A stretch of 64,000 nucleotides of DNA from a bacterium. Lineage in GTDB: Bacteria; Hinthialibacterota; Hinthialibacteria; OLB16. The notes beneath the pieces are model-generated. The model worked only from the letters and a program-made list of their open reading frames with translations. It had not been told where the DNA came from and did not search any database. Positions 1 to 64,000 of the stretch are shown here, one piece after another. The DNA lies in the NCBI GenBank assembly GCA_022072055.1, contig JAJVIK010000004.1, forward strand, positions 150,820 to 214,819. Reading direction: 5' to 3'. Made by a program: the position numbers and the translations under genes. How positions within the stretch are numbered: position 1 is the stretch's first letter; each line of letters begins with the position of its first letter.

Positions 1-368
1 CCCGAAAAGACCTCTTTCACAATCCGTTTCCGCTCTTGCTCGGTGAGCTGATCTCCCAAGGAAAGGCGCAGGTTTTCGAGCGCGGACTCGCGCGCAGCCC
101 GGAGGAAGTAGTAGCCCACGCGTCCGATGAAGCGGGCGAAACGCGCCGCGCGCTCGATCCCGAGGCTGAAGGTGATCCGACCGATGATGTACACCGCGCG
201 AAACATGAGGGCGCGGTAGGTTTGCCGTCCCCGAGATCGCTTGGAGAGCAACGGGGAGCGCGACCAGAATCTCGGAAACTCCACATCCGGTGGGAGCGGA
301 GGCTCGAGGATCTTCTCGACTCGGAAACAGCCGCGCCAGCTGTGAGGACGGGGGGAGGGATCGGTCAT
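1..368 (-). CDS. LpxL/HtrB-like lipid A acyltransferase, 3-prime end cut by window edge
   Basis: Translation from the ATG at 368 gives about 122 residues before the window ends. After a non-conserved start comes a hydrophobic stretch, then YYFLRAARESALENLRLSLG and an amphipathic helix ending IVKEVF. That N-terminal layout (aromatic helix, R..A..NL..SLG, helix before the catalytic HxxxxD) is typical of the lysophospholipid acyltransferase family that adds secondary acyl chains to Kdo2-lipid A at the inner membrane. The catalytic HX4D motif would lie beyond the window, so activity cannot be judged. The ATG overlaps the stop of the upstream HAD gene (ATGA), so the two are translationally coupled. 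The family call is an inference from this N-terminal pattern only. Confidence 0.72.
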   Translation of the reverse strand, partial: MTDPSPRPHSWRGCFRVEKILEPPLPPDVEFPRFWSRSPLLSKRSRGRQTYRALMFRAVYIIGRITFSLGIERAARFARFIGRVGYYFLRAARESALENLRLSLGDQLTEQERKRIVKEVFS

Positions 369-1090
369 CGGGTCACGGCGAGCCGCGCGGACCACTTCGC
401 GAGCTCTTCCTCCAATCCATCGACCGTGATCCCCCCCGCCTCAAGGTCGGGAACCACCCGGTCCGCCAGGTCGAAGTTATCCCCTCGCGTGTACTCGCTG
501 GGTGTGACCAGGGTCCAGAGGCCCGCGGCCTTGGCGGCCTCCAGACCATGCCAGGAGTCCTCGATGGCAACGCACGCGCTTGAGGGAAGTCCGAGGTCGG
601 CGAGAGCCAGGAGATATACATCCGGGGCGGGTTTCTTCCGGGGGGCGTCCTCGCCCGCCTTCACCACCCCGAAACCACCGGCCAGTTCCGGACCGAGGCA
701 GCGCTGGAGTATCGCGGCGGCTCCCTCTTTCTGGCACGTGCTGGCCGCCCCCAGCAAAACGCCGCGGTCGAGCGCCTGACGAACCAATCGGACGACTCCG
801 GGTCGGGGGGAGAGGGGCGCGGTCTCAAGCAGGCGAACAAAGTGTCTCCGCTTGGCTTGGTAAAGCTCGCTTCGAAATGTCTCCGGCTCCACGGTCGCAA
901 CGGGGACGGGAAGGTCGGCCAGTTTAGACCCCCCCGAACAGGTGAACCGCGCTTTGTAGTCGGCAAACTCCCAGCGCGTGGATAGGCCGATCTCCTCGAA
1001 GGCCCGGTTGTAGGCCCGCCGATGGAAGTCCTCCGTGTCGGCGACCACTCCATCGAGATCAAACACGATTCCCTTCAGCGCTCTTGCCAT
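365..1090 (-). CDS. HAD-superfamily phosphatase / beta-phosphoglucomutase-like
   Basis: 241 residues. The N-terminus GIVFDLDGVVADTEDFH carries HAD motif I (DxD, nucleophile and acid/base), followed by an alpha-helical cap. Motif II is the LLGAAST stretch and motif III/IV the KPAPDVYLLA and VAIEDSWHGLEAAKAAG segments. This is the arrangement of subfamily IA phosphatases and beta-phosphoglucomutases, which act on small phosphorylated sugars in the cytoplasm. The exact substrate cannot be read from sequence. It sits 33 bp downstream of the YmdB-like gene and its stop overlaps the start of the acyltransferase, so it belongs to the same minus-strand operon. Confidence 0.88.
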   Translation of the reverse strand: MARALKGIVFDLDGVVADTEDFHRRAYNRAFEEIGLSTRWEFADYKARFTCSGGSKLADLPVPVATVEPETFRSELYQAKRRHFVRLLETAPLSPRPGVVRLVRQALDRGVLLGAASTCQKEGAAAILQRCLGPELAGGFGVVKAGEDAPRKKPAPDVYLLALADLGLPSSACVAIEDSWHGLEAAKAAGLWTLVTPSEYTRGDNFDLADRVVPDLEAGGITVDGLEEELAKWSARLAVTR

Positions 1091-1123
1091 GGGTAACCCA
1101 GATATCCCTCAAGTCGAAATCTT

Positions 1124-1936
1124 TCAACCCTCATCCGGCAGCGCGCCACGATTGAGGTCCGCCTCCGCGAAGGAATGCCGTTCGATCCGTTCGGTTCGAC
1201 GACCGGAGGGGTCCGTTTCGATCAGGACCGCGTGGATCTTGGGATTGCCCTTTGCCACCTCCAATCCGGTGGGGAGCTGGGTGAGAAAGCGACGGAGCAT
1301 CTGCTGGATATCCCCCCCGATGATGCTGTCGTGCGGCCCGGTCATGCCCACATCGGTGATCATCGCGGTCCCCTTTGGGAGGATTCGCTCGTCGGCGGAC
1401 TGAACATGAGTGTGAGTTCCGATGACCGCGGTCACTCGGCCGTCCAGATACCAACCCAGCGCTTGTTTCTCGGAGGTGGCCTCGGCGTGCACATCCACGA
1501 TCAAGGCCCCTGGAGGACGGGACACCAGATACCGATCCAGCGCGGTGAAGGGGGAGTCCGTGGGATTCATGAACACCCTGCCCTGGACCTGGATCACAGT
1601 GAGCCGGACCCCCTCGGGAGTGGTGAGGGAGGCTTCGGAGGGACCCGGCGAATCCGCCGCGTAATTGAGCGGGCGGACAATGCGGTTTTCGCCCTGGTTG
1701 TAGAGCTCGAACACTCCCTTGTTGTCGTAGCCGTGGTTACCCATAGTCATCAAGTCCACCCCGGCGGCAAAAAGTTCTTCCGCGATGGGCGGGGTCAGAC
1801 CCTTCCCAGCGGCGGCGTTCTCCACGTTCGCGATGCAGGCATCCACGCGGAGCTCTTCCTTGAGCCACTCCAAGTGGTGCTTCAAGATCCGGCGCCCCGG
1901 TTTTCCGAAAACATCCCCGACGAATAGAATTCTCAT
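1124..1936 (-). CDS. YmdB-like (TIGR00282-type) metallophosphoesterase
   Basis: 270 residues. It begins MRILFVGDVFGKPGRRIL, the GDxxGKPGR signature of the YmdB group, followed by IANVENAAAGKGLT, MTMGNHGYD (metal-binding GNH) and VDVHAEATSEK, with a late GTHTHVQSADE histidine cluster. Bacillus and Deinococcus members are dinuclear-metal phosphodiesterases that hydrolyse 2-prime,3-prime-cyclic nucleotides; the physiological role here is unknown. The usual NHIWD-like motif reads NHGYD. An AAGGGAAGG ribosome binding site precedes the ATG. It starts 9 bp after the LolC/E-like permease stop, so co-transcription is likely. Confidence 0.9.
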   Translation of the reverse strand: MRILFVGDVFGKPGRRILKHHLEWLKEELRVDACIANVENAAAGKGLTPPIAEELFAAGVDLMTMGNHGYDNKGVFELYNQGENRIVRPLNYAADSPGPSEASLTTPEGVRLTVIQVQGRVFMNPTDSPFTALDRYLVSRPPGALIVDVHAEATSEKQALGWYLDGRVTAVIGTHTHVQSADERILPKGTAMITDVGMTGPHDSIIGGDIQQMLRRFLTQLPTGLEVAKGNPKIHAVLIETDPSGRRTERIERHSFAEADLNRGALPDEG

Positions 1937-1945
1937 GGCCTTCCC

Positions 1946-3328
1946 TTATTCATAGCGCAGCGCCTCGACAGGATGGAGCCGCGCCGCTTTCCAGGCGGGT
2001 TGGATCCCGGCCAGGGTCGAGGCCACCAGCGAGAAGATGGATATCCCCACCACATGCGCCCAGCGCATTTCCACGGGCACGATGTCGAGGACATAGACAC
2101 CGCCGCCACCGGGCATGGGGATGTGCAGCACCCCGATAAGCCAGCAAATCAAGACCCCCAAGATGTTCCCAAAGATTGTCCCATACAGTCCCACCTGAAA
2201 CCCATTGAGCACAAAGATCGCCATGACCGACCGACGCCGCGCGCCAAGCGCCATGAGCGCCCCGATCTCGCGGGTCTTTTCCAGCACGGTCATCACAATA
2301 GTCCCGGCGATCCCAAACACGGCCACCACCATCACCAGCGCCAGGATCGAGGTCATCACGACCTTTTCGATCCGCACGGCATCCAGGAGGACCGGATTGA
2401 AATCGGTCCAGAGCTTCGGGAAGAAGCGCACTTGATGCGTCTCCGAGGCGAATCGGACGAGGTTGGCGGCGACCTTGGCCGTGTTCGCCGGGTCCGGATC
2501 GGCGAGTCGGAATTCGAGGACCTCAACGCCTCCGCCGGGGACCCCCTTGAGGATCCGCGCGGTTTCCAGCGAGATAAGGGCGCAGCGGAGATCAAAGTCA
2601 TAGAACCCGGTCTTGAAGATGCCGGTGACCCGGGCCTCGATCGGACGAAGGTCCCTGCCGGATGGACCCCGGATGATTTCGGGGGGAGTCAGGCGAACCG
2701 TGGCGCCCATCACGTTGGTTTCGAGAAAATACTTGAGGCGGTCATCGTTTGGCTTCCAGAGCCATTGAGGCGGCGCCCCGAAGAGCTCCTTGGCGAGTTC
2801 GATGCCCAGGAAGATGCCTGGAGTCTTGGCCGGGAGGGCGAAGGGATCGAATGCTTGCGCGCCGCCGGCGGCCTGAACCTCGCCTTCGTCCGCCAGGGTT
2901 TCCCAATCCCCAAGGAGCTTGGAGCCGATCAGGTCGCTGGCTTCCCCCTCCAGCCTCGGATCGATCCCCCGGACTGGGACAAACTGCGCGCTGGTTTTCG
3001 ACCCCCACGCCTGTTCCGTGGTGATGAAGACTCCATGCTCGATGATTGGGGAGACCCCCTCCACTCCCGGACGTTCCCCGAAGATCCGTGTCCAATCGCC
3101 ATAGTCGGCAAGGCTGGCGAGGGTGTGCGCTTCGGTGATCGGGATGAGCCGCAAATGCCCGTAGGCTCCGAGCATTTTCCCCAGGAATTCGCGCTCAAAT
3201 CCGTTCATGACGGAGATAACCACAATCAGCACCGCGACCCCGATGGTGACCCCGGCGGTGCAGATGCGGGTGCGCCCGCGATGGGCTCCCTTGAGATAGC
3301 GACGAGCGACAAACCATTCAAAGCGCAT
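1946..3328 (-). CDS. LolC/LolE-type lipoprotein-releasing ABC transporter permease
   Basis: About 460 residues from the ATG that begins MRFEWFVARRYLKG, chosen because this is the conserved LolC/E start; an upstream ATG at 3409 would add 27 non-conserved residues. One N-terminal membrane segment (AGVTIGVAVLIVVISVMNG) precedes a large periplasmic MacB-core-like domain. Three C-terminal membrane segments form the FtsX domain, with EKTREIGALMALGA, the coupling-helix motif of this family. Such permeases extract outer-membrane lipoproteins from the inner membrane with the ATPase LolD. No lolD is visible next to it; it may lie elsewhere. It leads the operon with the YmdB-like, HAD and acyltransferase genes, an envelope-biogenesis context. 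Confidence 0.88.
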   Translation of the reverse strand: MRFEWFVARRYLKGAHRGRTRICTAGVTIGVAVLIVVISVMNGFEREFLGKMLGAYGHLRLIPITEAHTLASLADYGDWTRIFGERPGVEGVSPIIEHGVFITTEQAWGSKTSAQFVPVRGIDPRLEGEASDLIGSKLLGDWETLADEGEVQAAGGAQAFDPFALPAKTPGIFLGIELAKELFGAPPQWLWKPNDDRLKYFLETNVMGATVRLTPPEIIRGPSGRDLRPIEARVTGIFKTGFYDFDLRCALISLETARILKGVPGGGVEVLEFRLADPDPANTAKVAANLVRFASETHQVRFFPKLWTDFNPVLLDAVRIEKVVMTSILALVMVVAVFGIAGTIVMTVLEKTREIGALMALGARRRSVMAIFVLNGFQVGLYGTIFGNILGVLICWLIGVLHIPMPGGGGVYVLDIVPVEMRWAHVVGISIFSLVASTLAGIQPAWKAARLHPVEALRYE

Positions 3329-3457
3329 GGAAGCTGGCGAGCGACTTACCGGAAGGCGGCGAAACAGCGCGAAACGACGAGAGGCTTCCCCCACAAGCCC
3401 GGCAAGCAAGCATTGGGATTGTGGGGAGACCCAGGGGGGGCGTCAAGCCTGCGGAAA

Positions 3458-3493
3458 CCGGAGAGGGGCGGCATGCCGCGCGCCCCTCTCCGG
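3458..3493 (-). terminator. Strong GC hairpin downstream of pseudopilin gene
   Basis: A perfect 13-bp stem (CCGGAGAGGGGCG with its reverse complement) encloses a 10-base loop that itself contains GCATGC. It lies just past the pseudopilin stop at 3500. On the minus strand only a short TTT follows, so it could be an intrinsic terminator of the weak-tail type or a 3-prime stabilising hairpin. The rest of the 3329-3499 gap shows no gene. Confidence 0.55.
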
Positions 3494-3499
3494 GGAGTC

Positions 3500-4123
3500 T
3501 CAATTGAATCCGACCCCGGGTCCGAAGTAATAGATGTCCCCGTTGCTCTTGGTCCCATTGGTGGGGCTGTAGCGGCAAGTCTCCTTGCCCGCTTCGGACC
3601 GGTCCAGGCTTTCGTCGTGGTCCCCGTCAGGACCATGACTGAACATATAGTACCTGCCGCTCCGCGCCTGACCGTAAAGTACGCGGGACAGCTCCGTGAG
3701 AAAGGTCGGCTCTCCAAGAGCATCGAGAGTCTTCTCCTCGTTGTAGTGGAACGGCGCCGGTAGCTCGTGGTCGGAGCCTTCAACCGTCAGATTGGTAAAA
3801 GGGTCCGGAAGGAGCTCGGTCATATAGGCAATCGGGGTTGTGAGGATCGCGGGAATATGGGCCTCAAAGCCTTCCTCCGGCGGAAGCATGGGGTTGCTCA
3901 GGTTCTCGAGCGCCGCCCCCCAAGGGTACCTTCCGCGCCAATCCACCGCATAAGCCTCCAGGGCGGTGGCCGTGGATTTCATGCTCCCCTGGGCGGAAGT
4001 GACGCGCGCGCGAAGTTGCGCCTCTAGGAAATTGGGCAAAGCCATCGCGATCAGGACCAGAATGATCGCGATGACGATGAGGAGCTCGATCAGAGTGAAA
4101 CCCCTCTTGTGGGTGTATCTCAT
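3500..4123 (-). CDS. Type II secretion/type IV pilin-like pseudopilin
   Basis: About 207 residues from the ATG at 4123, chosen for the AGGAG site 6 bases upstream. The N-terminus MRYTHKRGFTLIELLIVIAI is a class III prepilin signal: short basic leader, cleavage after Gly8, methylated Phe, Glu at +5 and a long hydrophobic helix. The C-terminus (RYYMFSHGPDGD, then YSPTNGTKSNGDIYYFGPG) matches a tail seen in many secreted pseudopilins of planctomycete-like and candidate-phylum bacteria, where dozens of dispersed copies can occur per genome. The likely location is periplasmic or surface after PilD-type processing. No other secretion genes lie nearby, so the partner system is unknown. Confidence 0.85.
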   Translation of the reverse strand: MRYTHKRGFTLIELLIVIAIILVLIAMALPNFLEAQLRARVTSAQGSMKSTATALEAYAVDWRGRYPWGAALENLSNPMLPPEEGFEAHIPAILTTPIAYMTELLPDPFTNLTVEGSDHELPAPFHYNEEKTLDALGEPTFLTELSRVLYGQARSGRYYMFSHGPDGDHDESLDRSEAGKETCRYSPTNGTKSNGDIYYFGPGVGFN

Positions 4124-4298
4124 TCCATTTCTCCTGAAGAGGTTCTTCCCGTCATCGAGGAAGAATGGATGGAGCTCGCCCCTTGCTCGCCACGCCAGGC
4201 GCGCGAGGCAAAGGGGTGTGGGCCTCCCACGCCATGCGTCCACATTCGGTTTCGGTGGATGAGTTCGGCGAGGGGCCGCCTAGGAGACAGTTACGCTA
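4124..4298. other. Intergenic gap, no gene seen
   Basis: 175 bases between the small exported-protein gene and the pseudopilin. Apart from the pseudopilin ribosome binding site near 4130 no promoter, hairpin or coding signal stands out. Confidence 0.5.
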
Positions 4299-4694
4299 TC
4301 AGGAAAGGAAAGGAGGGCCACGGTGGGAGTGTGATTCCGGCCAATCCAGTCTACCCGAGAAGGATGGCTGGGTGCGGAAGTTGTCCGTGATGAGGGGCCG
4401 GGGAAGCCAGTCTGTCAAACCTTGCGGGGGTAAAACGAACGCGGCCTTCTCGGACCGGGCGGCGCAAAGGTCGCAGTGGTGATTACAGTCGGGAGTCTCC
4501 CGTTTGTCCTCGTGGTGGCGGTGGCAATCATGGGCGGGACATGGCATTCCGCCATCGGTGTGCTCGCCGTGATCGTCGCGGGTCGGCCTGGAGTGGTTCC
4601 CGAGCGGATGAATGTAGGGGTGGATCAGCCATACCGCCACGGCCAAGGCGGCAAGGCGAAGCGGAAGAATCCGTCGCTGGTACAGGTGATCCAT
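4299..4694 (-). CDS. Small exported His/Cys-rich protein, possible metal binding
   Basis: 131 residues from the ATG at 4694 (GGGGAG ribosome binding site 5 bases upstream; two in-frame ATGs lie further upstream at 4706 and 4730). MDHLYQRRILPLRLAALAVA resembles a signal peptide or membrane anchor. The middle segment, with motifs CPAHDCHRHHED and CNHHCDLCAA, is dense in His and Cys and is a plausible transition-metal ligand set. A Fur-box-like sequence lies about 70 bp upstream, which fits metal-responsive expression. It loosely resembles short DUF2946-type exported proteins found near metal transporters, but none is adjacent here. The coding call rests on the ribosome binding site, export signal and motif density; the function is inference. 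Confidence 0.55.
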   Translation of the reverse strand: MDHLYQRRILPLRLAALAVAVWLIHPYIHPLGNHSRPTRDDHGEHTDGGMPCPAHDCHRHHEDKRETPDCNHHCDLCAARSEKAAFVLPPQGLTDWLPRPLITDNFRTQPSFSGRLDWPESHSHRGPPFLS

Positions 4695-4761
4695 TTGACT
4701 CCCCATACAAGAATGGACTGCTTTCGACACTATCGCACGGGCCAGGCCGGGTCAAGGACTT

Positions 4762-4787
4762 AATGATAATCCATTCTCATTATTATC
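4762..4787. promoter_or_regulatory. Fur-box-like operator
   Basis: AATGATAAT-CC-ATTCTCATT is a near-perfect 9-2-9 inverted repeat (8 of 9 pairs) followed by ATTATC, close to the classical GATAATGATAATCATTATC Fur box apart from one extra central base. A possible minus-strand -35 (TTGACC, 4757-4752) follows immediately. It lies between the His/Cys-rich gene (minus) and the coiled-coil membrane gene (plus) and could control either. Confidence 0.6.
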
Positions 4788-4874
4788 GCCCTCTGGTTCC
4801 CGCAGGAAAGTCGCGCTGGAAATCCGTGCTCTCCGGGCCGACAATGAAGGGAGCACGGCAACGGAGCAGGAATT

Positions 4875-5732
4875 GTGAAGAAAGCTCAGGCAACCAACCC
4901 GGCGCTCCAACTCGCCAATCTGGTTTTGAACGAACGCATCCCCTTGGATGAAGGGATCGTTCGGGCGCAGACCGGCGGAATCCTTTTGGAGTTTATCCAG
5001 GGTCTGAATGTCCTCACGGGTGGGACCCATTTCAGCATCGATGAGATCAAGAATCGGGTCCGGTCCGGGGATGCGCTCAGGGCGCTACAAGGGAGGATAC
5101 CGCTTCTGGAGCTGCCCCCCGAAATCCGCGACTCCGAGCAGTTTCGCGGCATGGCCGGGGCATCGGCCGATCATCCCCACGATGCGGAGGCTCCACACAA
5201 GAGCGAGGGGGAAGAGCCTGAGAATGCCGAGGAGAAGGAAGAAGAGGCTCGCGCCCGAGCCCTCAATGAGATCTCCGAGATCGCCAAGAAGGTCCGCGCG
5301 CTTCGGGAGGAGCGCAGGGAGCACTCCCACCAGATATCGTTCATCGAGGCCGTTGAAAGACAGAAAACGATCCGGCCCAAACCCTGGGTGGCCGGAATGA
5401 TCATCGCCGTGGTGACCATGTTGCTCGCGGGTCCGGTTTTCCTGGTGGTGGCGTCTCCCTTGGCGCTCCTGGTCTTCATCTCCGTCGGCCTGGGGCTCGC
5501 CGCGATCGTGGTTCAGCGGGAAACTGTTTGGTATCGCCACGAAGTCAAGATTGAAACGAGCGCCACCGAACAACGTCGCGCCATCAAGGAGATCCACCGG
5601 AAACAGATTTCGCGCATTGAGGATGAGATCCTGGAGCTGCGAAACTCGGCGAGGCCCATCCTGGAGACCACTTCGGAATCCCAGCGCCACCTCCTGGAAA
5701 CCAGTTTCCCGGAGGTCTTTGGGAAGCTCTGA
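4875..5732 (+). CDS. Membrane protein with flanking coiled coils, function unknown
   Basis: 285 residues from a GTG at 4875 (AGG 5-6 bases upstream). Residues about 1-85 look globular. Residues about 95-155 form an acidic then basic charged helix (EEPENAEEKEEEARARALNE), a likely coiled coil. Residues about 174-217 are two adjacent hydrophobic segments with almost no loop, and a second charged coiled coil (AIKEIHRKQISRIEDEILEL) follows. This helix-hairpin-helix layout suggests an inner-membrane scaffold with both ends on the cytoplasmic side. I do not recognise the family and no catalytic motif is visible. It is 30 bp upstream of the GH99-like gene, with which it may be co-transcribed. Confidence 0.75.
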   Translation: MKKAQATNPALQLANLVLNERIPLDEGIVRAQTGGILLEFIQGLNVLTGGTHFSIDEIKNRVRSGDALRALQGRIPLLELPPEIRDSEQFRGMAGASADHPHDAEAPHKSEGEEPENAEEKEEEARARALNEISEIAKKVRALREERREHSHQISFIEAVERQKTIRPKPWVAGMIIAVVTMLLAGPVFLVVASPLALLVFISVGLGLAAIVVQRETVWYRHEVKIETSATEQRRAIKEIHRKQISRIEDEILELRNSARPILETTSESQRHLLETSFPEVFGKL

Positions 5733-5761
5733 GCGGTTCCCCGCAACCGGGCGAGAAGGGA

Positions 5762-6991
5762 GTGGTCGGAGTCTTGTTCAAGTCATTTATCGGGGTTTCG
5801 GTCATCACCTGCGCGATCCTGACCGCCGAAGGGGGCGCGGAGAGGAAAGGGGATGGGATGCATCCGCAAGACCGCGCATACACCGTGGCGGCATATTATT
5901 TCCCGAGCTACCACCCCGATCCGCGTCGCGAGAGGCAATACGGCGCGGGATGGACCGAGTGGGAGTTGGTGAAACAGGCCAGACCCAGGTTCGAGAACCA
6001 TGCGCAACCGAAGGTTCCCGCCTGGGGATATGAGGACGAGTCCGATCCGGCCGTGATGGCCAAGAAGATCGACGCCGCCGCGGATCACGGAATCGACGCG
6101 TTCCTATTCGATTGGTATTGGTATGACGGCCCGTTTCTGGAGCGTGGATTGGAAAGGGGGTTTCTTGAGGCTGAGAACAATAACCGGTTGAAGTTCGGAC
6201 TGATGTGGGCGAACCATGACTGGACCGACATCTTCCCCCGAACCCTCGCGCGCTCTCCGGAACTGCTCTATCCCGGGAAGGTGTCTTCCGCCACCTTCGA
6301 GGCGGCGACCGATTACATCATCGAGAAATACTTCAGGCATCCCTCCTATTGGAGAATCAAAGAGCGCCCCTATTTCTCATTCTACGACCTTTCCGCCCTG
6401 GTGGGGAGTTTTGGGGGCTTGCGCGAAACCCGGGAGGCGTTGGAGCGTTTCCGTGAGAAGACGGTGAAAGCCGGTTTTCCGGGGCTGCACCTGAACATCG
6501 TCATGTGGGGGCAGACAGTCCTGCCGAACGCCGAGGTGGCTCCCAATCCGGCCGAACTGGTCAAGGAACTCGGTTTTGATAGCGTCACCTCGTACGTGTG
6601 GGTTCACCATGTCGCCTTGTCGGAGTTCCCGAGCATGCCCTACCAGCATGTATTCATCGAATACCTGAAGTATGCCCGTGAAGCCGTGAATCTTTACTCG
6701 GTTCCCTACTACCCGAATGTGACTGTCGGCTGGGACTCGACGCCGCGGACCGATCAGTCCGGACCCTTCATCAAGGCGGGGTATCCCTACACGCCGGTCC
6801 TGGTGGGAAACACCCCAACCGCTTTCCAAGAGGCCCTCCAATCGATCCGAGATTTCCTGGACACCCGGCCAAGCGATGAGAGGATTGTCACCTTGAATTG
6901 CTGGAACGAGTGGACCGAGGGGAGCTATCTGGAGCCGGACGCCAAGAACGGAATGAAATATTTGGAAGCGGTTCGAACGGTTTTCCCGTGA
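5762..6991 (+). CDS. Secreted GH99-like / WbsX-type glycoside hydrolase-like protein
   Basis: 409 residues from a GTG preceded by GAGAAGGGA. A short export signal (FKSFIGVSVITCAILTAEGG) leads into AAYYFPSYHPD, YGAGWTEWELVKQARPRF, AFLFDWYWYDG, LMWANHDW and, near the end, NCWNEWTEGSYLEPD. These motifs define the GH99-like family first met as WbsX in O-antigen clusters; GH99 members are endo-alpha-mannosidases or mannanases using two Glu residues. The retained NEWTEG and GWTEWE segments suggest an intact catalytic site. The export signal indicates a role in glycan breakdown outside the cytoplasm rather than O-antigen synthesis, and the next gene is another glycan-acting protein. Substrate is not predictable here. 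Confidence 0.85.
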   Translation: MVGVLFKSFIGVSVITCAILTAEGGAERKGDGMHPQDRAYTVAAYYFPSYHPDPRRERQYGAGWTEWELVKQARPRFENHAQPKVPAWGYEDESDPAVMAKKIDAAADHGIDAFLFDWYWYDGPFLERGLERGFLEAENNNRLKFGLMWANHDWTDIFPRTLARSPELLYPGKVSSATFEAATDYIIEKYFRHPSYWRIKERPYFSFYDLSALVGSFGGLRETREALERFREKTVKAGFPGLHLNIVMWGQTVLPNAEVAPNPAELVKELGFDSVTSYVWVHHVALSEFPSMPYQHVFIEYLKYAREAVNLYSVPYYPNVTVGWDSTPRTDQSGPFIKAGYPYTPVLVGNTPTAFQEALQSIRDFLDTRPSDERIVTLNCWNEWTEGSYLEPDAKNGMKYLEAVRTVFP

Positions 6992-7073
6992 GCGGTCCAC
7001 TCCCCTCCCACATGGAGGGGATGTAGAATCCACCGATTGCCGATTTCATTCTTGTTTCCAGGAGGCGTTCCCC

Positions 7074-9578
7074 ATGCTTCGGACCCTCATGTCCCTGCTG
7101 AGCAGCTCCCTTATCCTTTCCTCGGCCTTGGGGGAATCCCTGCCGACAAAGAAGCTCCAGGACTGGACCGTGGTTGTATCCCCTCAGGCGACCGTGAGCG
7201 AGAAATACGCCGCCGAGGAGTTCCGGTCCCTCTTCAAAGGCGTTTCGGGAGTGGAGCTTGCCCTTGCCGAAAAGGCCTCGGTCGCGGGCGCGATTCATGT
7301 GGGGATCGACTCGGTTCGGTCGGTCGATCCCGCGTTCTCGATCGAGGACCTTGGGGACGAGGGGCTCCGGATCCGCGTGGAGCCGACCCGGATCCTGATC
7401 GCGGGAGGACTTCCTCGAGGAACCCTGTATGGGGTCTATGAGTTTTTCGAGCGTTATTGCGGTGTCCGATTCCTGACCCGGGACCACACCCATTTCCCTT
7501 CCCCGCCCCCGGATTCGATCCCCTGTGAGGAGTTCCGCTTCGCCCCCACCTTCTCCTTCAGGTGGAGCTATTACCGTGAAAACTCGGATGCCCCCGAGTT
7601 CGCCGCGCGGATGCGGGTGAACACGGTGACCCCGGATGACAAGTTGGGAGGCAACACCCCGCAGAGTCTGATCAACCATTCGCTCTTCAGATATGTCTCT
7701 CCGGACAAGTACGGGAAGGACCACCCGGAATACTTCGCGCTGGTGGATGGGGTCCGGAGGCTGGATGTAGGCGGCGGCGGCCCGGAGCCTTGTGTCACCA
7801 ACCAGGCGGTTCTGGATATCGTTTCCGAGGGGGTTATCGCCGATCTGGACGCAAACCCCAACCAGCGCAACATCAGTGTGAGCCAGAACGACAACGACGA
7901 GTATTGCCGCTGCGCCACCTGTGAGGCGATCAACCAGGCGGAGGGGACCCCGATGGGTTCTCATCTCGCGTTTGTGAACGCGGTGGCCGAGCGGGTCGAG
8001 GCCAAGCACCCGAAAGTGAAGGTGGGGACACTCGCCTACTGGTACACCCGCAAACCTCCCAAGACCATCGTTCCGAGGAAGAACATCCAGATTCAGCTTT
8101 GCAGCATCGAATGCTGCACGCTCCATCCGATCAACGACCCGAATTGCCCGAAGAATCGCGAGTTCTTCGAGGACCTCATGAACTGGAAGAAGATTTCGGA
8201 GGACATCTGGATTTGGAATTACAACACGAACTTCCGAGCGTACGACCTCCCATTCCCGAATCTGCGGGTGATCTCCCCGAACCTCAAGTTCTTCGCGGAG
8301 AACAATGTGCATGGGGTGTTCATGCAGGCCAACGGCAACGGGACCGCCGGGGAGATGTCCGAGTTGAGGAACTATGTGATTTCCAGGTGTCTGTGGAATC
8401 CGAATCTGGAGGGCTGGAGTCTGGTGGAGGAGTTCTGCCGCCTGCACTACGGCAAGGCGGCGGATCGAGTCCTGGAATACCTCACGTTCTTCCACGATTA
8501 CGTGGACTCCAAGGGGTGTCATCCGGCCTGTTTCCCGCGTTATTGGGATCTCGCCCTCGACCCGGAGGTGACAGTCCGGATGTACCGGATGTTCGAGGCG
8601 GCGATGGCCGAGGCGGAGAATGAGACAATCCGTGATCGAGTCGAGAAGGCCTCGATCTGCGTGTACAAGGCCCTGATTGAGGCCGGCCCCGGGATGCGTT
8701 TCCAGGATGGGGTGTTCAAGCCTGACTGGCCGGCGGACATGGGCGGGATTGGCTCCCGGTATATCGAACTCTGCAAGAAGCACCAGATGACCATGGCCGG
8801 CGAAAACACCCCCGCCGAGGAGTATTTTGACCGGCTGAAGCAGGCCGAGGCCGGGATCCCGGGCGAGCGCCTGGAGAACTCCGTGTGGCGGGTGACCGTG
8901 GTCCCCGAGCGGAACGCGCGGATGGTGGAGCTGTACCACAAGCCGACCGGGCGTCACCTCTTCGCCGCGATGGGACGCAAGAATCTGGGGATGGAAATGC
9001 TCAGCGGAGAACTTGAGGAGTCCGGCCTCAGTGGGTTCAAGGAAAAGGAAACCCCGCGCTTTGGAGTTGGGAAAACGGCGGTGGACATGACCCTTCGGAA
9101 CGACCTCCCGAACGGTTCCGTGTACACCCGCAAGGTCTATTTCCGGCGCGACCAACCCGAAAAGGTCTTCTTCTCCAGCGAAATTCTCCATCAGGGAAAC
9201 GATCCCACGGAGTACCAGATCAAGGTGCGTCCGGAGTTCGACATCGTGACCGACACCACCGACACCTCGGTCATCGCGGCATACATCAAGGATGATGAGT
9301 GGAAACAGTTTAACGAAGATTGGGACACTTACACGGGACCGAAAGCGGAACTGCTCCTATCCGCCAAGGGGGGAGAGATTGCGATCTACAATCATCGGGA
9401 TCGCTTTGGGGCCAAGGTGAACTACAAACCGGAACAGGTGGAACAGCCGAAGCTGTGGTGGGAGCCTTCATGGGAGCAGGCCAACCTCGAGCTCTGGACA
9501 CGGCGCGCGGAACTGAAGAAGGGCGAGAAGCTGGCCTACGATTACAGCATCGAGTGCCTGGCGGAGCCGCCGAGATGA
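7074..9578 (+). CDS. DUF4838-family secreted glycoside hydrolase-like protein
   Basis: 834 residues, ATG 7 bases after AGGAGG, signal peptide MLRTLMSLLSSSLILSSALG. Residues about 30-140 resemble the GH20b/GH67-N-type helper fold (VVSPQATVSEKYAAEEFRSL, then GGLPRGTLYGVYEFFERYCG). The central DUF4838 part carries SVSQNDNDEYCRCATCEAIN, LAYWYTRKPP and WIWNYNTNF. The C-terminal roughly 220 residues form a beta-rich domain. DUF4838 proteins are common in Bacteroidota, planctomycetes and related bacteria and are treated as putative glycosidases of uncharacterised specificity. It follows the GH99-like gene by 82 bp in the same orientation, so the two probably serve the same glycan. Confidence 0.82.
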   Translation: MLRTLMSLLSSSLILSSALGESLPTKKLQDWTVVVSPQATVSEKYAAEEFRSLFKGVSGVELALAEKASVAGAIHVGIDSVRSVDPAFSIEDLGDEGLRIRVEPTRILIAGGLPRGTLYGVYEFFERYCGVRFLTRDHTHFPSPPPDSIPCEEFRFAPTFSFRWSYYRENSDAPEFAARMRVNTVTPDDKLGGNTPQSLINHSLFRYVSPDKYGKDHPEYFALVDGVRRLDVGGGGPEPCVTNQAVLDIVSEGVIADLDANPNQRNISVSQNDNDEYCRCATCEAINQAEGTPMGSHLAFVNAVAERVEAKHPKVKVGTLAYWYTRKPPKTIVPRKNIQIQLCSIECCTLHPINDPNCPKNREFFEDLMNWKKISEDIWIWNYNTNFRAYDLPFPNLRVISPNLKFFAENNVHGVFMQANGNGTAGEMSELRNYVISRCLWNPNLEGWSLVEEFCRLHYGKAADRVLEYLTFFHDYVDSKGCHPACFPRYWDLALDPEVTVRMYRMFEAAMAEAENETIRDRVEKASICVYKALIEAGPGMRFQDGVFKPDWPADMGGIGSRYIELCKKHQMTMAGENTPAEEYFDRLKQAEAGIPGERLENSVWRVTVVPERNARMVELYHKPTGRHLFAAMGRKNLGMEMLSGELEESGLSGFKEKETPRFGVGKTAVDMTLRNDLPNGSVYTRKVYFRRDQPEKVFFSSEILHQGNDPTEYQIKVRPEFDIVTDTTDTSVIAAYIKDDEWKQFNEDWDTYTGPKAELLLSAKGGEIAIYNHRDRFGAKVNYKPEQVEQPKLWWEPSWEQANLELWTRRAELKKGEKLAYDYSIECLAEPPR

Positions 9579-9601
9579 TGCAGGGGACCTGAAGCGGCGC
9601 C

Positions 9602-9895
9602 CTATCGATGGAACGGGGTGGCACTCAGCTTGAGTCCGAGCGCGCGAATCACTCTCAGCACAGTGGCGAACTCCGGGTTGCCCTCAGGGGAAAGCGCCTT
9701 ATAGAGGCTTTCGCGCCCAAGCCCTGTCTTGCGCGCGACAGAGGCCATGCCCTTGGCGCGAGCAATATCTCCGAGCGCGGCGGCAACCAAGGCGGCGTCC
9801 CCTTCCTCGAGAGCAGCTTCCAGGTAAGCGGCCATGTCCTCCTCTGTCTCAAGCTTCTCCGCGGCATCCCACGCGAAGGTCTTTGTTTTTGTCAT
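9602..9895 (-). CDS. HigA-like addiction-module antidote (TIGR02684 type)
   Basis: 97 residues, ATG 5-6 bases after GGAGGGC. The protein starts TKTFAWDAAEKLETEEDMAA and contains the HTH region MASVARKTGLGRESLYKALS followed by PEFATVLRVIRALGLKLSA, the signature of putative addiction-module antidote proteins with a Cro/C1-type DNA-binding domain. The family neutralises a RelE/HigB-fold mRNA interferase encoded just upstream and represses the operon. Here that upstream toxin frame is interrupted by a stop codon, so the antidote may now act only as a regulator or as protection against related toxins. It is convergent with the DUF4838 gene, 23 bp apart. Confidence 0.9.
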   Translation of the reverse strand: MTKTKTFAWDAAEKLETEEDMAAYLEAALEEGDAALVAAALGDIARAKGMASVARKTGLGRESLYKALSPEGNPEFATVLRVIRALGLKLSATPFHR

Positions 9896-9904
9896 GATGC
9901 CCTC

Positions 9905-10222
9905 CTAGAGTCCTCGCGCAAGATCGAAGGCTGCCTCAATGTCCCTATCCTGGCCGCGCTTGTCCCCACCGGTAAGCAGTACCACGTATTTCTCCCCCCG
10001 CTGGATGTACTAAACCCTATACCCTGGGCCGTAATCCACGCGCATTTCGGAAACGCCTTCGCCCACGGAACGAACGTCGCCTGGATTGCCCAACGAGAGA
10101 CGCCTGATTCGAACAAGGATTCGAGCTCTTGTCTGCTGGTCGCGAAGCGAATCAAACCAGCGGGAAAACGCCTCCGTTTGGCGGACCTCGAACACAAACC
10201 AAGCGTATCTCTCAGGATACAC
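9905..10222 (-). pseudogene. HigB/RelE-type addiction-module killer protein interrupted by an amber codon
   Basis: From the ATG at 10222 (or GTG at 10195, giving the family-like start FEVRQTEAFSRWFDSL) the frame encodes LGNPGDVRSVGEGVSEMRVD and YGPGYRV, then TAG at 10010-10012. The same frame continues without shift as YIQRGEKYVVLLTGGDKRGQ and DRDIEAAFDLARGL to a normal stop at 9905-9907. In the TIGR02683 killer family the YGPGYRVYY motif has a tyrosine or phenylalanine exactly where the TAG sits, so a single base change would explain it. The C-terminal beta-strands and catalytic residues are lost unless the stop is read through. A sequencing error remains possible. It lies 24 bp downstream of the GH38 gene. 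Confidence 0.82.
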
Positions 10223-10246
10223 TCAATCAAGGCCCCTCCACGGCGT

Positions 10247-12814
10247 CTAGTACAATTCCCACTTCGCCACTCCGCTGGAGGGCGCGACGGTCAGGAGGAA
10301 GGTCTTGAGCTGTTGAGGCGCGAGGGAGGCGGAGAGCGACCCCGATGAAAGCGTCGCGGGACCGGTTTCGGTTTCGAGGTGGGTCGCCGTCATGGCCTGC
10401 TCCACTGAAGCGCCATGAAGGGTGAGGGTGAAGTTGGAGGGGGAATTGGAGAGGTTCCAGAACCTCGCCGCAAGCCCCCTGTCGATCCCCTCCTCGGCGG
10501 GTTTGAGCGCCCACAGGAGAACATCCGGGTTCGAAACGGTCACGAGGGAGAATTGTTCCTCCGGATAGTGCGGCCCCCCCGTGACTGCTCCGGCCACGAG
10601 CGGATTCTGGTGCTCCAGCGAGAACTTCATGGCCTCGCGACGGGAGAACGCGCCATGCGTGGCGAGCGCGAAGCGCTGGAGGAAATGGGAGTCTCCGTGC
10701 TGGTTCGGAATCCCCAACCCGGCGCCATCCACCTGCCCGCCCGCGAGCGGGGAAATACGGGGGGTGGCCGTGTCCAGCGTGGTCGCCGTGCTGTTCCCCA
10801 AGCGCATGAAACAGCAGTCGGCGCTTGAGAGGGTCGCGCCCACTGCCCCATCGCCGATGTCCGCGAAGTGGTTGAGCGTGAGCCAGTCGTAGCGCGCGTT
10901 GCGTCCCGAATAATGCCCCCCATCCGCCAGAAGTTTGGCGCGAATCACCGCGCCGACCTCCTCATGCCAAACATCCGGGTTATCGAGCTCGAAGCCGAAT
11001 GACCAGGTCCGAACATCCCCGAAGTTTTGAGTGATTTCGTTGCGGATGTCGATCCGGTTGATTTCGCGGAAGAGGGTGATCCGAGAAAGGTGAGCGAGCG
11101 GCGTGGGGCTGTCCGCCTTGAGAGTCACCGACACCGGACCCGAATTCTCGACCGCTAGGGACCCTCCCCCCGCGCCGAGGTCGTTCATCGCCAGTCCTCC
11201 GATGGTTCGGACCATCTCACGGTTGCCCCGGGTCTTGTCGAGCAGGCTGGTGATCGCCCCCCGATCCACGAGCGTGATCCGATAGAACGCATTCTCAAAA
11301 ACCGAGCCGGCGACTGTCGCGGCGGGGGTGAAGGCTTGCCCCGCCCCAAGGACAATCTCGAACGTCTTGTAGCCCACTGGAGGCACGTTCCGGGCGAGAA
11401 TCCGGATATGCGGTTGACCCTCAAGAGTGACAATCTGCGAGGGGACCTCGCTTCCCGAGGAGAGTTCCACAACATGCACGGGCAGAGGACCCGAATAGGG
11501 ATAATCGGCGTGGTCGGTCCGAGTCCAGCTCAATGGGTTGAAGGCAAAGAAGCGCTGCCGTTCCCCACTCCTCCGGATCAAACCTCCAAGGGCGGCCACG
11601 GAATCCGAGAGAAGGGTTTCGACATAATCCTCAATCTGCTCGCCGATCAGTCGCTGCCATTCCGCGCGCGGGTTCCTCCCGACCGGGCCATCGGCGGTCC
11701 AATCGTGCTCCCAATACAGACCGAGGTTCATGAAGGCCAGGTCGCGGGCGCCTTCGCGGCCATCGAGGAAGTCCGAGTCTTTAAGGGCAACCAGAGTGGC
11801 CAGCGCCTCGGCGCCGCGGAGCCTTTCCACCGCGCGTCGAACCCCTGCGGTGACCTCGGCCATCGAGGCGCAATAGAGCTCCCATTCGTTGCCGTACGCC
11901 ACGGAAAGGGTGGGCAGCCCCGCGCCGTGGGTCGCTTCGAAATCCTCGAAGAAGTCGAGCTCATTGGAAACAATCACGCGACGGTTCGCGTTGCTCTCGG
12001 ACTGGGCCGCATTCACCACCTGTTGGTCCATCGTTTGAAACCCATCCCAGCCCTGACCGAAGACCCCGATTACGTTGTAGGGATACCGCGCGAGGAAGGT
12101 GGGGTTGGTGTCGACCAGATTGATCGCGCTCACCGGGTTGTAGGCTTCGGCGTACCCACCGATGCTCTGATTGCCGAAGAGGGAATACCATTTGGCGAGA
12201 ACCCGGCTGCCATCCGGGCCTTCCCACCAGTAGATCTCATGCTCGCGGTCGCCGGGAGAAGGGACTTTGGTGGCGCAGCCGCAGATCCCTTTCCAGGTGT
12301 ATCGAGCTCCGGAACCGGCCCAGAGCGCCCCAAGCCCCAACGGGAGAGTTTGGTTTTCCATCGAAACGGCCATGTTGAATCGAAGGTTGAAACGCCGCTC
12401 GATTCGCCCCGGGTAGTACATCCCGCGCAGGACCCCCTCGACCGGCGCGCCACCGTAGCAGGAAACGAGCGCGGTGAGCGGCACGCTGATATGGCCGGAT
12501 TTGACCCGGTTGATCAAACGTTGGAAGTCGGCGGGGGGCTTGTTCTTTTCATACTCCCACATCCACAGACAGCCATCGCAGTTCCAGCGGCTCTGAAAGT
12601 CCGCCGGATTCCCGATGGTCTCATCCGCCTTGTCGAGGTAATAGTCGAGGGTGTCCAGGAAGGCCTGACGGTAAGCGTCCCCAGTGGCCGTCCAGTAGTA
12701 GTCGGTGTGGTCATCGGGGGCGACATAGATGCGCTTGGGGCCCTCGCCCGACCACGCGTGGACCACGTTAAGGGCAAGAATGACGGTCAGGGATCGACAG
12801 AATCGCTTGAACAT
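10247..12814 (-). CDS. Secreted glycoside hydrolase family 38-like alpha-mannosidase
   Basis: 855 residues from the ATG at 12814 (a TTG one codon upstream is ignored). Signal peptide FCRSLTVILALNVVHAWSG. The catalytic domain opens with VAPDDHTDYYWTATGD, in which HTDYYW fits the HxDxxW zinc-ligand motif of GH38; SMENQTLPLGLGALWAGSGA and the following Cys-containing segment belong to the same alpha/beta barrel. The second half is the beta-sandwich found in class II alpha-mannosidases (VLGAGQ.., RNEITQNFGDVRTWSFGFEL). The enzyme would release alpha-mannose from glycans in the periplasm or outside the cell. No ribosome binding site precedes the ATG, and a good promoter ends only 9 bases upstream, suggesting a leaderless mRNA. 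Confidence 0.83.
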   Translation of the reverse strand: MFKRFCRSLTVILALNVVHAWSGEGPKRIYVAPDDHTDYYWTATGDAYRQAFLDTLDYYLDKADETIGNPADFQSRWNCDGCLWMWEYEKNKPPADFQRLINRVKSGHISVPLTALVSCYGGAPVEGVLRGMYYPGRIERRFNLRFNMAVSMENQTLPLGLGALWAGSGARYTWKGICGCATKVPSPGDREHEIYWWEGPDGSRVLAKWYSLFGNQSIGGYAEAYNPVSAINLVDTNPTFLARYPYNVIGVFGQGWDGFQTMDQQVVNAAQSESNANRRVIVSNELDFFEDFEATHGAGLPTLSVAYGNEWELYCASMAEVTAGVRRAVERLRGAEALATLVALKDSDFLDGREGARDLAFMNLGLYWEHDWTADGPVGRNPRAEWQRLIGEQIEDYVETLLSDSVAALGGLIRRSGERQRFFAFNPLSWTRTDHADYPYSGPLPVHVVELSSGSEVPSQIVTLEGQPHIRILARNVPPVGYKTFEIVLGAGQAFTPAATVAGSVFENAFYRITLVDRGAITSLLDKTRGNREMVRTIGGLAMNDLGAGGGSLAVENSGPVSVTLKADSPTPLAHLSRITLFREINRIDIRNEITQNFGDVRTWSFGFELDNPDVWHEEVGAVIRAKLLADGGHYSGRNARYDWLTLNHFADIGDGAVGATLSSADCCFMRLGNSTATTLDTATPRISPLAGGQVDGAGLGIPNQHGDSHFLQRFALATHGAFSRREAMKFSLEHQNPLVAGAVTGGPHYPEEQFSLVTVSNPDVLLWALKPAEEGIDRGLAARFWNLSNSPSNFTLTLHGASVEQAMTATHLETETGPATLSSGSLSASLAPQQLKTFLLTVAPSSGVAKWELY

Positions 12815-12822
12815 CAAGATTG

Positions 12823-12851
12823 ATTCTATCGCATTGATTTTTGCTTGTCAG
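12823..12851 (-). promoter_or_regulatory. Sigma70-type promoter for the GH38 gene
   Basis: Read on the minus strand: CTGACA (-35, 12851-12846), 17-base spacer, TAGAAT (-10, 12828-12823). Each hexamer matches consensus at 5 of 6 positions. The expected start site falls at about 12816-12814, on or next to the ATG of the GH38 gene, implying a leaderless transcript. Confidence 0.55.
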
Positions 12852-12869
12852 CTTCTTGGAGGGCTTCTG

Positions 12870-13715
12870 TCAGTTGAGGAAGGCCAGTCGTTTGCGGATT
12901 TCGCGCTCGATGACCGCGATGGGCGCTCTTTCGGACGGGTCCTTGGTGAGTTTGGCGTGGAGGGAGAGGTGGTGGAGGGCTTCGAGCGGGCTTCCGACTT
13001 CGGCGAGAGCGGCGGCAAGTTCGAGGTGGAGGGGGGGATTGTTGGGTTTGAGGAGGAGCATCTGGCGGAGGACTTTCGCGAGGTTGGCGTACTCGCCGCG
13101 TTGTCTGTAAATGCTCCTTAGGTTGCAGAGCATTCGCGCAAGGTAGTGCGGCGTTGACACCGGCGCAAAATGAGAGTCATCCGCCTCAATGCTCCCACCC
13201 GATATGGAACTGACCAGGTCACGGCACTCTTCGCGTGTCCGCTCGATTCCCCCTTGGAAGGGGTCAAAGTATCGAACGCCCTCGTTCGAGAGGTATGCCG
13301 CCACAAAGTGGCATGGGAGCCCGATTCCCACCATGGGAAGTCCGAGGCGTCGCCCCACCTCGATCATGATCAAGGAGAGAGTGATGGGCATGCCCTTGCG
13401 GCTCTCCAAGACCCGGTTCAAAAAGCAGTTGTCGGGGTTGTAGTAGTCCTCGGCGTTGCCCCGGAAATGATGCTTGTCGAACAGGGTGACGCGCAGCGCT
13501 TCGAGTTTGGTCTCGTTGGAGGCATGTTCACCGGCCAGGGCGAGCGCCTCCTCGGCCAGGGAATCGAGCTCTCGCAGACTCCAACCAATATCGCAAGAGC
13601 CGGTGATGGGGATGACCAGGGCCAGGGCGGCCAGGTCGAGGGGGATTTCGTTGGAGGGGGTTTTGGCGATCAGGTCTTCAATTGCGCCGGCGAATCCGAA
13701 TTTCGATAGCGGCAT
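12870..13715 (-). CDS. SirB1-family (transglutaminase-like fold) protein
   Basis: 281 residues, GAGGAC upstream of the ATG. The core YYNPDNCFLNRVLESRKGMP followed by ITLSLIMIEVGRRLGLPMVG, LPCHFVAAYL and YFDPFQGG is diagnostic for the SirB1/UPF0162 family. Members have a transglutaminase-like N-terminal domain and a C-terminal helical TPR-like part, here LARMLCNLRSIYRQRGEYANL and PPLHLELAAALAEVGSPLEAL. The biochemical role is not established; the Cys of LPCHF sits in the position of a transglutaminase-like nucleophile. It is transcribed towards the GH38 gene with about 50 bp between them. Confidence 0.9.
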   Translation of the reverse strand: MPLSKFGFAGAIEDLIAKTPSNEIPLDLAALALVIPITGSCDIGWSLRELDSLAEEALALAGEHASNETKLEALRVTLFDKHHFRGNAEDYYNPDNCFLNRVLESRKGMPITLSLIMIEVGRRLGLPMVGIGLPCHFVAAYLSNEGVRYFDPFQGGIERTREECRDLVSSISGGSIEADDSHFAPVSTPHYLARMLCNLRSIYRQRGEYANLAKVLRQMLLLKPNNPPLHLELAAALAEVGSPLEALHHLSLHAKLTKDPSERAPIAVIEREIRKRLAFLN

Positions 13716-13940
13716 GTCCCCAAGTCCTCGCTGTCGTCTTCATTGAATCCGATGCCGAAACCCGCCCGATCAACCGTCTCAAACCCCTCGAGCGGATTTC
13801 CTCCTCGGGTCTCCATTCCGTATTATACAGGGGGATCAAGAGCTTCCAAGAGTTTGGTCGGACCGGAACCTCCTGGGCTGGGCCGAGCGCCGGGCTGAGA
13901 CGGGGCGTGGCGCGCTCCACGCCCCGCCCACCTCGCGGTC
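13716..13940. terminator. Intergenic region with hairpin after the porin gene
   Basis: Between the porin stop and the SirB1 start. The only structure seen is a 10-bp perfect stem CGGGGCGTGG with its reverse complement around a CGCGCT loop at 13901-13926, 15 bases past the porin stop. It may be a transcription terminator on the minus strand, though no T-run follows. No gene is visible in the rest. Confidence 0.45.
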
Positions 13941-15356
13941 CTAGAAAGTCCACTTGGACATCACATAAACAAAGTCGGCGTCATCCGCGCCCGCGATCGC
14001 CGGCGCGGTGTCGGCGACATAGTCCTCGGCAAAGAAGTGACCGTAGCCGAGCTCGACCTGCCACTTCTCGGTGGCCTTGTAGGAGGCGACCAGATCGAGC
14101 TCGTTTCCGACATAGCTCGACACGCTGTTCCCGGCGGCGTTGCGAACCACTCCGCCTCCGGCGTTATACCAGGCGCCCTGCGACTCCTCATCCAGCCAAA
14201 AGAAATGCCAGTGGGTTTTGAAAGAGAGTTTCTCCCCGCACTTCCAGGAGAGTTTCACCGCGGGATTGTGCATGTTCTTCCAGGAGAAGAAGTCCATGTA
14301 CCCATAGAACAGGTGATTGGTCGGGAAGAGATTATCGAAGGTGTTGTTCTCTCCGTCATTGGGATCGTCATCGCCTGTGGCGAAGTTGTACTCCAGGCCC
14401 AGACGCGGCGTCGAGGCGAGATTCTTGCAGGTCCAACCAAGCTCGCCATGGAGGGCGAAGGCCTGGTGGGAAAGAAACTCGTTCCGTTGAAGGGGACGGA
14501 GCGCGACTCGGTCGGTGGAGGAGCCCCACTGGTAGGCCGACTCGAAGTTCCAGTCCAGGGCCTCTCGTTTTCCGTCGATTCGGGTCCCGAGGGTGTAGAG
14601 CTCCGTAAAAAGGTCGTCGTTGTCGCGATAGAGGAGATAGAAGTCGTGCGTTCCGTAGGGCCGGTTCTTCAGGGTGGCGTAAGCGCCGAGGAGATTGTCC
14701 GAGTGGTCGGGATTGTCCCAGGCGTTGGAGTCCACCAGGACCACATTCCCCGCGAAGAGGTCGAGTTTGAAATCCCCTTGCTCGTAGATCAACTTGACCG
14801 CGTCAAAGGTCCTCCCGGTGTTGGACCAGTCGAAGGCGCCCAAGAGTCTCTGGTCCCCGTAGCTCAGGTATTGCCGCCCGACCTGAACCCACAGCGGACA
14901 CTCCCCGAGCTTCAGTTTGAGCCAAGCCTCGTGCAGGTCGGTCCGGTTCTCAAAAATGTTGATGAAGCGGTCATCCAAATCATCGTGATCGAGCTGGTGG
15001 GAGCCGAACTCCCGGGCATCCTGGACGGTCACATGCGCTTGGAGGTATGGGTTCGGATGGTAGTCCAGGTTGAGGCGGAAACGATGAAGGAGAAAGTTGT
15101 CATCGTTGTCGCTTCGGCCATCCACTCCTTCCCGGTTGTAGATGAAGTCGTAGTTCTGCCGGGATTCGTAACGAAGACGGTATTCCCCCGACCAGCTGAG
15201 AGGGTTGGCCCCTCCCGGTTCGGGAGCGCATGGGTTGGAGAGAGTCTGCCCCGGGGTCTCCCCGGAAATGGCCGCATTTAGCGCGACCATCAAAAGCAGG
15301 CGAAGACCTCCGGCCCCAAACAACCCCGCGGTTGTGAACGAAAAAAAGTACCTCAT
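13941..15356 (-). CDS. Alginate-export-family outer-membrane porin
   Basis: 471 residues from the ATG at 15356 (MRYFFSFTTAGLFGAGGLRL, export signal); an upstream ATG would add 32 non-conserved residues. The mature part begins WSGEYRLRYESRQNYDF and alternates short amphipathic strands (FLLHRFRLNLDYHPN, YLQAHVTVQDAREFG, EAWLKLKLGECPLWVQVGRQ, LSYGDQRLLGAFDWSNTGRT), ending in the aromatic VYVMSKWTF expected for a BamA-recognised beta-barrel. The GRQ.L.YGDQRLLG.FDW pattern is typical of the AlgE-like alginate export family, which also includes uptake porins for acidic oligosaccharides. With the dispersed hydrolases in this window a role in glycan or oligosaccharide passage is plausible but inferred. 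Confidence 0.85.
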   Translation of the reverse strand: MRYFFSFTTAGLFGAGGLRLLLMVALNAAISGETPGQTLSNPCAPEPGGANPLSWSGEYRLRYESRQNYDFIYNREGVDGRSDNDDNFLLHRFRLNLDYHPNPYLQAHVTVQDAREFGSHQLDHDDLDDRFINIFENRTDLHEAWLKLKLGECPLWVQVGRQYLSYGDQRLLGAFDWSNTGRTFDAVKLIYEQGDFKLDLFAGNVVLVDSNAWDNPDHSDNLLGAYATLKNRPYGTHDFYLLYRDNDDLFTELYTLGTRIDGKREALDWNFESAYQWGSSTDRVALRPLQRNEFLSHQAFALHGELGWTCKNLASTPRLGLEYNFATGDDDPNDGENNTFDNLFPTNHLFYGYMDFFSWKNMHNPAVKLSWKCGEKLSFKTHWHFFWLDEESQGAWYNAGGGVVRNAAGNSVSSYVGNELDLVASYKATEKWQVELGYGHFFAEDYVADTAPAIAGADDADFVYVMSKWTF

Positions 15357-15504
15357 TGCCGCCACCCCCCCGCAAAAAATATGGCCGGTAAGATGCCCTT
15401 TTTCCGTTCGAAGGTCAATCAAAAAAATCCAAGCCGAAGCATCCCGGCCCAAGCGGCGCGCCCTCCGACCAAGGCTGGCCTGGGGGGCGCTTGGTTTGAT
15501 TCCG

Positions 15505-15532
15505 TTGACACCGCATTCCCCCCCCCTATAAT
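15505..15532 (+). promoter_or_regulatory. Consensus sigma70 promoter of rseP-proS operon
   Basis: TTGACA at 15505-15510 and TATAAT at 15527-15532, both perfect hexamers, separated by 16 bases that include a run of eight or nine C. The predicted transcript starts near 15539, leaving about 29 bases before the rseP ATG at 15568. The C-rich spacer is unusual. Confidence 0.8.
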
Positions 15533-15567
15533 CAGAAAATTGCTGTGTCGAAAGGTTCTGGAGCTGT

Positions 15568-17268
15568 ATGACCCCTGACCAAATCCCAGATTATCTCCTC
15601 AATACCCTCTATTTCATCCTTGTTCTCGGAGTCGCGGTGGTCATCCATGAAGCGGGGCATTTTATCGCCGCCCGGCTCTCCGGAATCCGGGTGGAAAAAT
15701 TCTCCGTGGGCTTCGGAAAGGCCCTTTTCAGCTTTAAGCGGGGGGAGACCGAGTACATCCTCGCGCCCATCCCGATGGGGGGGTATGTCAAGCTCGCCGG
15801 GGACAACCCGGCGGAGATCACCGGGCGACAGGATGAGTTCTACTCGATTTCGCCCTGGCGCAGAATCCCGACGATCGTGGCCGGCCCGCTGGCCAATGTG
15901 GTGGGGGCCTTCGCGATCTTTTTCGCCCTGGCGTTTCTCTTTGGGAAGGCTTACGACCAAAACGTGGTTGGGAAGGTGATTCCCGGGAGCCTGGAGGATG
16001 AGGCCGGGCTGCGTAAGAACGATGTCATCCTTTCGGTGAATGGAGCGAATGTCGAGGACTGGGAAGACTACCTCACGGCCACGAATAAAGCTCGTGAGGC
16101 CCATCAGGAATCGGTCGAAATTGGGATCAAGCGAGCCGAGGAGGTTCTGAAGGTTACCCTTCCGCTCTACTCCGAGGAGCGCGACAACCGGATGGTCCTG
16201 TCCCTTGTCGACCCGGCCGGGCCGGGGTTTGGGGCAGGTCTACGATCGGGAGACCGGATCCTATCGATTGATGGTAAGGCCCCGGAGTCCTGGGCCGCCT
16301 TTCGTCGCGTGGCGCAGAACCTGACCGAAACCAAGCCGGAAGGGATGGCGGCCAGGACCGTGTCGGTCTCTTGGCGGACCCCCGCCGGAGAGGTGAAATC
16401 CGCCTCGGTCACCCCCTCCATCATCAAGAATGAGAGCGGCGAATATGTCACCCTGATGGGACTAGGGGCGGCCGCCCTGGGCATCAGCCCGAAGGTCATT
16501 CCGAGGGTCGCCGCCAGCGTACGCGGTTTCCCCGCAGCGGATCTGGACCTTCGCCCCGGCGCGGAAATCCTCGCCATCAATGGCGAGATGGTCGACAATG
16601 TCGATGACCTTCAGGAGCAAATCGCCTTCTCTTACACCATCCCCGAGGGCCAATCAGTCGAGGAAGCGAAACCGGTTCCGTTTGAACTGACCTGGAGGAA
16701 CCCGGACGAGCAGGAAATTCAGAGCGCCAAGGTGACGCCCAAGATCGAGGTCACCTACATGCCGAGCGAGATCGGGCTTCAGTCCGCGAAACAGGTCGCC
16801 ATCGCGCAACTGGGTGTGACTTTTGAGGAATCCTCCCGCGAACTTGGCCTGATCGAAAGCCTCCAAGAAGGCGTGACCGGGACCATTGGGGCCTGTGTGG
16901 AAACCTTCATGGTTCTCAAGGGGCTGGTCACTCGGCGAGTGAACCATAAGGTCCTGGGCGGGCCGGTGGCCATCTTCCAACTCTCAGCTCGGATCGGAAA
17001 GGAAGGTCTCCGGAAGCTGTTCTGGTTCTGCGCGATGCTCCAGGCCAACCTGGCGCTGCTGAATCTGCTTCCGATTCCGGTGCTCGATGGGGGCCATTTG
17101 GTGGTGGCGCTTTCGGAGGGGGTCAGCCGAAGGACTTTTTCCCTGAAGACCCGAGAGGCGATTCAATGGGTGGGACTGGCAATCCTGCTGCCCCTGTTCG
17201 CCTTTGTTTTCTATAACGACTTTGACCGACTTGGCTTGTTCGACTGGATCAAGGAGCTGGTGTCTTGA
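15568..17268 (+). CDS. rseP: RseP-family site-2 intramembrane metalloprotease
   Basis: 566 residues, longer than E. coli RseP (450) because of extended PDZ-like repeats. Residues 27-31 are HEAGH in the first membrane segment (zinc ligands and catalytic Glu), followed by RVEKFSVGFGKAL and PIPMGGYVKLAGD. PDZ-like modules occur around residues 130-180 (VIPGSLEDEAGLRKNDVILS), 205-245 (GPGFGAGLRSGDRILSIDG) and 310-350 (ADLDLRPGAEILAINGEM). The C-terminal NLALLNLLPIPVLDGGHLVV carries the third metal ligand. The protease cleaves membrane anti-sigma factors or leftover signal peptides. It is co-transcribed with proS (4-base overlap), as in many bacteria where rseP and proS neighbour each other. Confidence 0.94.
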   Translation: MTPDQIPDYLLNTLYFILVLGVAVVIHEAGHFIAARLSGIRVEKFSVGFGKALFSFKRGETEYILAPIPMGGYVKLAGDNPAEITGRQDEFYSISPWRRIPTIVAGPLANVVGAFAIFFALAFLFGKAYDQNVVGKVIPGSLEDEAGLRKNDVILSVNGANVEDWEDYLTATNKAREAHQESVEIGIKRAEEVLKVTLPLYSEERDNRMVLSLVDPAGPGFGAGLRSGDRILSIDGKAPESWAAFRRVAQNLTETKPEGMAARTVSVSWRTPAGEVKSASVTPSIIKNESGEYVTLMGLGAAALGISPKVIPRVAASVRGFPAADLDLRPGAEILAINGEMVDNVDDLQEQIAFSYTIPEGQSVEEAKPVPFELTWRNPDEQEIQSAKVTPKIEVTYMPSEIGLQSAKQVAIAQLGVTFEESSRELGLIESLQEGVTGTIGACVETFMVLKGLVTRRVNHKVLGGPVAIFQLSARIGKEGLRKLFWFCAMLQANLALLNLLPIPVLDGGHLVVALSEGVSRRTFSLKTREAIQWVGLAILLPLFAFVFYNDFDRLGLFDWIKELVS

Positions 17269-19037
17269 ATTTGCTTGTCCGCTTTTCCAAAGCCTTTCAA
17301 CCGACCTTAAAAGAAGTTCCAAAAGACGCCGAGGTGGCGAGCCATGTGCTCATGCTTCGCGCGGGCATGATGAGGATGCTTTCGGCGGGCCTCTACACTT
17401 ATTTGCCGCTCGGACTCCGGGTGATTCAAAAGGTCGCGGAGATTGTCCGCGAGGAGATGAATCGAGCCGGGGCGCAGGAGGTCCAGATGCCGACCCTCCA
17501 ACCCGACACGCTGTGGAAACAGAGCGGGCGCTGGGAGGACATGGGGCCGGAGTTGATGCGTCTTGTGGACCGGAATGAGCGACACTTTGTGCTCGGCCCG
17601 ACTCATGAGGAGGTGATCACCGCCCTGGTCTCGGGCGCGGTGGCCTCCTACCGGGATCTGCCCAAGAATTTGTATCAAATCCAGACCAAGTTTCGGGATG
17701 AAGTGCGCCCTCGCTTCGGGGTGATGCGCGCCCGCGAGTTTCTGATGAAGGACGCCTACAGCTTCGACCGGGATGAACAAGGCTGCGAACATTCCTATTG
17801 GGAGATGTACCGCGCCTATGACCGCATCTTCCGTCGCTGTGGGCTGGAAACACGGGCGGTGGCGGCGGACACGGGGGCCATTGGGGGGAAGTTCTCGCAT
17901 GAATTCATGGCTCTCGCCGAGGCGGGCGAGGCGGAGATCGCGGTGTGCGACGGGACCGACTTCGCCGCCAATCTGGAGGTTTGTCCCACGCTTCCTCCTC
18001 CGCCCTTCGCCCAGCGGTCCTCGCTTCCCCCGGCGGAGCTGATCGACACACCGGGGCGCGCCACCATCGAAGAGGTCACCGCGCTGCTCGGCAAGAAGGC
18101 CAACGAGCTGGTCAAAACCCTGCTTTTCACAGCCAAGGACCGTCACGTGGCGGTTCTGGTGCGCGGAGACCGTGAGGCGAATGGGGTCAAGGTCTCTCGA
18201 GAGATCGGGGCGCTTGCTCAAATGTCCGATCCCGAGACAGTCCGCCGACTCACCCGCGCCGAGGTGGGGTATGCCGGTCCCATCGGCCTCGATCCGAGCG
18301 TCGAGATCTGGGCCGACCCCGAGGTGATGGCCATGCCCGAGGCGGTCACCGGCGCGAATCAGACCGGCAAACACTATCTCCATGTCGTTCCGGGCCGGGA
18401 TTTCAAGCCATCCGGGGTCTTGGACCTGCGCTGGGCTGTCGCGGGAGACCTGTGCGCGGATCATCCCGACAGACCGATTCGGATCGTTCGTGGGATCGAG
18501 GTCGGACAGGTGTTCAAGCTCGGGCTGAAATACAGCACGGCCCTGGAGGCCAACTTCCAGGATGAAGACGGCTCCCAGAAGCCGATGGTGATGGGGTGCT
18601 ACGGGATCGGGGTGACGCGCACCGTGGCGGCGGTCATCGAACAGCATCACGATGAGAAGGGAATCATCTGGCCGGTCAGCGTGGCGCCCTGTGATGTCCA
18701 TGTGCTCTCGCTGGGAGCGCACTTGCCCGAGGTGGCGGAGGCAAGCGACCGGCTGGCGCGCGAAATCCATGCCGCGGGTCTGGATGTGTTCTATGATGAC
18801 CGAGAGGAGCGCCCGGGGGTCAAGTTCAAGGACGCCGACCTGATCGGGGTTCCCTTCCAGGTCGCGGTCGGTCAGAAATCCCTCGCCAAGGGGGTATGCG
18901 AGGTCACCCGTCGCGCGGACGGAACTCGCGAGGAGGTCCCTCTTGAAAAGGCGGTTTCTGTTTTACAATCCCTGCGTGAATCGGAATTGAGACGGCTCGC
19001 ATTGGCCGAGGAGGACGCCCTCGCGGCGGTTCTGTGA
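17265..19037 (+). CDS. proS: Proline--tRNA ligase (bacterial type, with editing domain)
   Basis: 590 residues. The start is a TTG at 17265, overlapping the rseP stop (TTGA) and preceded by AAGGAG; the initial sequence MNLLVRFSKAFQPTLKEVP matches normal ProRS N-termini. Class II motif 1 spans GLRVIQKVAEIVREEMNRAGAQEV, motif 2 YQIQTKFRDEVRPRFGVMRAREF, motif 3 PMVMGCYGIGVTRTVAAVIE. Between motifs 2 and 3 lies the INS editing domain (TPGRATIEEVTALLGKKANE, LVRGDREANGVKV), which hydrolyses Ala-tRNA(Pro). The C-terminal anticodon-binding domain follows. It charges tRNA(Pro) in the cytosol. The low-efficiency TTG may couple its translation to rseP. Confidence 0.96.
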   Translation: MNLLVRFSKAFQPTLKEVPKDAEVASHVLMLRAGMMRMLSAGLYTYLPLGLRVIQKVAEIVREEMNRAGAQEVQMPTLQPDTLWKQSGRWEDMGPELMRLVDRNERHFVLGPTHEEVITALVSGAVASYRDLPKNLYQIQTKFRDEVRPRFGVMRAREFLMKDAYSFDRDEQGCEHSYWEMYRAYDRIFRRCGLETRAVAADTGAIGGKFSHEFMALAEAGEAEIAVCDGTDFAANLEVCPTLPPPPFAQRSSLPPAELIDTPGRATIEEVTALLGKKANELVKTLLFTAKDRHVAVLVRGDREANGVKVSREIGALAQMSDPETVRRLTRAEVGYAGPIGLDPSVEIWADPEVMAMPEAVTGANQTGKHYLHVVPGRDFKPSGVLDLRWAVAGDLCADHPDRPIRIVRGIEVGQVFKLGLKYSTALEANFQDEDGSQKPMVMGCYGIGVTRTVAAVIEQHHDEKGIIWPVSVAPCDVHVLSLGAHLPEVAEASDRLAREIHAAGLDVFYDDREERPGVKFKDADLIGVPFQVAVGQKSLAKGVCEVTRRADGTREEVPLEKAVSVLQSLRESELRRLALAEEDALAAVL

Positions 19038-19040
19038 ACG

Positions 19041-19376
19041 ATGGCTTATGAAATGCGCGACCAGGATGGCGCCACAATCGTGGAGGTGATGGGCGAGCTG
19101 GACGTGGCCACCGCCACCGAGCTCACCGACTATCTGAGCGGCCTCCTGAAGAAGTTCCCGCGGAAGGTGGTCCTCGACCTGACCGGAGTGGGGTACATGG
19201 CCTCCAGCGGGCTGGCGATGCTGGTGGCCTCTCTCAAGAAGTCCCGAGAGATGCGTGTGCCCTTCGGCATTTGCGGCATCTCGCCGGTCGTGCGTCACTC
19301 GATCGAGGTCGCCGCGCTGGATGAGGTCCTGCCGATCTACAAGGATGTGAGCGACGCGCTTCGGAAGCTCTCCTGA
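19041..19376 (+). CDS. STAS-domain anti-sigma factor antagonist
   Basis: 111 residues, three bases after the proS stop. MRDQDGATIVEVMGELDVAT, LDLTGVGYMASSGLAMLVAS and SIEVAALDEVLPIY form a SpoIIAA/RsbV-type STAS fold. The phosphorylatable Ser is in the ASSGL motif, which is normally modified by an HPK-like anti-sigma kinase; the dephosphorylated form releases the sigma factor. No kinase or sigma factor is adjacent, so the partner is unknown. Co-transcription with rseP, itself an anti-sigma-processing protease, may reflect a link to envelope stress signalling; that is inference. Confidence 0.93.
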   Translation: MAYEMRDQDGATIVEVMGELDVATATELTDYLSGLLKKFPRKVVLDLTGVGYMASSGLAMLVASLKKSREMRVPFGICGISPVVRHSIEVAALDEVLPIYKDVSDALRKLS

Positions 19377-19399
19377 GGCGTCCTCGCGCTTTCAAACAA

Positions 19400-19420
19400 C
19401 CGCCCGCTGCTATCGGGCGG
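19400..19420 (+). terminator. Hairpin between STAS gene and the next transcription unit
   Basis: CCGCCCG - CTGCTAT - CGGGCGG, a perfect 7-bp stem with a 7-base loop, 24 bases after the STAS stop. No U-tract follows, so termination would not be of the strict intrinsic type. Confidence 0.45.
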
Positions 19421-19448
19421 GTCAGCTTGTCCGTTGAGGTGGTTCGCC

Positions 19449-21818
19449 ATGAAACAACTCGTTCCGTTTTGCCTCCTCGTCGTTCTCTCCGCTCCCCTCG
19501 CTCAAGCCTCGGATCTGCAACTCTCCGAGGCGGTGATTGTCACCCGTCCCGGCGAGGTTCCCTCGGCGGAGCGCGCGGCGGCGGAAACGTTGGCGCTTGA
19601 GATGGAGAAGCGCTTGGGCGCGCGTCCCACGACGACAAGCGAATGGCCGGAGGGGAGCAAGCCGGTGATCGTGGTCAGCGCGCGCGTGGCGGGAAAGGTC
19701 TGGGACCGTGAGCTGCCCATCAGGAGCGGCGAATCTCTCCCCGAAACGCGGGCCGAGGGGTATCGCGTGCATGTGGATTTGAGCGACTCCGCCAAACCGG
19801 TGGTGTGGGTGGTCGGCGCGGACCCGCGCGGGACTGTTTTTGGAGTGGGCTATCTCCTGCGACAGATGCGTGCGGCGCAGGGGATGGCGCTCGTTCCGGC
19901 GGACTTGGACCACGCGACCTCCCCGGCCTATCCGATCCGCGGGCACCAGCTCGGCTACCGTCCGCGCGCCAACAGCTGGGATGCCTGGACCCTGGAGCAA
20001 TTCGAGGACTATATCCGCGAGCTTGCCTTGTTCGGAACCAACTGCATCGAGAACATTCCGTTCCAGGACTCCGATCCGGGTCCGCACATGAAGCTCACGC
20101 GTGATGAGATGAACATCCGCATGGGAGAAATTTGCGCCAAGTATGACCTGGACTACTGGGTCTGGACCCCGGCGGAGTTCCCGCTTGAGGATGAGGTCAA
20201 GCGGAAGGAGATGCTGGCGCGTCACGAAGCCTTCTATCGCGCCTGTCCGCGGCTGGATGGGGTCTTTGTCCCAGGGGGTGATCCGGGCGACAACCACCCC
20301 AGGCATGTCATGCCGTTTCTCAAGGAGCTCGCCGACCTGCTCGCCAAGTATCACCCCCGGGCGGGGGTCTGGGTGTCGATGCAGGGCTTTGAACCGGAGA
20401 AGGTGGATTATGTCCATGAGTACATCGATCGGGAGAGGCCCAAATGGCTTCGGGGTCTGGTGGCGGGCCCCTCCGCGCCGCCGCTTTCGGAGACCCGCCG
20501 ACGTCTCCCCAAGGAGTACATGCTCCGGGACTACCCGGACATCACCCACAACACCCGCGCGCAGTATCCGGTCTTCTGGTGGGATCCGGCGCTGGCCGCC
20601 ACCCTCGGGCGCGAGGCCATCAACCCTCGTCCCGTCGATTATGCGGGGATCCTGCGCCACACGATCCCTTACACCGACGGGTTCCTTTCGTATTCGGATG
20701 GGGTGCATGACGATGTCAACAAACTGCTTTGGTCCCTCTTGGGTTGGGACCCGGACATGCCGGTGCGGGTTGCGATGATTGAGTATTCGCGCTTTTTCTT
20801 CGGGGACCGCGCGGCCGAGCGCGCCGCCGATGGGATTCTCGCGCTGGAGAGCAACTGGCATGGGAGTTTGGCGGACAACGGCGCCGTGGATGGAACCCTT
20901 GCCTTGTGGGCCGCCCTTGAGAAGGAATTTCCTGAGAATTCCGACAACTGGCGCTGGCTGTGCCTTGTTTTTCGCGCCTACTATGACGCCTACACCCGCC
21001 ACCGTCTGATTTACGAGAACGAGCTGGAGAAGGAGGCCTGCCGCGCGCTTGAGGCAGCTCCTCAAGTCGGCTCCGAGGCCGCAATGAAGGAGGCGCTCGC
21101 GATCCTGCGACGAGGGGAGACCGAGCGGGTAAAGAGCGACTGGCGGGATCACATCTTTGAGCTCGCGCAACGTCTCTTCGACACCATCGCCCTTCAGACC
21201 AGCGTCCCAAAATACGGCGCGAGCGGGGCGGAGCGCGGGGCCTCGCTGGATTTCGTGGATCGACCGCTGAACAATTTGTGGTGGTATGAGGATGAGTTCG
21301 CCGCCATCAAGAAGTTCGACTCCGAGGCCAAGAAGCTCGAGCGGCTGGCGATTCTGGCCTCCTGGGAGAACCCCGGACCGGGGAGCTTTTATGATGACGT
21401 GGGGGACATCGCCCAGTCCGAGCATGTGATCTTCGGGGAGGACGCCAACACCGATCCCTTGTTTGAGCGAAACCCCTGTCCGGGGTTCATGTGGTGGGAG
21501 GGCGGACTCTCTCGCCGTCGGAATTCCTGGCCGGCGTACATGGACCTCTTAATCGGCATGCGCTATGACGGGCTCGATCCGAGCGGAAACTACACGGTCC
21601 GCATCACCGGCCAGCGGGACAGCAAGCTGCGGATCGATGGGGAGTTGGCGGAGCCGACGGTCTACTCCCAGAACATCGGGGAGTTCAAGGAGTTCCCGGC
21701 GCCGAGGAAGGCGCTTGAGGATGGCACGATTCTGTTAACCTGGGACAAGCTCGACGAGGCCCACCTCAACTGGCGCCAACAGTCGCACGTGGCGGAGGTG
21801 TGGTTGTTGAAGAGATAG
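19449..21818 (+). CDS. Large secreted glycosidase-like protein (GH20b/GH67-N helper fold)
   Basis: About 789 residues from the ATG at 19449 (GAGGTGG site 7 bases upstream). Signal peptide MKQLVPFCLLVVLSAPLAQA. Residues about 20-150 match the zincin-like helper fold found before GH20 and GH67 barrels (SAERAAAETLALEMEKRLG, VVGADPRGTVFGVGYLLRQM). The barrel begins YPIRGHQLGYRPRANSWDAW, a motif shared with alpha-glucuronidase-like families, then LALFGTNCIENIPFQD, DYWVWTPAEFPLED and LDGVFVPGGDPGDN. The C-terminal half is helical, ending in a beta-rich domain. Activity on uronate- or hexosamine-containing glycans is likely, but the family is uncharacterised and I cannot assign catalytic residues with confidence. 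Confidence 0.78.
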   Translation: MKQLVPFCLLVVLSAPLAQASDLQLSEAVIVTRPGEVPSAERAAAETLALEMEKRLGARPTTTSEWPEGSKPVIVVSARVAGKVWDRELPIRSGESLPETRAEGYRVHVDLSDSAKPVVWVVGADPRGTVFGVGYLLRQMRAAQGMALVPADLDHATSPAYPIRGHQLGYRPRANSWDAWTLEQFEDYIRELALFGTNCIENIPFQDSDPGPHMKLTRDEMNIRMGEICAKYDLDYWVWTPAEFPLEDEVKRKEMLARHEAFYRACPRLDGVFVPGGDPGDNHPRHVMPFLKELADLLAKYHPRAGVWVSMQGFEPEKVDYVHEYIDRERPKWLRGLVAGPSAPPLSETRRRLPKEYMLRDYPDITHNTRAQYPVFWWDPALAATLGREAINPRPVDYAGILRHTIPYTDGFLSYSDGVHDDVNKLLWSLLGWDPDMPVRVAMIEYSRFFFGDRAAERAADGILALESNWHGSLADNGAVDGTLALWAALEKEFPENSDNWRWLCLVFRAYYDAYTRHRLIYENELEKEACRALEAAPQVGSEAAMKEALAILRRGETERVKSDWRDHIFELAQRLFDTIALQTSVPKYGASGAERGASLDFVDRPLNNLWWYEDEFAAIKKFDSEAKKLERLAILASWENPGPGSFYDDVGDIAQSEHVIFGEDANTDPLFERNPCPGFMWWEGGLSRRRNSWPAYMDLLIGMRYDGLDPSGNYTVRITGQRDSKLRIDGELAEPTVYSQNIGEFKEFPAPRKALEDGTILLTWDKLDEAHLNWRQQSHVAEVWLLKR

Positions 21819-21908
21819 AAGACTTGGCGCGTCATTCTCACGCAATCGGGAATCCAGAACGCTCCGAGCCGCGCGCGTGAGCAAGCGCTTGGGGAGGGAA
21901 CCGCTCCC

Positions 21909-22199
21909 TTAGGGTCGCGGCTTGGTTTGGGCGCGGCTCAGATCCTCCTCGATTCTCTCGGCGAGGAAGACTTTGAGTAGAGATTGATAGGGAACACCTC
22001 TCTTATTGGCCAGGACCTTCAGGGCAGCGATGATCGACTCCGGTAGACGCAATGAGATCGTTTTGGTCGAGGGCTTCAAATTCGGAAACACAGTCCTCGC
22101 GGCTTTTGACCAGTCGATGAACTCAGTGGAATCCCGGCTCGCCCAGAACTCGCGCTCCTCATCCTCGGTCTTGAATTTCGGAATCCGTTGCCTAGTCAT
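21909..22199 (-). CDS. brnA: BrnA-like antitoxin (CopG/RHH)
   Basis: 96 residues; ATG overlaps the BrnT stop (ATGA). IPKFKTEDEEREFWASRDST is the hallmark BrnA N-terminus and KTISLRLPESIIAALKVLAN the ribbon-helix-helix. BrnA binds BrnT tightly, blocking its RNase activity, and represses the operon. The order toxin-then-antitoxin is normal for this family. Confidence 0.93.
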   Translation of the reverse strand: MTRQRIPKFKTEDEEREFWASRDSTEFIDWSKAARTVFPNLKPSTKTISLRLPESIIAALKVLANKRGVPYQSLLKVFLAERIEEDLSRAQTKPRP

Positions 22200-22492
22200 G
22201 CTCGATAAACCTTTCGTTCTTTCCGGCTCATGTCGCGGGCCGATATGACGCGAATCCGTTTTCCACGCAGTGTGAACGCAACAAACAATTCCCGCCCCCT
22301 ATCAGTCTGTCCCAGCGCATGGAATTTCACTTCACCTCGAGAATGGCCGGGGTCCTCACTTACCACGAGGGGGTCGTTGAAGAAGACCTCTTCCGCCTCC
22401 AGGGTCGTAACACGATGCTTTTCCCAATTCTTCTCAGCGTTCCCTCCAGTCCAGTCAAACCCCGTGATTTCGGCGCTTTCGGCGGCTCTCAT
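22196..22492 (-). CDS. brnT: BrnT-like type II toxin (RelE-fold RNase)
   Basis: 98 residues. ITGFDWTGGNAEKNWEKHRV, TLEAEEVFFNDPLVV, LGQTDRGRELFVAFTLRG and RVISARDMSRKERKVY cover the entire BrnT fold, including the C-terminal R.ISAR catalytic strand. The family cleaves mRNA under stress; both partners here appear intact, unlike the HigBA-like pair at 9.6-10.2 kb. A small inverted repeat upstream is a candidate operator. Confidence 0.93.
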   Translation of the reverse strand: MRAAESAEITGFDWTGGNAEKNWEKHRVTTLEAEEVFFNDPLVVSEDPGHSRGEVKFHALGQTDRGRELFVAFTLRGKRIRVISARDMSRKERKVYRA

Positions 22493-22500
22493 TCACTGAC

Positions 22501-22514
22501 TGTCTATGATGACA
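22501..22514. promoter_or_regulatory. Inverted repeat upstream of brnT, candidate operator
   Basis: TGTC-TATGAT-GACA lies 8 bases upstream of the brnT ATG, inside an AT-richer stretch. BrnA-type ribbon-helix-helix repressors bind such short inverted repeats. Assignment is by position only. Confidence 0.35.
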
Positions 22515-22671
22515 ATATACGGGAAAAGGTGCTGCGCGCCTTGTCCGTGGGGGGACTCTCGACATAACATGAGCGAACTTCGGACAGTACTCCGTGGGGC
22601 TTTTCTGCTAGGATGTAGCGTCCTATCAAGAAACGACTCCACGTTACCGGAAGGATCGGCAGAGGCCCCCC

Positions 22672-22893
22672 ATGACCCTCGAAGAACGCTCCCGTGAACG
22701 TCGCAAGCGAATTGTGGTCAACCGCGCCAAGACCTGGGCGGAGGCGGAGGACTGGGACCTTAAGTTCTGGCAGGACCAAGGACCCGAGGCGCGCTTGTCG
22801 GCGCTTGTTGCGATTCGCAGGGATATCGAGCTTGTCCGGAAGGCGCGGAAAGAGCTTGGCCTGCCGGATATCGAGTGGGATGATGGGGAATGA
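22672..22893 (+). CDS. Small charged protein, partner of nucleotidyltransferase
   Basis: 73 residues, GGAAGGATC/AGAGG upstream of the ATG. Rich in Arg and Glu at the start (TLEERSRERRKRIVVNRAKT), with central WDLKFWQDQGPEARLSALVA and a C-terminal LPDIEWDDGE. Its stop overlaps the start of the following nucleotidyltransferase gene by four bases, the usual arrangement for two-gene stress or defence modules in which a small helical protein accompanies an AbiEii-like enzyme. I do not recognise the family; the pairing is the only functional clue. Confidence 0.8.
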   Translation: MTLEERSRERRKRIVVNRAKTWAEAEDWDLKFWQDQGPEARLSALVAIRRDIELVRKARKELGLPDIEWDDGE

Positions 22894-23348
22894 TGGAGAC
22901 TATTGAGGATTTCGAGGACTTTCTCGCGCTCCTTGAAAAACATCGCGTGCGGTATCTGATCATCGGCGGAATGGCCTTCATCCTTCACGCGAGGCCGAGG
23001 TACACGAAGGATATCGACATCTGGATTGATCCCGATCCCGCGAACATCGAGCTCGCCAACCAGGCCCTCGCGGGATTTGGGAGTCCTCACTTGCTTGACC
23101 CTTTCCACCCAGACGAAATGCTTCAGATTGGCGTCGCTCCGAACCGAATCGACTTGCTGCTGACAGTGGAAGGGTCCGACTTCAAGAGGGCCTTTGGGAC
23201 ACGCGTCAGGGCAGAGTATGGTCGAACGGAGGCGAACTGGATCGGCCTGGATGAATTGATCGAAATCAAGAGCCGGGTCGATGACCCACGCCATCAAGCG
23301 GATGTCCGCGTTCTGAAACGAGTCCGGGATCAACGCGGGGGAGTGTGA
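22890..23348 (+). CDS. Nucleotidyltransferase-fold protein (DUF6036/AbiEii-like)
   Basis: 152 residues. VRYLIIGGMAFILHARPRYT followed by KDIDIWIDPD gives the GG-x(n)-DhDhW signature of minimal nucleotidyltransferases; the third acidic residue is probably in NRIDLLLTVEG. A homologue occurs in this window at 57217-57681 (GAHAMAAHGHVRATKDLDIW). Such proteins are the enzymatic half of type IV-like toxin-antitoxin or phage-defence modules and of antibiotic-resistance-type enzymes; which applies here is not decidable. It converges on the radical SAM gene with a 19-base overlap. Confidence 0.85.
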   Translation: MMETIEDFEDFLALLEKHRVRYLIIGGMAFILHARPRYTKDIDIWIDPDPANIELANQALAGFGSPHLLDPFHPDEMLQIGVAPNRIDLLLTVEGSDFKRAFGTRVRAEYGRTEANWIGLDELIEIKSRVDDPRHQADVRVLKRVRDQRGGV

Positions 23349-24595
23349 CGGTCCCTCCATTTCCTGCGCGCGTAGAACTGCGCCGCGAAGGCGCTGGCCT
23401 TCCATTGGCGTAGCTTCTCCTTCCGCGCCAAGCTCCCCGGGCGGGAGCTCAGAAAGCGACACTCATCGGGGAGCAGAACCAAGCTGACATGAATGTTTGG
23501 GGCCAACCCGATGGGGAGGTTGCGCTCCATGCAGGCCTCATAAAGGCGCTGGAACACGGGCGCGAGCTCCTCGGCCTTGGGGGGCGGTTCATCGGCCATG
23601 TCGGTCCCCTGTAACGGTCGGAACACACACACGGTCGGGACCGCGCCGATGGAGGTCATCCAATCGATGGCGCGAATCGAAGCCTCGGGCGGCTCCAGAC
23701 CGGCGATGATCTCGCCGTTCGCCAGCCACGGCTGTTTCCAGGTCCCCTTCTTCGAGAGCCCGGCGCAATACTCCACCGCGCGCAGATATCGATCCAAGCC
23801 GTACTCTCGGTTCTTCCCCGGGCAGACCCGTTCGAAGGTGGCTTGGTCGAAAAGTTCAAAACAGAACGAAACCCGATTGGCGCCCATGGCCTGCAGGCGG
23901 TCATAGCGGGAAAGATCGTGGTGCGGCGGGGTCTGGACCCCCACCAAGAGGTCGGTCTCGCGCTTGATCCGCGTGATCATCGGTTCGAGGATGTCGAGGT
24001 AAGTCTCACCCACATAGTGTCCGGTGTTGAAATCGACATAAGTGATCCCGGATTCGGCCCGCGCGGCATGAACCACCTCAAGCACATCCTCGACCGTCTT
24101 CTCCTCGGCGTCGTCGTGTCCGAGGTTGAGACCGACCGAGCAGAACCGGCAATTCGCCTTGGGGCTTTCACGCCAGTAGTCGCAGACCGCCGCGGGATAG
24201 ATCGCGAGATATGTCCCCTGAAGGGTTCCGACCCGATCCATCCGTTTCCCTGAACGGGTGGTCTTATCGTACCACTGGGGGCGCTCTGGAATGCGAACGT
24301 CAACACAGTGGTTTCCGTTGTGGGTGACAAAGAACTCTTCCCGGCGTCTCACCAGCTCGTAGGGCGAGTCCTTGGCGAACGGCTCGGTGACCGGGACATT
24401 GGTCCAGAGCTCCTCGGGTAGGATCAGTTCGATCCCGCTCCCGAGCCCCGCGCGAGTGCGGAGAATGGGGCGACCGTGGGTGTCTTGAGGAAGACAGCCT
24501 TCGGTGAGGCGAATCCCCTTGCAGTAGAGGTCGAGCTTCAACCACGCCGGGTTCGTGGGTGGAAAGGGAGCAGCGGAATCAGGGGAAGATTTCAT
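23330..24595 (-). CDS. Radical SAM protein with CX10CX2C cluster motif, function unknown
   Basis: 421 residues. The cluster ligands appear to be Cys138, Cys149 and Cys152 in AAVCDYWRESPKANCRFCSV: spacing CX10CX2C instead of the standard CX3CX2C. Downstream, ITYVDFNTGHYVGETYLDIL and ETDLLVGVQTPPHHDL fit strands of the SAM-binding barrel, with MGANRVSFCFELFDQ as a later strand. The N-terminal 130 residues form a separate domain. Elp3-type enzymes tolerate a similarly long first spacing, but nothing else here resembles Elp3. The substrate is unknown and no carrier peptide or SPASM domain is visible. It is divergent from the sialidase-like gene across a palindrome. Confidence 0.82.
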   Translation of the reverse strand: MKSSPDSAAPFPPTNPAWLKLDLYCKGIRLTEGCLPQDTHGRPILRTRAGLGSGIELILPEELWTNVPVTEPFAKDSPYELVRRREEFFVTHNGNHCVDVRIPERPQWYDKTTRSGKRMDRVGTLQGTYLAIYPAAVCDYWRESPKANCRFCSVGLNLGHDDAEEKTVEDVLEVVHAARAESGITYVDFNTGHYVGETYLDILEPMITRIKRETDLLVGVQTPPHHDLSRYDRLQAMGANRVSFCFELFDQATFERVCPGKNREYGLDRYLRAVEYCAGLSKKGTWKQPWLANGEIIAGLEPPEASIRAIDWMTSIGAVPTVCVFRPLQGTDMADEPPPKAEELAPVFQRLYEACMERNLPIGLAPNIHVSLVLLPDECRFLSSRPGSLARKEKLRQWKASAFAAQFYARRKWRDRHTPPR

Positions 24596-24614
24596 GGGCG
24601 GTCCTCACTGGCTT

Positions 24615-24626
24615 TATGGTACCATA
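24615..24626. promoter_or_regulatory. Perfect 12-base palindrome in a divergent promoter region
   Basis: TATGGTACCATA lies 20 bases upstream of the radical SAM start and 110 bases upstream of the sialidase-like start. An operator for a dimeric repressor is possible; there is no regulator gene nearby. Confidence 0.35.
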
Positions 24627-24736
24627 TTTCATCCTTGGGCGGGAATTGGGGATTGCTGAGGCGAATTTGGGGACTTGGAAAAACTCGGAGATCGTGGCCG
24701 GTTATCCCCCACCGGCGCGCGTGGTATACCCAACCC

Positions 24737-26179
24737 ATGTCCCGATATCACTCTCTCCGATTCATCCTTTTCGGCCTGTGGTTTTCCGCTGGAAGCCAGG
24801 CGCAGGAAATCACCCTGAACCTCAAAGACACAGGCTATCGGGGCATCTGGTACATGAACCAGCCCTCCGGCGATGAGTATGTCTACAAGTACAGCGGCGG
24901 GCTTGGGACCTACTGCGCGGACCATCAACCCTTCGCGGTTTACCGGAAAGAGGTCGAACGGACCTTCTTCTGCTATGGCGGAACCACTCCGAGCAGCAAT
25001 CAGGAGCTGCTTCACATGGTCTCCTATTTCGATCACAAGACCGGGATGGTTCCGCGCCCGACCATCCTGCTCAACAAGAACACCAGCGACGCCCATGACA
25101 ACCCGGTCATCTCGGTGGACTCGGAGGGCTACATCTGGGTTTTCTCCACCTCGCACGGCCGCTCGCGACCCTCGTACATTCATCGTAGCCGGGAGCCTTA
25201 CGCCATCGACTCCTTCGAGCTTGTCTCAGCCTCGTTCCTGGAGCAGGGGAGGTCGGCTCCGTTGGACAACTTCTCTTACATGCAGGCTTGGCACACGGGA
25301 CCCAATGGGTTCCTGTGCTTCTTCACACGCTACGGGGACCCGGCGGCGCGGACACTCTTCCGCTTAACCAGCCGGGATGGAGTCCACTGGGGCGAGCGCG
25401 TTCGACTGGCGGCCATTGCCGAAGGCCACTATCAGATCAGCGCGCTTGGACGCGCCAGAGCGGGGACCTCCTTCAATTACCACCCCAAGGGGAAGGGACT
25501 CAATTGGAGAACCAATCTCTATTACATCGAGTCGCGGGATTTCGGAAAGACCTGGACCACGGTTTCCGGCAGGACCCTGGAACTCCCATTGGTTGAGGTG
25601 GAAAACGCGGCCTTGGTGGAGGACTACGCCGCGCAAGGACTTCTCGTGTATTTGATGGATATCACCTTCGATGCCATGGACCGCCCGGTGATTCTTTTCC
25701 TCACCAGCAAGGGATATCAGTCCGGTCCGGCGAACGACCCGCGCACCTGGCGAACCGCCCGTTGGACCGTCGCTCGGTGGGAAATCCTGCCGGTCACAAG
25801 TTCGGACAGCAACTACGACATGGGTTCCCTCTATATTGAGGAGGATGGAACCTGGCGGATCATCGGGCCAACCGAGAAGGGTCCTCAACCAGGGAATCCG
25901 GGTGGAGAGATGGCGATGTGGACCAGCTCGGATGAAGGGCGGAATTGGAGGTTGGCCAAGCCGCTCACATCGGGAAGCGCGAGAAACCACACGTATGCTC
26001 GCCGCCCGGTGGACGCCCATCCCGATTTCTACGCCCTCTGGGCCGATGGCCACGCGCGGGAGCCTTCCGAATCGAGCCTCTATTTCTGCAATCGCGCGGG
26101 GGATGTGTTCCTGCTGCCAATGGAGATGAAGGAAGAGATGGAGCGGCCGGTTCCATTTAGAGGCGGGGCGTCTCCATGA
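24737..26179 (+). CDS. Secreted BNR/sialidase-like beta-propeller protein
   Basis: 480 residues from the ATG that opens MSRYHSLRFILFGLWFSAGS, a clear signal peptide; reading further upstream adds only low-quality sequence. DTGYRGIWYMNQPSGDEYVY starts the mature domain. Recurrent SxDxGxxW-like Asp boxes (TSRDGVHWGERV, ESRDFGKTWTTV, TSSDEGRNWRLA) and NPVISVDSEGYIWVF indicate a five- or six-bladed propeller of the BNR-4 type. Related proteins include sialidases, rhamnosidases and ulvan/alginate lyase-associated propellers; the exact activity cannot be read. It is another isolated secreted glycan-active gene. Confidence 0.82.
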   Translation: MSRYHSLRFILFGLWFSAGSQAQEITLNLKDTGYRGIWYMNQPSGDEYVYKYSGGLGTYCADHQPFAVYRKEVERTFFCYGGTTPSSNQELLHMVSYFDHKTGMVPRPTILLNKNTSDAHDNPVISVDSEGYIWVFSTSHGRSRPSYIHRSREPYAIDSFELVSASFLEQGRSAPLDNFSYMQAWHTGPNGFLCFFTRYGDPAARTLFRLTSRDGVHWGERVRLAAIAEGHYQISALGRARAGTSFNYHPKGKGLNWRTNLYYIESRDFGKTWTTVSGRTLELPLVEVENAALVEDYAAQGLLVYLMDITFDAMDRPVILFLTSKGYQSGPANDPRTWRTARWTVARWEILPVTSSDSNYDMGSLYIEEDGTWRIIGPTEKGPQPGNPGGEMAMWTSSDEGRNWRLAKPLTSGSARNHTYARRPVDAHPDFYALWADGHAREPSESSLYFCNRAGDVFLLPMEMKEEMERPVPFRGGASP

Positions 26180-26187
26180 ACAACCAT

Positions 26188-28371
26188 TTACTCCCTCTTC
26201 CGTATCCGCGCCCGGATGGACTTGAACGCGGGGGTTTTCGAGCGGCTGTCGATCCGGCGTGGGACAATCGCGTTGGCCTCGGGATAGTACATGGCGAGGT
26301 TCCCTGGAGCGATATCCACGATCGCGGCGTGAACCTCCATTGCCCCGACCTCGGTTTCCACTCGGACCCGTTCCCCTTCCGCGATAGAGAGGATTCGCGC
26401 GTCCTCCTCCGAAAGCATGACCACATCCCTTCGGTCGTTCCCGCGATAAAGGTCGAACTCTTCATAGACGACCGTATTGAACTGCCCCTCGGAGCGCAGA
26501 GTCATGAGCCTGAATTCGCCCTTCGCGGGGGCGAACTCCGGCAGGGGGGTGACATGGAAGTGGGCCTTGCCGTCGGGCGTCTTGAACTCCGGCGTGTGGA
26601 AGGTCCGTCCTTCGATCTGGAATTCCCCTCCCGCCCGCTCGATTTCGGCGATGGCGGAGTACCCGGGCACGACCTTCGCGATCTCCGCGCGCAGGTGCGC
26701 GTGGGAGCGCAGGGCTTTCCAGTTGAACCTGCTCTCCGGAAGGATCCGTTCGGCGAGGGATGCGATAATCTCCACCTCGGAGCGGAGCTCTCCTTGCACG
26801 GAGGGAGTTCCTCCCTCCGACATGCGCACGAAGTTGAACATCGACTCCTGGGTGGTGGCTTGGCTCTCCTCATCGCGGGCAAGCGGGGGCAGGATCAGGG
26901 TGGTGCGTCCACGGCCGTGTATGTGTCCCTCGTTCAGCTTGGTTGAGATGTAGGCGGTGAAGGGGATGTTCCGAAGAGCGCGCGATGCCCATTCCCGGTC
27001 CGGATTGCTGGCGAACAGGTTGCCTCCCAGCAGGACCGCGGCGCGGATCTTGCCCGCCTCGGCGGCCATCATCGAGGCGAAGGTGTCTTGACCGGGGTTC
27101 TCGGGAACACGGATGCCGTAGAGCTCCTCCAGCTTGGCCGCGAACGCCTGACGGACCGCCGGGGAAACCCCGATCGAGCCGACTCCCTGAACATTCGAGT
27201 GGCCCCGGACCGGGAGAAGCCCGGTCCCCGGCTTGCCCAACCATCCCCGCGCCAGGGCCAGGTTTCCGAGCGCAAAGATGTTGTCCACGCCATGAACATG
27301 GTGGGTGAGCCCCATTGCCCAGAGGAACACCCCGCGCTTGGCGCGGAGGATCAGCTCCACGGCCCGTTCCACCTGGGACTTGGGGACGCCGCACGCGTCA
27401 ATCAAATCCTCCCAGGATGACCCCGCAAGGTCGGCTTCCACATCACCCCAGCCGCTGGTGTGCTCGCGCACATAACCCATGTCCACGCCGCCGCGTTCGA
27501 TAACTCCCTTGAGCAGCGCCTTGAACAGGGCGATGTCCGCGCCCACGTGCGGCTGGAGGTAAAGGTCGCTCACCCTGGAGGAGAAGAGCATGCTTCGCCA
27601 ATCCGAGGGTATACGGAAGCGGACGAGGCCGAGCTCCTTCAGCGGATTGACCACGATCACCTTGCCGCCGCGACGACGCAGGTTGACCAGTTGGGTGATC
27701 AGGCGCGGGTGGTTGCTCGCGGGGTTGGACCCGGCCACCAGCGCGAGATCGGCCTTCGCCAGATCATCCAGGACAATCGAGGAGGTTCCGGAGCCATAGA
27801 TCTTTGAAAGCGCCACTCCGGAGGCTTGGTGGCAGTAATAGGAGCAGTTGTGGATGTTGGCGACGCCATGAGCGCGCGCGACAAGCTGAAACAGAAAGGC
27901 CGCCTCGTTGCTCGATCTGCCCGAGGAATAGAAGAAGACCTCCTGGGGGGATGATTCGCGTAGCGCCTTGGCCGCCAGGTCCAGCGCCTCCTCCCAACCC
28001 ATGCGATGGAAATGCGTGTCGTGTTCGTACGCCACCAGCGGATGGGCAATCCGCCCCAGGCGCTCCAGATCATGGGAGGAGAGACGTTCCATCCACTCGA
28101 TCGGGGTGGTCCGGAGGTAATCCTCCGGAATGGTCCCGGCCATGTCTCCGGCCTGGGCTTGGATCGACTTCTTGCAGACCTCGGGAAAGTGACCCGCCTC
28201 GTTGACCATCCCCCCGCGTTGGCCGCCCATGCCGAGGGCGCAGGCCTTACAGGCGTTGTTCGAGCGGAGGCGACGATAAAGGCCGCGCAGGCTGCCGACC
28301 TCGTAGCCCTTCTTGAAGATGTACAGGACGGAGGACAGACCGCCCGCCGCGGAGAGCTTCGGTTTGGCCAT
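26188..28371 (-). CDS. YdeP/FdhF-type molybdopterin oxidoreductase
   Basis: 727 residues. CKACALGMGGQRGGMVNEAG at the N-terminus is the CxxC segment typical of the YdeP branch, which keeps only part of an iron-sulfur motif. HNCSYYCHQASGVALSKIYG aligns with the active-site loop, GSNPASNHPRLITQLVNLRR and VFLWAMGLTHHVHG with the MGD-binding core, and LRSEGQFNTVVYEEFDLYRG plus VVMLSEEDARILSIAEGERV with the C-terminal dinucleotide-binding domain. E. coli YdeP is linked to acid resistance and proposed to act like a formate dehydrogenase, but the substrate is unproven. No electron-transfer subunit is adjacent. Cytoplasmic, since no twin-arginine signal is seen. Confidence 0.88.
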   Translation of the reverse strand: MAKPKLSAAGGLSSVLYIFKKGYEVGSLRGLYRRLRSNNACKACALGMGGQRGGMVNEAGHFPEVCKKSIQAQAGDMAGTIPEDYLRTTPIEWMERLSSHDLERLGRIAHPLVAYEHDTHFHRMGWEEALDLAAKALRESSPQEVFFYSSGRSSNEAAFLFQLVARAHGVANIHNCSYYCHQASGVALSKIYGSGTSSIVLDDLAKADLALVAGSNPASNHPRLITQLVNLRRRGGKVIVVNPLKELGLVRFRIPSDWRSMLFSSRVSDLYLQPHVGADIALFKALLKGVIERGGVDMGYVREHTSGWGDVEADLAGSSWEDLIDACGVPKSQVERAVELILRAKRGVFLWAMGLTHHVHGVDNIFALGNLALARGWLGKPGTGLLPVRGHSNVQGVGSIGVSPAVRQAFAAKLEELYGIRVPENPGQDTFASMMAAEAGKIRAAVLLGGNLFASNPDREWASRALRNIPFTAYISTKLNEGHIHGRGRTTLILPPLARDEESQATTQESMFNFVRMSEGGTPSVQGELRSEVEIIASLAERILPESRFNWKALRSHAHLRAEIAKVVPGYSAIAEIERAGGEFQIEGRTFHTPEFKTPDGKAHFHVTPLPEFAPAKGEFRLMTLRSEGQFNTVVYEEFDLYRGNDRRDVVMLSEEDARILSIAEGERVRVETEVGAMEVHAAIVDIAPGNLAMYYPEANAIVPRRIDSRSKTPAFKSIRARIRKRE

Positions 28372-28503
28372 GAGGCGTTGAGGTTAGACCAATTGCACGG
28401 ACCTGTGAACGCTCAAATGGCGTGATTCCGGGGGAGGCCCTTGAAGGGTCGGGACTGATACCCGATTCTATCGTTTCAGGATTTGACCCAAGGAGAGCGG
28501 CCC

Positions 28504-29490
28504 ATGTCGAAATGGTATTTGAGCTACAATGGCCAGCAGGTCGGCCCAATGGACCTGGAGCGGGCAATTCAGGAGGCGGCGGCGAACCCGAATGGCCATG
28601 CCTGGTGCGAGGGTTTTCCGTCATGGAAACCGATTTCCGAGATTCCGGAACTTCAGGGACGGGCCTTGGCGACAATTCCCTCGCCGCCGAAAGCCCCCAA
28701 CCAGACCGCAGATGTCATCGACTACCGGATTGTCGGAGAGGAGATGCAGTTTGTGGAGATTGAGCTCGATCCGGGGGAAAGCGCCATCGCCGAGGCCGGA
28801 GCGATGATGTATAAGGACTCCTCGGTGGAGATGGACTCGGTTTTCGGGGACGGGACCCAAACCAACGCGAGTTTCTTCGACAAGCTGGTGGGCGCGGGAA
28901 AACGGCTACTGACCTCCGAGAGTTTGTTCACCACGGTTTTCACTCACCGGGGAAGCGGAAAGGCCCATGTGGCTTTCGCCGCGCCCTATCCCGGAAACAT
29001 CATCCCACTCAGCCTTCCAACCGTGAACGGCCGGATTATCTGCCAGAAGGACAGCTTCCTGTGCGCGGCGCGAGGGGTCTCGATTGGGATCCAGTTCCAG
29101 CGAAAGATCCTGACCGGCCTGTTCGGCGGCGAAGGGTTCATCATGCAGAGGCTTGAAGGGGATGGCATGGTGTTCATGCACGCTGGAGGAACGGTGATTG
29201 AGCGCCGCCTCGGTCCCGGGGAGCTCCTGCATGTGGACACTGGGTGTGTGGTGGCCTACGAGGGTGGGGTCGAGATGGATATCCAACAAGCGGGGAATAT
29301 CAAGACCATGTTGTTCGGCGGGGAGGGACTTTTCTTCGCGATCCTGCGCGGCCCCGGAAGAGTCTGGCTCCAGTCGCTACCGTTTTCGCGCCTGGCCGGG
29401 AGAATGCTGATGGCTCAGCGCGGCGGTAAGGAGGAAGGCTCGGTGCTGGGAGGACTCGGGCGGTTAATGGATGGGGACAACCGGTTCTGA
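28504..29490 (+). CDS. GYF_2-AIM24 domain protein
   Basis: 328 residues from the ATG at 28504, preceded by AAGGAG. Residues 1-48 (KWYLSYNGQQVGPMDLERAI, EGFPSWKPISEIPEL) form a GYF_2 domain, a bacterial module usually attached to membrane or scaffold proteins. The rest is an AIM24/TIGR00266 double-psi beta-barrel: VEIELDPGESAIAEAGAMMY, GLFGGEGFIMQRLEGDGMVF, HAGGTVIERRLGPGELLHVD, MLFGGEGLFFAILRGPGRVW. AIM24 proteins are conserved from bacteria to yeast mitochondria with no settled biochemical role. The fusion of the two domains in one chain is recurrent in planctomycete-like genomes but uncharacterised. Confidence 0.9.
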   Translation: MSKWYLSYNGQQVGPMDLERAIQEAAANPNGHAWCEGFPSWKPISEIPELQGRALATIPSPPKAPNQTADVIDYRIVGEEMQFVEIELDPGESAIAEAGAMMYKDSSVEMDSVFGDGTQTNASFFDKLVGAGKRLLTSESLFTTVFTHRGSGKAHVAFAAPYPGNIIPLSLPTVNGRIICQKDSFLCAARGVSIGIQFQRKILTGLFGGEGFIMQRLEGDGMVFMHAGGTVIERRLGPGELLHVDTGCVVAYEGGVEMDIQQAGNIKTMLFGGEGLFFAILRGPGRVWLQSLPFSRLAGRMLMAQRGGKEEGSVLGGLGRLMDGDNRF

Positions 29491-29709
29491 CCTCTCCCGT
29501 TTGTCGCCTTTCATGGATGAAGGGCAGATTTGGGGATGGGAGTTGATGGTTGAAACTCCCGTCCCCTGGCTATGCGCCTTTCCCACACCTTCGCGCCCGG
29601 TTTCCCAGTATCCACATTTCCAAATTCACGCTATTCTTAAAGCTCAACTTCTCAGTCGAGACTCCCCCGAAAGCGTTGAAATTCCCCGGAGCTTCACCGG
29701 GAGATCCCC
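29491..29709. other. Intergenic region upstream of the propeller-dockerin gene
   Basis: 219 bases, AT-richer than its surroundings from about 29600, as expected for a promoter region. No clear consensus hexamers, no tRNA and no ORF with a ribosome binding site are seen. Confidence 0.4.
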
Positions 29710-32700
29710 ATGGCTGGCACACCTCGCCCCCATTATTGCGTCGTCATCCTGGCGCTCCTGGCCTGGGGAACCCCTCTAGCCCACGCCGTTCCCGACCTTC
29801 TCGTGAGCAGCCCCACCAGTGACAAGATCATTCGCTATTCCGGCGCGAACGGCGCTCTGGTCGGGACCTTCGCCTCTTCCTCCGATTCAACCATGAACGA
29901 GCCGCGCGGGTTCACCTTTGGCCCCGATGGACACCTTTATGTCTGTAGTCGCGACAGTCGCCAAGTGCTCAAATACAACGGGTCCGCCGGAACCTTCATT
30001 TCAATCTTTGTCCCCGCGCAACCGGATGGCTTCGAGCCGTTCTGTTGTGTCTTCGGCCCGGACGGACACTTGTATGTCACCAACCGGGCCACGGATCGAG
30101 TGCTTCGCTTCAACGGCTCCACCGGGGCGTTCTTGAGCATCTTTGTTCCCGCCGGAAGCGGCGGCCTGAATGAACCCTCCGGTCTCCGCTTCGGAGGCGA
30201 TGGCCACCTCTATGTGGCCTCGGGTGAGAGCGACAAGATCCTGAAATACAACGGCTCGACCGGAGCCTTCATCGGAGTCTTTGCCTCCACCAACCTGGAT
30301 GACCCACGCGATCTGATCTGGGGTCCGGATGGGAACCTTTATGTAACCAGCGAAGACAACGACCGTGTGGTCCGCTTCAACGGCTCCACAGGGGCCTTTA
30401 TCGATAACTTTGTTTCCACCGGGAGCGGGGGCCTGAATGAACCCAACGGGTTGACGTTCGGCCCGGATGGGCATCTGTATGTCACCAGTGAGAGCAGCGA
30501 CTCCGTTCTCCGGTACAACGGCGCGACAGGGGCGTTCATGGACTCCTTTGTGGGATCGGCCGCCGGGGGACTCAGCCACCCAAATTACCTCCTGTTCTTT
30601 CCACAGGCGGCGCCCGAACCAACCTCCACTCCAACCGAGACCCCCACCGAGACCTTGACCGCAACTCCAACGATCACGGAGACGCCAACCGATACAGTCA
30701 CCTCAACTCCAACGATCACGGAGACGCCCACTCACACGGTCACCGACACGCCCACGATCACCGAGACTCCAACCGACACGGTCACCGACACGCCCACCAT
30801 CACCGAGACTCCAACCGACACGGTCACCGACACGCCCACGATCACCGAGACTCCAACCGACACGGTCACCGACACGCCCACCATCACTGAGACTCCAACC
30901 GACACGATCACCGATACGCCCACCATGACTCGGACTTTCACCCAAACGGTGACGAACACCCCATCAGCGACAAGGACCTTCACTCCAAGCTCCACCCGGA
31001 CTCACACGCCAACCAAAACGCGCACCGCCACGGGCACGGCGACGCGAACCGCCACGCCCTCGCCCACCCGGACCTTCACTTCGACCGTGACCCGGACCCC
31101 AACACCGACCATCACAAGGACGCCGACAAGTACGGCGACCGACACCTCCACGGTGACTCACACCCCCAGCAATACCGCGACCAGCACGCCCACGATCACC
31201 AACACTCCCTCATCCACTCCGACTCGCACGCACACCATCACGGAAACGCCCACTCACTCGAGCACTGTGACCGCCACTCCAACGCGATCCTTCACGCATA
31301 CATCGACAGTGACTCAGACTCCGACCAGCACACCCACTCGCACCCACACAATCACTCAAACTCCAACGGCCACGCCGACCCGCACCTCCACGGTCACCTC
31401 GACCCCCACCGACACGGCGACTCGGACCTTCACCATCACCGACACCCCCACTCCCAGCGCGAGCGTGACCAGCACGCTCACCCAAACTCCAACTCGGACT
31501 GGCACGGCAACTCACACGGTGACCGCCACTCCAAGCCGGTCTTTCACACGGACTTCCACGGTCACGGCCACTCCGAGCTCGACTCCGAGCTCCACATGGA
31601 CCGTGACTCAGACCCCGAGCCGAACAGTGACACGGACCTTCACGGCGACCCACACGCCGACAGCCACGCCCACGCGCGCCTTCACGGTCACGAACACCCC
31701 GAGCGCAACTTTCACTTCAACCCGGACAGTGACCGGCACCCCCACGCGAACCGCGACTCCTTCCTCCACGTCGACAACCACCTTCACTCCCACGCCGACT
31801 CGGACCGCGAGCCCCTCGCGGACGTTCACCAACACGGCCACTCCGACCGCGACGTTCTCACCCACCCGCACTCCGACTCGAACCGGAACGCCCACGCCCA
31901 CGCCGACCCACACTCAAGGGGAGCCGGTGTTCACCGACCCGCTTCCCCTGCTCGGGGGAGTGGATAAGGAAATCTTCACCGCGATTGTGATCGCGGAGCT
32001 GGACGGGGATTCCGAGCCGGAACTGGTGCATGGCTCCGACCGGACCGGTTCGGCGGACTCCGGGTTGGGACTCTTCGCGATGAACCTGGATGGAACACCG
32101 GTTCCGGGGAACTGGCCGGTCATTCTGGACGTGGATATCCGTAGCAGCCCCGCGGCGGCGGACCTGGATGGCGACTGCTTGGATGAGATTGTGGTGGGGA
32201 CCTACGGCCCTCCATTCACGATTCGGATTTACGACAACGATGGGACCGAGATCGGACGCTCCAGCTCCAATTTCGGAGTGATCTCCTCCCCAGCGATCGG
32301 CGACCTCAACCGGGATGGCGAATTGGAGATTGTCGTCGGAACCTCGGATGGGACCCTCAAGGTTCTTAAGAAAGACGGATCGCCATTCTCATCGGGATGG
32401 CCGGTGACGCTGCCGGGTAGATCGACTCCGCTGGTTCGAGGCATGCGGAACGATGTGGACTCCTCGCCGGCGTTGGGTGACCTCGATGGGGATGGCTTCC
32501 CGGAGATCGTGGCGCTCTCGGACCACGGGATTGTTTACGCCTACGACCGAAACGGCCGGCCGCTCCTCGGATTCCCCTTCATCGCGCCCGCCAACACCTT
32601 CCCTCCGGGCATCACCGAGGCATTGAACTTCGCCTCGCCGATCATCGCGGACATCGACGGGGATGGCCGCCTCGACATCATCGTCGCCATGACCAACGCG

Positions 32701-33168
32701 CGGGTCTATGGACTGCGTGGAGATGGGAGCCCGCTGCCCGGATTCCCTCTGGTTTTCCCACCGGGAGCCCAGCCGGACGCGCGAGCGCGTTTTGGCGATG
32801 ACATCCTTTCCACTCCCGCCGTGGGCGATGTCGATGGGGATGGCCTGCTCGAGCTCGCGGTGGCGTTCCATAGCGGCCCGGAGAAGAAGTCGCGCCTCTA
32901 TGTGTTCGATCTGCTCGGTCCCGCGAAAGAGCATGCCTTGCAGTGGCCGACCTTCCACGGGAATCCCCTGCGAACCGGTTACTACCCCGGGCCCCCGACT
33001 GGAGATGCCAATCGGGATGGGAATGTGGATGGAGAGGACCTGATGAAATTCCTGAACACCTGGCAGCGCCACCCAACCATGCCGAGGTACAACCCGCTTT
33101 TCGATTTCAACCTGGATGGCCGGACCAATGGGATCGATCTCCCCCCGCTGCTGGAGGAGACCCGGTAG
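29710..33168 (+). CDS. Secreted NHL-propeller / Thr-Pro stalk / FG-GAP / dockerin protein
   Basis: 1152 residues. Signal peptide [19 protein letters not shown]. Residues about 27-300 hold six NHL-like blades (repeated [10 protein letters not shown]..SDxVLRYNGxTGAF). Residues about 303-737 are a 435-residue low-complexity stalk of TPTxTxT/TETPTDT repeats, likely extended. Residues about 745-1090 contain VCBS/FG-GAP blades with calcium-type DxDGDG loops ([65 protein letters not shown]). The C-terminus is a type I dockerin with two loops, [19 protein letters not shown] and [19 protein letters not shown]. Extracellular, probably surface-linked; no cohesin is visible in the window. The function is probably adhesion or ligand capture. 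Confidence 0.88.
30736..30903 (+). repeat. 42-base tandem repeats within the stalk-coding region
   Basis: Four consecutive 42-base units, starting ACGGTCACCGACACGCCCAC and encoding [14 protein letters not shown], are nearly identical. Units alternate between a G and a C at the same position (CACGATC versus CACCATC), giving an 84-base higher-order period, and a fifth degenerate unit follows. Flanking stalk sequence to about 31915 keeps the 6-base Thr-Pro rhythm but has diverged. Recent slippage or unequal recombination is the likely origin. Confidence 0.85.
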
Positions 33169-33187
33169 GGTGTCGCCGGGATTGGAT

Positions 33188-33763
33188 TCAGATTTGCTCC
33201 AACGCGTGACTCCCGACTCCCCCCGCCTTCTGAACGGCAAGGACCCAGGAGCCGGAATTCCGGAGCGCGGAGACATCCTCGGGTGCCAGACGAGGCGGAA
33301 GCTGAACAAGCAGGCGCGGGCACGCCAGTCCGGTTTCCAACAGATTGCGGGCCCAGTCCACCGCGCGCGCGGGGTGGAGCTCGGAAAGATCCGCCCAGAG
33401 AGGAAGGTCCCGCTCCGCGAAATACTCTCCCAGCATCCACGCGTGACTGCGCGGAAGGTATCTGTCGGGTCGACGCCGGACAAGGAGGGGAATGCTTGGG
33501 GACGCGGCGCGAAGTTCGCGCAATCGGGTGTCAAGGTCCGCGAGCGCCGCCGAAGGTTCGGCGCTGCGGAGGCGATCACTCTCTCCGGTTTCATCGAGGA
33601 CCCCCGCCAGCGCCTCAAACACCGAGCCGGTCGGTTCGGTCGCCCTCCAAAGCTCAACCTTCAAACAGCTCCGAGTAAGCTCCGCAAAGCGGAAACCGGC
33701 GGGACCGCGGCCCTCGGCGAACTCCCGCCCAAGGAAATCGAACCAGGGATCCGAATTCCTCAC
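33188..33763 (-). CDS. Conserved-looking protein downstream of transketolase half, unknown
   Basis: 191 residues. Its ATG overlaps the stop of the transketolase C-half gene (ATGA at 33760-33763), the strongest evidence that it is real. Recognisable segments are PLLVRRRPDRYLPRSHAWML, DLPLWADLSELHPARAVDWA and LRNSGSWVLAVQKAG; spaced Leu/Ala helices alternate with short strands, reminiscent of a small TIM-like or Rossmann-like fold. No catalytic motif is recognised. Given the operon, a role linked to the transketolase-type reaction is possible but unproven. Confidence 0.7.
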   Translation of the reverse strand: MRNSDPWFDFLGREFAEGRGPAGFRFAELTRSCLKVELWRATEPTGSVFEALAGVLDETGESDRLRSAEPSAALADLDTRLRELRAASPSIPLLVRRRPDRYLPRSHAWMLGEYFAERDLPLWADLSELHPARAVDWARNLLETGLACPRLLVQLPPRLAPEDVSALRNSGSWVLAVQKAGGVGSHALEQI

Positions 33764-34698
33764 CGTGGAGTTTCTTTGACAAACTCGGCCAGCCGCCGCG
33801 CGATCCCTTCGGCGTCCAGCTCGTACTTTTCATAGAGCCCTTCCGGAGTCCCCGATTCTCCGAACTTGTCGAGCAGCCCCCAGCGCCGCGCCTTGGTGGG
33901 GCAGTGTTCGGAAAGAACCTCGCAGACCGCCGAGCCCATCCCGCCGATCACGTTGTGATCCTCGACCGTGAAGATGCGGCCGGTCTCCCTCGCGCACCTG
34001 ACGATCAGGTCCACATCGATGGGCTTGATGCTGGAGAGGTTGACCACTCGAGCGTCGATCCCTTGCTCGGCGAGGCGATTGGCGGCCACGAGCGCGTTGG
34101 CGACAGTCCCTCCCGAGGCAAAACAGGTGACATCCTTCCCCTCGCGGAGGACCATCCCTTTCCCGAGTTCGAACCGATACCCCTCCGGGGAGACATCCGG
34201 CAGCGTCTGACGGGTCAGGCGAAGGTACGCCGGGCCATCGTGACCGTTGGCGAGGAAGCGAACCATCTGTTTGGTCTCGAGTTCGTCCGCCGGTTGGAGC
34301 ACGATCATGTTCGGCAGCCCGCGCATCAGTCCCACATCCTCCAGCCCCATTTGGCTGTTCCCATCCTCGCCGATGCCGATTCCGGCATGGGTGCCGACAA
34401 TTCGGACCCCGGCCTTTGAGTACGCCACCGACATGCGGATGGTGTCGTACCGTCCGGTGATGAAGCACGCGAAGCTGCACACAAAGGGGATCATGCCGGA
34501 GAGCGCCATGCCCGCTCCCGCCCCGATCATGTTCGCTTCCTGGATTCCCATCTCGAAAAACCGATCCGGGAACTTCTTCGCGAACAGCATCGACATCGTG
34601 GACTTGGAAAGGTCCGCGTCAAAAACAACCACCCTCGGATTGGTTTCACCGACCTCGGCGAGCGCCTCACCGAAGGCCAGTCGGGATGCTTTGGCCAT
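33760..34698 (-). CDS. Transketolase C-terminal half (Pyr + C domains)
   Basis: 312 residues from the ATG at 34698 (AAGGAG 6-7 bases upstream). RVVVFDADLSKSTMSMLFAK, FFEMGIQEANMIGAGAGMAL, GIGIGEDGNSQMGLEDVGLM, NMIVLQPADELETKQMVRFL and the C-domain VTCFASGGTVANALVAANRL define the pyrimidine-binding and C-terminal domains of split transketolases. The GIQEANM glutamate is the cofactor-activating residue. The N-terminal TPP-binding half, needed to complete the enzyme, is normally encoded immediately upstream but is not present in this window. It therefore must come from elsewhere or the protein works in another complex, such as a split DXP-synthase-like or sugar-modification enzyme. Confidence 0.9.
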   Translation of the reverse strand: MAKASRLAFGEALAEVGETNPRVVVFDADLSKSTMSMLFAKKFPDRFFEMGIQEANMIGAGAGMALSGMIPFVCSFACFITGRYDTIRMSVAYSKAGVRIVGTHAGIGIGEDGNSQMGLEDVGLMRGLPNMIVLQPADELETKQMVRFLANGHDGPAYLRLTRQTLPDVSPEGYRFELGKGMVLREGKDVTCFASGGTVANALVAANRLAEQGIDARVVNLSSIKPIDVDLIVRCARETGRIFTVEDHNVIGGMGSAVCEVLSEHCPTKARRWGLLDKFGESGTPEGLYEKYELDAEGIARRLAEFVKETPR

Positions 34699-34750
34699 GA
34701 AAAACTCCTTCTCGAACGAATGAGGGGGAATGGTAGCGGGTTTGGGATGC

Positions 34751-35776
34751 TTACGAAAGCGGTCCGGCCTCGCGCGGCTCAAACACGGCGCGTTCGAGAC
34801 TCCGATTCAGAACCACCCGTTTGCAGCTCCAGATCACAGGAATCCCAATGCTTCCATCCAGGCTCGGATCCTCTCTCGGCTCGACATACACGGTCAGTCC
34901 CGGCTGGAATCGGTAGCCGCCCAGACCCAAGGGGAGGGGGAGGCGGTAGGCCTTCAGGGTGTAGGTTCCCCGGAAGGTGGAGCATTCCGACTCGCCGATT
35001 GAGTGGGTCTCCTTAATGCGGGCCCCCAGATTCTGTCCCTCCTCAAAGATCAAGGGAACATTTGATCCGGTGTCCAGGAGGAATCGAACCCGGCTTCGCT
35101 CTCCCGTTTCCAGTGGGACCACATATCCGTTCACGTTTTCATAGTGGGCCAGTTGAATCCAGTTCTGGCTGTCTTGGACCGTGGACTTCTCGAAGGGTCG
35201 AATGATGAGCCGACGGTTCGGGCCGTCAAATTCGATCTCGCCGCGTTGGAGCAGAGAGGCTCCCAAGATGCCATCCACTCGAGTCGGCGTGACCTTCGGG
35301 AGCTGATCGAACTTGGAGTCCGCGAGGAAAGTAACCGGCTCGGCCTTGAGCGCCAGATCCCCCAGCGCCAGGGAGGAGGTCCAATGGAGGTCCTGTTCGG
35401 TGGATTCCGCGCCGAAACCCTCGGCCTCGGCCTTCCCCATCGGGCGCAGCCTGAGATCGCGGCGGAGAGACTCTCGCAGCACGGTGACCGAAGAGCCTGT
35501 GTCGATCTGGAAAAGGAGGTCGTTCCCCCCACACGTCACTCGCACTCCGGCATAGGGGCTCTCAGTCGCCCCGGAGGGGATCTCCACCAACGGAAGCGCC
35601 ACTTCTTCGCGCGTGGGGGGCAGGCGCTCCAACACTTCGGGCCAGGTGGTGGCCTTGGGTTGGAGGGACGAGCAGGAGGAAAGGCAAGCCCACGCGAAGA
35701 CCCACAACACGAGTCCCCACACCCTCGTGGTCCCGATGTGATCGCCGCGCCAATTCGCGCTTTCAAGTTCTGGCAT
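34751..35776 (-). CDS. Lipoprotein with two retropepsin-like aspartic protease domains
   Basis: About 341 residues from the ATG at 35776; another ATG at 35785 is equally possible. VWGLVLWVFAWACLSSC looks like a lipobox, so the mature protein would be lipid-anchored. Two active-site motifs occur: LLFQIDTGSSVTVLR at about residue 89 and RVRFLLDTGSNVPLIFEE at about residue 235, each followed by a retropepsin-type flap region, so a single chain could form the usually dimeric catalytic site. Related bacterial retropepsin-like proteins exist but their substrates are mostly unknown. It is 52 bp upstream of the transketolase half and probably co-transcribed. Confidence 0.8.
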   Translation of the reverse strand: MPELESANWRGDHIGTTRVWGLVLWVFAWACLSSCSSLQPKATTWPEVLERLPPTREEVALPLVEIPSGATESPYAGVRVTCGGNDLLFQIDTGSSVTVLRESLRRDLRLRPMGKAEAEGFGAESTEQDLHWTSSLALGDLALKAEPVTFLADSKFDQLPKVTPTRVDGILGASLLQRGEIEFDGPNRRLIIRPFEKSTVQDSQNWIQLAHYENVNGYVVPLETGERSRVRFLLDTGSNVPLIFEEGQNLGARIKETHSIGESECSTFRGTYTLKAYRLPLPLGLGGYRFQPGLTVYVEPREDPSLDGSIGIPVIWSCKRVVLNRSLERAVFEPREAGPLS

Positions 35777-35897
35777 GGAACGCATGGAGCCGAAAAGTCC
35801 GAACAAAGCCTCCAAATCCTCACGAAAGTCTAGAAAGTTCAGCGCTCCTTGCGAAGGGTGGACTATTTCAGACAGACTGCTTGCGCGAAATAGAGCC

Positions 35898-36701
35898 ATG
35901 CCGACGACACCCGACCCCACACGTCCCATGCGCCCGGAAGACATTGAGCGGGAGCGCTCGGACTGGCGCGCCTTCTACTCCAAATGGGAGGGAACCCCGG
36001 GCGCGGAACTCCTGGAAGGCTTCACCGAGGGGGGCAGGCTCCAGGAGGAGGAGTTCCGCGATCTCTTCCGTCGGCATGGGCATTTCGAGGGCAAGCGGGT
36101 TCTGGAGGTCGGGTTTGGAATCGGAGTCCTGGCTCGCCTGCTGCGAGATGAATTCCCGGTGGCCTCGTATGTCGGGATCGAACTCACCGAGGCCTCGGTC
36201 GCCAACATCCAATCCGAGTCCTTTCCGGATTCTTTCCGGTTCGAGGTTTGCCCGGCCGAGGAGGTTGGGGATCGGTTTCCGCCGAAGTGCTTTGACATCG
36301 CCGTGTTGCACGCCGTGGCGCACCACTTTGTCGATCCCGCCACGTGCTTCAGATCGATTGCCAAGGTCACGCGGGAGCTCCTGGCTCTCGAACCGAACCG
36401 CTCCCATCCTTTCCGACGGTATCTGGAACGGAAAGTGAACGCCCTCCCCAACCAACCGGTGGAGACCTCCTACACCCTCCGGGAATGGAGGGGATTCCTG
36501 TCCGCGCCGGGAAGGCAGGTCCGGTTCAGCTTCACCCCCTATCGGCTCCTTCCCGCCAATGTCCTGAACTGGCGGGGGTTGCGCTGGGTTCCACGGCCCC
36601 TCATTCACTGGGCGCTGAAGCTGGACCGCCGGCTGGTCCGTGTACCCCCTTTGCGGAGATTCTCCTATTACTTGCTTCTCCGGGCGGTGTATGAGGACTA
36701 G
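35898..36701 (+). CDS. Class I SAM-dependent methyltransferase
   Basis: 267 residues from the ATG at 35898. Motif I KRVLEVGFGIGVLARLLRDE binds SAM, YVGIELTEASVANIQSESFP is motif II/post-I, and CFDIAVLHAVAHHFVDPATC motif III. The C-terminal hydrophobic helices (ANVLNWRGLRWVPRPLIHWA, RRFSYYLLLRAVYED) resemble those of membrane-associated methyltransferases that act on lipid or glycan acceptors. The substrate is unknown. It is transcribed divergently from the aspartic protease gene, with only about 120 bp between the two starts. Confidence 0.87.
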   Translation: MPTTPDPTRPMRPEDIERERSDWRAFYSKWEGTPGAELLEGFTEGGRLQEEEFRDLFRRHGHFEGKRVLEVGFGIGVLARLLRDEFPVASYVGIELTEASVANIQSESFPDSFRFEVCPAEEVGDRFPPKCFDIAVLHAVAHHFVDPATCFRSIAKVTRELLALEPNRSHPFRRYLERKVNALPNQPVETSYTLREWRGFLSAPGRQVRFSFTPYRLLPANVLNWRGLRWVPRPLIHWALKLDRRLVRVPPLRRFSYYLLLRAVYED

Positions 36702-36803
36702 AACTCGGCCCATCCGGGTTCATTGAAGCTGGGTGCCAGTGGTAATCTTGAGAACATCGCGCGAGACGAGGGAACAACTTCTCCCAAATAAGGGGGTGGT
36801 CAG

Positions 36804-38780
36804 ATGCGAACTCAGAGGGTTCTCAAAGTCTTCTTGGCCTCCGCCTTTTTGATTCTCCCCACGCTAGTGTTTCGGCCCAGGCACATTCTGGCCCAGGACT
36901 CGGCTCCAGCGGAGAAATGGGCCTTTCTGATTGCCTTGGACCAATACCAAGACCTGCCCAGACCCCGTTTGCGCGTGGACCACGCCGGGCGCATCGCCAA
37001 CCTGCTGTGGGAGAAGTTCCATTTCACCAAGGTGGTGGAACTCTACGACGGCGATGCCACCCGCGCGGAGATCATCAAACTGCTCCGGTCCCTGGGGGAG
37101 GCGCGGGCCGCGAACGCCGGAATTCTGGTGTACTTCAACGGGTACTCCAGCGCCAGGCCCGAAGGGGATGAGGTGGATTGGTATGGCTTCGATTCGGAGA
37201 GCCGCACCGAGGCGGTTCCCTCAGACCTGGTGCAGACCGTGCTTCGCTCCATTCGCGCGCGACATGTGCTCGTCCTATCCGGGGCGGGATTCAGCGCGCG
37301 TGTGCTCTCCTCGGGCGGAGGGGTCGACCCGAACCTCCGCTCACGCCAAGCGATTGCCTACACCCCCCAAGTCGAGTCCGCCTCGGACCCCTTCGGAAAA
37401 GCGCTGGTCTCCATCCTGAAAGGTCTCGGGGAGGGGGAAAGCCTGAATGGAAGCGAACTCGCCCAGCGGCTCGCGCGGGAGGTCGGCGAGGATGCCATCC
37501 TGTCCGGAGTGATCCGCAACACCGGAGATGAGGGCGGGACCTTCCCCCTTTCCTCCGAGAAGGTCGAGGAAGGGGTTCTTCTGGGGGTCCTCAAGGATGC
37601 CGAGAGCGGCAGCCCATTGCCCGGTCTATCGGTCGGGATTCAAGGGATCGACCGCAAGGGCAGAACCGGGGCGAGCGGGGAGTTTCGACTCTGGGCGCCG
37701 CCTGGGGTTTACTCCGCCCTGGTCGTAGAAGGCTCGGCCCCCGGCGAGGTTCTGGTTCTTCCACTCGATTTCGAGGTCCATCCGGGCGAGGAGCTCCCGC
37801 TGGGCCCCTTGGAGGTGGCCTTCGCGCCCAGTCCGGAACCCCCAGCCCCCACGCCGACGGCGACCCCGACTCCGATTCCAGCTCCCGAGGTCAAGGCGGC
37901 CACCTCGGAGGCGGCCCGCGAATCGTCCGTGACCGCTCGCGCCGAGGAGATCGCTTTCGAGTCTGTCACCCTCTCCGCCCGTGGCCAACTTCGTGAAACC
38001 AAACCAGGGAGCGCCCGAATCTTCGTTGAAGACTTGGGTGGTGGAATCGGCATGGAGCTGATCGAAATCCCAGCGGGGACCTACACCCGCGGCTCCGAAC
38101 GAACCGAGGAGGGCCACAGACCCTCCGAGGAACCCGCCCTTACCGTCCACATTCCCTCGTTCTATCTGGGACGGTTCGAGGTCACGCAAGACCAGTGGGG
38201 CGCGGTGGCGGAGCTTCCGATGGTTGAGCGTGCGATGGACCCGGACCCCTCGTATTTCAAGGGCGGCGAACGGCCGGTTGAGCGGGTTTCCTGGGAGGAT
38301 GCGGTCGAGTTCTGCGCGCGCCTCTCCAAACACACCGGGCGGGCTTACCGGCTCCCCTCAGAGGCCGAGTGGGAGTATGCCTGCCGCGCGGGGACAACGT
38401 CCCCCTTCCATTTCGGACCCACCCTCTCCCCGGAATACGCGAATTACTTCTCGTCCGACCCATACGGCTCTGGCCCGACCGGACCGTCGCCGCGAGCCAC
38501 CGTGGAGGTCGGCCATTTCGGTTCAGCCAATCCTTTCGGGCTCCACCAAATGCACGGCAATGTGGCCGAATGGTGCGCGGACCTGTGGCATGAGACCTAT
38601 GAGGATGCGCCGGGTGATGGGACGGTTTGGGAAGTCGGCGGGGACCGCTTCCGGCGCGTGATGCGCGGCGGCTCTTGGCGCAATTTCCCAACCGATCTCC
38701 GCTCCGCCGCGCGCAAGGGGCTATCCTGGAATCTTGGAAATAACACGCAGGGCTTCAGGGTGGCGCTCACTAAGCCTTGA
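36804..38780 (+). CDS. Catalytically dead caspase-like domain fused to an FGE/SUMF1-fold domain
   Basis: 658 residues with an N-terminal membrane/export segment. Residues about 38-240 follow the peptidase C14 fold (KWAFLIALDQYQDLP, ATRAEIIKLLRSL, GILVYFNGYSSA), but the catalytic His position reads Tyr114 (normally SGHG) and the catalytic Cys position reads Ala161 in LSGAGFS (normally DACxSG). A carboxypeptidase-regulatory-like beta domain and a Pro/Thr-rich linker follow. Residues about 413-658 are an FGE/SUMF1 domain (MELIEIPAGTYTRGS, RPVERVSWEDAVEFCARLSK, YRLPSEAEWEYACRAGT, MHGNVAEWCADLW, RVMRGGSWRNF). The CX3-4C copper-binding pair after RGGSW in active FGEs is absent. Probably a binding or sensor protein, not an enzyme. 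Confidence 0.83.
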   Translation: MRTQRVLKVFLASAFLILPTLVFRPRHILAQDSAPAEKWAFLIALDQYQDLPRPRLRVDHAGRIANLLWEKFHFTKVVELYDGDATRAEIIKLLRSLGEARAANAGILVYFNGYSSARPEGDEVDWYGFDSESRTEAVPSDLVQTVLRSIRARHVLVLSGAGFSARVLSSGGGVDPNLRSRQAIAYTPQVESASDPFGKALVSILKGLGEGESLNGSELAQRLAREVGEDAILSGVIRNTGDEGGTFPLSSEKVEEGVLLGVLKDAESGSPLPGLSVGIQGIDRKGRTGASGEFRLWAPPGVYSALVVEGSAPGEVLVLPLDFEVHPGEELPLGPLEVAFAPSPEPPAPTPTATPTPIPAPEVKAATSEAARESSVTARAEEIAFESVTLSARGQLRETKPGSARIFVEDLGGGIGMELIEIPAGTYTRGSERTEEGHRPSEEPALTVHIPSFYLGRFEVTQDQWGAVAELPMVERAMDPDPSYFKGGERPVERVSWEDAVEFCARLSKHTGRAYRLPSEAEWEYACRAGTTSPFHFGPTLSPEYANYFSSDPYGSGPTGPSPRATVEVGHFGSANPFGLHQMHGNVAEWCADLWHETYEDAPGDGTVWEVGGDRFRRVMRGGSWRNFPTDLRSAARKGLSWNLGNNTQGFRVALTKP

Positions 38781-38827
38781 GAGAACACAATCCGGCCTTG
38801 GATGGAGAGGATTGCGGGAGGCCTCCG

Positions 38828-40234
38828 ATGAAACGAATCGATTTCCTGAAAACCCTCGCGGCGGGGGGCGCGGCGTATGCCGCATGGGGTCCGCATCGAC
38901 TGGCGCGCGCTTGGGCCGCCGATGGGGGCTCCAAGCCTCCCAACTTCGTGTTCATCCTGGCGGACGACTGGGGCTGGGGGGACCTGGGGTGTTATGGCCA
39001 CCCCACGATCAAGACCCCGAATTTGGACCACCTTGCCGGTCAGGGAACTCGATTCACTCAGTACTATGTGAACGGATCGGTGTGTTCTCCCAGCCGCGCC
39101 GGAATCATGACCGGGCATTTCCCAGCCCGGCACGGCATCCACGCCCATCTCGCCACCCATGAACAGAACGCCCAGCGCGACATGCCCAACTGGCTCGATC
39201 CGGAAGTGACCACCCTGCCCGACCTTCTGAAGAGCGCCGGCTACATCACCGGACATTTCGGCAAATGGCACCTGGGCGCGGGCGAGGGAGCGCCGGAACC
39301 GAAGGAATATGGCCTGGACGACTATCGGACCTTCAACGGCAATGGCCCCGGCTGGGAGGGGGTTGCCGATTGGATCCCGAGGTCCAGCGAGCTGATTGTG
39401 GATGAAACCCTCCGCTTCATCGGGGAAAACCGTGCGCGGCCCTTCTTCGTTCAAGCCTGGCTCAAGGACACCCACGCCTATCTCGACCCGACCGAAAAGC
39501 AGCGGGAACCCTACAAGAAACTGGGCGGCGCGCTGGAGATCTATTACGGCGCGGCGACCGACGCCGACCGTCAGATCGGGCGCATCCTCGCCAAGTTGGA
39601 TGAGCTGGGACTCGCCGAAAACACGGTGGTGGTTTTTTCGAGCGACAACGGTCCCGAGGACATCACGATCACCAACGCCTCCCATAGTGGGGTGGGAAGT
39701 CCCGGTCCCTTTCGAGGTCGTAAGCGCAGCCTGTATGAAGGCGGGGTGAGGGTGCCGTTCATTGTCCGCTGGCCCGGGAAGGTTCCCGCCGGTCGGGTGG
39801 ATAACGCCTCGGTGGTGAGCGGAGTGGATCTGCTTCCCACCTTCTGCGCGCTCGCGGGAGTCCCCGATCCCGAGAGCCTCCGGCCGGATGGCCAGGATGT
39901 CTCCGCCGCGCTACTCGGGCGCCCCTTCGAACGGAGGAAGCCGCTCTTCTGGGAGTTCCGCTCCGCCGTGGTTGGGCATGTGATCAATCGAAGCCCGATG
40001 CTCGCCCTCCGCGAAGGGAACTGGAAGCTCTTGATGAACCCAGACCGAAGCCGGATCGAGCTCTACGACATTCCCAACGAAACGAGCGAGCTGAATAACC
40101 TGGCTGATCGAAACCCCGAGGTGGTCGAGCGACTTGCCGGACAACTCCTCGCCTGGCGGAGCGAACTCCCCCCGGGACGTGTGGACAAAGGGGCGGGAGT
40201 GAATGTCTATCCCTGGCCGAAGGAAGCGCATTGA
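38828..40234 (+). CDS. Exported Cys-type sulfatase
   Basis: 468 residues, ATG after GGGAGG. A Tat/Sec-like leader MKRIDFLKTLAAGGAAYAAW precedes FVFILADDWGWGDLGCYGHP (metal Asp46 and Asp47). SVCSPSRAGIMTGHFPARHG contains the C-x-P-S-R motif at Cys86, which must be converted to formylglycine. GKWHLGAGEG and VVFSSDNGPEDITI supply further active-site residues. The length and motifs match type I sulfatases that remove sulfate from polysaccharides in the periplasm. The neighbouring FGE-fold protein lacks the catalytic cysteines, so maturation must depend on another FGE or an anSME encoded elsewhere. Confidence 0.94.
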   Translation: MKRIDFLKTLAAGGAAYAAWGPHRLARAWAADGGSKPPNFVFILADDWGWGDLGCYGHPTIKTPNLDHLAGQGTRFTQYYVNGSVCSPSRAGIMTGHFPARHGIHAHLATHEQNAQRDMPNWLDPEVTTLPDLLKSAGYITGHFGKWHLGAGEGAPEPKEYGLDDYRTFNGNGPGWEGVADWIPRSSELIVDETLRFIGENRARPFFVQAWLKDTHAYLDPTEKQREPYKKLGGALEIYYGAATDADRQIGRILAKLDELGLAENTVVVFSSDNGPEDITITNASHSGVGSPGPFRGRKRSLYEGGVRVPFIVRWPGKVPAGRVDNASVVSGVDLLPTFCALAGVPDPESLRPDGQDVSAALLGRPFERRKPLFWEFRSAVVGHVINRSPMLALREGNWKLLMNPDRSRIELYDIPNETSELNNLADRNPEVVERLAGQLLAWRSELPPGRVDKGAGVNVYPWPKEAH

Positions 40235-40272
40235 ATTGCCATGATGGGAAAGGGCCTAGTGAGGTGTCCTCC

Positions 40273-42165
40273 ATGTCGCTAAAGGAGGAGTGCGCGAACC
40301 TAGCGGTCATCCTTTTCGCGGTCTTCTTCATCGGGGTGGTGGTCCGGACCGCTTGGCTCAGCGACTCGGCCTTTGTGGACCTCCGCATCGCCGACAACCT
40401 GGCCCACGGGTTCGGGTTTCGCTGGAACATGGACGAACGGGTCCTGGTGACCGATCACCCCCTCTGGACTCTGATCCTCGCCGGCTTCTATTTCTTCACC
40501 GAAGAACCTTATTACACCACGATCCTCCTCTCCGTAGGCCTGTCCTTCGCCGCCATCCTGGTGTTCGCCCTCGGAATTGCATCCTCCGAACCGGCGGCGA
40601 TCGTGGGGATTTCCATTCTCGCGCTCTCGAAGGCTTTCGTGGATTACTCGACCTCGGGTTTGGAGACCGCCTTGCTTCACTTCTTGTTGGTTGGTTTCCT
40701 GATGGTTTGGCTGAACCATGAACAGAGGCGGTGGTATCTTTTTCTTCTTGCCCTGATGTTCTCCTTGGTTCTCCTGACCCGCGTCGAGGCCGGTGTTCTG
40801 ATCCTTCCACTCCTAGCGGCGGCAGGCTGGAAGCGCCGGACACCCTCCACCATCCTGGCGCTCCTCGCCGGATTTGTCCCATTCCTGTGCTGGGAGGTCT
40901 TCTCGCTGCTCTACTTTGGCTTCCCGCGGGCCACCCCCAGCTATGCGGTTTCCCGGTCGGGTGTCTCCGCCGGGATTTGGGTCATCCAAGGAATCCATTA
41001 CCACCTCAATTCGATCAACCTCGATCCGCTGACTTTATCGGTGATCGTTTCAGTTCTGGTGGTGACTTGCTTGGTCCGAGATCGGTTCTCGCTGCTGATG
41101 GCGTTAGGCACTGGCCTTTACTTGGCGGGGACCCTCTTATGCGGCGGGGACCGGATGAGCGGGCATCTCTTCTCGGCGCCGCTCTTTTGCGCCGTGGCGA
41201 TCCTCTCCAGGTGGGATGCCTCCCTGCTCAAGACCTGGCTGCCCGTGTGGGGTCTCATCCTTGCGGTGGGTTTCCACACGGAGGACTGCCCGGTCTTGAG
41301 CGGACCGAATTACGGCCGCACGGAGGTCCGCCTCGACAATTTGATCGCGAACGAACGCGAGGTCTTCTATCCCTGGACCGGACTCTCCCGAGTTCAACGC
41401 GAGCAGAATAACTTCGGGCACAGCTGGGCTATCCGCGGAGAGATGCTGCGGAACAGCGGTGACCGCGCAACCCTGGTGGAATCCAATGTCGGCATGCTCG
41501 GGTATTTCGGGGGTCCTGGGGTTTACCTTCTCCATCCTTGCGGCCTGGCTGATCCCCTCCTCGCCCGGATGCCCGGGAAGCACCCCACCGACATCCTGGG
41601 GGAACGTCGCCTGCCCAAGGGCTACCTCAAGTCCCTCGAAACCGGGACAAACTGTATCCACGAGCAGCATCTCTCCAAGTATTACGACAAGATTGTATTG
41701 CTCACTCGCGGCGACTTGGGGTCCAAGGACCGCTTGAAGACCCTCATCGCCCTCAACATGGGCGTGTACGATCATCTTTTGGATGGCTACCTCTCAGAGC
41801 CGGTCTACAGTGTGACCAACGCCTCTTTCGGAACCCCCGCCGAAGAGGGCGACCCCTGGGATGCGCCGGACAACTTGATCATCGAGAGCTCCACGGTGGG
41901 GTTTGACTTTGGGACCCTCCAACATTCGCCGATGTTCGAAATCAGCCTCGACCATAACGACCGCTACCGGCTCACCTTCCAACTGGACTCGGTCCCACAA
42001 GGGGAGCTGCTCCTCGAAACCGATCGTCGCACCACTCCCGGGCTCACAGTGTACCGCGCCGCGCTTCCCTCCGAGGTGGTTTCGCGCGGGTATGACAGCT
42101 TCATCCTCGAGCCGGTGTCAGGCGATGGCTTCTACTCGATGGGTCATTTCCGACTACTGGAATGA
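40273..42165 (+). CDS. GT-C-type membrane glycosyltransferase-like protein, first copy
   Basis: About 630 residues from the ATG at 40273 (GAGGT upstream). It has roughly ten hydrophobic segments in the N-terminal 340 residues and a soluble C-terminal domain. The first loop reads LSDSAFVDLRIADNLAHGFG, then RWNMDERVLVTDHPLWTLIL. This is the AftB-like GT-C arrangement (loop DDAYITYR..NxxxGxG, then THPLW), but the acidic pair expected at the active site is SDS rather than DD. The paralogue immediately downstream retains DD. Enzymes of this type transfer sugars from polyprenyl phosphates outside the inner membrane. This copy may have altered specificity or be inactive. Confidence 0.78.
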   Translation: MSLKEECANLAVILFAVFFIGVVVRTAWLSDSAFVDLRIADNLAHGFGFRWNMDERVLVTDHPLWTLILAGFYFFTEEPYYTTILLSVGLSFAAILVFALGIASSEPAAIVGISILALSKAFVDYSTSGLETALLHFLLVGFLMVWLNHEQRRWYLFLLALMFSLVLLTRVEAGVLILPLLAAAGWKRRTPSTILALLAGFVPFLCWEVFSLLYFGFPRATPSYAVSRSGVSAGIWVIQGIHYHLNSINLDPLTLSVIVSVLVVTCLVRDRFSLLMALGTGLYLAGTLLCGGDRMSGHLFSAPLFCAVAILSRWDASLLKTWLPVWGLILAVGFHTEDCPVLSGPNYGRTEVRLDNLIANEREVFYPWTGLSRVQREQNNFGHSWAIRGEMLRNSGDRATLVESNVGMLGYFGGPGVYLLHPCGLADPLLARMPGKHPTDILGERRLPKGYLKSLETGTNCIHEQHLSKYYDKIVLLTRGDLGSKDRLKTLIALNMGVYDHLLDGYLSEPVYSVTNASFGTPAEEGDPWDAPDNLIIESSTVGFDFGTLQHSPMFEISLDHNDRYRLTFQLDSVPQGELLLETDRRTTPGLTVYRAALPSEVVSRGYDSFILEPVSGDGFYSMGHFRLLE

Positions 42166-44105
42166 ATTTGCCCGATCCATCCCGTGAAAGCATGACCGAG
42201 CAGAGGCGGAATCCGCGAACCCGGGACCGCGTTCTCATGGCGCTCGCGACCGTCCTCTTTGGCGTCGTCCTGGTCCGGACAGCGTGGCTATGTGATGACG
42301 CCTACATCACCTTGCGGACAGTGGACAATTTTACCCATGGTTTCGGACTCCGCTGGAATATCGCGGACCGTGTGCAGGCCTACACCCATCCGTTGTGGAT
42401 GTTTCTGATCTCCTCGGTCTATTCCTTCACCGAGGAGCCGTATTACACGGCGCTTTTCCTTTCCATCGGGGTGAGCACGGCCGCCGTGGCCTTGTTTCTC
42501 CTCAAACTGGCGCCACCGGGGCGTGGTGTCCTCTTGGCGGCGACTGTCCTGATTCTGTCAAAGGCCTTTGTGGATTACTCCACCTCGGGACTCGAAAACC
42601 CCCTGACCCACCTGCTTCTGGTTCTCTTCTTGTGGCTTTTCTTTCAGGGAGTCGAGAGTGGCTTAGGACTGTTGGCGTTGTCGGGAGTCGCCGCGCTCGG
42701 CACGGTCAACCGCCTCGACACCGCCCTCCTGTTCGCGCCCGCCGTTGCCCTTGCATGGTGGAAGCGCCCCAAGATCAAAGGGACGTTGGCGCTCCTTGCG
42801 GGAGGGATTCCATTGATCGCCTGGACCACCTTCTCGCTCGTCTATTACGGTTTCCCCTTCCCGAACACCGCCTACGCCAAACTCAGCACGGGGGTTCCTC
42901 CGAGCACTCTCGCGCTCCAGGGCATTCATTACTTTGTCAATTCGATTTCCATGGACCCCCTCACGCTCCTGGTGATCGGCGCGGGGATGTTTTTGGGATG
43001 GATTCAAGGGGGAGCGGCCGAGCGCGCGGTGGCGCTTGGCGTGTGTTTTTACCTGGTCTATGTCATCCGGGTCGGCGGCGATTTCATGAGCGGGCGGTTC
43101 TTCTCCGCCCCGCTGGTGTTCGCGCTCGCCTTGGTCGTCCGGTCTCCGCTAAGGTTCTGGAAGGAGTGGCTTCCCGCCACCACGCTTGTTCTGTTCGTGG
43201 GCTTGTCCTCCCCCTTGTGTCCGGTTCGAACCGGCGGCGAGTACGGGAACCCGGAATTGGTCCTCGATAACGGGATCGCGGATGAACGCAAGATCTACTA
43301 TGGCTGGACCGGCCTGTTGAAACACGACTGGAGGGTTCCGGTCATCCAACATAAATGGGGGACCGAGGGGGCCGAATTTCGCGCTCGGGGGGATTGCTTC
43401 ATCCCCAACCGAACCGGGATGGGATTCCTTGGCTACTTCTCCGGTCCGCGGGTCCATATCCTGGATCAGCATGGCCTCACTGAGCCGCTCCTTGCCCGCC
43501 TGGAAGTTTTCGACAAGGAGGGCTGGAGAATTGGGCACATGGTTCGTGAGGTCCCTCGAGGGTACCGTGAAACCCTCGAAGGCGGGGAAAGCCGGATCGC
43601 GGACCCCGACCTTGCCGAATACCATGAGCTCCTTGGCCTGATCACGCGCGGAAACCTGTTTGATCGTAAACGATGGGCGGCGATCCTCCGAATGAACCTC
43701 GGGGAATGCAACCTCCTCCTCGGAGATTACCATCGGAACCGAATCCAGCATCTTCGCGCCGCCGACGTGGCCCTTCCTCGGCCGGATGGGGCCCGGTGGG
43801 AGGATTCCGGCGTGAAACGGATTTCGAGGGAGGCGCTGCAGGTGGAGTTGGATAGGACCCATTTCTCGAACGAGATGGAGATCAGTCTGGATGGGAATGA
43901 CGTTTACCGGATCGATCTGGTTTTGCGCGACACCCGGATCGCGGATTTCGTGATCGAACCGGAGTCGGGCGCGCCGACCGGGTTGGTGACCCGAAAACTC
44001 GCGGTTCCGGCGGCCGCGCGCTGGAGGGGCTTCGATAGCGTGAGGGTTGTGCCCCTTTCCGGAGACGAGAGATACAGCGTGGGACACCTGATTCTCAAGG
44101 AATGA
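42162..44105 (+). CDS. GT-C-type membrane glycosyltransferase-like protein, second copy
   Basis: 647 residues, overlapping the first copy by ATGA (an ATG at 42192 is an alternative start). LCDDAYITLRTVDNFTHGFG and RWNIADRVQAYTHPLWMFLI match AftB-like GT-C enzymes, with the DD pair intact. VDYSTSGLENPLTHLLLVLF and a soluble C-terminal domain (DEISLDGNDVYRIDLVL-like beta strands) parallel the first copy throughout. The family uses polyprenyl-linked sugars at the periplasmic face; in actinobacteria AftB adds arabinose to the cell-wall polymer, but the sugar here is unknown. Tandem duplication followed by divergence is the simplest history. Confidence 0.82.
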   Translation: MNLPDPSRESMTEQRRNPRTRDRVLMALATVLFGVVLVRTAWLCDDAYITLRTVDNFTHGFGLRWNIADRVQAYTHPLWMFLISSVYSFTEEPYYTALFLSIGVSTAAVALFLLKLAPPGRGVLLAATVLILSKAFVDYSTSGLENPLTHLLLVLFLWLFFQGVESGLGLLALSGVAALGTVNRLDTALLFAPAVALAWWKRPKIKGTLALLAGGIPLIAWTTFSLVYYGFPFPNTAYAKLSTGVPPSTLALQGIHYFVNSISMDPLTLLVIGAGMFLGWIQGGAAERAVALGVCFYLVYVIRVGGDFMSGRFFSAPLVFALALVVRSPLRFWKEWLPATTLVLFVGLSSPLCPVRTGGEYGNPELVLDNGIADERKIYYGWTGLLKHDWRVPVIQHKWGTEGAEFRARGDCFIPNRTGMGFLGYFSGPRVHILDQHGLTEPLLARLEVFDKEGWRIGHMVREVPRGYRETLEGGESRIADPDLAEYHELLGLITRGNLFDRKRWAAILRMNLGECNLLLGDYHRNRIQHLRAADVALPRPDGARWEDSGVKRISREALQVELDRTHFSNEMEISLDGNDVYRIDLVLRDTRIADFVIEPESGAPTGLVTRKLAVPAAARWRGFDSVRVVPLSGDERYSVGHLILKE

Positions 44106-44199
44106 GGCGCTCCGTCGCTCCCCTTTCCCCTGACATCTTCTCCAAGCTATGGTAACTTTCGGTCTCGATCTCATACTCCCCGTGACAAGGAGCGCGCAC

Positions 44200-45342
44200 A
44201 TGAATCTGGTTCTAGTGATGATGCTGACCCTCAAGGCGGGACCCGAGGGATTCTTCGGCGGCCCCGTGAGATTCGCGGCCTCTGGAGACTCGGCGGAGCA
44301 CATGGTCCTCGTGGTGCAAACCGAGGATGGCCAGGACCTGGGGTTTGCCCAGCGGGATGGCGCCGAATTCGTCTTCCTGGCCCCCGCGATGAAACCCAAC
44401 GAGGAAAAGAAACTCAAGCTTTCCCCGGCCAAGAATCCGCCCACGCGCGTGTTGCTCACCTTGGCCGATCACAAGATCCCGGTAGTGATCGATGGGGTTC
44501 CGTTCACCGCCTACCACTTCGGGCCTGACCTCCCCAAACCCTTCCTGCATCCGGTGCTGCTGGAGGGCGAGCATCGCCTCACCCGCGCCTACCCAATCGA
44601 GGATCTGCCCTATGAAACCAAGGAGATGCGCGATCACCGTCACCATGTCTCCTGGTGGGTGGCGCAAGATGAAGTGAATGACGGACGGTTTTGGATGGTC
44701 GAGGAGGGTCATGGGTGGCAGAAGACCCGTGAAATCCTGGAGGTCGTCTCCGGTCCGGTGTTCGGGAAGTTCCGCGCGATGAACGATTGGGTCCAGGGGG
44801 ACAAGCGCGTGGTGCAAGAGGAGCGCGAGTATGTGTTTTACGTCACGGAAGGCCCGGACCGCCTGACCGACTCGCGCGTGACCTTCACCGCCACGGATGG
44901 GGATGTGACCTTCCATGACACCAAGGAAGGCGGGGTTTGCTCCTTCCGCATGAACCCGCTGATCGACGAGAAGCGCGGGGGCGGGAAAATGGCCAACTCA
45001 AACGGCAAGGTGGGTGAGGCCGAGTGTTGGGGCAAGGCCGCCGACTGGTGCGATTACAGCGGAAACTTGAATGGCCAGAATGTCGGGATCGCGGTGATGG
45101 ACAATCCCGCCAACTTCCGCCACCCCACCCACTGGCATATTCGCGGGTACGGGTTGTACAGCACGAGTGTCTTCGGACTCAAGTCCTTCGGCGAGGCGGA
45201 GAGCGGGGAATACACGCTCCCGAACGGCCAGGAGCTCACCTTCCGTTACCGTGTGTTCATGCACAAGGGGGATACCCAGGAGGCCAAGGTGGCCGAGCAC
45301 TATTCGGCCTATTCGACACCGCCCGCGGCGACCGTTCACTAG
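44200..45342 (+). CDS. DUF6807 (PmoA-like) family protein
   Basis: 380 residues from the ATG at 44200 (AAGGAG 7 bases upstream). An N-terminal hydrophobic segment MNLVLVMMLTLKAGPEGFF may be an export signal. The core HRLTRAYPIEDLPYETKEMR, DHRHHVSWWVAQDEVNDGRF and HPTHWHIRGYGLYSTSVFGL matches the DUF6807 family (historically called PmoA-like), common in planctomycetes and Bacteroidota near sulfatases and DUF1080 proteins. Its beta-sandwich, His-rich face suggests carbohydrate or metal binding; no activity is established. It precedes a DUF1080 gene, a frequent neighbourhood. Confidence 0.85.
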   Translation: MNLVLVMMLTLKAGPEGFFGGPVRFAASGDSAEHMVLVVQTEDGQDLGFAQRDGAEFVFLAPAMKPNEEKKLKLSPAKNPPTRVLLTLADHKIPVVIDGVPFTAYHFGPDLPKPFLHPVLLEGEHRLTRAYPIEDLPYETKEMRDHRHHVSWWVAQDEVNDGRFWMVEEGHGWQKTREILEVVSGPVFGKFRAMNDWVQGDKRVVQEEREYVFYVTEGPDRLTDSRVTFTATDGDVTFHDTKEGGVCSFRMNPLIDEKRGGGKMANSNGKVGEAECWGKAADWCDYSGNLNGQNVGIAVMDNPANFRHPTHWHIRGYGLYSTSVFGLKSFGEAESGEYTLPNGQELTFRYRVFMHKGDTQEAKVAEHYSAYSTPPAATVH

Positions 45343-45364
45343 AGCGGTTAACGTTATCGTGGAG

Positions 45365-45441
45365 CGCCTTGGAGGGCCACGCTCAGTCGTGGCCGGCCTT
45401 ACGGAACCGCGGGACGCGACGGAGCGCGTCCCTCCAAGGCG
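45365..45441. repeat. Multi-stem REP/MITE-like palindromic element
   Basis: An outer 12-bp inverted repeat, CGCCTTGGAGGG (45365-45376) with CCCTCCAAGGCG (45430-45441), encloses two hairpins: CCACG-CTCAGT-CGTGG around 45377-45392 and GGGACGCG-ACGGAG-CGCGTCCC (45411-45432), the latter competing with the outer stem. It sits between the DUF6807 and DUF1080 genes. The nested clover-like fold and compact size suggest a dispersed repeat or small non-autonomous mobile element; no second copy was found in this window. Confidence 0.6.
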
Positions 45442-45505
45442 AGCAAGCCGGAAATCAGGGATGCATTCACAAGAAGCGTCCGAGTCCATGAAGAGGAGGA
45501 ATGAC

Positions 45506-46198
45506 ATGAAGCTCTTGTCACTGTTGGTTCTGATGGTTCTTCCATGGGCCATGGGGCCCTCCCTTGCCGCCGACAACACTCCACCGGAGGGTTTCGTGGC
45601 GCTGTTCAACGGGAAGGACCTCACCGGCTGGAGAGGTGTCGGCAAGTCCCCCCTCGACAACCCGGAGAAGCGAGCCGCGATGACCCCGGAACAGCTCGCC
45701 GAGGCCCGGAAGGTCGCCGATGAGAGCATGCGCACCCACTGGAAGGTCGAGGATGGGGCGCTGGTCTTCGATGGGAAGGGCGAGAGCCTCGCCACGGGGA
45801 AGGACTATGGCGATTTCGAGCTCTTTGTGGATTGGAAGATCCTCAAGGATGGGGACAGCGGCATTTACCTCCGAGGCTCTCCGCAGGTGCAGATCTGGGA
45901 CCCGGCCAACCCGAGCGCCAAGGGACATGGCTCCGGCGGGCTGTACAACAACCAGAAGAACCCCTCGACCCCGTTGGTCAAGGCCGACAACCCGGTGGGG
46001 GAGTGGAACACCTTCTACATCAAGATGGTGGGCGAGCGGGTGACCGTGAAACTCAACGACAAACTGGTCGTGGACAACGTGGTCCTGGAAAACTACTGGA
46101 ACCGTGAAAAACCCATCTACCCAACCGGACCGATTGAGCTCCAAAATCACGGCAACACGCTCTACTTCAAGAACATCTACATCAAGGAGCTGAATTAG
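45506..46198 (+). CDS. DUF1080 (3-keto-disaccharide hydrolase-like) secreted protein
   Basis: 230 residues from the ATG 6 bases after AGGAGG (an in-frame ATG lies 18 bases upstream). Signal peptide KLLSLLVLMVLPWAMGPSLA. EGFVALFNGKDLTGWRGVGK, WKVEDGALVFDGKGESLATG, GDFELFVDWKILKDGDSGIY and GPIELQNHGNTLYFKNIYIK are the defining motifs of DUF1080, a concanavalin-like jelly roll. Some members hydrolyse 3-keto-disaccharides made by GMC or Gfo/Idh oxidases, but most are untested. The genomic setting next to DUF6807 and the planctomycete cytochrome protein is typical. Confidence 0.92.
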   Translation: MKLLSLLVLMVLPWAMGPSLAADNTPPEGFVALFNGKDLTGWRGVGKSPLDNPEKRAAMTPEQLAEARKVADESMRTHWKVEDGALVFDGKGESLATGKDYGDFELFVDWKILKDGDSGIYLRGSPQVQIWDPANPSAKGHGSGGLYNNQKNPSTPLVKADNPVGEWNTFYIKMVGERVTVKLNDKLVVDNVVLENYWNREKPIYPTGPIELQNHGNTLYFKNIYIKELN

Positions 46199-46259
46199 AA
46201 CGGAGAGACCTCCTTGGAAGGTGGCATGGGCGTCCCCGCTCATGCACCCCGGAACGAAG

Positions 46260-49200
46260 ATGCTTGAAAACCGCCCACGAGCCTTTTCCCGCGCTGTCGC
46301 CGGACCATGGATTCTGGCCATCTGTCTCGCTTGGCGCGGACCGGCGTGGTCTGAAGACCCCACCAAGGAGAAGCCCCTCCCGCCACCGGCCGCACGCAAG
46401 GTGGAGTTCACCGCGGACATCCGACCGATTCTCGAATCGAAGTGTTTCTCCTGTCACGGCGCGGCAAAGCAACGGGCGGGCTTTCGGCTGGATACAAGGG
46501 CGGGGTTGCTGGCGGGAGGCAATACCGGCCCGGCCGTTGCACCGGGAGACAGCACGAGGAGTCTGCTGGTCCGTTATGTGGCCGGTGTGGATCCCGATGT
46601 GATCATGCCCCCCGAGGGGGACCCGCTCACCCCGGAACAGGTGGGTCTGCTCCGAGCCTGGATCGACCAGGGGGTGGAGTGGCCTGATGACGGCGGCGCG
46701 CCGGCCAAGTCCGCTCTCACCTCGAAAACCGACCACTGGTCCTTCCATCCCCCCGTCCGTCCCGACCTTCCCTCGGTGAGGAACAGCGCCTGGCCTCGAA
46801 GTCCGATTGACTACTTTGTCTTGGCCAGACTGGAGCAAGAGGGATTATCCCCTTCACCCGAAGCGGATCGCCATACCCTCGCGCGGCGTCTGTCCCTGGA
46901 CTTGATCGGCCTGCCGCCGACCCCCGAAGAGGCGGATGCCTTCGCGCTCGACTCTTCCGCCGGTGCTTACGAGAGATATGTCGAGCGGCTCCTCGCCTCG
47001 CCCCATTATGGGGAACGCTGGGCGCGTCATTGGCTCGATCTGGCGCGTTACGCCGACACCAACGGGTTTGAGAAGGACCGGGTTCGCTCGATCTGGCCCT
47101 ATCGGGATTGGGTGATTCGGGCCTTCAACGAAGACATGCCTTTCGACCGTTTCACCATCGAGCAGATCGCCGGAGACATGCTCCCGAACGCCGGACTCTC
47201 CCAGAAGGTCGCCACCGGTTTCCATCGCAACACCATGATCAACGAGGAAGGCGGGATCGATGTCGAAGAGTTCCGCTATGAGGCGGTGGTCGACCGGGTC
47301 AAGACCACCGGGGCGGTCTGGCTGGGGCTGACCCTCAATTGCGCCCAATGCCACGACCACAAGTTCGATCCGATCACACAACGCGAATACTGGGAGGTGT
47401 TCGCCTTCCTGAACAACGCCGATGAGCCGGACTTGGATGTCCCCGGCGGGGAGGACCTCCGTAGGCGCGACACGATCCAGGCCGGCATCGAGGCGATCGA
47501 AGCCCGCCTTGAGGAGGAGTTCCCTCCCTTCGAGGAAAGACGAACCTGGGAGGTCCTTGATCCGTCCCAGTATGCCGCTTTCGGCGGGTCCGTTCTCGCC
47601 AAGCTCGAGGATCACTCGCTGCTGGCAGTGGGAGAGAACCCGGCCGCCGCGACCTATGAAATGGAAGTGGCCCTGGGCCCCGGGGAATTGGACTCGTTCC
47701 GTTTGGAGGCGTTGGTCGAGAAGCGCCTGGACGCCAAGGGACCGGGTCGCGCCGGGAACGGGAATTTCGTGCTTTCGGAATTCGCGGTCATCCTCTCCGC
47801 CACCGAGGGCGCCGAGGCCGCTGCGCTTTCGTTTTCCTCGGCCATCGCGGATGTCTCACAGACCGGCTTTCCGGCCTCCGCGGCCATTGACGGCAACCCC
47901 CGAACGGGCTGGGCGGTGGATAACGGCTCGGGCGACCTGAGGAGGGACCTCACTGCCACTTTCCAGCTTCAGCACCCGATCCTGCTCGGAAGCGGCGCAA
48001 CGGCGCGCGTTGTCCTCAAGCAGGCTTGGGGGAACCAGCACACTCTGGGCAAATTTCGCCTCTTGGCGGGCAAGGTCACGCGCGAGCATCTCCACCCGGA
48101 GCTGCCCCTCGCGGAACAGCGCGCCCTCCATCTTCGCGAGAAGCTTGCGGAATGGGAGGCCAAGGTCGCGCCGGAGGCGAGACGCTGGACCCTGCTCGAT
48201 CCCGAATCGTTTACCTCCGAGTTGGGCGCGACGCTGACCGAGCTGGAGGACCGATCGATCCTCGCAAGCGGGGATCGGCCCAACCGGGACCGCTATCGGG
48301 TCGAGTTCCCCTCGCCCCTCGAAACGATCACCGCGATCAAGCTGGAAACCCTTCCGCACGAGAGCCTTCCCGATAACGGTCCTGGTCGGGGGGATGTGAT
48401 GGGGAAAGGCGATTTCATGATCTCCGATCTCCGGTTATATGCGAACGGCGCGCTGGGCGCGGTGACCCTGGAGCTCGTGAACGCCTCGGAGGCGCCCTTC
48501 GATCCCGACCATGGGGTCGAGAAGGCCATCGATGGGGTCGCCGACACGGGTTGGAAGATCATGAAGGGGGGCGGGATCCCGCACACCGCGGTCTTCGGGA
48601 TCAAGGAGCCGCGTCCCCTCGAAGCGGGGTCGAAACTCTCCCTGGTCATTACCCAATGGTTCCTCCATCAGAGCACACTGGGCCGTTTCCGAGTGTGGGT
48701 CACCGCGGATCCCGCGCCGGTCAAGGCCATCGACCTTCGCCCCGAGGTGGAGGCGGCGCTGGTGGTCGCGCCCGCCGAGCGGACCCCGGAGCAGCTCGCC
48801 GCAATCAAGATGCATTTCCTCTCGATCTCCCCCGATCTTTCGGAGCAACATTCCCGGATCGCCGCCCTTCGCGCGCAGATTCCGGTCTTCCCAACCACCT
48901 TAGTGATGCAGGAGCGAGCAACCCTAAGGAAAACCCATGTCCATGTGCGCGGCGAGTTCCTGCGCAAGGGGATTGAGGTGGAGCCCGGGGTTCCGGCGGT
49001 TCTGCATCCGCTACCGAAAGAGAAAGCCAGGAACCGTTTGACCTTCGCGGAGTGGCTGGTGGATGAAGACAATCCCTTGGTGGGGCGGGTGGTGATGAAT
49101 CGCCTCTGGCAGGCTTATTTTGGGCGAGGGTTTGTGTACACCGCCGAAGATTTTGGGATCCAGGGGGAGCCGCCCAGCCACCCCGAACTCCTTGACTGGT

Positions 49201-49970
49201 TGGCGACGGAGTTCGCCATGCGGAAGTGGAGCCTCAAGGAAATGCACCGCCTGGTTGTCACCTCGGCCACCTACCGTCAGTCTTCGCGGGCGACCCCCGA
49301 GCTCTTGGCGCGCGACCCGGCCAACATCCTGCTCGCCCGAGGTCCCCGTTTCCGGGTCGAGTCCGAGATGGTGCGGGACATCGCCCTGACCTCGAGCGGT
49401 CTTCTGAATCCGAAAATCGGGGGGCCGAGCGTGTTCCCGCCTCAGCCGGAGGGGGTGATGGAGGTGGCCTATGGCGGCGCGAAGTGGCCCGCCAGCGCGG
49501 GCGGCGACCGCTATCGGCGCGCGCTCTACACTCATCTCAAGCGCACCGCGCTCTATCCGGGTCTCACAGTTTTCGACATGCCGCCGCCGGACACGGTCTG
49601 CACCCGGCGGTCACGGGCGAACACGCCGCTTCAGTCGTTGACTATCCTGAACGACGAAGTCTATGTCGAGGCGGCTCGCGCGTTGGCGAGGCGCGTGCTC
49701 GCGGAGGGTCCGGAGGAGACCGAGGGGCGGATTCGCTTCGCCTTTCGCGCGATCCTTACTCGGGAGCCGCTTCCGCGTGAGGTAGACCGATTGAAGTCGT
49801 TTCAAGAGGCGAGAGTGGCTGAATTCACCGCCAATCCGGAGGCGGCCCTTCAGTTGGCCGCGCTTACCGCGGATGCAAACCGTCCCGACGCCGAGGCTTG
49901 CGCCCTGGCCGCCTGGACCGCCACCTGCCGGGTGATCTTGAATTTGGACGAGGCGATTACGAAGGAGTGA
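46260..49970 (+). CDS. Planctomycete cytochrome c / DUF1549 / DUF1553 protein
   Basis: 1236 residues from the ATG at 46260; GTG at 46221 or ATG at 46242 are alternatives and none has a strong ribosome binding site. After an export signal, SKCFSCHGAAKQRAGFRLDT has a CxxCH haem motif (Cys62, Cys65, His66), followed by a second PSCyt1 half with DVIMPPEGDPLTPEQVGLLR. DUF1549 covers SPIDYFVLARLEQEGLSPSP through WARHWLDLARYADTNGFEKD and LNCAQCHDHKFDPITQREYW. A long insertion of discoidin-like beta domains (residues about 400-830) separates it from DUF1553 (NRLWQAYFGRGFVYTAEDFG, RRSRANTPLQSLTILND). Periplasmic; the oxidised substrate is unknown. This architecture is a strong marker for planctomycete-like lineages. 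Confidence 0.93.
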   Translation: MLENRPRAFSRAVAGPWILAICLAWRGPAWSEDPTKEKPLPPPAARKVEFTADIRPILESKCFSCHGAAKQRAGFRLDTRAGLLAGGNTGPAVAPGDSTRSLLVRYVAGVDPDVIMPPEGDPLTPEQVGLLRAWIDQGVEWPDDGGAPAKSALTSKTDHWSFHPPVRPDLPSVRNSAWPRSPIDYFVLARLEQEGLSPSPEADRHTLARRLSLDLIGLPPTPEEADAFALDSSAGAYERYVERLLASPHYGERWARHWLDLARYADTNGFEKDRVRSIWPYRDWVIRAFNEDMPFDRFTIEQIAGDMLPNAGLSQKVATGFHRNTMINEEGGIDVEEFRYEAVVDRVKTTGAVWLGLTLNCAQCHDHKFDPITQREYWEVFAFLNNADEPDLDVPGGEDLRRRDTIQAGIEAIEARLEEEFPPFEERRTWEVLDPSQYAAFGGSVLAKLEDHSLLAVGENPAAATYEMEVALGPGELDSFRLEALVEKRLDAKGPGRAGNGNFVLSEFAVILSATEGAEAAALSFSSAIADVSQTGFPASAAIDGNPRTGWAVDNGSGDLRRDLTATFQLQHPILLGSGATARVVLKQAWGNQHTLGKFRLLAGKVTREHLHPELPLAEQRALHLREKLAEWEAKVAPEARRWTLLDPESFTSELGATLTELEDRSILASGDRPNRDRYRVEFPSPLETITAIKLETLPHESLPDNGPGRGDVMGKGDFMISDLRLYANGALGAVTLELVNASEAPFDPDHGVEKAIDGVADTGWKIMKGGGIPHTAVFGIKEPRPLEAGSKLSLVITQWFLHQSTLGRFRVWVTADPAPVKAIDLRPEVEAALVVAPAERTPEQLAAIKMHFLSISPDLSEQHSRIAALRAQIPVFPTTLVMQERATLRKTHVHVRGEFLRKGIEVEPGVPAVLHPLPKEKARNRLTFAEWLVDEDNPLVGRVVMNRLWQAYFGRGFVYTAEDFGIQGEPPSHPELLDWLATEFAMRKWSLKEMHRLVVTSATYRQSSRATPELLARDPANILLARGPRFRVESEMVRDIALTSSGLLNPKIGGPSVFPPQPEGVMEVAYGGAKWPASAGGDRYRRALYTHLKRTALYPGLTVFDMPPPDTVCTRRSRANTPLQSLTILNDEVYVEAARALARRVLAEGPEETEGRIRFAFRAILTREPLPREVDRLKSFQEARVAEFTANPEAALQLAALTADANRPDAEACALAAWTATCRVILNLDEAITKE

Positions 49971-49994
49971 GGGGTCTGAGGTTGAGGGCCATTC

Positions 49995-50080
49995 TGGTGC
50001 CGGCGCGGAGACTCGAACTCCGACGGGGGTCGCCCACCAGAACCTAAATCTGGCGCGTCTACCAATTCCGCCACACCGGC
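49995..50080 (-). tRNA. tRNA-Leu, anticodon UAG
   Basis: Minus strand. The 86-base sequence starts GCCGGTGTGGCGGAATTGGT and has acceptor stem GCCGGTG/CGCCGGC with one G-U pair, discriminator A and encoded CCA. The anticodon stem CCAGA/TCTGG holds loop TTTAGGT (anticodon TAG), which reads CUA and CUG. A long variable arm and GGTTCGAG-like T-loop (GAGTTCGAGTCTC) are as expected for a class II tRNA. It lies 48 bases downstream of holB. Confidence 0.96.
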
Positions 50081-50128
50081 ACAAACCTCAGTCTACCAGA
50101 AACCGCGCCCCGTGCCGAAGACCTTGGC

Positions 50129-51139
50129 TCACCCACGCGACGCCCGCGAACGAGCCGAAACCTCCGACAGGAAAGTCGCCAGGCAATTCGGGCGGTTCGC
50201 GTACCCCAGAATCCCCTCTTCATACTCGAAGCCCCGGTCGATCAGCTCGGCCAGGTCCTCAGTGGAAAAAGCGGTGGCCCAGCGCTTGAGGGTCTTGGTC
50301 TCGGAAAGGTGGGTCTGAGGCTCCGCGCGCCCCTCGGCGAGCAGCAGGCAATCCCGCAGCAGGTCGCGCCAATGGCGCACAAACCGGGCCGTGGTCTCCC
50401 AATCGTATTTGAGCGCCTTGACCTGGGGGATGAAGGCATACTCCCCTTCGCGCACCGCGAGATCAAGCAGACGCACGCTCTCCTCGCGCACCTGCGCCAC
50501 CCCCTCGGAGAGCGCCGCCTCGGGCAGCAATCCCTCATTGGCCGCCCAAAGCCCCGCCTGACGAGCCTCCGCCCGCGACAGTCCCTTCCCTTCCACCAGC
50601 CCGGCCTCGATGGTCTCCTCGGCGGGGGAAAGAATCGGCACGGGCAGGCAACGCGACCGGATGGTGGGGAGAATCCGCTCGCGGTTCTCGGTCACAAAGA
50701 TGAACACGGCGTGCGGGGGCGGCTCCTCCATGTATTTGAGCATCGCCCCGGCGGCCTCCGGCTTCATCATCTCCGCCTCGTACACGCAGCCGACCACCTT
50801 GTCGCCTTCAAAAGGTTGCAGCACAAGACGGTCTTGAAGCTGTTCGCGGAGGGTGTCGATGGAGATGTTGGGCAGCCCTTTTTCCCGGCTCGGTTCGATC
50901 CAGATGAAATCGGGGTGCAACCCTTGCGGCACGCGGCGGCAGTTGCGGCACTCCCCACAAGCCCCGAAAGGGCCGTCGCCGGTTTCGCAGAAGACACTCT
51001 GCCCGAAACGAAGCGCGACCTCGCGTTGGCCCGCGCCGGTGGGGCCATGGATCAGGATCGAATGGTTGAACAAACCCCGCGAGCGCCCCACGCGGGCGAT
51101 CTTCTCGGCGATGCGAAAGTGGGGGGGGATGGGGCTCAC
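50129..51139 (-). CDS. holB: DNA polymerase III delta-prime subunit
   Basis: 336 residues. ILIHGPTGAGQREVALRFGQ is the Walker A region, with Gln in place of the catalytic Lys, in keeping with delta-prime being a non-hydrolysing clamp-loader subunit. CGECRNCRRVPQGLHPDFIW is the Cys4 zinc module, and GDKVVGCVYEAEMMKPEAAG with NRERILPTIRSRC covers Walker B and the SRC arginine-finger motif. The N-terminal AAA+ core is followed by a helical collar domain. It lies 7 bp downstream of accB, in an efp-accB-holB transcript. Confidence 0.92.
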   Translation of the reverse strand: MSPIPPHFRIAEKIARVGRSRGLFNHSILIHGPTGAGQREVALRFGQSVFCETGDGPFGACGECRNCRRVPQGLHPDFIWIEPSREKGLPNISIDTLREQLQDRLVLQPFEGDKVVGCVYEAEMMKPEAAGAMLKYMEEPPPHAVFIFVTENRERILPTIRSRCLPVPILSPAEETIEAGLVEGKGLSRAEARQAGLWAANEGLLPEAALSEGVAQVREESVRLLDLAVREGEYAFIPQVKALKYDWETTARFVRHWRDLLRDCLLLAEGRAEPQTHLSETKTLKRWATAFSTEDLAELIDRGFEYEEGILGYANRPNCLATFLSEVSARSRASRG

Positions 51140-51146
51140 GGGCGTC

Positions 51147-51650
51147 CTACGACGCCGCCACTCGGAACAACGGTTGTCCGAACTCGACCGGCGCGTTGTT
51201 TTCAGCCAGGATCTCCACTATCCGCCCGCCGCAACCGGCCTTGATCTCGTTCATCACCTTCATGGCCTCCAGGATGCAGACCACGGTTTCCGGCTGGACA
51301 TCGCTCCCGATCTGCACAAAGGGCGGCGAATCGGGCGCGGAGGAGCGATAGAAGGTCCCAACCATCGGGGAGGTGATCACCGAGAGGGCGCTTTCCGGGG
51401 CCTGCACCTCCCCTGCGGCCTCGGCGGGGAGAGCCTCGGCAACATCCTTGGAGGCCTGTGGCTGAAGAGTGGCGCCGCGCGTCTCCAGGGGATACGCAGG
51501 CGCCGGAAGATACCGTTCGGGCAGGAAGGTCTGAGTCAGCCCGGAACCCTTGCGCACACGGATGCGGGTCCCCTCCTGCTCGATCTCCAGCTCCTCGATG
51601 CCTGAGGTTTCCACCAGGCGGATGATCCTCTTCAGTTCACGGATATCCAT
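51147..51650 (-). CDS. accB: Biotin carboxyl carrier protein of acetyl-CoA carboxylase
   Basis: 167 residues. The N-terminus [20 protein letters not shown] is the AccB start; an Ala/Pro-rich linker (about residues 50-88) leads to the biotinyl domain beginning [20 protein letters not shown] and [19 protein letters not shown], with the biotinylated Lys131. It carries carboxybiotin between AccC and the AccAD transferase in fatty acid synthesis. accC normally follows accB; here its place is taken by holB, so accC must be elsewhere. Confidence 0.96.
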
Positions 51651-51664
51651 CGAGTGGGTTGCGC

Positions 51665-52222
51665 TTACTTGGCGCGCTCCAAGTATTCCCCGCTGCGGGT
51701 GTCGATTTTGAGGACATTCCCCTCCTCGATAAAGAGGGGAACATCGAGCACATACCCGGTTTCCACGGTGGCCTTTTTCTTGGCCCCGGTGGCGGTGTCG
51801 CCCTTGAGGCCCGGCTCGGTGTAGGTCACCTTGAGGGTGACCGCCGCGGGCAAGTCGATTCCCAGCGCCTTCCCCTGATGGAACAGGATTTCGGCCTCCA
51901 GCCCCTCAGTGAGATAGTTGGCGGCTTCGCCGACATCCTCACGTGAAAGGGCCACCTGCTCGTAGGTCTGCTGGTCCATGAAGTGATAGGACTCATCCGC
52001 GTACAGGAACTGCATCTTCTGACGTTGGGCGTCGGCCAAAGGGATCTTCTCCTTGCCGTTGAAGGTCCGGTCGATGACCAGTCCGGTGGCCGCGTTCTTG
52101 AGCTTGACCCGGACAATCGCGTGCCCCTTCCCGGGCTTGTGGTGCTGGTATTCGACCACCGCGTACACGGTCCCCTCAAGGTCCACCAGGACACCACGCT
52201 TCAGGTTGTTAACGGAAATCAT
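51665..52222 (-). CDS. efp: Elongation factor P
   Basis: 185 residues. [20 protein letters not shown] and [20 protein letters not shown] place Lys32 at the tip of domain I, the residue modified (or left bare) for stimulating peptide bonds at polyproline stretches. Domain III ends [20 protein letters not shown]. The lysine-tip PGKGHA sequence is of the EpmA-type or unmodified class rather than the Arg-type. The ATG lacks a strong purine tract. accB follows 14 bp downstream, a very common gene order. Confidence 0.96.
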
Positions 52223-52239
52223 GAATTGGACGCCTTAAC

Positions 52240-52265
52240 AAAAAATATGGGAGCGAAAGGCTCCC
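52240..52265 (-). terminator. Intrinsic terminator of the N-formylglutamate amidohydrolase gene
   Basis: On the minus strand GGGAGC-CTTTC-GCTCCC (6-bp stem, 5-base loop) is followed by ATA and TTTTTT. It lies 40 bases past the stop of the upstream minus-strand gene and 18 bases before the efp start, so it also separates the efp operon from upstream transcription. Confidence 0.8.
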
Positions 52266-52304
52266 TTGAGATCATGCGATGTTAACTTTTCCATCTTCCG
52301 GGTG

Positions 52305-53093
52305 TCAAGAAAACCCCAGGGTTTCGGCTAGCGATTCGGAGAGGGTCTGTTTGAGGTCCAGCCACCCCTTTCCGCGTGAAAACAGCCACTTTTGGTTGAC
52401 TTCAACCTCGATTCCCAGATATCGGTGGGGTGGGAACTTTCGCCTCAGGGAGGTCGTGAACCCATCGGCCACCCCCAGATAGGGGTAATTGCGGCGGACT
52501 CGCAGGTTCGGATCGGCCCTTTCGAGGCACTCCTTCCAGGTATCGCAGAACTCGCGCTCCAGGCCGCGTGCGGGGTCGTACAAGAGGCCGATGTCGGTCC
52601 GCCGAATCTTTCCCCCCATCTCGGGGGTGAAGGAGTGAATCCCCAGGTGGAGGACTCGATGCCCCTTGCGGACACGCGCGAGGATTTCCGATTCGACCCG
52701 GTCGCGGTGGGGATGGTAGTAACGTTCGAGGATACGCAGGCGTGTTTCCCTCGGGAGCGGACGGGTAAAGCGCGAATAGAGCGCGGGGTTTCCGACGGAT
52801 CGGTTCAGATCGACCACCAAGCGAGTGACCGTGCTGAAGAGCAGCGGGGCCTCCAGGCGCCGAGCGAGATGGCGCGCCAGTTCCAGCGCCCCCAAGTCGT
52901 ATCCGGCGTGGGTGCTCAGGATCGGGTGATCCGGAGACAGGATCTCCCGGAACTCGGGGGGAACCCGGTTGCCGGCGTGCTCGCAGGTCAGGATCAGGCA
53001 GGTGGAGGCCAAGGGGAATGCCCCTCCATCGGCGAAAAACGGTTGCCAAGCAACGCGAGCGGGGATGCTCCACCTCGGCGGGGAGATGGTCAA
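52305..53093 (-). CDS. N-formylglutamate amidohydrolase-family protein
   Basis: About 263 residues from a TTG at 53093; the frame is open to an ATG at 53252 but that extension would overlap the Phd-like gene and is not conserved-looking. LILTCEHAGNRVPPEFREIL, HAGYDLGALELARHLARRLE, RLVVDLNRSVGNPALYSRFT, ILERYYHPHRDRVESEILAR and VLHLGIHSFTPEMGGKIRR are the family motifs, including the zinc-type His and Glu residues. Members hydrolyse N-formylglutamate in histidine breakdown or related amides; some act on other N-acyl amino acids. No hut genes are nearby, so the substrate is open. Confidence 0.83.
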   Translation of the reverse strand: MTISPPRWSIPARVAWQPFFADGGAFPLASTCLILTCEHAGNRVPPEFREILSPDHPILSTHAGYDLGALELARHLARRLEAPLLFSTVTRLVVDLNRSVGNPALYSRFTRPLPRETRLRILERYYHPHRDRVESEILARVRKGHRVLHLGIHSFTPEMGGKIRRTDIGLLYDPARGLEREFCDTWKECLERADPNLRVRRNYPYLGVADGFTTSLRRKFPPHRYLGIEVEVNQKWLFSRGKGWLDLKQTLSESLAETLGFS

Positions 53094-53184
53094 GGGAGAA
53101 TCGGTTCCCTTTGTCTGACCGTTCCCCACGGGCCTCACCGCCGCCCCTTCCTCGTTCCGCCCAAAGCCGGGAACCGTGCGGGAA

Positions 53185-53227
53185 TTGACCCAACGGGCAC
53201 GAGAGTGCATACTTGAAGTGAACACTT
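53185..53227 (+). promoter_or_regulatory. Promoter and inverted-repeat operator of the Phd/VapC pair
   Basis: TTGACC at 53185-53190, an 18-base spacer, and ATACTT at 53209-53214 preceded by TGC (extended -10). A perfect inverted repeat AAGTG-AA-CACTT at 53216-53227 overlaps the expected start site, the usual place for autorepression by an antitoxin. The gene starts at 53243. Confidence 0.45.
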
Positions 53228-53242
53228 TGAGGAGCAACGGGC

Positions 53243-53488
53243 ATGAAGGCATCCTTTCTCGATTTGAGGCGAAACCCCGGGAAAATCCTTGACGCGATCA
53301 ACCGCGAGGAGACGGTCACGCTCTCTCGCCGGGGGAAGACCATGGCGCGCATTGTGCCGATTCAGGGCGAGCGCACCGCGCCGGTGGAGACTCATCCGGC
53401 GTTTGGGATGTGGAGGGACCGCACCGACCTGGAGAGCCCGGCTCAGCTGGTTCGGCGGTTTCGAAAAGGTCGCTTCGATGCTCTTTGA
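53243..53488 (+). CDS. Phd/YefM-type antitoxin
   Basis: 81 residues, GAGGAG 9 bases upstream. KASFLDLRRNPGKILDAINR and EETVTLSRRGKTMARIVPIQ form the Phd/YefM fold, followed by a toxin-wrapping C-terminal tail (FGMWRDRTDLESPAQLVRRF). It overlaps the PIN toxin gene by 11 bases. It binds DNA and neutralises the toxin. Confidence 0.9.
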   Translation: MKASFLDLRRNPGKILDAINREETVTLSRRGKTMARIVPIQGERTAPVETHPAFGMWRDRTDLESPAQLVRRFRKGRFDAL

Positions 53489-53858
53489 CACGGACATCCT
53501 GATCTGGTGCCTGCGCGGCAACCCACGCGCGGCGCGCGTGGTGGATTCCGACTCCATGCGCGCAACCTCGGTGGTCAATGTCATGGAACTCCTCCAGGGG
53601 TCGCGTGACAGGAAAGAGGTTGGATTGATCCGTTCGTTCTTGAAGGACCTGGGATTTGAGGTCATCCCGCTTACCGAGAACATCGGTCACCGCGCTTTGG
53701 TTTACGTGGAGGAATACGCGCTCAAATCAGGGTTGCACGTGGCCGACGCGCTGGTGGCCGCAACCGCAGTGGAACGGCAGGCCATTCTATGCTCTGGGAA
53801 TCTGAGGCACTACCGCGCGATTTCGGAACTGGAGGTGAAGGGGTTCCGGGCGGAATGA
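53478..53858 (+). CDS. vapC: VapC-like PIN-domain ribonuclease toxin
   Basis: 126 residues from the ATG at 53478. MLFDTDILIWCLRGNPRAAR holds the first PIN acidic residue (DTDI), VVNVMELLQGSRDRKEV the conserved Glu, and LHVADALVAATAVERQAILC the late DALVAATA motif with the final metal ligand Asp. All four acidic positions appear present. It is an RNase that targets tRNA or rRNA in known cases. The partner belongs to the Phd group rather than the AbrB-type VapB, which is a common combination. Confidence 0.92.
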   Translation: MLFDTDILIWCLRGNPRAARVVDSDSMRATSVVNVMELLQGSRDRKEVGLIRSFLKDLGFEVIPLTENIGHRALVYVEEYALKSGLHVADALVAATAVERQAILCSGNLRHYRAISELEVKGFRAE

Positions 53859-54046
53859 TGACGATCGAGGGCGAGGATTTGGTCGGACCGGCGAAGGGGG
53901 AATTCATCGCGCCGCCGAAGGTCGAGGTGGGTTGGAAGGGCGGTGCAATACGAGTTCCCGAGCGGCGGCAAGAAGTGGGTCGCCTGCAGGGCGCGGGACG
54001 ACATGGGCGGGGAGGGGCAGTGGACCGCCGAGATCGAGGTGGAGTA
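53855..54046 (+). pseudogene. Frameshifted small ORF remnant of unknown family
   Basis: Starting at the ATGATG that overlaps the vapC stop, one frame reads MMTIEGEDLVGPAKGEFIAP then PKVEVGWKGG. About 90 bases in, good coding sense shifts by one base and continues as VQYEFPSGGKKWVACRARDD then MGGEGQWTAEIEVE before TAG at 54044. The two halves look like one short protein of about 62 residues with a single-base indel. I do not recognise it; a sequencing error is an alternative explanation. Confidence 0.4.
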
Positions 54047-54071
54047 GGCTATTTGTCACGGAGGCCGGATC

Positions 54072-54374
54072 ATGCATGCACAGGTTCAATTGGATGCGGA
54101 AGTCCTGGCGGAGTTTTGCCGGAAATGGCGCATCCGGGAATTGTCGCTCTTTGGCAGCGTCTTGCGGAACGATTTTGGGCCGGAGAGCGATCTGGATTTC
54201 CTGGTAAGTTTCCTGCCGGACGCGGGTTGGGATTTGTTTGATCTCATCACGATGAAGCAGGAACTGGAGGAGCGGTTCGGGCGGCCGGTTGATCTGGTGG
54301 AGAAAGAGGCGTTGCGGAATCCGTGGCGCAAGCATGAGATTCTGCGAACGCACGAGGTAGTTTATGCGGCATGA
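54072..54374 (+). CDS. mntA: MNT-domain nucleotidyltransferase antitoxin (MntA-like)
   Basis: 100 residues. IRELSLFGSVLRNDFGPESD LDFLV contains the GSx10DxD nucleotidyltransferase motif and RPVDLVEKEALRNPWRKHEI the third Asp and typical C-terminus. In type VII HEPN/MNT systems this enzyme AMPylates and silences the HEPN toxin encoded next to it. Here the overlapping downstream frame encodes only the first residues of a HEPN protein, so the antitoxin seems to be left without its partner. The ATG overlaps nothing upstream; 25 bases separate it from the fragment before. Confidence 0.88.
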   Translation: MHAQVQLDAEVLAEFCRKWRIRELSLFGSVLRNDFGPESDLDFLVSFLPDAGWDLFDLITMKQELEERFGRPVDLVEKEALRNPWRKHEILRTHEVVYAA

Positions 54375-54486
54375 CGTGAAAGACGCGGCGCGCCTGTGGG
54401 ACATGCTGCTCCGCGACCGCTCGCATCCCCCGGACGGACGTTGCGGAGCTGGTCCTTCCGCCGATCCGCATAGGACGCCGGGCTAA
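54364..54486 (+). pseudogene. Truncated HEPN (DUF86) toxin remnant
   Basis: 40 codons beginning inside the MNT gene. MRHDVKDAARLWDMLLRD resembles the start of DUF86/HEPN toxins (M-R/H-D...LWDML), after which the sequence RSHPPDGRCGAGPSADPHRT ends at TAA without any HEPN helix bundle or the RX4-6H catalytic motif. A deletion just after the first helix is the likely cause. Confidence 0.6.
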
Positions 54487-54630
54487 ATGGAACGACCCGC
54501 GAAATGGCGTTGAAAGAGAAGGACTCGGGCGATCCCTGACGAGATGTCCTCAGGCGGAGTATATGGACAGGAACGAAGAAACCCGCATCTTATGCGGGTC
54601 CATCTAATTATTGTTGGCCGAGGATTGAGA
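54487..54630. terminator. Short intergenic gap with hairpin
   Basis: ACCCGCAT-CTT-ATGCGGGT at 54581-54599 is a perfect 8-bp stem with a 3-base loop followed by CCATCTAATTATTGTT, a weak terminator-like tail. It lies just before the HTH gene, so it could end transcription from the toxin-antitoxin block. Nothing else is recognised. Confidence 0.4.
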
Positions 54631-55107
54631 ATGATCGATCCAATGGCAGTCATGACTGTAGCTGATGTGGCAGATTACCTTCGGGTGCGTGAATCCACGG
54701 TCAGGAAGCTCATTGTCAGAGGGGACATTCCCAGCTTCAATGTCGATGGTCAACCGCGTGTGCAGTACGGCGCATTGGTCGGATGGTTTCAGGCCGAGGT
54801 CCACGCGCGCTCTTTGGAAATTCTAAGACAGGAATTCCAGAAACCATCCAATTGGCGAACGGCCCTCGACGCGCAGCCCGAACTCCGGGACCAGATTCTG
54901 GCCGAAGAGCATCCAGATGGCACCTTTGGCGCGTTCCTCAAGGAAGCAGCGCTCGCTCCAGATCAATCACCTAGCGATGACCAACGCGACAATTTGTCCG
55001 AGCAGAGCATGGCACAGAATGCGAGCAGGAAGGATTTGATCCAGGACCTGGAGGCGCAGAAATCGCTCATGATCGCAGTATCCACAGGCGGGCCGGGGAT
55101 TAAGTAG
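54631..55107 (+). CDS. Excisionase/MerR-type HTH protein
   Basis: 158 residues from the ATG at 54631. VMTVADVADYLRVRESTVRK and LIVRGDIPSFNVDGQPRVQY are the winged-helix excisionase fold (helix-turn-helix followed by the NVDGQxR wing), as in phage Xis or small plasmid regulators. The C-terminal 90 residues are charged and probably helical, with no clear motif. It precedes a 200-residue protein with 27 bases between them. It could be a regulator of that gene or a remnant of a mobile element. Confidence 0.8.
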   Translation: MIDPMAVMTVADVADYLRVRESTVRKLIVRGDIPSFNVDGQPRVQYGALVGWFQAEVHARSLEILRQEFQKPSNWRTALDAQPELRDQILAEEHPDGTFGAFLKEAALAPDQSPSDDQRDNLSEQSMAQNASRKDLIQDLEAQKSLMIAVSTGGPGIK

Positions 55108-55134
55108 GTCAACGGGCAATACGAGGAACGCCGA

Positions 55135-55737
55135 TTGCGGATCAGGGATGCCTTGTCAGCAATGGATATAGAGGATCCAAATCCACATGCCGACCTCTGG
55201 GTGTGGTATGGGAAATGGAGCGATGGCAGTCTTCCGACCTATCAGTCACGGCGACGCTACATCACGGACCTCTACGAGCCGCTACTCGATGCCCTGCATT
55301 CCACCAGCAGGACTGTGATCAAGCCTCAAGAGCCAACGGGCTGGATGCGAGTGGATAGGAGCATGGAGAAGATCGGCAACGCGCTGGAACGGGCGCGGGA
55401 TGAAGAGGATTTCCAGTCTGTCGGCCTTCTCTGTAGAGAAGCCGTCATTTCCCTCGCTCAGGCCGTCTACGACCCCGAGAAGCACGGTGCCCTTGATGGC
55501 GTGCCGCCAAGTCCGACGGACGCCAAGAGAATGCTGGAAAGCTACATTGCACAGGAACTCCAGGGGTCGGCATACGACTACCAGCGGAAGTTTGCTAAAG
55601 CGGTCTTCGACCTTGCCGTCAATCTACAACACCGCCGCACTGCCAAATTCAGAGATGCAGCGCTCTGTGCCGAGGCAACGCGCTCGATGATCAATACGAT
55701 TGCCCTGCTGTCGGGGCAGAGGGACCCAGAAAGATGA
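55135..55737 (+). CDS. Possible abortive-infection-type helical protein, uncharacterised
   Basis: 200 residues from a TTG at 55135 (GAGGAAC upstream); ATG at 55162 is an alternative. WVWYGKWSDGSLPTYQSRRR in the N-terminal half and GLLCREAVISLAQAVYDPEK, PSPTDAKRMLESYIAQELQG, AVNLQHRRTAKFRDAALCAE in the C-terminal half look like a recurrent bacterial family in which the latter part is a HEPN/Abi-like four-helix bundle (RR.A.FRDA with nearby His resembles the RX4-6H motif). Abi or RNase activity is therefore a guess. The gene ends directly at the first attC-like site, so it may be a captured cassette. Confidence 0.68.
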   Translation: MRIRDALSAMDIEDPNPHADLWVWYGKWSDGSLPTYQSRRRYITDLYEPLLDALHSTSRTVIKPQEPTGWMRVDRSMEKIGNALERARDEEDFQSVGLLCREAVISLAQAVYDPEKHGALDGVPPSPTDAKRMLESYIAQELQGSAYDYQRKFAKAVFDLAVNLQHRRTAKFRDAALCAEATRSMINTIALLSGQRDPER

Positions 55738-55740
55738 GAC

Positions 55741-55817
55741 GGCCAACAACACTTCGCAGCCCCCAAAATGCCCCGCGCGGACGCGGGCCATTTTGCGGCT
55801 GAGGGCGGGCGTTAAGA
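55741..55817 (+). repeat. attC-like integron recombination site 1
   Basis: The site opens GGCCAAC (R-double-prime-like) 3 bases after the stop of the 200-residue gene and ends GGGCGGGC-GTTAAGA (R-prime-like, GTTRRRY consensus missed at one position). Between them CGCAGCC (L) pairs with GGCTG, enclosing a 14-bp hairpin (CAAAATGCCCCGCG, loop CGGA, one C-C mismatch). The symmetric imperfect fold with the core AAC/GTT sites matches integron attC structure. No integrase is present in this window. Confidence 0.5.
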
Positions 55818-55854
55818 ATACGATAAACTACACGACCCAAAAGGAGAACCATCC

Positions 55855-56133
55855 ATGCCCATCCACCTCGCGCTGTTCGAGAACGACCTGACGAGCGATC
55901 CGGACGACTACGCCGTACACGAAGCGTGGATCGTGTTCCGTCTGAATGAGGCGCCCATCAGGACGGAGCGGGAGGGCGACTTCGATGCCGTGTGTCTGAT
56001 GGATGCGGCGAGTTGCTATATTCTCGGCATGGAGTTGGTCGCCGCCAGGGCGGCCGAAGTTCCAGCGCCCGTCGCGGAGGGTCTGATCGAGACGGGGAGG
56101 GCTGCGGTCAACGGGGAGGCGGACGATGAGTAA
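55855..56133 (+). CDS. Small protein of unknown family; also present as a second partial copy
   Basis: 92 residues, AAGGAG 10 bases upstream. MPIHLALFENDLTSDPDDYA, EAWIVFRLNEAPIRTEREGD and FDAVCLMDAASCYILGMELV form a compact alpha/beta-looking unit; the last 25 residues are Ala/Glu-rich. A near-identical 138-base stretch recurs at 56895-57032. I do not recognise the family. It is followed, with an 8-base overlap, by the RhuM-nuclease fusion, so the two might form one module. Confidence 0.72.
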   Translation: MPIHLALFENDLTSDPDDYAVHEAWIVFRLNEAPIRTEREGDFDAVCLMDAASCYILGMELVAARAAEVPAPVAEGLIETGRAAVNGEADDE

Positions 56134-56809
56134 GCGCAAGAATCCACAGATTTCGCAAATGGACGCAGATAAGAACAAGAAGCAGAAAAACCATCTGCGC
56201 AAATCTGCGCCATCTGCGGATAGCGATTCATCCACCCCGCCTTCGGGCGAATTGCTGATCTACGAGTCCCAGGACGGGCGGATCAAACTGGACGTGCGGC
56301 TGGAAAGGGAATCCATCTGGCTCACGCAACCGCTGATGGCGCGGTTGTTTCAGACGACGCAGCAGAACATCAGCCAGCATATTCTCAACATCTACGAGGA
56401 AGGGGAACTGGCGCCGGAGGCAACTCACAAGAAATTCTTGTCGGTTCGCCAGGAAGGCTCCCGGCGGGTCCAACGGGAGCTGGATTACTACAATCTCGAC
56501 ATGATCATTTCGGTCGGCTACCGGGTGAAAAGCCTGATCGCCACGCGGTTCCGCATCTGGGCGACGGAACGCCTGCGGGAATACAGGCCGGACTTCCTGA
56601 TTCGCCTGACGAACGGCGTGATGCTGGTGCTGGAGACGAAGGGGCAGGAGACCGAGCAGGACAAAGTGAAGCGCCGCTATCTCGACGAATGGACTCAGGC
56701 GGTGAATGCGCACGGAGGGTTCGGACAATGGCACGCGGCTGTTGTCCAGGATCCCGGAGAGATTCGGGACGCTCTGATGGCCCATGAGACGAGAGAATCC
56801 AAGGGCTAA
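56126..56809 (+). CDS. RhuM-type DNA-binding domain fused to PD-(D/E)XK restriction-enzyme C-terminus
   Basis: 227 residues. Residues 1-38 come from an inverted-repeat element. Residues about 40-150 are the N-terminal half of a RhuM/virulence-type protein (GELLIYESQDGRIKLDVRLE, ESIWLTQPLMARLFQTTQQN, ISQHILNIYEEGELAPEATH, YYNLDMIISVGYRVKSLIAT, RFRIWATERLREY). At residues 151-156 the sequence changes to PDFLIRLTNGVMLVLETKGQ, the PD...ExK nuclease motif from the extreme C-terminus of a DEAD-helicase/type III restriction subunit, and continues RRYLDEWTQAVNAHGGFGQW to the end. The join is in frame at a shared REY. Its stop lies inside the second attC-like site. The protein could be a functional novel nuclease or a deletion scar. 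Confidence 0.8.
   Translation: MSKRKNPQISQMDADKNKKQKNHLRKSAPSADSDSSTPPSGELLIYESQDGRIKLDVRLERESIWLTQPLMARLFQTTQQNISQHILNIYEEGELAPEATHKKFLSVRQEGSRRVQRELDYYNLDMIISVGYRVKSLIATRFRIWATERLREYRPDFLIRLTNGVMLVLETKGQETEQDKVKRRYLDEWTQAVNAHGGFGQWHAAVVQDPGEIRDALMAHETRESKG
56142..56221. repeat. Inverted-repeat element (29-base arms)
   Basis: Left arm 56142-56170 (begins ATCCACAGATTTCGCAAATG) and right arm 56193-56221 (begins ATCTGCGCAAATCTGCGCC) are both 29 bases and match as reverse complements at 22 of 29 positions, 22 bases apart. The arms are built from ATCTGCG-type heptamers. Similar CAGATTTGCGCAGAT-rich sequences are dispersed in many bacterial genomes. It supplies most of the first 32 codons of the RhuM fusion. 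Confidence 0.7.
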
Positions 56810-56862
56810 CAATCGCATGCAGCGGACGCCCTGGGGTGCGCCGCTGATTTTGAGCATTCGAA
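56804..56862 (+). repeat. attC-like integron recombination site 2
   Basis: GGCTAAC (56804-56810) contains the stop codon of the RhuM fusion, as is usual for cassette ends. CAGCGGACGC pairs with GCGCCGCTG around an eight-base loop, leaving an extrahelical A, a hallmark of attC folding. The far end (CATTCGA region) does not match GTTRRRY, so the site may be decayed. Confidence 0.45.
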
Positions 56863-56894
56863 TTGAAGGACGCCCCCCCTTGCCCCATCCCCGC

Positions 56895-57032
56895 GACTAC
56901 GCCGTGAACGAAGCGTGGATCGTGTTCCGTCTGAATGAGGCGTCCATCAGGACGGAGCGGGAGGGCGACTTCGATGTCGTGTGTCTGATGGATGCGGCGA
57001 GCTGCCATATCCTCGGCAATGAGTTCGTCGCC
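56895..57032 (+). pseudogene. Second, truncated copy of the 92-residue gene
   Basis: About 93% identical over 138 bases (10 differences) to 55906-56043. It encodes DYAVNEAWIVFRLNEASIRT and EREGDFDVVCLMDAASCHIL but lacks the original start and ends in an unrelated tail. Frame is conserved, and several changes are silent, suggesting an older duplication. It has no ribosome binding site of its own. Confidence 0.7.
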
Positions 57033-57071
57033 TTGAGCGGATGTGATAGGATGAGTGCTCGGGAGGCGGTC

Positions 57072-57275
57072 ATGAATCGACGTGAATTGACATCTCGCGT
57101 TATCCGTCCGGGCCAGCCGATTCCGCCGGACGACGAGTGGCTTGACGACTCCGTTGAGGAGCGGGTTGTGGCCGTGTGGACTTTAACAAAACTATGTTAC
57201 GCGTGGGGACAGGAGGATGTCGGTGAACCGCGACTTCATCGAGATATTAGCAGCGTTCAACGCCCACTCCGTTGA
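57072..57275 (+). CDS. Small partner protein of the second nucleotidyltransferase
   Basis: 67 residues from the ATG at 57072, preceded by GGGAGGCGG. NRRELTSRVIRPGQPIPPDD, EWLDDSVEERVVAVWTLTKL and CYAWGQEDVGEPRLHRDISS fit a short helical family that typically sits before a DUF6036-type nucleotidyltransferase. Its 3-prime end overlaps that gene by 59 bases in another frame, so the two are translationally linked. Confidence 0.72.
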   Translation: MNRRELTSRVIRPGQPIPPDDEWLDDSVEERVVAVWTLTKLCYAWGQEDVGEPRLHRDISSVQRPLR

Positions 57276-57681
57276 GTATATCATAGTCGGAGCCCACGCC
57301 ATGGCTGCCCATGGGCATGTTCGCGCCACGAAAGACCTTGATATCTGGGTGCGGCCAAGCGACGAAAACGCGCCGAAGGTCCTCGCCTCGCTGGTGGAAT
57401 TCGGCGCTCCACTCCATGATCTCACAGAGGCGGATTTGGCAACGGCGGGGACCATTTTTCAAATCGGAGTCCCCCCGATCCGGATAGACATCCTCACTGA
57501 GATTGATGGCGTGGCGTTCGAGTCGGCTTGGCCTGATCGCATCGACGTGCAGATTGGGGGTATTTCAGTCCCGGTCCTTTCGCGTCATCACTTGATGGCC
57601 AACAAGCGAGCGTCAGGGCGTCTCCAGGATCTGGCGGACTTGGAGAGGTTGGAGAAAGATGAGGGACGAAGGACGGAGTGA
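57217..57681 (+). CDS. Nucleotidyltransferase-fold protein (DUF6036/AbiEii-like), second copy
   Basis: 154 residues, AGGAGG... immediately upstream of the ATG (spacing is short). SVEYIIVGAHAMAAHGHVRA TKDLDIWVRP carries the G-x(n)-DxD nucleotidyltransferase signature, IRIDILTEIDGVAFESAW the third acidic residue and ISVPVLSRHHLMANKRASGR LQDLADLERL the C-terminal helix. It is similar in layout to the protein at 22890-23348 but only distantly related in sequence. Both may be stress or defence modules. Confidence 0.86.
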   Translation: MSVNRDFIEILAAFNAHSVEYIIVGAHAMAAHGHVRATKDLDIWVRPSDENAPKVLASLVEFGAPLHDLTEADLATAGTIFQIGVPPIRIDILTEIDGVAFESAWPDRIDVQIGGISVPVLSRHHLMANKRASGRLQDLADLERLEKDEGRRTE

Positions 57682-57782
57682 AAGGCCGGATACATGCAGG
57701 CGGACATCGACGACCTCGCGCGGCGGGCCGTGGTGGTCATGGCGCTCGATCACGGGACCTTAAGCCCACCCCCTCCTCACCT

Positions 57783-57889
57783 CCCCGTTGCACGGGGAAG
57801 GAACCAAGACTCCCCTCCCGTGCACGGGAGGGGCAGGGGGAGGGTGGGCAAACCGACCCCCTCCTAACCTCCCCCTTGCAAGGGGGAGG
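57783..57889. repeat. Array of three palindromic REP-like hairpins
   Basis: CCCCGT-TGC-ACGGGG (57783-57797) is followed by two perfect 22-base palindromes: CCCCTCCCGTG with its complement (57812-57833) and CCTCCCCCTTG with its complement (57868-57889). The first and third share the leader ACCCCCTCCT-A/C-ACCTCCCC, so they are direct copies of one unit. On the minus strand the third supplies the last codons and the stop region of the GCS2 gene (SSPLQGGG tail). Confidence 0.85.
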
Positions 57890-59120
57890 AATACGGGCGG
57901 TTCTCGCGGAGGCAGTCGGCGAGAGAACGATAGACCGCGCGGAGGCGGTCCGGGGATGGGCGTTCTCCAAGATGCGCGAGAATCCGCCGTGACAAGCACC
58001 CCCCGTCCATAATTACCGCAAGGGCGCCGGTTGGAGTCGCCAGCTCCTCAGGAAGGACTCTTTCTGCCACTCGCCCCCAAAGTTCCCCTGCGCGAAGCTC
58101 GGACCGACCGGAACAACCAAGGGCCTCGAGGTATCGCGGGTCTGCGATCACCGCCTGGTCTCCGTCGCGGATGGTGTCCAGGAGAATCTTCTCCAGCGGC
58201 TCCACCTGCCAAGCTCGCTGAGTTTTGTGGGGGAGCCACCGCTCCTCGACCAACCCCCGAACCAATGCGGAAACCAGCCGCGCGACCGCGAGGTCCGAGG
58301 CAGGGCACTCTTGGGAATCCAGCAAGCGGATTTCAATCGTTTCCCTCTCAAAGCGCGCGATCGCTCCGCGCGAGTTCAGCCACTCCTCCTGGAGAATTCC
58401 ATCTGGGTCGTGCGGGGCAATCTCCCGGTACATCGGGGCGAGAATCCGCTCCTCGTACTCTTGTCGAGAATAAACCGCTTCCGGAATCACCTTGCCCGTG
58501 ATGGAGGGAATCCGTTTCTGATTGTCGCGATAGACCGCGAGACGGGTATCGAGGAGTCCCGTGGGTTTTCCCTCCAGGATAGGGGAACTTGCCGCGAGCG
58601 CGGGAAGGATCGGCAACGCCAGGCGAATCGCGGCATGGAGCCGCCCGAACTCCTCATCCCCCTGAAACGGCAGGTTGAGATGGATGCTCTGGAGGTTGGA
58701 CCAGCCATGCCCCCGGCACCCGAAGATTCGACTGTAAGCCTCGTAAATCTCCCGATTGCCATGCGGCCACAGCCGGGTTTCCGTGAGCGGATCCATCCAG
58801 GGGTGCATCGCGGTCGAAAGGAGACAGGCGCCGAGCGGCGAGAGCCGGGAGTGAATGGACTGAACCTCGCGGTGGAAGAGGTCCTCAACTCCGATCAAGT
58901 TTGATACGGGTCCGTTGGTCTTAAGCTCCATTACATGCAGGACCAGCTCGTTCGACCAGCAAGCCCCATCCCTTTCGATCTCGTTGACCACAAGGCCCGA
59001 ACCATCCAGAAGCAGACGGTCCGCGATGGGGAGAACATCGAGGCTCTCGGAGTCGACAATCATCAACTCCAGCTCGACTCCACACCCCTCGAAGAGGCGG
59101 AGGCGCGGAGTCTCACTCAT
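57864..59120 (-). CDS. GCS2-type glutamate--cysteine ligase-like carboxylate-amine ligase
   Basis: 418 residues from the ATG at 59120 (start MSETPRLRLFEGCGVELELM, the GxEhEh ATP-grasp-like glutamine-synthetase-fold start of GCS2). WSNELVLHVMELKTNGPVSN, LLSTAMHPWMDPLTETRLWP, SNLQSIHLNLPFQGDEEFGR and FERETIEIRLLDSQECPASD are family motifs. Known members form gamma-glutamyl bonds (glutathione, ergothioneine and other gamma-glutamyl compounds). It overlaps the RimK-like gene by 8 bases. The C-terminus YSSPLQGGG derives from the repeat array, meaning that the native tail was probably lost or extended. The acceptor amine is unknown. Confidence 0.84.
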   Translation of the reverse strand: MSETPRLRLFEGCGVELELMIVDSESLDVLPIADRLLLDGSGLVVNEIERDGACWSNELVLHVMELKTNGPVSNLIGVEDLFHREVQSIHSRLSPLGACLLSTAMHPWMDPLTETRLWPHGNREIYEAYSRIFGCRGHGWSNLQSIHLNLPFQGDEEFGRLHAAIRLALPILPALAASSPILEGKPTGLLDTRLAVYRDNQKRIPSITGKVIPEAVYSRQEYEERILAPMYREIAPHDPDGILQEEWLNSRGAIARFERETIEIRLLDSQECPASDLAVARLVSALVRGLVEERWLPHKTQRAWQVEPLEKILLDTIRDGDQAVIADPRYLEALGCSGRSELRAGELWGRVAERVLPEELATPTGALAVIMDGGCLSRRILAHLGERPSPDRLRAVYRSLADCLRENRPYSSPLQGGG

Positions 59121-60588
59121 CGCGGCGAATCGGTTGCTTGCGCTGTTCGATGCGGGACAGGAAGACCCCCATGATCTCCATGTAGAGTCCCTCCTTGAGA
59201 ACCCGGTCCTCATAGCCCGCCTCAATGCTGGGGTTGTCGTTGATCTCAATCACCTGGATCTTCGGTCCGATCTGCTTGAGATCCACTCCATAGAAGCCAT
59301 CCCCGATGAGATTTGCGGCGCGCAGCGCGGTCCGGACCACCTCCGCGGGGGCCTCCTCCACGGTGAAGGTTTCGACCTTCCCGAAATGGGTTTTCCCGAC
59401 CCTGTCGGTATGCTGGATTTTCCAGTGACGGCGCGCCATGAAGTACTTGCAGACATATAGCGGTTGACGGTCGATGATCCCGACCCGCCAGTCGAAATCC
59501 GTGGGGAGGAACTCTTGGGCGATGATCAGCTCGGAGTCCTCAAGCAACAGTTCCAGGGTCCGCTCCAGGGTGGCTTCGTCCTCCACCTTGTAGACGCCTT
59601 GCGAGAAGGAGCTGTCGGGTTGTTTGAGAATGCAGGGGAACCCGATCTGTTCGCGCAGGGCATCCTTGTTGCGCTTGTGGACAATCAGAGTCTTGGGGGT
59701 GAGGATTCGATGGCGTTCCAGAAGTTCCGCCAGATAAACCTTGTTGCTGCACTTGAGGATCGAGTCGGGGTCATCGATCACGACAAGCCCCTCGGCGGCG
59801 GCGCGGCGCGAGAAACGAAAGGTGTGGTGGTCCACATTGGTGGTTTCGCGGATGAAGAGGGCATCAAACTCCGGCAGCCGCCCATAGTCCTCCCGGTCGA
59901 TCAGCTCGGCATCCATGCCCAAGCGGCGCGCGGCCTTCACAAAGTGCTGCAGGGCCTTGGGGTCGGAGGGGGGATCCTTCTCCTCGGGGTTGACCAGGAA
60001 GGCGATATCGTAGCGCGCATGAGGGCGACGCGAGGGGGCCGGCGTTCCGTTCTGGAAGAAGCGGGTCGCGGATTCGATCACGAAGGGCCAGTGGGGTTCG
60101 GGGATTTCGTTGGCGGGGATCGGGCGGATGGTCCAGAGCTGCCAACCGGCCTTCTCCTTGGAAAACTCCGCCCGGAGCAGCGGGGCCTGGAAAAGCTTGA
60201 AGAGCTGCATGGCAAGGCGCTCGTGGCGCTTGGCCATGTTCCGCCCGAAGTACACCGAAAGGGTGAAGGAGTCCGATTGAACGGGTTTCAGGCTCTCCTC
60301 GATCACCTCTTCAAGGTCATCGGACAGAAGGCGAGCGATGCTCACGGTCTTCATGTCTTGGACCGTGGCGATGCTGGGGAAGGTCTTGTGGCCGCGCGCT
60401 CCGGCGAGCAGCGAGACATAGTAACCCAGGCTCTGATAGCGATAGGAGCGGCACAGGTTGAAGACCTTGACTCCGCGCGCCTGGGAAAACCGCGGATCGG
60501 TGAGATACGAGCGCGCGGAAACCACCTCCACATCGGGTACATGGAGCGGCCAGTCCTTGGGTTTGTTCACCACGACCAGGATCGGCAT
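59113..60588 (-). CDS. RimK-like ATP-grasp ligase with N-terminal RLAN domain
   Basis: 491 residues. The N-terminal about 200 residues (PILVVVNKPKDWPLHVPDVE, VKVFNLCRSYRYQSLGYYVS, SVYFGRNMAKRHERLAMQLF) are the RLAN domain of large RimK-like ligases. The ATP-grasp part holds FDALFIRETTNVDHHTFRFS, CILKQPDSSFSQGVYKVEDE, IIAQEFLPTDFDWRVGIIDR and GFYGVDLKQIGPKIQVIEIN DNPSIEAG (Mg/ATP-binding Asn-Asp). RimK enzymes ligate glutamate or other amino acids to peptides and small acceptors. Together with the GCS2 ligase it suggests consecutive amide-bond formation on one scaffold. Confidence 0.93.
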   Translation of the reverse strand: MPILVVVNKPKDWPLHVPDVEVVSARSYLTDPRFSQARGVKVFNLCRSYRYQSLGYYVSLLAGARGHKTFPSIATVQDMKTVSIARLLSDDLEEVIEESLKPVQSDSFTLSVYFGRNMAKRHERLAMQLFKLFQAPLLRAEFSKEKAGWQLWTIRPIPANEIPEPHWPFVIESATRFFQNGTPAPSRRPHARYDIAFLVNPEEKDPPSDPKALQHFVKAARRLGMDAELIDREDYGRLPEFDALFIRETTNVDHHTFRFSRRAAAEGLVVIDDPDSILKCSNKVYLAELLERHRILTPKTLIVHKRNKDALREQIGFPCILKQPDSSFSQGVYKVEDEATLERTLELLLEDSELIIAQEFLPTDFDWRVGIIDRQPLYVCKYFMARRHWKIQHTDRVGKTHFGKVETFTVEEAPAEVVRTALRAANLIGDGFYGVDLKQIGPKIQVIEINDNPSIEAGYEDRVLKEGLYMEIMGVFLSRIEQRKQPIRRDE

Positions 60589-60594
60589 CGGGAA

Positions 60595-61302
60595 TCAGGC
60601 CTTCGGTTCAATGATCAGGAGGTTCGCGTCGTAGGTGATGATCCCCTGCATGATGGCGCCGATCACACGGTTCACCGAGACGGTGTAGTGGTGCTTGGCG
60701 GCGAGTGGGCTGGGATTGATCGGGTCGGCCACTTGGATCAGGCCGCTTTCCTTGTCGATTCCGCAGAGCACGACGAAATGCCCGGAGGGCTCCCCTCGAA
60801 TGTCGTCGTCGACCACATCCACCGCTCCGTACTCTCGCGCGCTCCGGTAAAGATAAGTCGCGCTGAGGCCGGTGAGGATGGGTCGGGACCGGCTCAGGTA
60901 GCTTTCGATCAATTCCTGGGTCAGGTCCTCGTATTTCAGTTTGCCTCCCAGTTCAAAAAACTCAAGGTACCCGGCGGTGGCCCGTTGGAGTTTCTTGGTC
61001 TTCTTGCAGCGCGCCTGGGCCCTCAGTTTTTCCGGGATGTCGATCCCGTCCTTTTGAAACCAGGTCGGGTCGAAGACTTGAAGGTTATAGGTGTAGATGG
61101 TGGCGTCATACCCGCGCCGGAGCGCATGGCAGGCAAGGAACACGGCGAGCGTTCCACCCTCCTCCAACACTGGGACATCTCTGATGACTTGGTCCAGGCT
61201 CACCGGATCCCGGTAAAAATGGTAGATGGCGTGGAGGCAAGTCGGCCCGCAGGTGGCCAGGTCCGGCTGGGGAAGAATCTCAAAGTGCAGGCGCGTGCGC
61301 AT
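60595..61302 (-). CDS. C39-like cysteine peptidase
   Basis: 235 residues from the ATG at 61302. Gln12 and Cys18 in PQPDLATCGPTCLHAIYHFY, His175 in EPSGHFVVLCGID and Asp193 in VADPINPS form a complete papain-like triad. C39 peptidases remove leader peptides from bacteriocins at ABC exporters, but this one is a stand-alone cytosolic domain without transporter. It ends 6 bases before the RimK-like gene, which supports a joint pathway: perhaps release or hydrolysis of the peptide built by the two ligases. No precursor peptide gene was found. Confidence 0.9.
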   Translation of the reverse strand: MRTRLHFEILPQPDLATCGPTCLHAIYHFYRDPVSLDQVIRDVPVLEEGGTLAVFLACHALRRGYDATIYTYNLQVFDPTWFQKDGIDIPEKLRAQARCKKTKKLQRATAGYLEFFELGGKLKYEDLTQELIESYLSRSRPILTGLSATYLYRSAREYGAVDVVDDDIRGEPSGHFVVLCGIDKESGLIQVADPINPSPLAAKHHYTVSVNRVIGAIMQGIITYDANLLIIEPKA

Positions 61303-61337
61303 CGGCGTTTTGCTCGCGACCTCCCACCCAGCCCTTC

Positions 61338-62528
61338 TTAGAGCACCTTCGCGATCGCATCGCACAGGACACCCACATTCGAGTCGGTCATCCCGGCGAC
61401 ATTGATCCGCCCATTGCCCACGATGTAAATCCCATACTCCTTCTTGAGACGCTCCACCTGTTCGGGGGACAAACCCGAGAAGGAAAACATCCCGGTCTGG
61501 CCGGCGATGAACGAGAAATCCCGCCCGACCCCCTTGGCCTTGAGAGTCTCCACGAAGGTCTTGCGCATGCCGTTGATGCGATTCCGCATGGCGGTGACCT
61601 CGCCTTCCCACTCGGCCCGGAGGCTCGGATCGTTCAGGATGGTGGTGACAATCGCCCCGCCGTGGAAGGAGGGATTCGAGTAATTGGCGCGGATGCAGGA
61701 CTTGATCTGGCTCATGGCCTTCTCCGCAGGGTCGGAGTTCCCGGCCACCACGGTGAGCGCGCCGACTCGTTCATTGTAGAGGCCGAAATTCTTCGAGAAC
61801 GAGCTTGCGATCAGCATCTCCACCCCCGGTCGGGCCAGTTCAAGAACCCCGGCGGCATCCTCGCTCAGTCCCTTTGCGAGCCCCTGGTAGGCGAAGTCAA
61901 AGAAGGGCAGCGCGCCGCGCTCGGCCAGGACATCCGCGATGGCCTTCCACTGGGCCGCTGTCGGATCGACCCCGGTGGGGTTGTGGCAGCAGGCGTGCAG
62001 CAGAACCACATCCCCTTTGGGGACCGCGCGGAGACCCTCCAGGAGTTTGTCGAAGGTCAGAGTATTCGTGGCGAAATCAAAGTACGGATAGGTCTTGCAG
62101 GCCAGTCCGGCGGCTTGGAACACATTCGGATGGTTGGGCCAGGTCGGGTCGCTCAGCCAAACAGTCGCGCCGGGGAAATGGGCCTTGAGGAAATCCGCGG
62201 CAACCCGGAGACCGCCGGTTCCCCCCGGGGTATGCGCGGTCGCCGCGCGCTTGGAAGCGAGGATTTCATGATCCTTGCCGAAGAGGAGCGCTTGGACCGC
62301 ATCCCCATACTCCTTGCTCCCCTCAATGCTCAGGTAACTCTTGGACTTCTCCGCGGCGAGAAGCCGCTCCTCGGCTTTCTTCACCGAGGCGAAGATCGGA
62401 GTGTTCCCCGTGTTGTCCTTGTAGACCCCCACGGACAGGTTGATCTTGCTCGGATTCGGATCCTTCTTGAAGGCTTCGGTCAGGCCGAGAATGGCGTCCG
62501 GCTTGGCCATTGGAATCGATTCAAACAT
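61338..62528 (-). CDS. Aspartate/aromatic-amino-acid aminotransferase
   Basis: 396 residues. MFESIPMAKPDAILGLTEAF, NLSVGVYKDNTGNTPIFASV, LHACCHNPTGVDPTAAQWKA, SSFSKNFGLYNERVGALTVV (PLP Schiff-base Lys) and NGRINVAGMTDSNVGVLCDA are class Ib aminotransferase (AspC/TyrB) motifs. It interconverts aspartate and oxaloacetate with glutamate as amino donor, and may accept aromatic substrates. It lies 35 bp upstream of the C39-like gene and may be co-transcribed, perhaps supplying amino acids for the ligases; a housekeeping role is equally likely. Confidence 0.95.
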   Translation of the reverse strand: MFESIPMAKPDAILGLTEAFKKDPNPSKINLSVGVYKDNTGNTPIFASVKKAEERLLAAEKSKSYLSIEGSKEYGDAVQALLFGKDHEILASKRAATAHTPGGTGGLRVAADFLKAHFPGATVWLSDPTWPNHPNVFQAAGLACKTYPYFDFATNTLTFDKLLEGLRAVPKGDVVLLHACCHNPTGVDPTAAQWKAIADVLAERGALPFFDFAYQGLAKGLSEDAAGVLELARPGVEMLIASSFSKNFGLYNERVGALTVVAGNSDPAEKAMSQIKSCIRANYSNPSFHGGAIVTTILNDPSLRAEWEGEVTAMRNRINGMRKTFVETLKAKGVGRDFSFIAGQTGMFSFSGLSPEQVERLKKEYGIYIVGNGRINVAGMTDSNVGVLCDAIAKVL

Positions 62529-62781
62529 GGTCTTTCCCCTTTTGTCGGTCCGAGGGGTCTGGTCTCGCCGCGGGTCCCACGGATCGGATCGAGATTGAGA
62601 CTTTGCGGAAGTGGCCCTCCATGGAGAGGGTGTGCTTCGCCCTCATGAACAGGTGAAATTATACGGAAGCGGCCGGGCTGAATGAATCCTCCACGCGGGC
62701 GGCGCGGGGTTGTCCCCTGCCCGCCCCAAGACTAGGCTTGCGGGTCTGCTTGCGTTGCGGAGGGAGGCGGCTTGAAAGGTC
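62529..62781. other. Divergent intergenic region
   Basis: 253 bases between the aminotransferase (minus) and epimerase (plus) starts. It must contain both promoters but I see no strong -35/-10 pair or operator. No small gene is supported. Confidence 0.4.
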
Positions 62782-63903
62782 ATGTGCGCGGAGCGAATTC
62801 TGGTGACGGGCGGGGCCGGGTTCATCGGCTCTTTTCTGGTGGATCTGCTTGTGAAACGGGGCGAGCGGGTGGTGATCCTGGATTGTCTGGACCCGCAGGT
62901 CCATCCCAACGGGGCGCCGGATTACCTCAACGGGGAAGCTGAGTTCATCGAGGGAAATGTTCTGGATCGGGAGATCCTTGCGCCGCTGCTCAAGCGGGTT
63001 GATGTCCTCTACCACCTGGCCTCGGCGGTCGGGGTGGGGCAGTCCCAGTATCAAATCGACCACTACACCTCGGCCAACACCCAGGCCACTGCGCGGCTCC
63101 TGGATATCCTGGTGAACGAGAAGCACGCTGTCCGCAAGGTGATTGTGGCGGCGAGCATGTCGAGCTATGGGGAGGGTTTGTATGAGGCCCCCAGCACCGG
63201 GGAGCGTCTCCGCCCCGGTCTGCGCCCCGAGAGTCAAATGGAACAGAGGGAGTGGGAGCCGCTCCATCCCAGAACCGGCGAATCGCTCCGACCGGTCCCG
63301 ACCCCGGAAACAGAGCCTTTCCAATGCAATTCGATCTACGCCATGACCAAGGCGCACCAGGAGGAGATGACCCTGATGATCGGGAGGACCTATGGAATCC
63401 CGGCGGTCGCCACACGGTTCTTCAATGTGTATGGGCCGCGCCAATCGCTCTCGAATCCTTACACCGGGGTGGCGGCGATCTTCATGAGCCGGATTAAGAA
63501 CGATCAGCGCCCGGTGGTTTATGAGGATGGCAAGCAGACCCGCGATTTCATCTCGGTCCATGACATTGTGGAGGCGCTCGCTCGGATCAAGGACACTCCG
63601 GCGGCGGACCACCAGAGCCTCAACCTCGGAACCGGAATCCCGCTGCCGATCGCCGAGGTGGCGCGAACCATCGCGCGGGTGTGCGGGAAGGATATCGAGC
63701 CGGACATCCAGAACAAGTTCCGCAAGGGGGATGTGCGCCACTGTTACGCCGACAACTCCAAGGCGCGCGCGTTGCTCGGCTGGGAGCCGAAGGTCGCCTA
63801 TGAAAACGGAATCCGCGAGCTGGTGGAGTGGTCGGAGAAGGTGGAGGCGGAGGACCGCTTCGAGCAAGCGGCGGCGGAACTGAGGGCCAAGGGGCTGGTG
63901 TGA
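62782..63903 (+). CDS. NAD-dependent sugar epimerase/dehydratase (SDR)
   Basis: 373 residues. RILVTGGAGFIGSFLVDLLV is the NAD-binding Rossmann motif GGxGxxG, VLYHLASAVGVGQSQYQIDH a substrate-loop segment, and AASMSSYGEGLYE with SIYAMTKAHQEEMTLMIG gives the catalytic Ser-Tyr-Lys (YAMTK). TRFFNVYGPRQSLSNPYTGV and VYEDGKQTRDFISVHDIVEA are conserved in nucleotide-sugar epimerases and dehydratases such as UDP-glucose 4-epimerase-type or GDP-mannose-type enzymes. An insertion around residue 140-165 with Pro/Arg is unusual for short-chain epimerases. Likely to act in exopolysaccharide or LPS sugar supply. Confidence 0.9.
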   Translation: MCAERILVTGGAGFIGSFLVDLLVKRGERVVILDCLDPQVHPNGAPDYLNGEAEFIEGNVLDREILAPLLKRVDVLYHLASAVGVGQSQYQIDHYTSANTQATARLLDILVNEKHAVRKVIVAASMSSYGEGLYEAPSTGERLRPGLRPESQMEQREWEPLHPRTGESLRPVPTPETEPFQCNSIYAMTKAHQEEMTLMIGRTYGIPAVATRFFNVYGPRQSLSNPYTGVAAIFMSRIKNDQRPVVYEDGKQTRDFISVHDIVEALARIKDTPAADHQSLNLGTGIPLPIAEVARTIARVCGKDIEPDIQNKFRKGDVRHCYADNSKARALLGWEPKVAYENGIRELVEWSEKVEAEDRFEQAAAELRAKGLV

Positions 63904-64000
63904 GGGGGGTATGCCGCTTCGAGGGTTATCCTTGAAAATCAAAAGGCCGACTTTAGATTCTCAAGGAAGCAAAGCGGGGGTGGAGACCGTCGCGCGACCC
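63904..64000. other. Window end, no feature
   Basis: 97 bases after the epimerase stop with no recognisable gene or terminator hairpin. Confidence 0.4.

Follow-up and report, generated by a model that had tools for sequence, protein, structure and literature searches.

Gene and domain architecture

The window, i.e. the whole 64,000-nt stretch of bacterial DNA under analysis, contains at positions 36804-38780 (+ strand) an intact open reading frame of 658 aa. Its GC content by codon position resembles that of the adjacent genes, and since the frame is intact and GC3 (0.757) equals that of the neighbours, the gene is not an obvious pseudogene. The N-terminus (residues 1 to about 31; 36804-36896) has the appearance of a Sec-type signal peptide, with the h-region VLKVFLASAFLILPTLVF and a cleavage site judged by eye; no other segment of the protein is strongly hydrophobic (the 19-residue Kyte-Doolittle profile peaks at residue 6). 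From this signal peptide, called by eye, we infer that the protein is probably exported. The predicted mature part comprises a degenerate p20 (caspase/C14) domain (residues 36-245; 36909-37538), recognized by hhalign, BLASTP and alignment, a CarboxypepD_reg-like β-sandwich domain (residues 260-314; 37581-37745), a Pro/Thr/Ala-rich linker (37821-38037; PEPPAPTPTATPTPIPAPEV and onward) and a C-terminal FGE-sulfatase domain (PF03781, C-type-lectin-like; residues 418-654; 38055-38765). The CarboxypepD_reg-like segment corresponds to a sub-threshold Pfam match to PF13620 (E-value 4.6e-5; its 24.1 bits do not reach the gathering score of 32.3) and is conserved, with 32% identity, in a paralogue from the same genome (see below). 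The signal peptide, this weak match and the Pro/Thr-rich linker were all absent from the earlier, sequence-only reading of the locus.

A Cys-type sulfatase gene follows on the same strand, 47 nt downstream (38828-40234); its product matches PF00884 (E-value 6e-58), displays the CSPSR motif, in agreement with the sequence-only reading, and has a Tat-like KRxDFLK N-terminus. Further downstream, two tandem genes (40231-42165 and 42162-44105, + strand) encode similar 640-aa multi-transmembrane proteins that look like GT-C glycosyltransferases; a Pfam scan of the first of them matched no family. Upstream, the gene at 29710-33168 (+ strand) encodes a secreted protein of 1152 aa, with a long TPT/TxT repeat stretch between beta-propeller-like and FG-GAP-like parts. 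Comparison of the 658-aa protein with the PADLOC defence models gave 0 matches, and its assignment to a known anti-phage defence system was rejected.

The p20 domain

The assignment of the N-terminal domain to the p20/C14 family is sound despite the lack of a match to Pfam PF00656 (Peptidase_C14), a profile that finds two other genes in the genome and skips this one. An hhalign comparison with a profile built from eight further p20 domains, the window protein not being among them, confidently identified the relationship (probability 99.3%, E-value 2e-20), and BLASTP aligned residues 38-309 to an orthocaspase of the same genome with an E-value of 2e-28; NCBIfam additionally reported a weak match to caspase_w_EACC1 (E-value 0.0085). 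A search of the PDB with the p20 domain alone returned only unrelated weak matches, and no p20 relatives were found in the viral contigs scanned. Single-sequence AlphaFold models were poor (pLDDT 36 for the full length and 42 for the p20 domain only), and a Foldseek search with the predicted structure gave no match at E-value ≤ 0.001. The order of strands and helices in the p20 model fits a caspase-like fold, but given the quality of this model we attach no weight to it, and the p20 fold is a prediction from sequence alone.

According to the alignments, the SGHG motif reads NGYS in the window protein, with Tyr114 (37143-37145) in place of the catalytic His, as already recognized in the sequence-only reading. 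The DAC/DSC motif reads GAG, and the column of the catalytic Cys is occupied by Gly162 (37287-37289), not by Ala161, which had been named instead and which is the small residue preceding that column. The only cysteines of the protein (504, 527 and 591) lie in the FGE-like domain, and since residues 1-503 contain none, an alternative Cys nucleophile in the p20 domain is impossible; a shifted active site, i.e. another His/Cys pair brought into register by a different alignment, is thus ruled out. Both acidic residues of the S1 pocket are also lost (Asp95 replaced by His60 and Asp211 by Gly160; TbMC2 numbering, from PMC6426788), and in the alignment the downstream GHSVFT loop is deleted. Among the 115 p20 domains that could be scored (see below), only this one has lost both S1 acids. 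The protein thus has the substituted dyad of a pseudo-orthocaspase (YG) instead of that of an active orthocaspase, and has not retained the acidic S1 pocket. Since both the dyad and the S1 acids are gone, neither catalysis nor binding of a basic substrate is expected at the old site, and the domain is predicted to be incapable of the known C14 chemistry. As the S1 acids are highly conserved even among pseudo-orthocaspases (PMC6426788), the alignments indicate not a well-preserved p20 domain but an unusually degenerate one. The former opinion that the fold motifs of both domains are well preserved therefore holds for the FGE-like domain, and only in part for p20, with its missed PF00656 match, lost S1 acids and deleted loop.

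The FGE-like domain

The C-terminal domain is matched by PF03781 with high confidence (Pfam E-value 6.4e-46). The positions of the redox/copper pair of the human enzyme, Cys336 and Cys341, are occupied by Asn627 (38682-38684) and Leu632 (38697-38699), i.e. the protein combines the PF03781 fold of SUMF1-type FGEs with the absence of their Cys pair. The earlier statement that this pair is missing is thereby confirmed, and the view that neither of the two domains could use the known chemistry of its family is supported by these substitutions and those in the p20 dyad.

The coincidence of the two losses had been presented as unusual, which the survey of related domains does not bear out. Among the 127 FGE-fold domains found in the fetched loci, 17 are gapped at the Cys positions; of the remaining 110, alignable at both, a single one has the pair, 59 have only the second Cys and 50 have neither. 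The exception, L108:2397-4617 from an Oculatellaceae cyanobacterium MAG, displays two Cys residues at FGE spacing (GGAWYCPPALC). The genome of the window protein itself has 15 PF03781 matches, and none of the C-terminal segments that could be read exhibits the pair (one partial match, L015, does not include the segment carrying these positions). Most PF03781 domains thus lack the Cys pair as a rule, so the apparent double loss counts as one event, in the p20 domain.

The best matches among solved structures are PvdO (5hha, E-value 2.8e-31), a Treponema variable protein and ToxD, all of them ahead of true FGEs. Domains of the PF03781 type are regarded as a subtype of the C-type lectin fold, for which a role as sensors in conflict systems has been proposed by the authors of previous analyses (PMC10907252, PMC7159879). 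A sensor or sugar/peptide-binding role, as suggested in the sequence-only reading, would still be plausible. A C-type-lectin variable protein diversified by a diversity-generating retroelement (DGR) was considered and rejected: no match to PF00078 (reverse transcriptase) was found in the genome, which is 96.6% complete.

An intact paralogue, survey and phylogeny

Another contig of the same genome encodes a paralogue (G000:C5:337230-339100, - strand; loci L014 and L047) that exhibits the same order of elements: a signal peptide, p20, a CarboxypepD_reg-like domain, a Pro-rich linker and an FGE domain without the Cys pair. Unlike the window protein, it retains the His-Cys dyad (YFSGHG and CDSCFSG) and the S1 acids; the two proteins share 28% identity in the p20 part and 39% in the FGE part. 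The neighbours of the two genes are unrelated, and the large genes beside the paralogue resemble what we take to be PVC-type membrane-bound dehydrogenases.

A p20 profile that included the window protein was searched against a preset sample of 386 genomes, of which 85 matched; scoring covered the ORFs in the stretches retrieved, the window protein itself being counted. Among the 115 p20 domains with both catalytic columns, 107 have the HC dyad and 8 (7%) a substituted one: YG (the window protein), HG, HA (twice), HS, YS, YA and RA. The p20-FGE fusions (n=18) comprise 14 with the HC dyad, 3 pseudo forms (the window protein, L142 and L081) and 1 partial sequence. Pseudo-p20 domains are not significantly enriched in these fusions (3/17 versus 5/98, Fisher p 0.09; 0.25 without the window protein). 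The window gene is present in one copy, and no orthologue close enough for selection to be measured was found in the 386 genomes.

Of all terminal branches in the p20 tree (93 rows), that of the window protein is the longest (1.93), which is compatible with relaxed constraint. Its sister is L142 (contig G047:C19; support 99/82), from a genome outside the class of the window's organism, followed by the paralogue with the intact dyad (98/82); as the branches are long, this placement is unsure. The pseudo label requires five changes on the tree, and the dyad must therefore have been lost repeatedly, in agreement with the "multiple independent emergences" of PMC6426788.

Comparison with known pseudo-orthocaspases

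Orthocaspases without the HC dyad have been described before (858/9,994, i.e. 8.6%; PMC6426788), and a strongly degenerated member of this group is how the window protein is best classified from its sequence. As in the published cases (PMC6426788; SyOC, PMC7889975), the His/Cys dyad is substituted, and Tyr is the commonest substitute for His; however, the Tyr-Gly combination does not figure among the common dyads given for them, and the published forms keep both S1 Asp residues, which are missing here. Such proteins can be functional, since deletion of a pseudo-orthocaspase of Synechocystis altered the tolerance of oxidative stress (PMC7889975). The FGE-sulfatase domain is the fifth most spread partner of bacterial metacaspases (4.9%), and conservation of the dyad falls to 64% in Planctomycetes (PMC3501461). 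A CH-negative Bac_PepC14/FGE-sulfatase protein of Trichodesmium erythraeum (GI 113475804), tabulated in 2012 (PMC3501461), has the same combination of a non-catalytic p20 and an FGE-sulfatase domain; this cyanobacterial protein is likened to the window protein by its tabulated architecture. What the window protein adds is a pocket lost more fully than in the published pseudo forms, together with a paralogue of the same architecture and an intact dyad.

Functional interpretation

We propose, with a probability of about 0.6, that the window protein is an exported, non-catalytic pseudo-orthocaspase that works by binding or scaffolding and derives from a p20-CarboxypepD_reg-FGE-fold protein. Its ancestor would have been a true orthocaspase-FGE, of which a version with the intact dyad survives elsewhere in the same genome. 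The FGE-fold domain, held on the Pro/Thr linker, may recognize an envelope or extracellular ligand, while the dead p20 domain could serve as a platform for protein-protein interactions, possibly towards the active paralogue.

A more specific alternative is that the dead p20 domain pairs with or shields the intact orthocaspase-FGE, as a dominant regulator or decoy following a logic like that of cFLIP, with the FGE domain sensing the trigger. Besides the existence of such a paralogue, it would be in line with the situation in three other genomes, where pseudo-p20 genes (HA, RA and YA variants) lie close to genes with the intact dyad, which suggests pseudo/active pairs: in G096 (L151 near L145; also the stretch L157, G096:C13:42.0-44.3 kb), in G283 (both genes on L261) and in G249 (L237, which shares a 10-kb stretch with L172). 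In our case, however, the two genes reside on different contigs among unrelated neighbours and the p20 parts share only 28% identity, and we consider such direct regulation unlikely.

The grouping with L142 (also L155:5734-7665) hints weakly at a subfamily without catalytic function. L142 likewise has Gly in place of the p20 Cys and a C-terminal FGE domain, but it retains the His and the S1 acids, has a coiled-coil-like linker instead of CarboxypepD_reg and adjoins no sulfatase. That the two proteins represent a Cys-to-Gly p20-FGE subfamily spanning distant lineages, in which p20 has turned into a receptor or scaffold and the FGE-fold domain senses an envelope ligand and controls an active orthocaspase-FGE paralogue, appears doubtful to us, and more so than the decoy.

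It is also rather improbable that the FGE-like domain catalyses a different reaction, with a PvdO-like redox function and p20 as its scaffold. PvdO, named dihydropyoverdine dehydrogenase by NCBIfam, is both the closest solved relative and the closest NCBIfam equivalog (E-value 1e-37), but the score of 129.7 bits, where the cut-off is 500, indicates that the window protein is not PvdO itself, which is a stand-alone protein (286 aa in the PDB entry), and there were no siderophore genes among those immediate neighbours that could be identified. We give equally little credence to a duplicated gene on its way to decay, without present function: the extreme p20 branch, the loss of several pocket residues and a loop, and the occurrence as one copy without a close orthologue would all fit, but the 658-codon frame is intact, GC3 is that of the neighbours and the FGE domain still matches PF03781 strongly.

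The adjacent sulfatase might be taken to implicate the PF03781 domain in sulfatase maturation, the tie implied by the sequence-only reading. The search of the genome for an active FGE or anSME, proposed there, did reveal an anSME (TIGR03942, 409.9 bits versus the NCBIfam cut-off of 349.45). The genome has 29 PF00884 matches, 21 of which, including the neighbour, display the Cys-type motif by our count and are scattered along it; the anSME is predicted to be able to mature these 21, and the neighbouring sulfatase would for this reason need nothing from the window protein. Among the other p20-FGE fusions (20 ORF records, some of them duplicates), no sulfatase was found in the flanks examined, mostly 1.5-2.5 kb. 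No functional link between the two neighbours is indicated, and we reject a maturase of the adjacent sulfatase as highly improbable, contradicted by the absent Cys pair, the anSME, the 20 further Cys-type sulfatases elsewhere in the genome and the flanks of the other fusions.

The case serves mainly as a corrective: an "FGE-sulfatase domain" in a caspase fusion should not be taken for an enzyme that activates sulfatases, nor does a neighbouring sulfatase gene turn it into one. A genome that encodes both a true orthocaspase-FGE and a far-degenerated pseudo version provides a usable natural contrast for testing the role of bacterial pseudo-caspases.

Follow-up and report, generated by a model that had tools for sequence, protein, structure and literature searches.

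Deletion-derived chimeric pseudogenes that remain in frame are a known kind of sequence. RhuM-like genes have been noted in restriction-modification loci, and a toxin role has been proposed for them (PMC3710099). In the window, i.e., the whole stretch of 64,000 nucleotides analysed here, a RhuM sequence is joined in frame to the end of a BPTD_3080-type restriction subunit (res) within a single open reading frame (Table 1). We regard this ORF as a recent, neutral, in-frame scar, that is, the remnant of a chimeric gene, with a probability of about 0.83. Illegitimate recombination at a microhomology, TGCGG(G/A)AATACA, would have linked a RhuM gene to a res gene of BPTD_3080 type. RhuM would thereby have lost its final two thirds and res some 950 codons, and the frame would have stayed open by chance. 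The product, if made, would comprise the N-terminal part of RhuM and an incomplete nuclease core, and would most likely be inactive.

Table 1. Features of the fusion ORF and its immediate surroundings (positions in the window).
Feature	Position	Strand	Composition or basis
Orphan 92-aa ORF, its end overlapping the fusion start (ATGAGTAA)	55855..56133	+	
146-nt direct repeat, left copy (copies 91% identical, 989 nt apart, flanking the fusion)	55898..56043	+	
Possible ribosome-binding site GGGGAGG, 6 nt 5' of the ATG	56113..56119	+	Direct reading
Fusion ORF, 227 aa	56126..56809	+	38-residue tail, RhuM N-terminal part (~39-153), BPTD_3080-type restriction subunit C-terminal part (154-227)
RhuM-derived DNA, 83% identical to the L028 RhuM gene	56244..56585	+	blastn
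Join TGCGG(G/A)AATACA common to both parents, 11/12 (exact AATACA 56580-56585)	56574..56585	+	
Restriction-subunit-derived DNA, 95.3% identical to L004:10498-10752 (contig C2), including the stop codon	56574..56828	+	
Truncated PD-(D/E)XK nuclease segment, P155-D156 ... E170-x-K172	56585..56806	+	
attC-like hairpin containing the fusion stop codon, left half common to the C2 res gene end	56803..56870	+	
146-nt direct repeat, right copy	56887..57032	+	

In the first half of the fusion, residues 99–153 match PF13310 (Virulence_RhuM; E value 2.5e-20). The score of 73.3 bits exceeds the cut-off (33.7), but the match spans profile positions 1–55 of 252 only, as that of a truncated member of this family would. 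The RhuM-type models of PADLOC (PDC-S05, PDC-S23) and the relatives found in genomes align with residues from about 41 to 153 and end there. Within the RhuM family (PF13310; PADLOC candidate PDC-S05), residues 41–153 share 88% amino acid identity with the RhuM of a Candidatus Hydrogenedentes bacterium, while profile positions 56–252, about 220 residues of a typical protein, are lacking. The C-terminal RhuM part beyond the (R/K)EY-I-x-KGF point is absent, and res sequence stands in its place. At least 180 residues follow this point in 62 of the 75 RhuM relatives with a readable end; the other 13 stop early, among them the closest relative (L028), after 38 residues.

In the second half, residues 149–219 match NF046055 (restr_BPTD_3080; E value 5e-20) at profile positions 896–968 of 970, with 71.1 bits against the cut-off of 800 set for the full-length protein with helicase and nuclease. 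The genome's own res gene of this type (L004:7650-10733, contig C2) adjoins a type III-like methylase gene. It is 86% identical in amino acids and 95% in DNA over residues 150–227, and has the stop codon and the following 19 nt in common with the fusion. About 950 of its residues, comprising the helicase and the start of the nuclease domain, have no counterpart in the fusion. The profile of PHROG 190 (Holliday junction resolvase, a different nuclease family) also touches residues 146–184 (E value 2.3e-4). The preliminary description had proposed an in-frame fusion of a RhuM DNA-binding half to the PD-(D/E)XK end of a restriction enzyme, and indeed two families meet at one point. When the halves were searched separately each matched its own family only, the C-terminal half matching restriction subunits and not RhuM, the reverse of what the preliminary description had named as refuting the fusion. 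The DNA-binding role ascribed to the RhuM half is a putative one, taken at the level of annotation.

At the crossover the two parental DNA stretches overlap by 12 nt in blastn, and the gapless 255-nt match to the C2 copy runs through the stop codon plus 19 nt (TAACAATCGCATGCAGCGGACG) before it ends. Since the join reads CTGCGGGAATACATCG in the RhuM gene (L028), GTGCGGAAATACAGGC in the C2 res gene and CTGCGGGAATACAGGC in the window, the parent switch is placed within AATACA. A shared run of at least 6 nt at a random blunt join would have a probability of about 0.0013, a figure that presumes true parents resembling L028 and L004. The microhomology join put forward in the preliminary description is borne out by this overlap and exact run; the REY said to be shared at the switch is found in RhuM, whereas the C2 res gene reads RKY. 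There is thus good support for illegitimate recombination at microhomology as the probable mechanism of joining. The deletion that had also been proposed is possible between neighbours, but the parents were not seen side by side. No adjacent pair of RhuM and res genes from which a simple deletion could have made the fusion was found, there being no RhuM near the C2 res gene, no second RhuM gene in the genome (5.86 Mb, 32 contigs searched), and no res of BPTD_3080 type within the RhuM loci fetched. With the RhuM parent missing from the genome and the res copy placed on a different contig, either a deletion between neighbours or the joining of distant DNA may have been involved.

The fusion has the catalytic P-D and (D/E)-x-K residues, P155, D156, E170 and K172, which do not vary among the aligned res C-termini, and it retains all 17 invariant columns of that alignment (alignments A2, A4 and A5, in which res pieces were misplaced, were left out). 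In the model of the intact homologue L131 (pLDDT 74, pTM 0.68) the join maps to residue 96. Upstream of it lie a helix (residues 56–67), strands 71–76, 84–88 and 91–95, and the near-invariant KNDHLGF; the helix starts at a Trp-Glu found in every aligned sequence covering that position. Strands 99–103 and 108–113, helix 119–138, strand 144–149 and the last helix (L131 numbering) are retained. The PD-(D/E)XK core of the fusion is incomplete, its first helix, first strands and KNDHLGF being gone, and what is left is predicted to be the second half of the core. No solved structure was matched by sequence. The best solved-structure matches of the intact domain are TnsA chains (E values 4e-4 and 9e-4; TM-scores 0.40–0.43), a rough likeness only. 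In TnsA the third catalytic residue is a glutamate from an upstream helix. The predicted structure of the fusion itself is of low confidence (pLDDT 47.6, pTM 0.34), and neither helps nor harms the reading as a compact nuclease.

Among the collections searched, the fusion was found in one genome only. None of the 124 matching plasmid records and none of the 49 matching phage records cover at least 80% of the query, those listed being RhuM alone; the relatives (145, then 386 genomes) and the viral contigs have RhuM alone or res alone; and of 386 stretches of RhuM or res type in 84,980 species genomes, the best 80 likewise have one or the other alone, although such searches could miss rare or distant cases. 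An apparent second fusion in G027 (L024, alignment 19–199) proved to be a RhuM gene with an internal deletion and without res, and a 1675-aa open frame around RhuM in G133 is an ordinary 363-aa RhuM beside an apparent restriction-modification gene.

Over 74 codons the window and the C2 copy differ at 9 non-synonymous and 2 synonymous sites, which gives a dN/dS of 1.35; the 498 upstream res codons of C2 and G111 have an omega of 0.08. With an omega of 0.15, the chance that at least 9 of 11 differences are non-synonymous is 0.0015. Polarisation with G111 assigned 4 non-synonymous and 2 synonymous changes to the C2 branch, and 2 non-synonymous changes remained without branch assignment. At least one copy appears to be relaxed, perhaps mainly that on C2; substitution data alone cannot prove the fusion unconstrained, because the window branch accounts for no more than 3 of the 9 non-synonymous changes, and these are confined to the tail, where conservation is weak. 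The fusion also keeps the 44 most conserved RhuM columns without change, which is as expected of a recent event under either reading, functional or neutral. The open frame, which had been taken as a sign of retention, says little in that respect: at a neutral divergence of 2–4%, 57–32% of such frames would stay stop-free (substitutions only), and a deletion derivative on contig C8 is open too.

The same genome holds two further res-like genes which look like deletion derivatives. The BPTD_3080-type remnant L124:1410-1819 (contig C29) has family residues ~65–120 joined to 833–880 with the loss of about 710 codons; its frame is broken, and a second deletion lies near the nuclease motif. The derivative on contig C8 (L122:676-1941) is an open 421-aa ORF that combines a nuclease end with the part of a type III-like res containing Walker A; the helicase middle is missing and a repeat-like stretch, PSPSGRGVGGEG, lies inside. 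The methylase gene beside res on C2 (L004:4744-7899) has an in-frame insertion of a DUF559 nuclease-like domain (residues 646–751); GC-rich repeats close to it can likewise be translated as protein.

The attC-like sequence TAACAATCGCATGCAGCGGACG opens with the fusion stop codon and likewise starts with the stop of the C2 res gene. That the frame stops in such a site had been held to favour retention; because the stop came with the res parent, it gives no support to that argument. No attC site with both consensus boxes (RYYYAAC / GTTRRRY) was found in 50–61 kb of the window, where the hairpins are attC-like only, and the genome has no integron integrase match above the TIGR02249 cut-off; integron cassettes without an integrase exist. 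Lone attC-like hairpins stand behind genes at 55735–55822 and 56803–56870 of the window and at L109:1497-1560, and the motif TAACAANNGCATGCAGCGGACG has 3 genomic occurrences as against 0 for the reversed control. The orphan ORF upstream of the fusion has no relatives in 386 genomes, and the ORFs holding the copies of the 146-nt repeat have no family match. Small toxin-antitoxin-like genes (53243–54404 and 57217–57681) include a PIN-like ORF, identified by eye, a PDC-S09 nucleotidyltransferase-like ORF and a DUF6036-like ORF. With genes of this kind around the fusion, the region might form a small cluster of defence genes.

A rival reading is that of a functional chimera which has been retained, with the RhuM part guiding or regulating a compact nuclease formed by the C-terminal segment, whose core might be completed through dimer formation. 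The open frame, the plausible ribosome-binding site and the conservation of the P-D and E-x-K residues and of every invariant res column argue for it. These res columns, the unchanged 44 RhuM columns, the ribosome-binding site and the overlap with the upstream ORF also speak against a scar. Nevertheless, the core has lost KNDHLGF, its first strands and its first helix, the one that bears the conserved Trp-Glu, the chimera occurs in one genome only and there is no sign of selection, so that we consider this reading very unlikely. Slightly more doubtful still is a stable protein of the RhuM N-terminal part and the second half of a TnsA-like core that would cut or nick DNA as a small enzyme, the missing half being supplied by a partner or through dimerisation. 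Of the two outcomes left side by side in the preliminary description, the compact nuclease with RhuM targeting is disfavoured by a nuclease domain cut through its core and by the absence of the fusion from every other genome searched. The neutral scar is favoured by the same cut, by the single genome and by the res-like deletion remnants within it.

The truncated RhuM part might also be active alone, binding DNA or exerting a dominant-negative effect, for instance, with the res tail acting only as a stabilising C-terminus. Residues 41–153 are intact with none of the 44 columns changed, PADLOC has short RhuM-type models of 83–174 aa, and several relatives end soon after the join point; yet such short forms may be remnants themselves, and the chimera is not conserved, which makes this alternative improbable. 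It is hardly credible that two genes were falsely joined during assembly or binning. The assembly comprises 32 contigs, its contamination stands at 2.05%, and assembly can also create microhomology joins, but the res-like segment, at 95%, falls short of full identity to the other copy, and lies inside a 432-kb contig with downstream DNA unlike that of the C2 copy. On balance, a function for the fusion is unlikely.

As a scar, the fusion would be a clean example of defence-gene decay in which the parents, the join and the microhomology are all readable. Because the frame stays open, annotation pipelines could call it a RhuM family protein though most of RhuM is gone. A functional fusion would reveal a new route by which small, targeted nucleases can arise, but the evidence points against this. 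The fusion resembles deletion-derived in-frame chimeric pseudogenes in the microhomology at its join, its occurrence in a single genome and its make-up of mobile defence-gene fragments, and differs from them only in its particular pair of parents.
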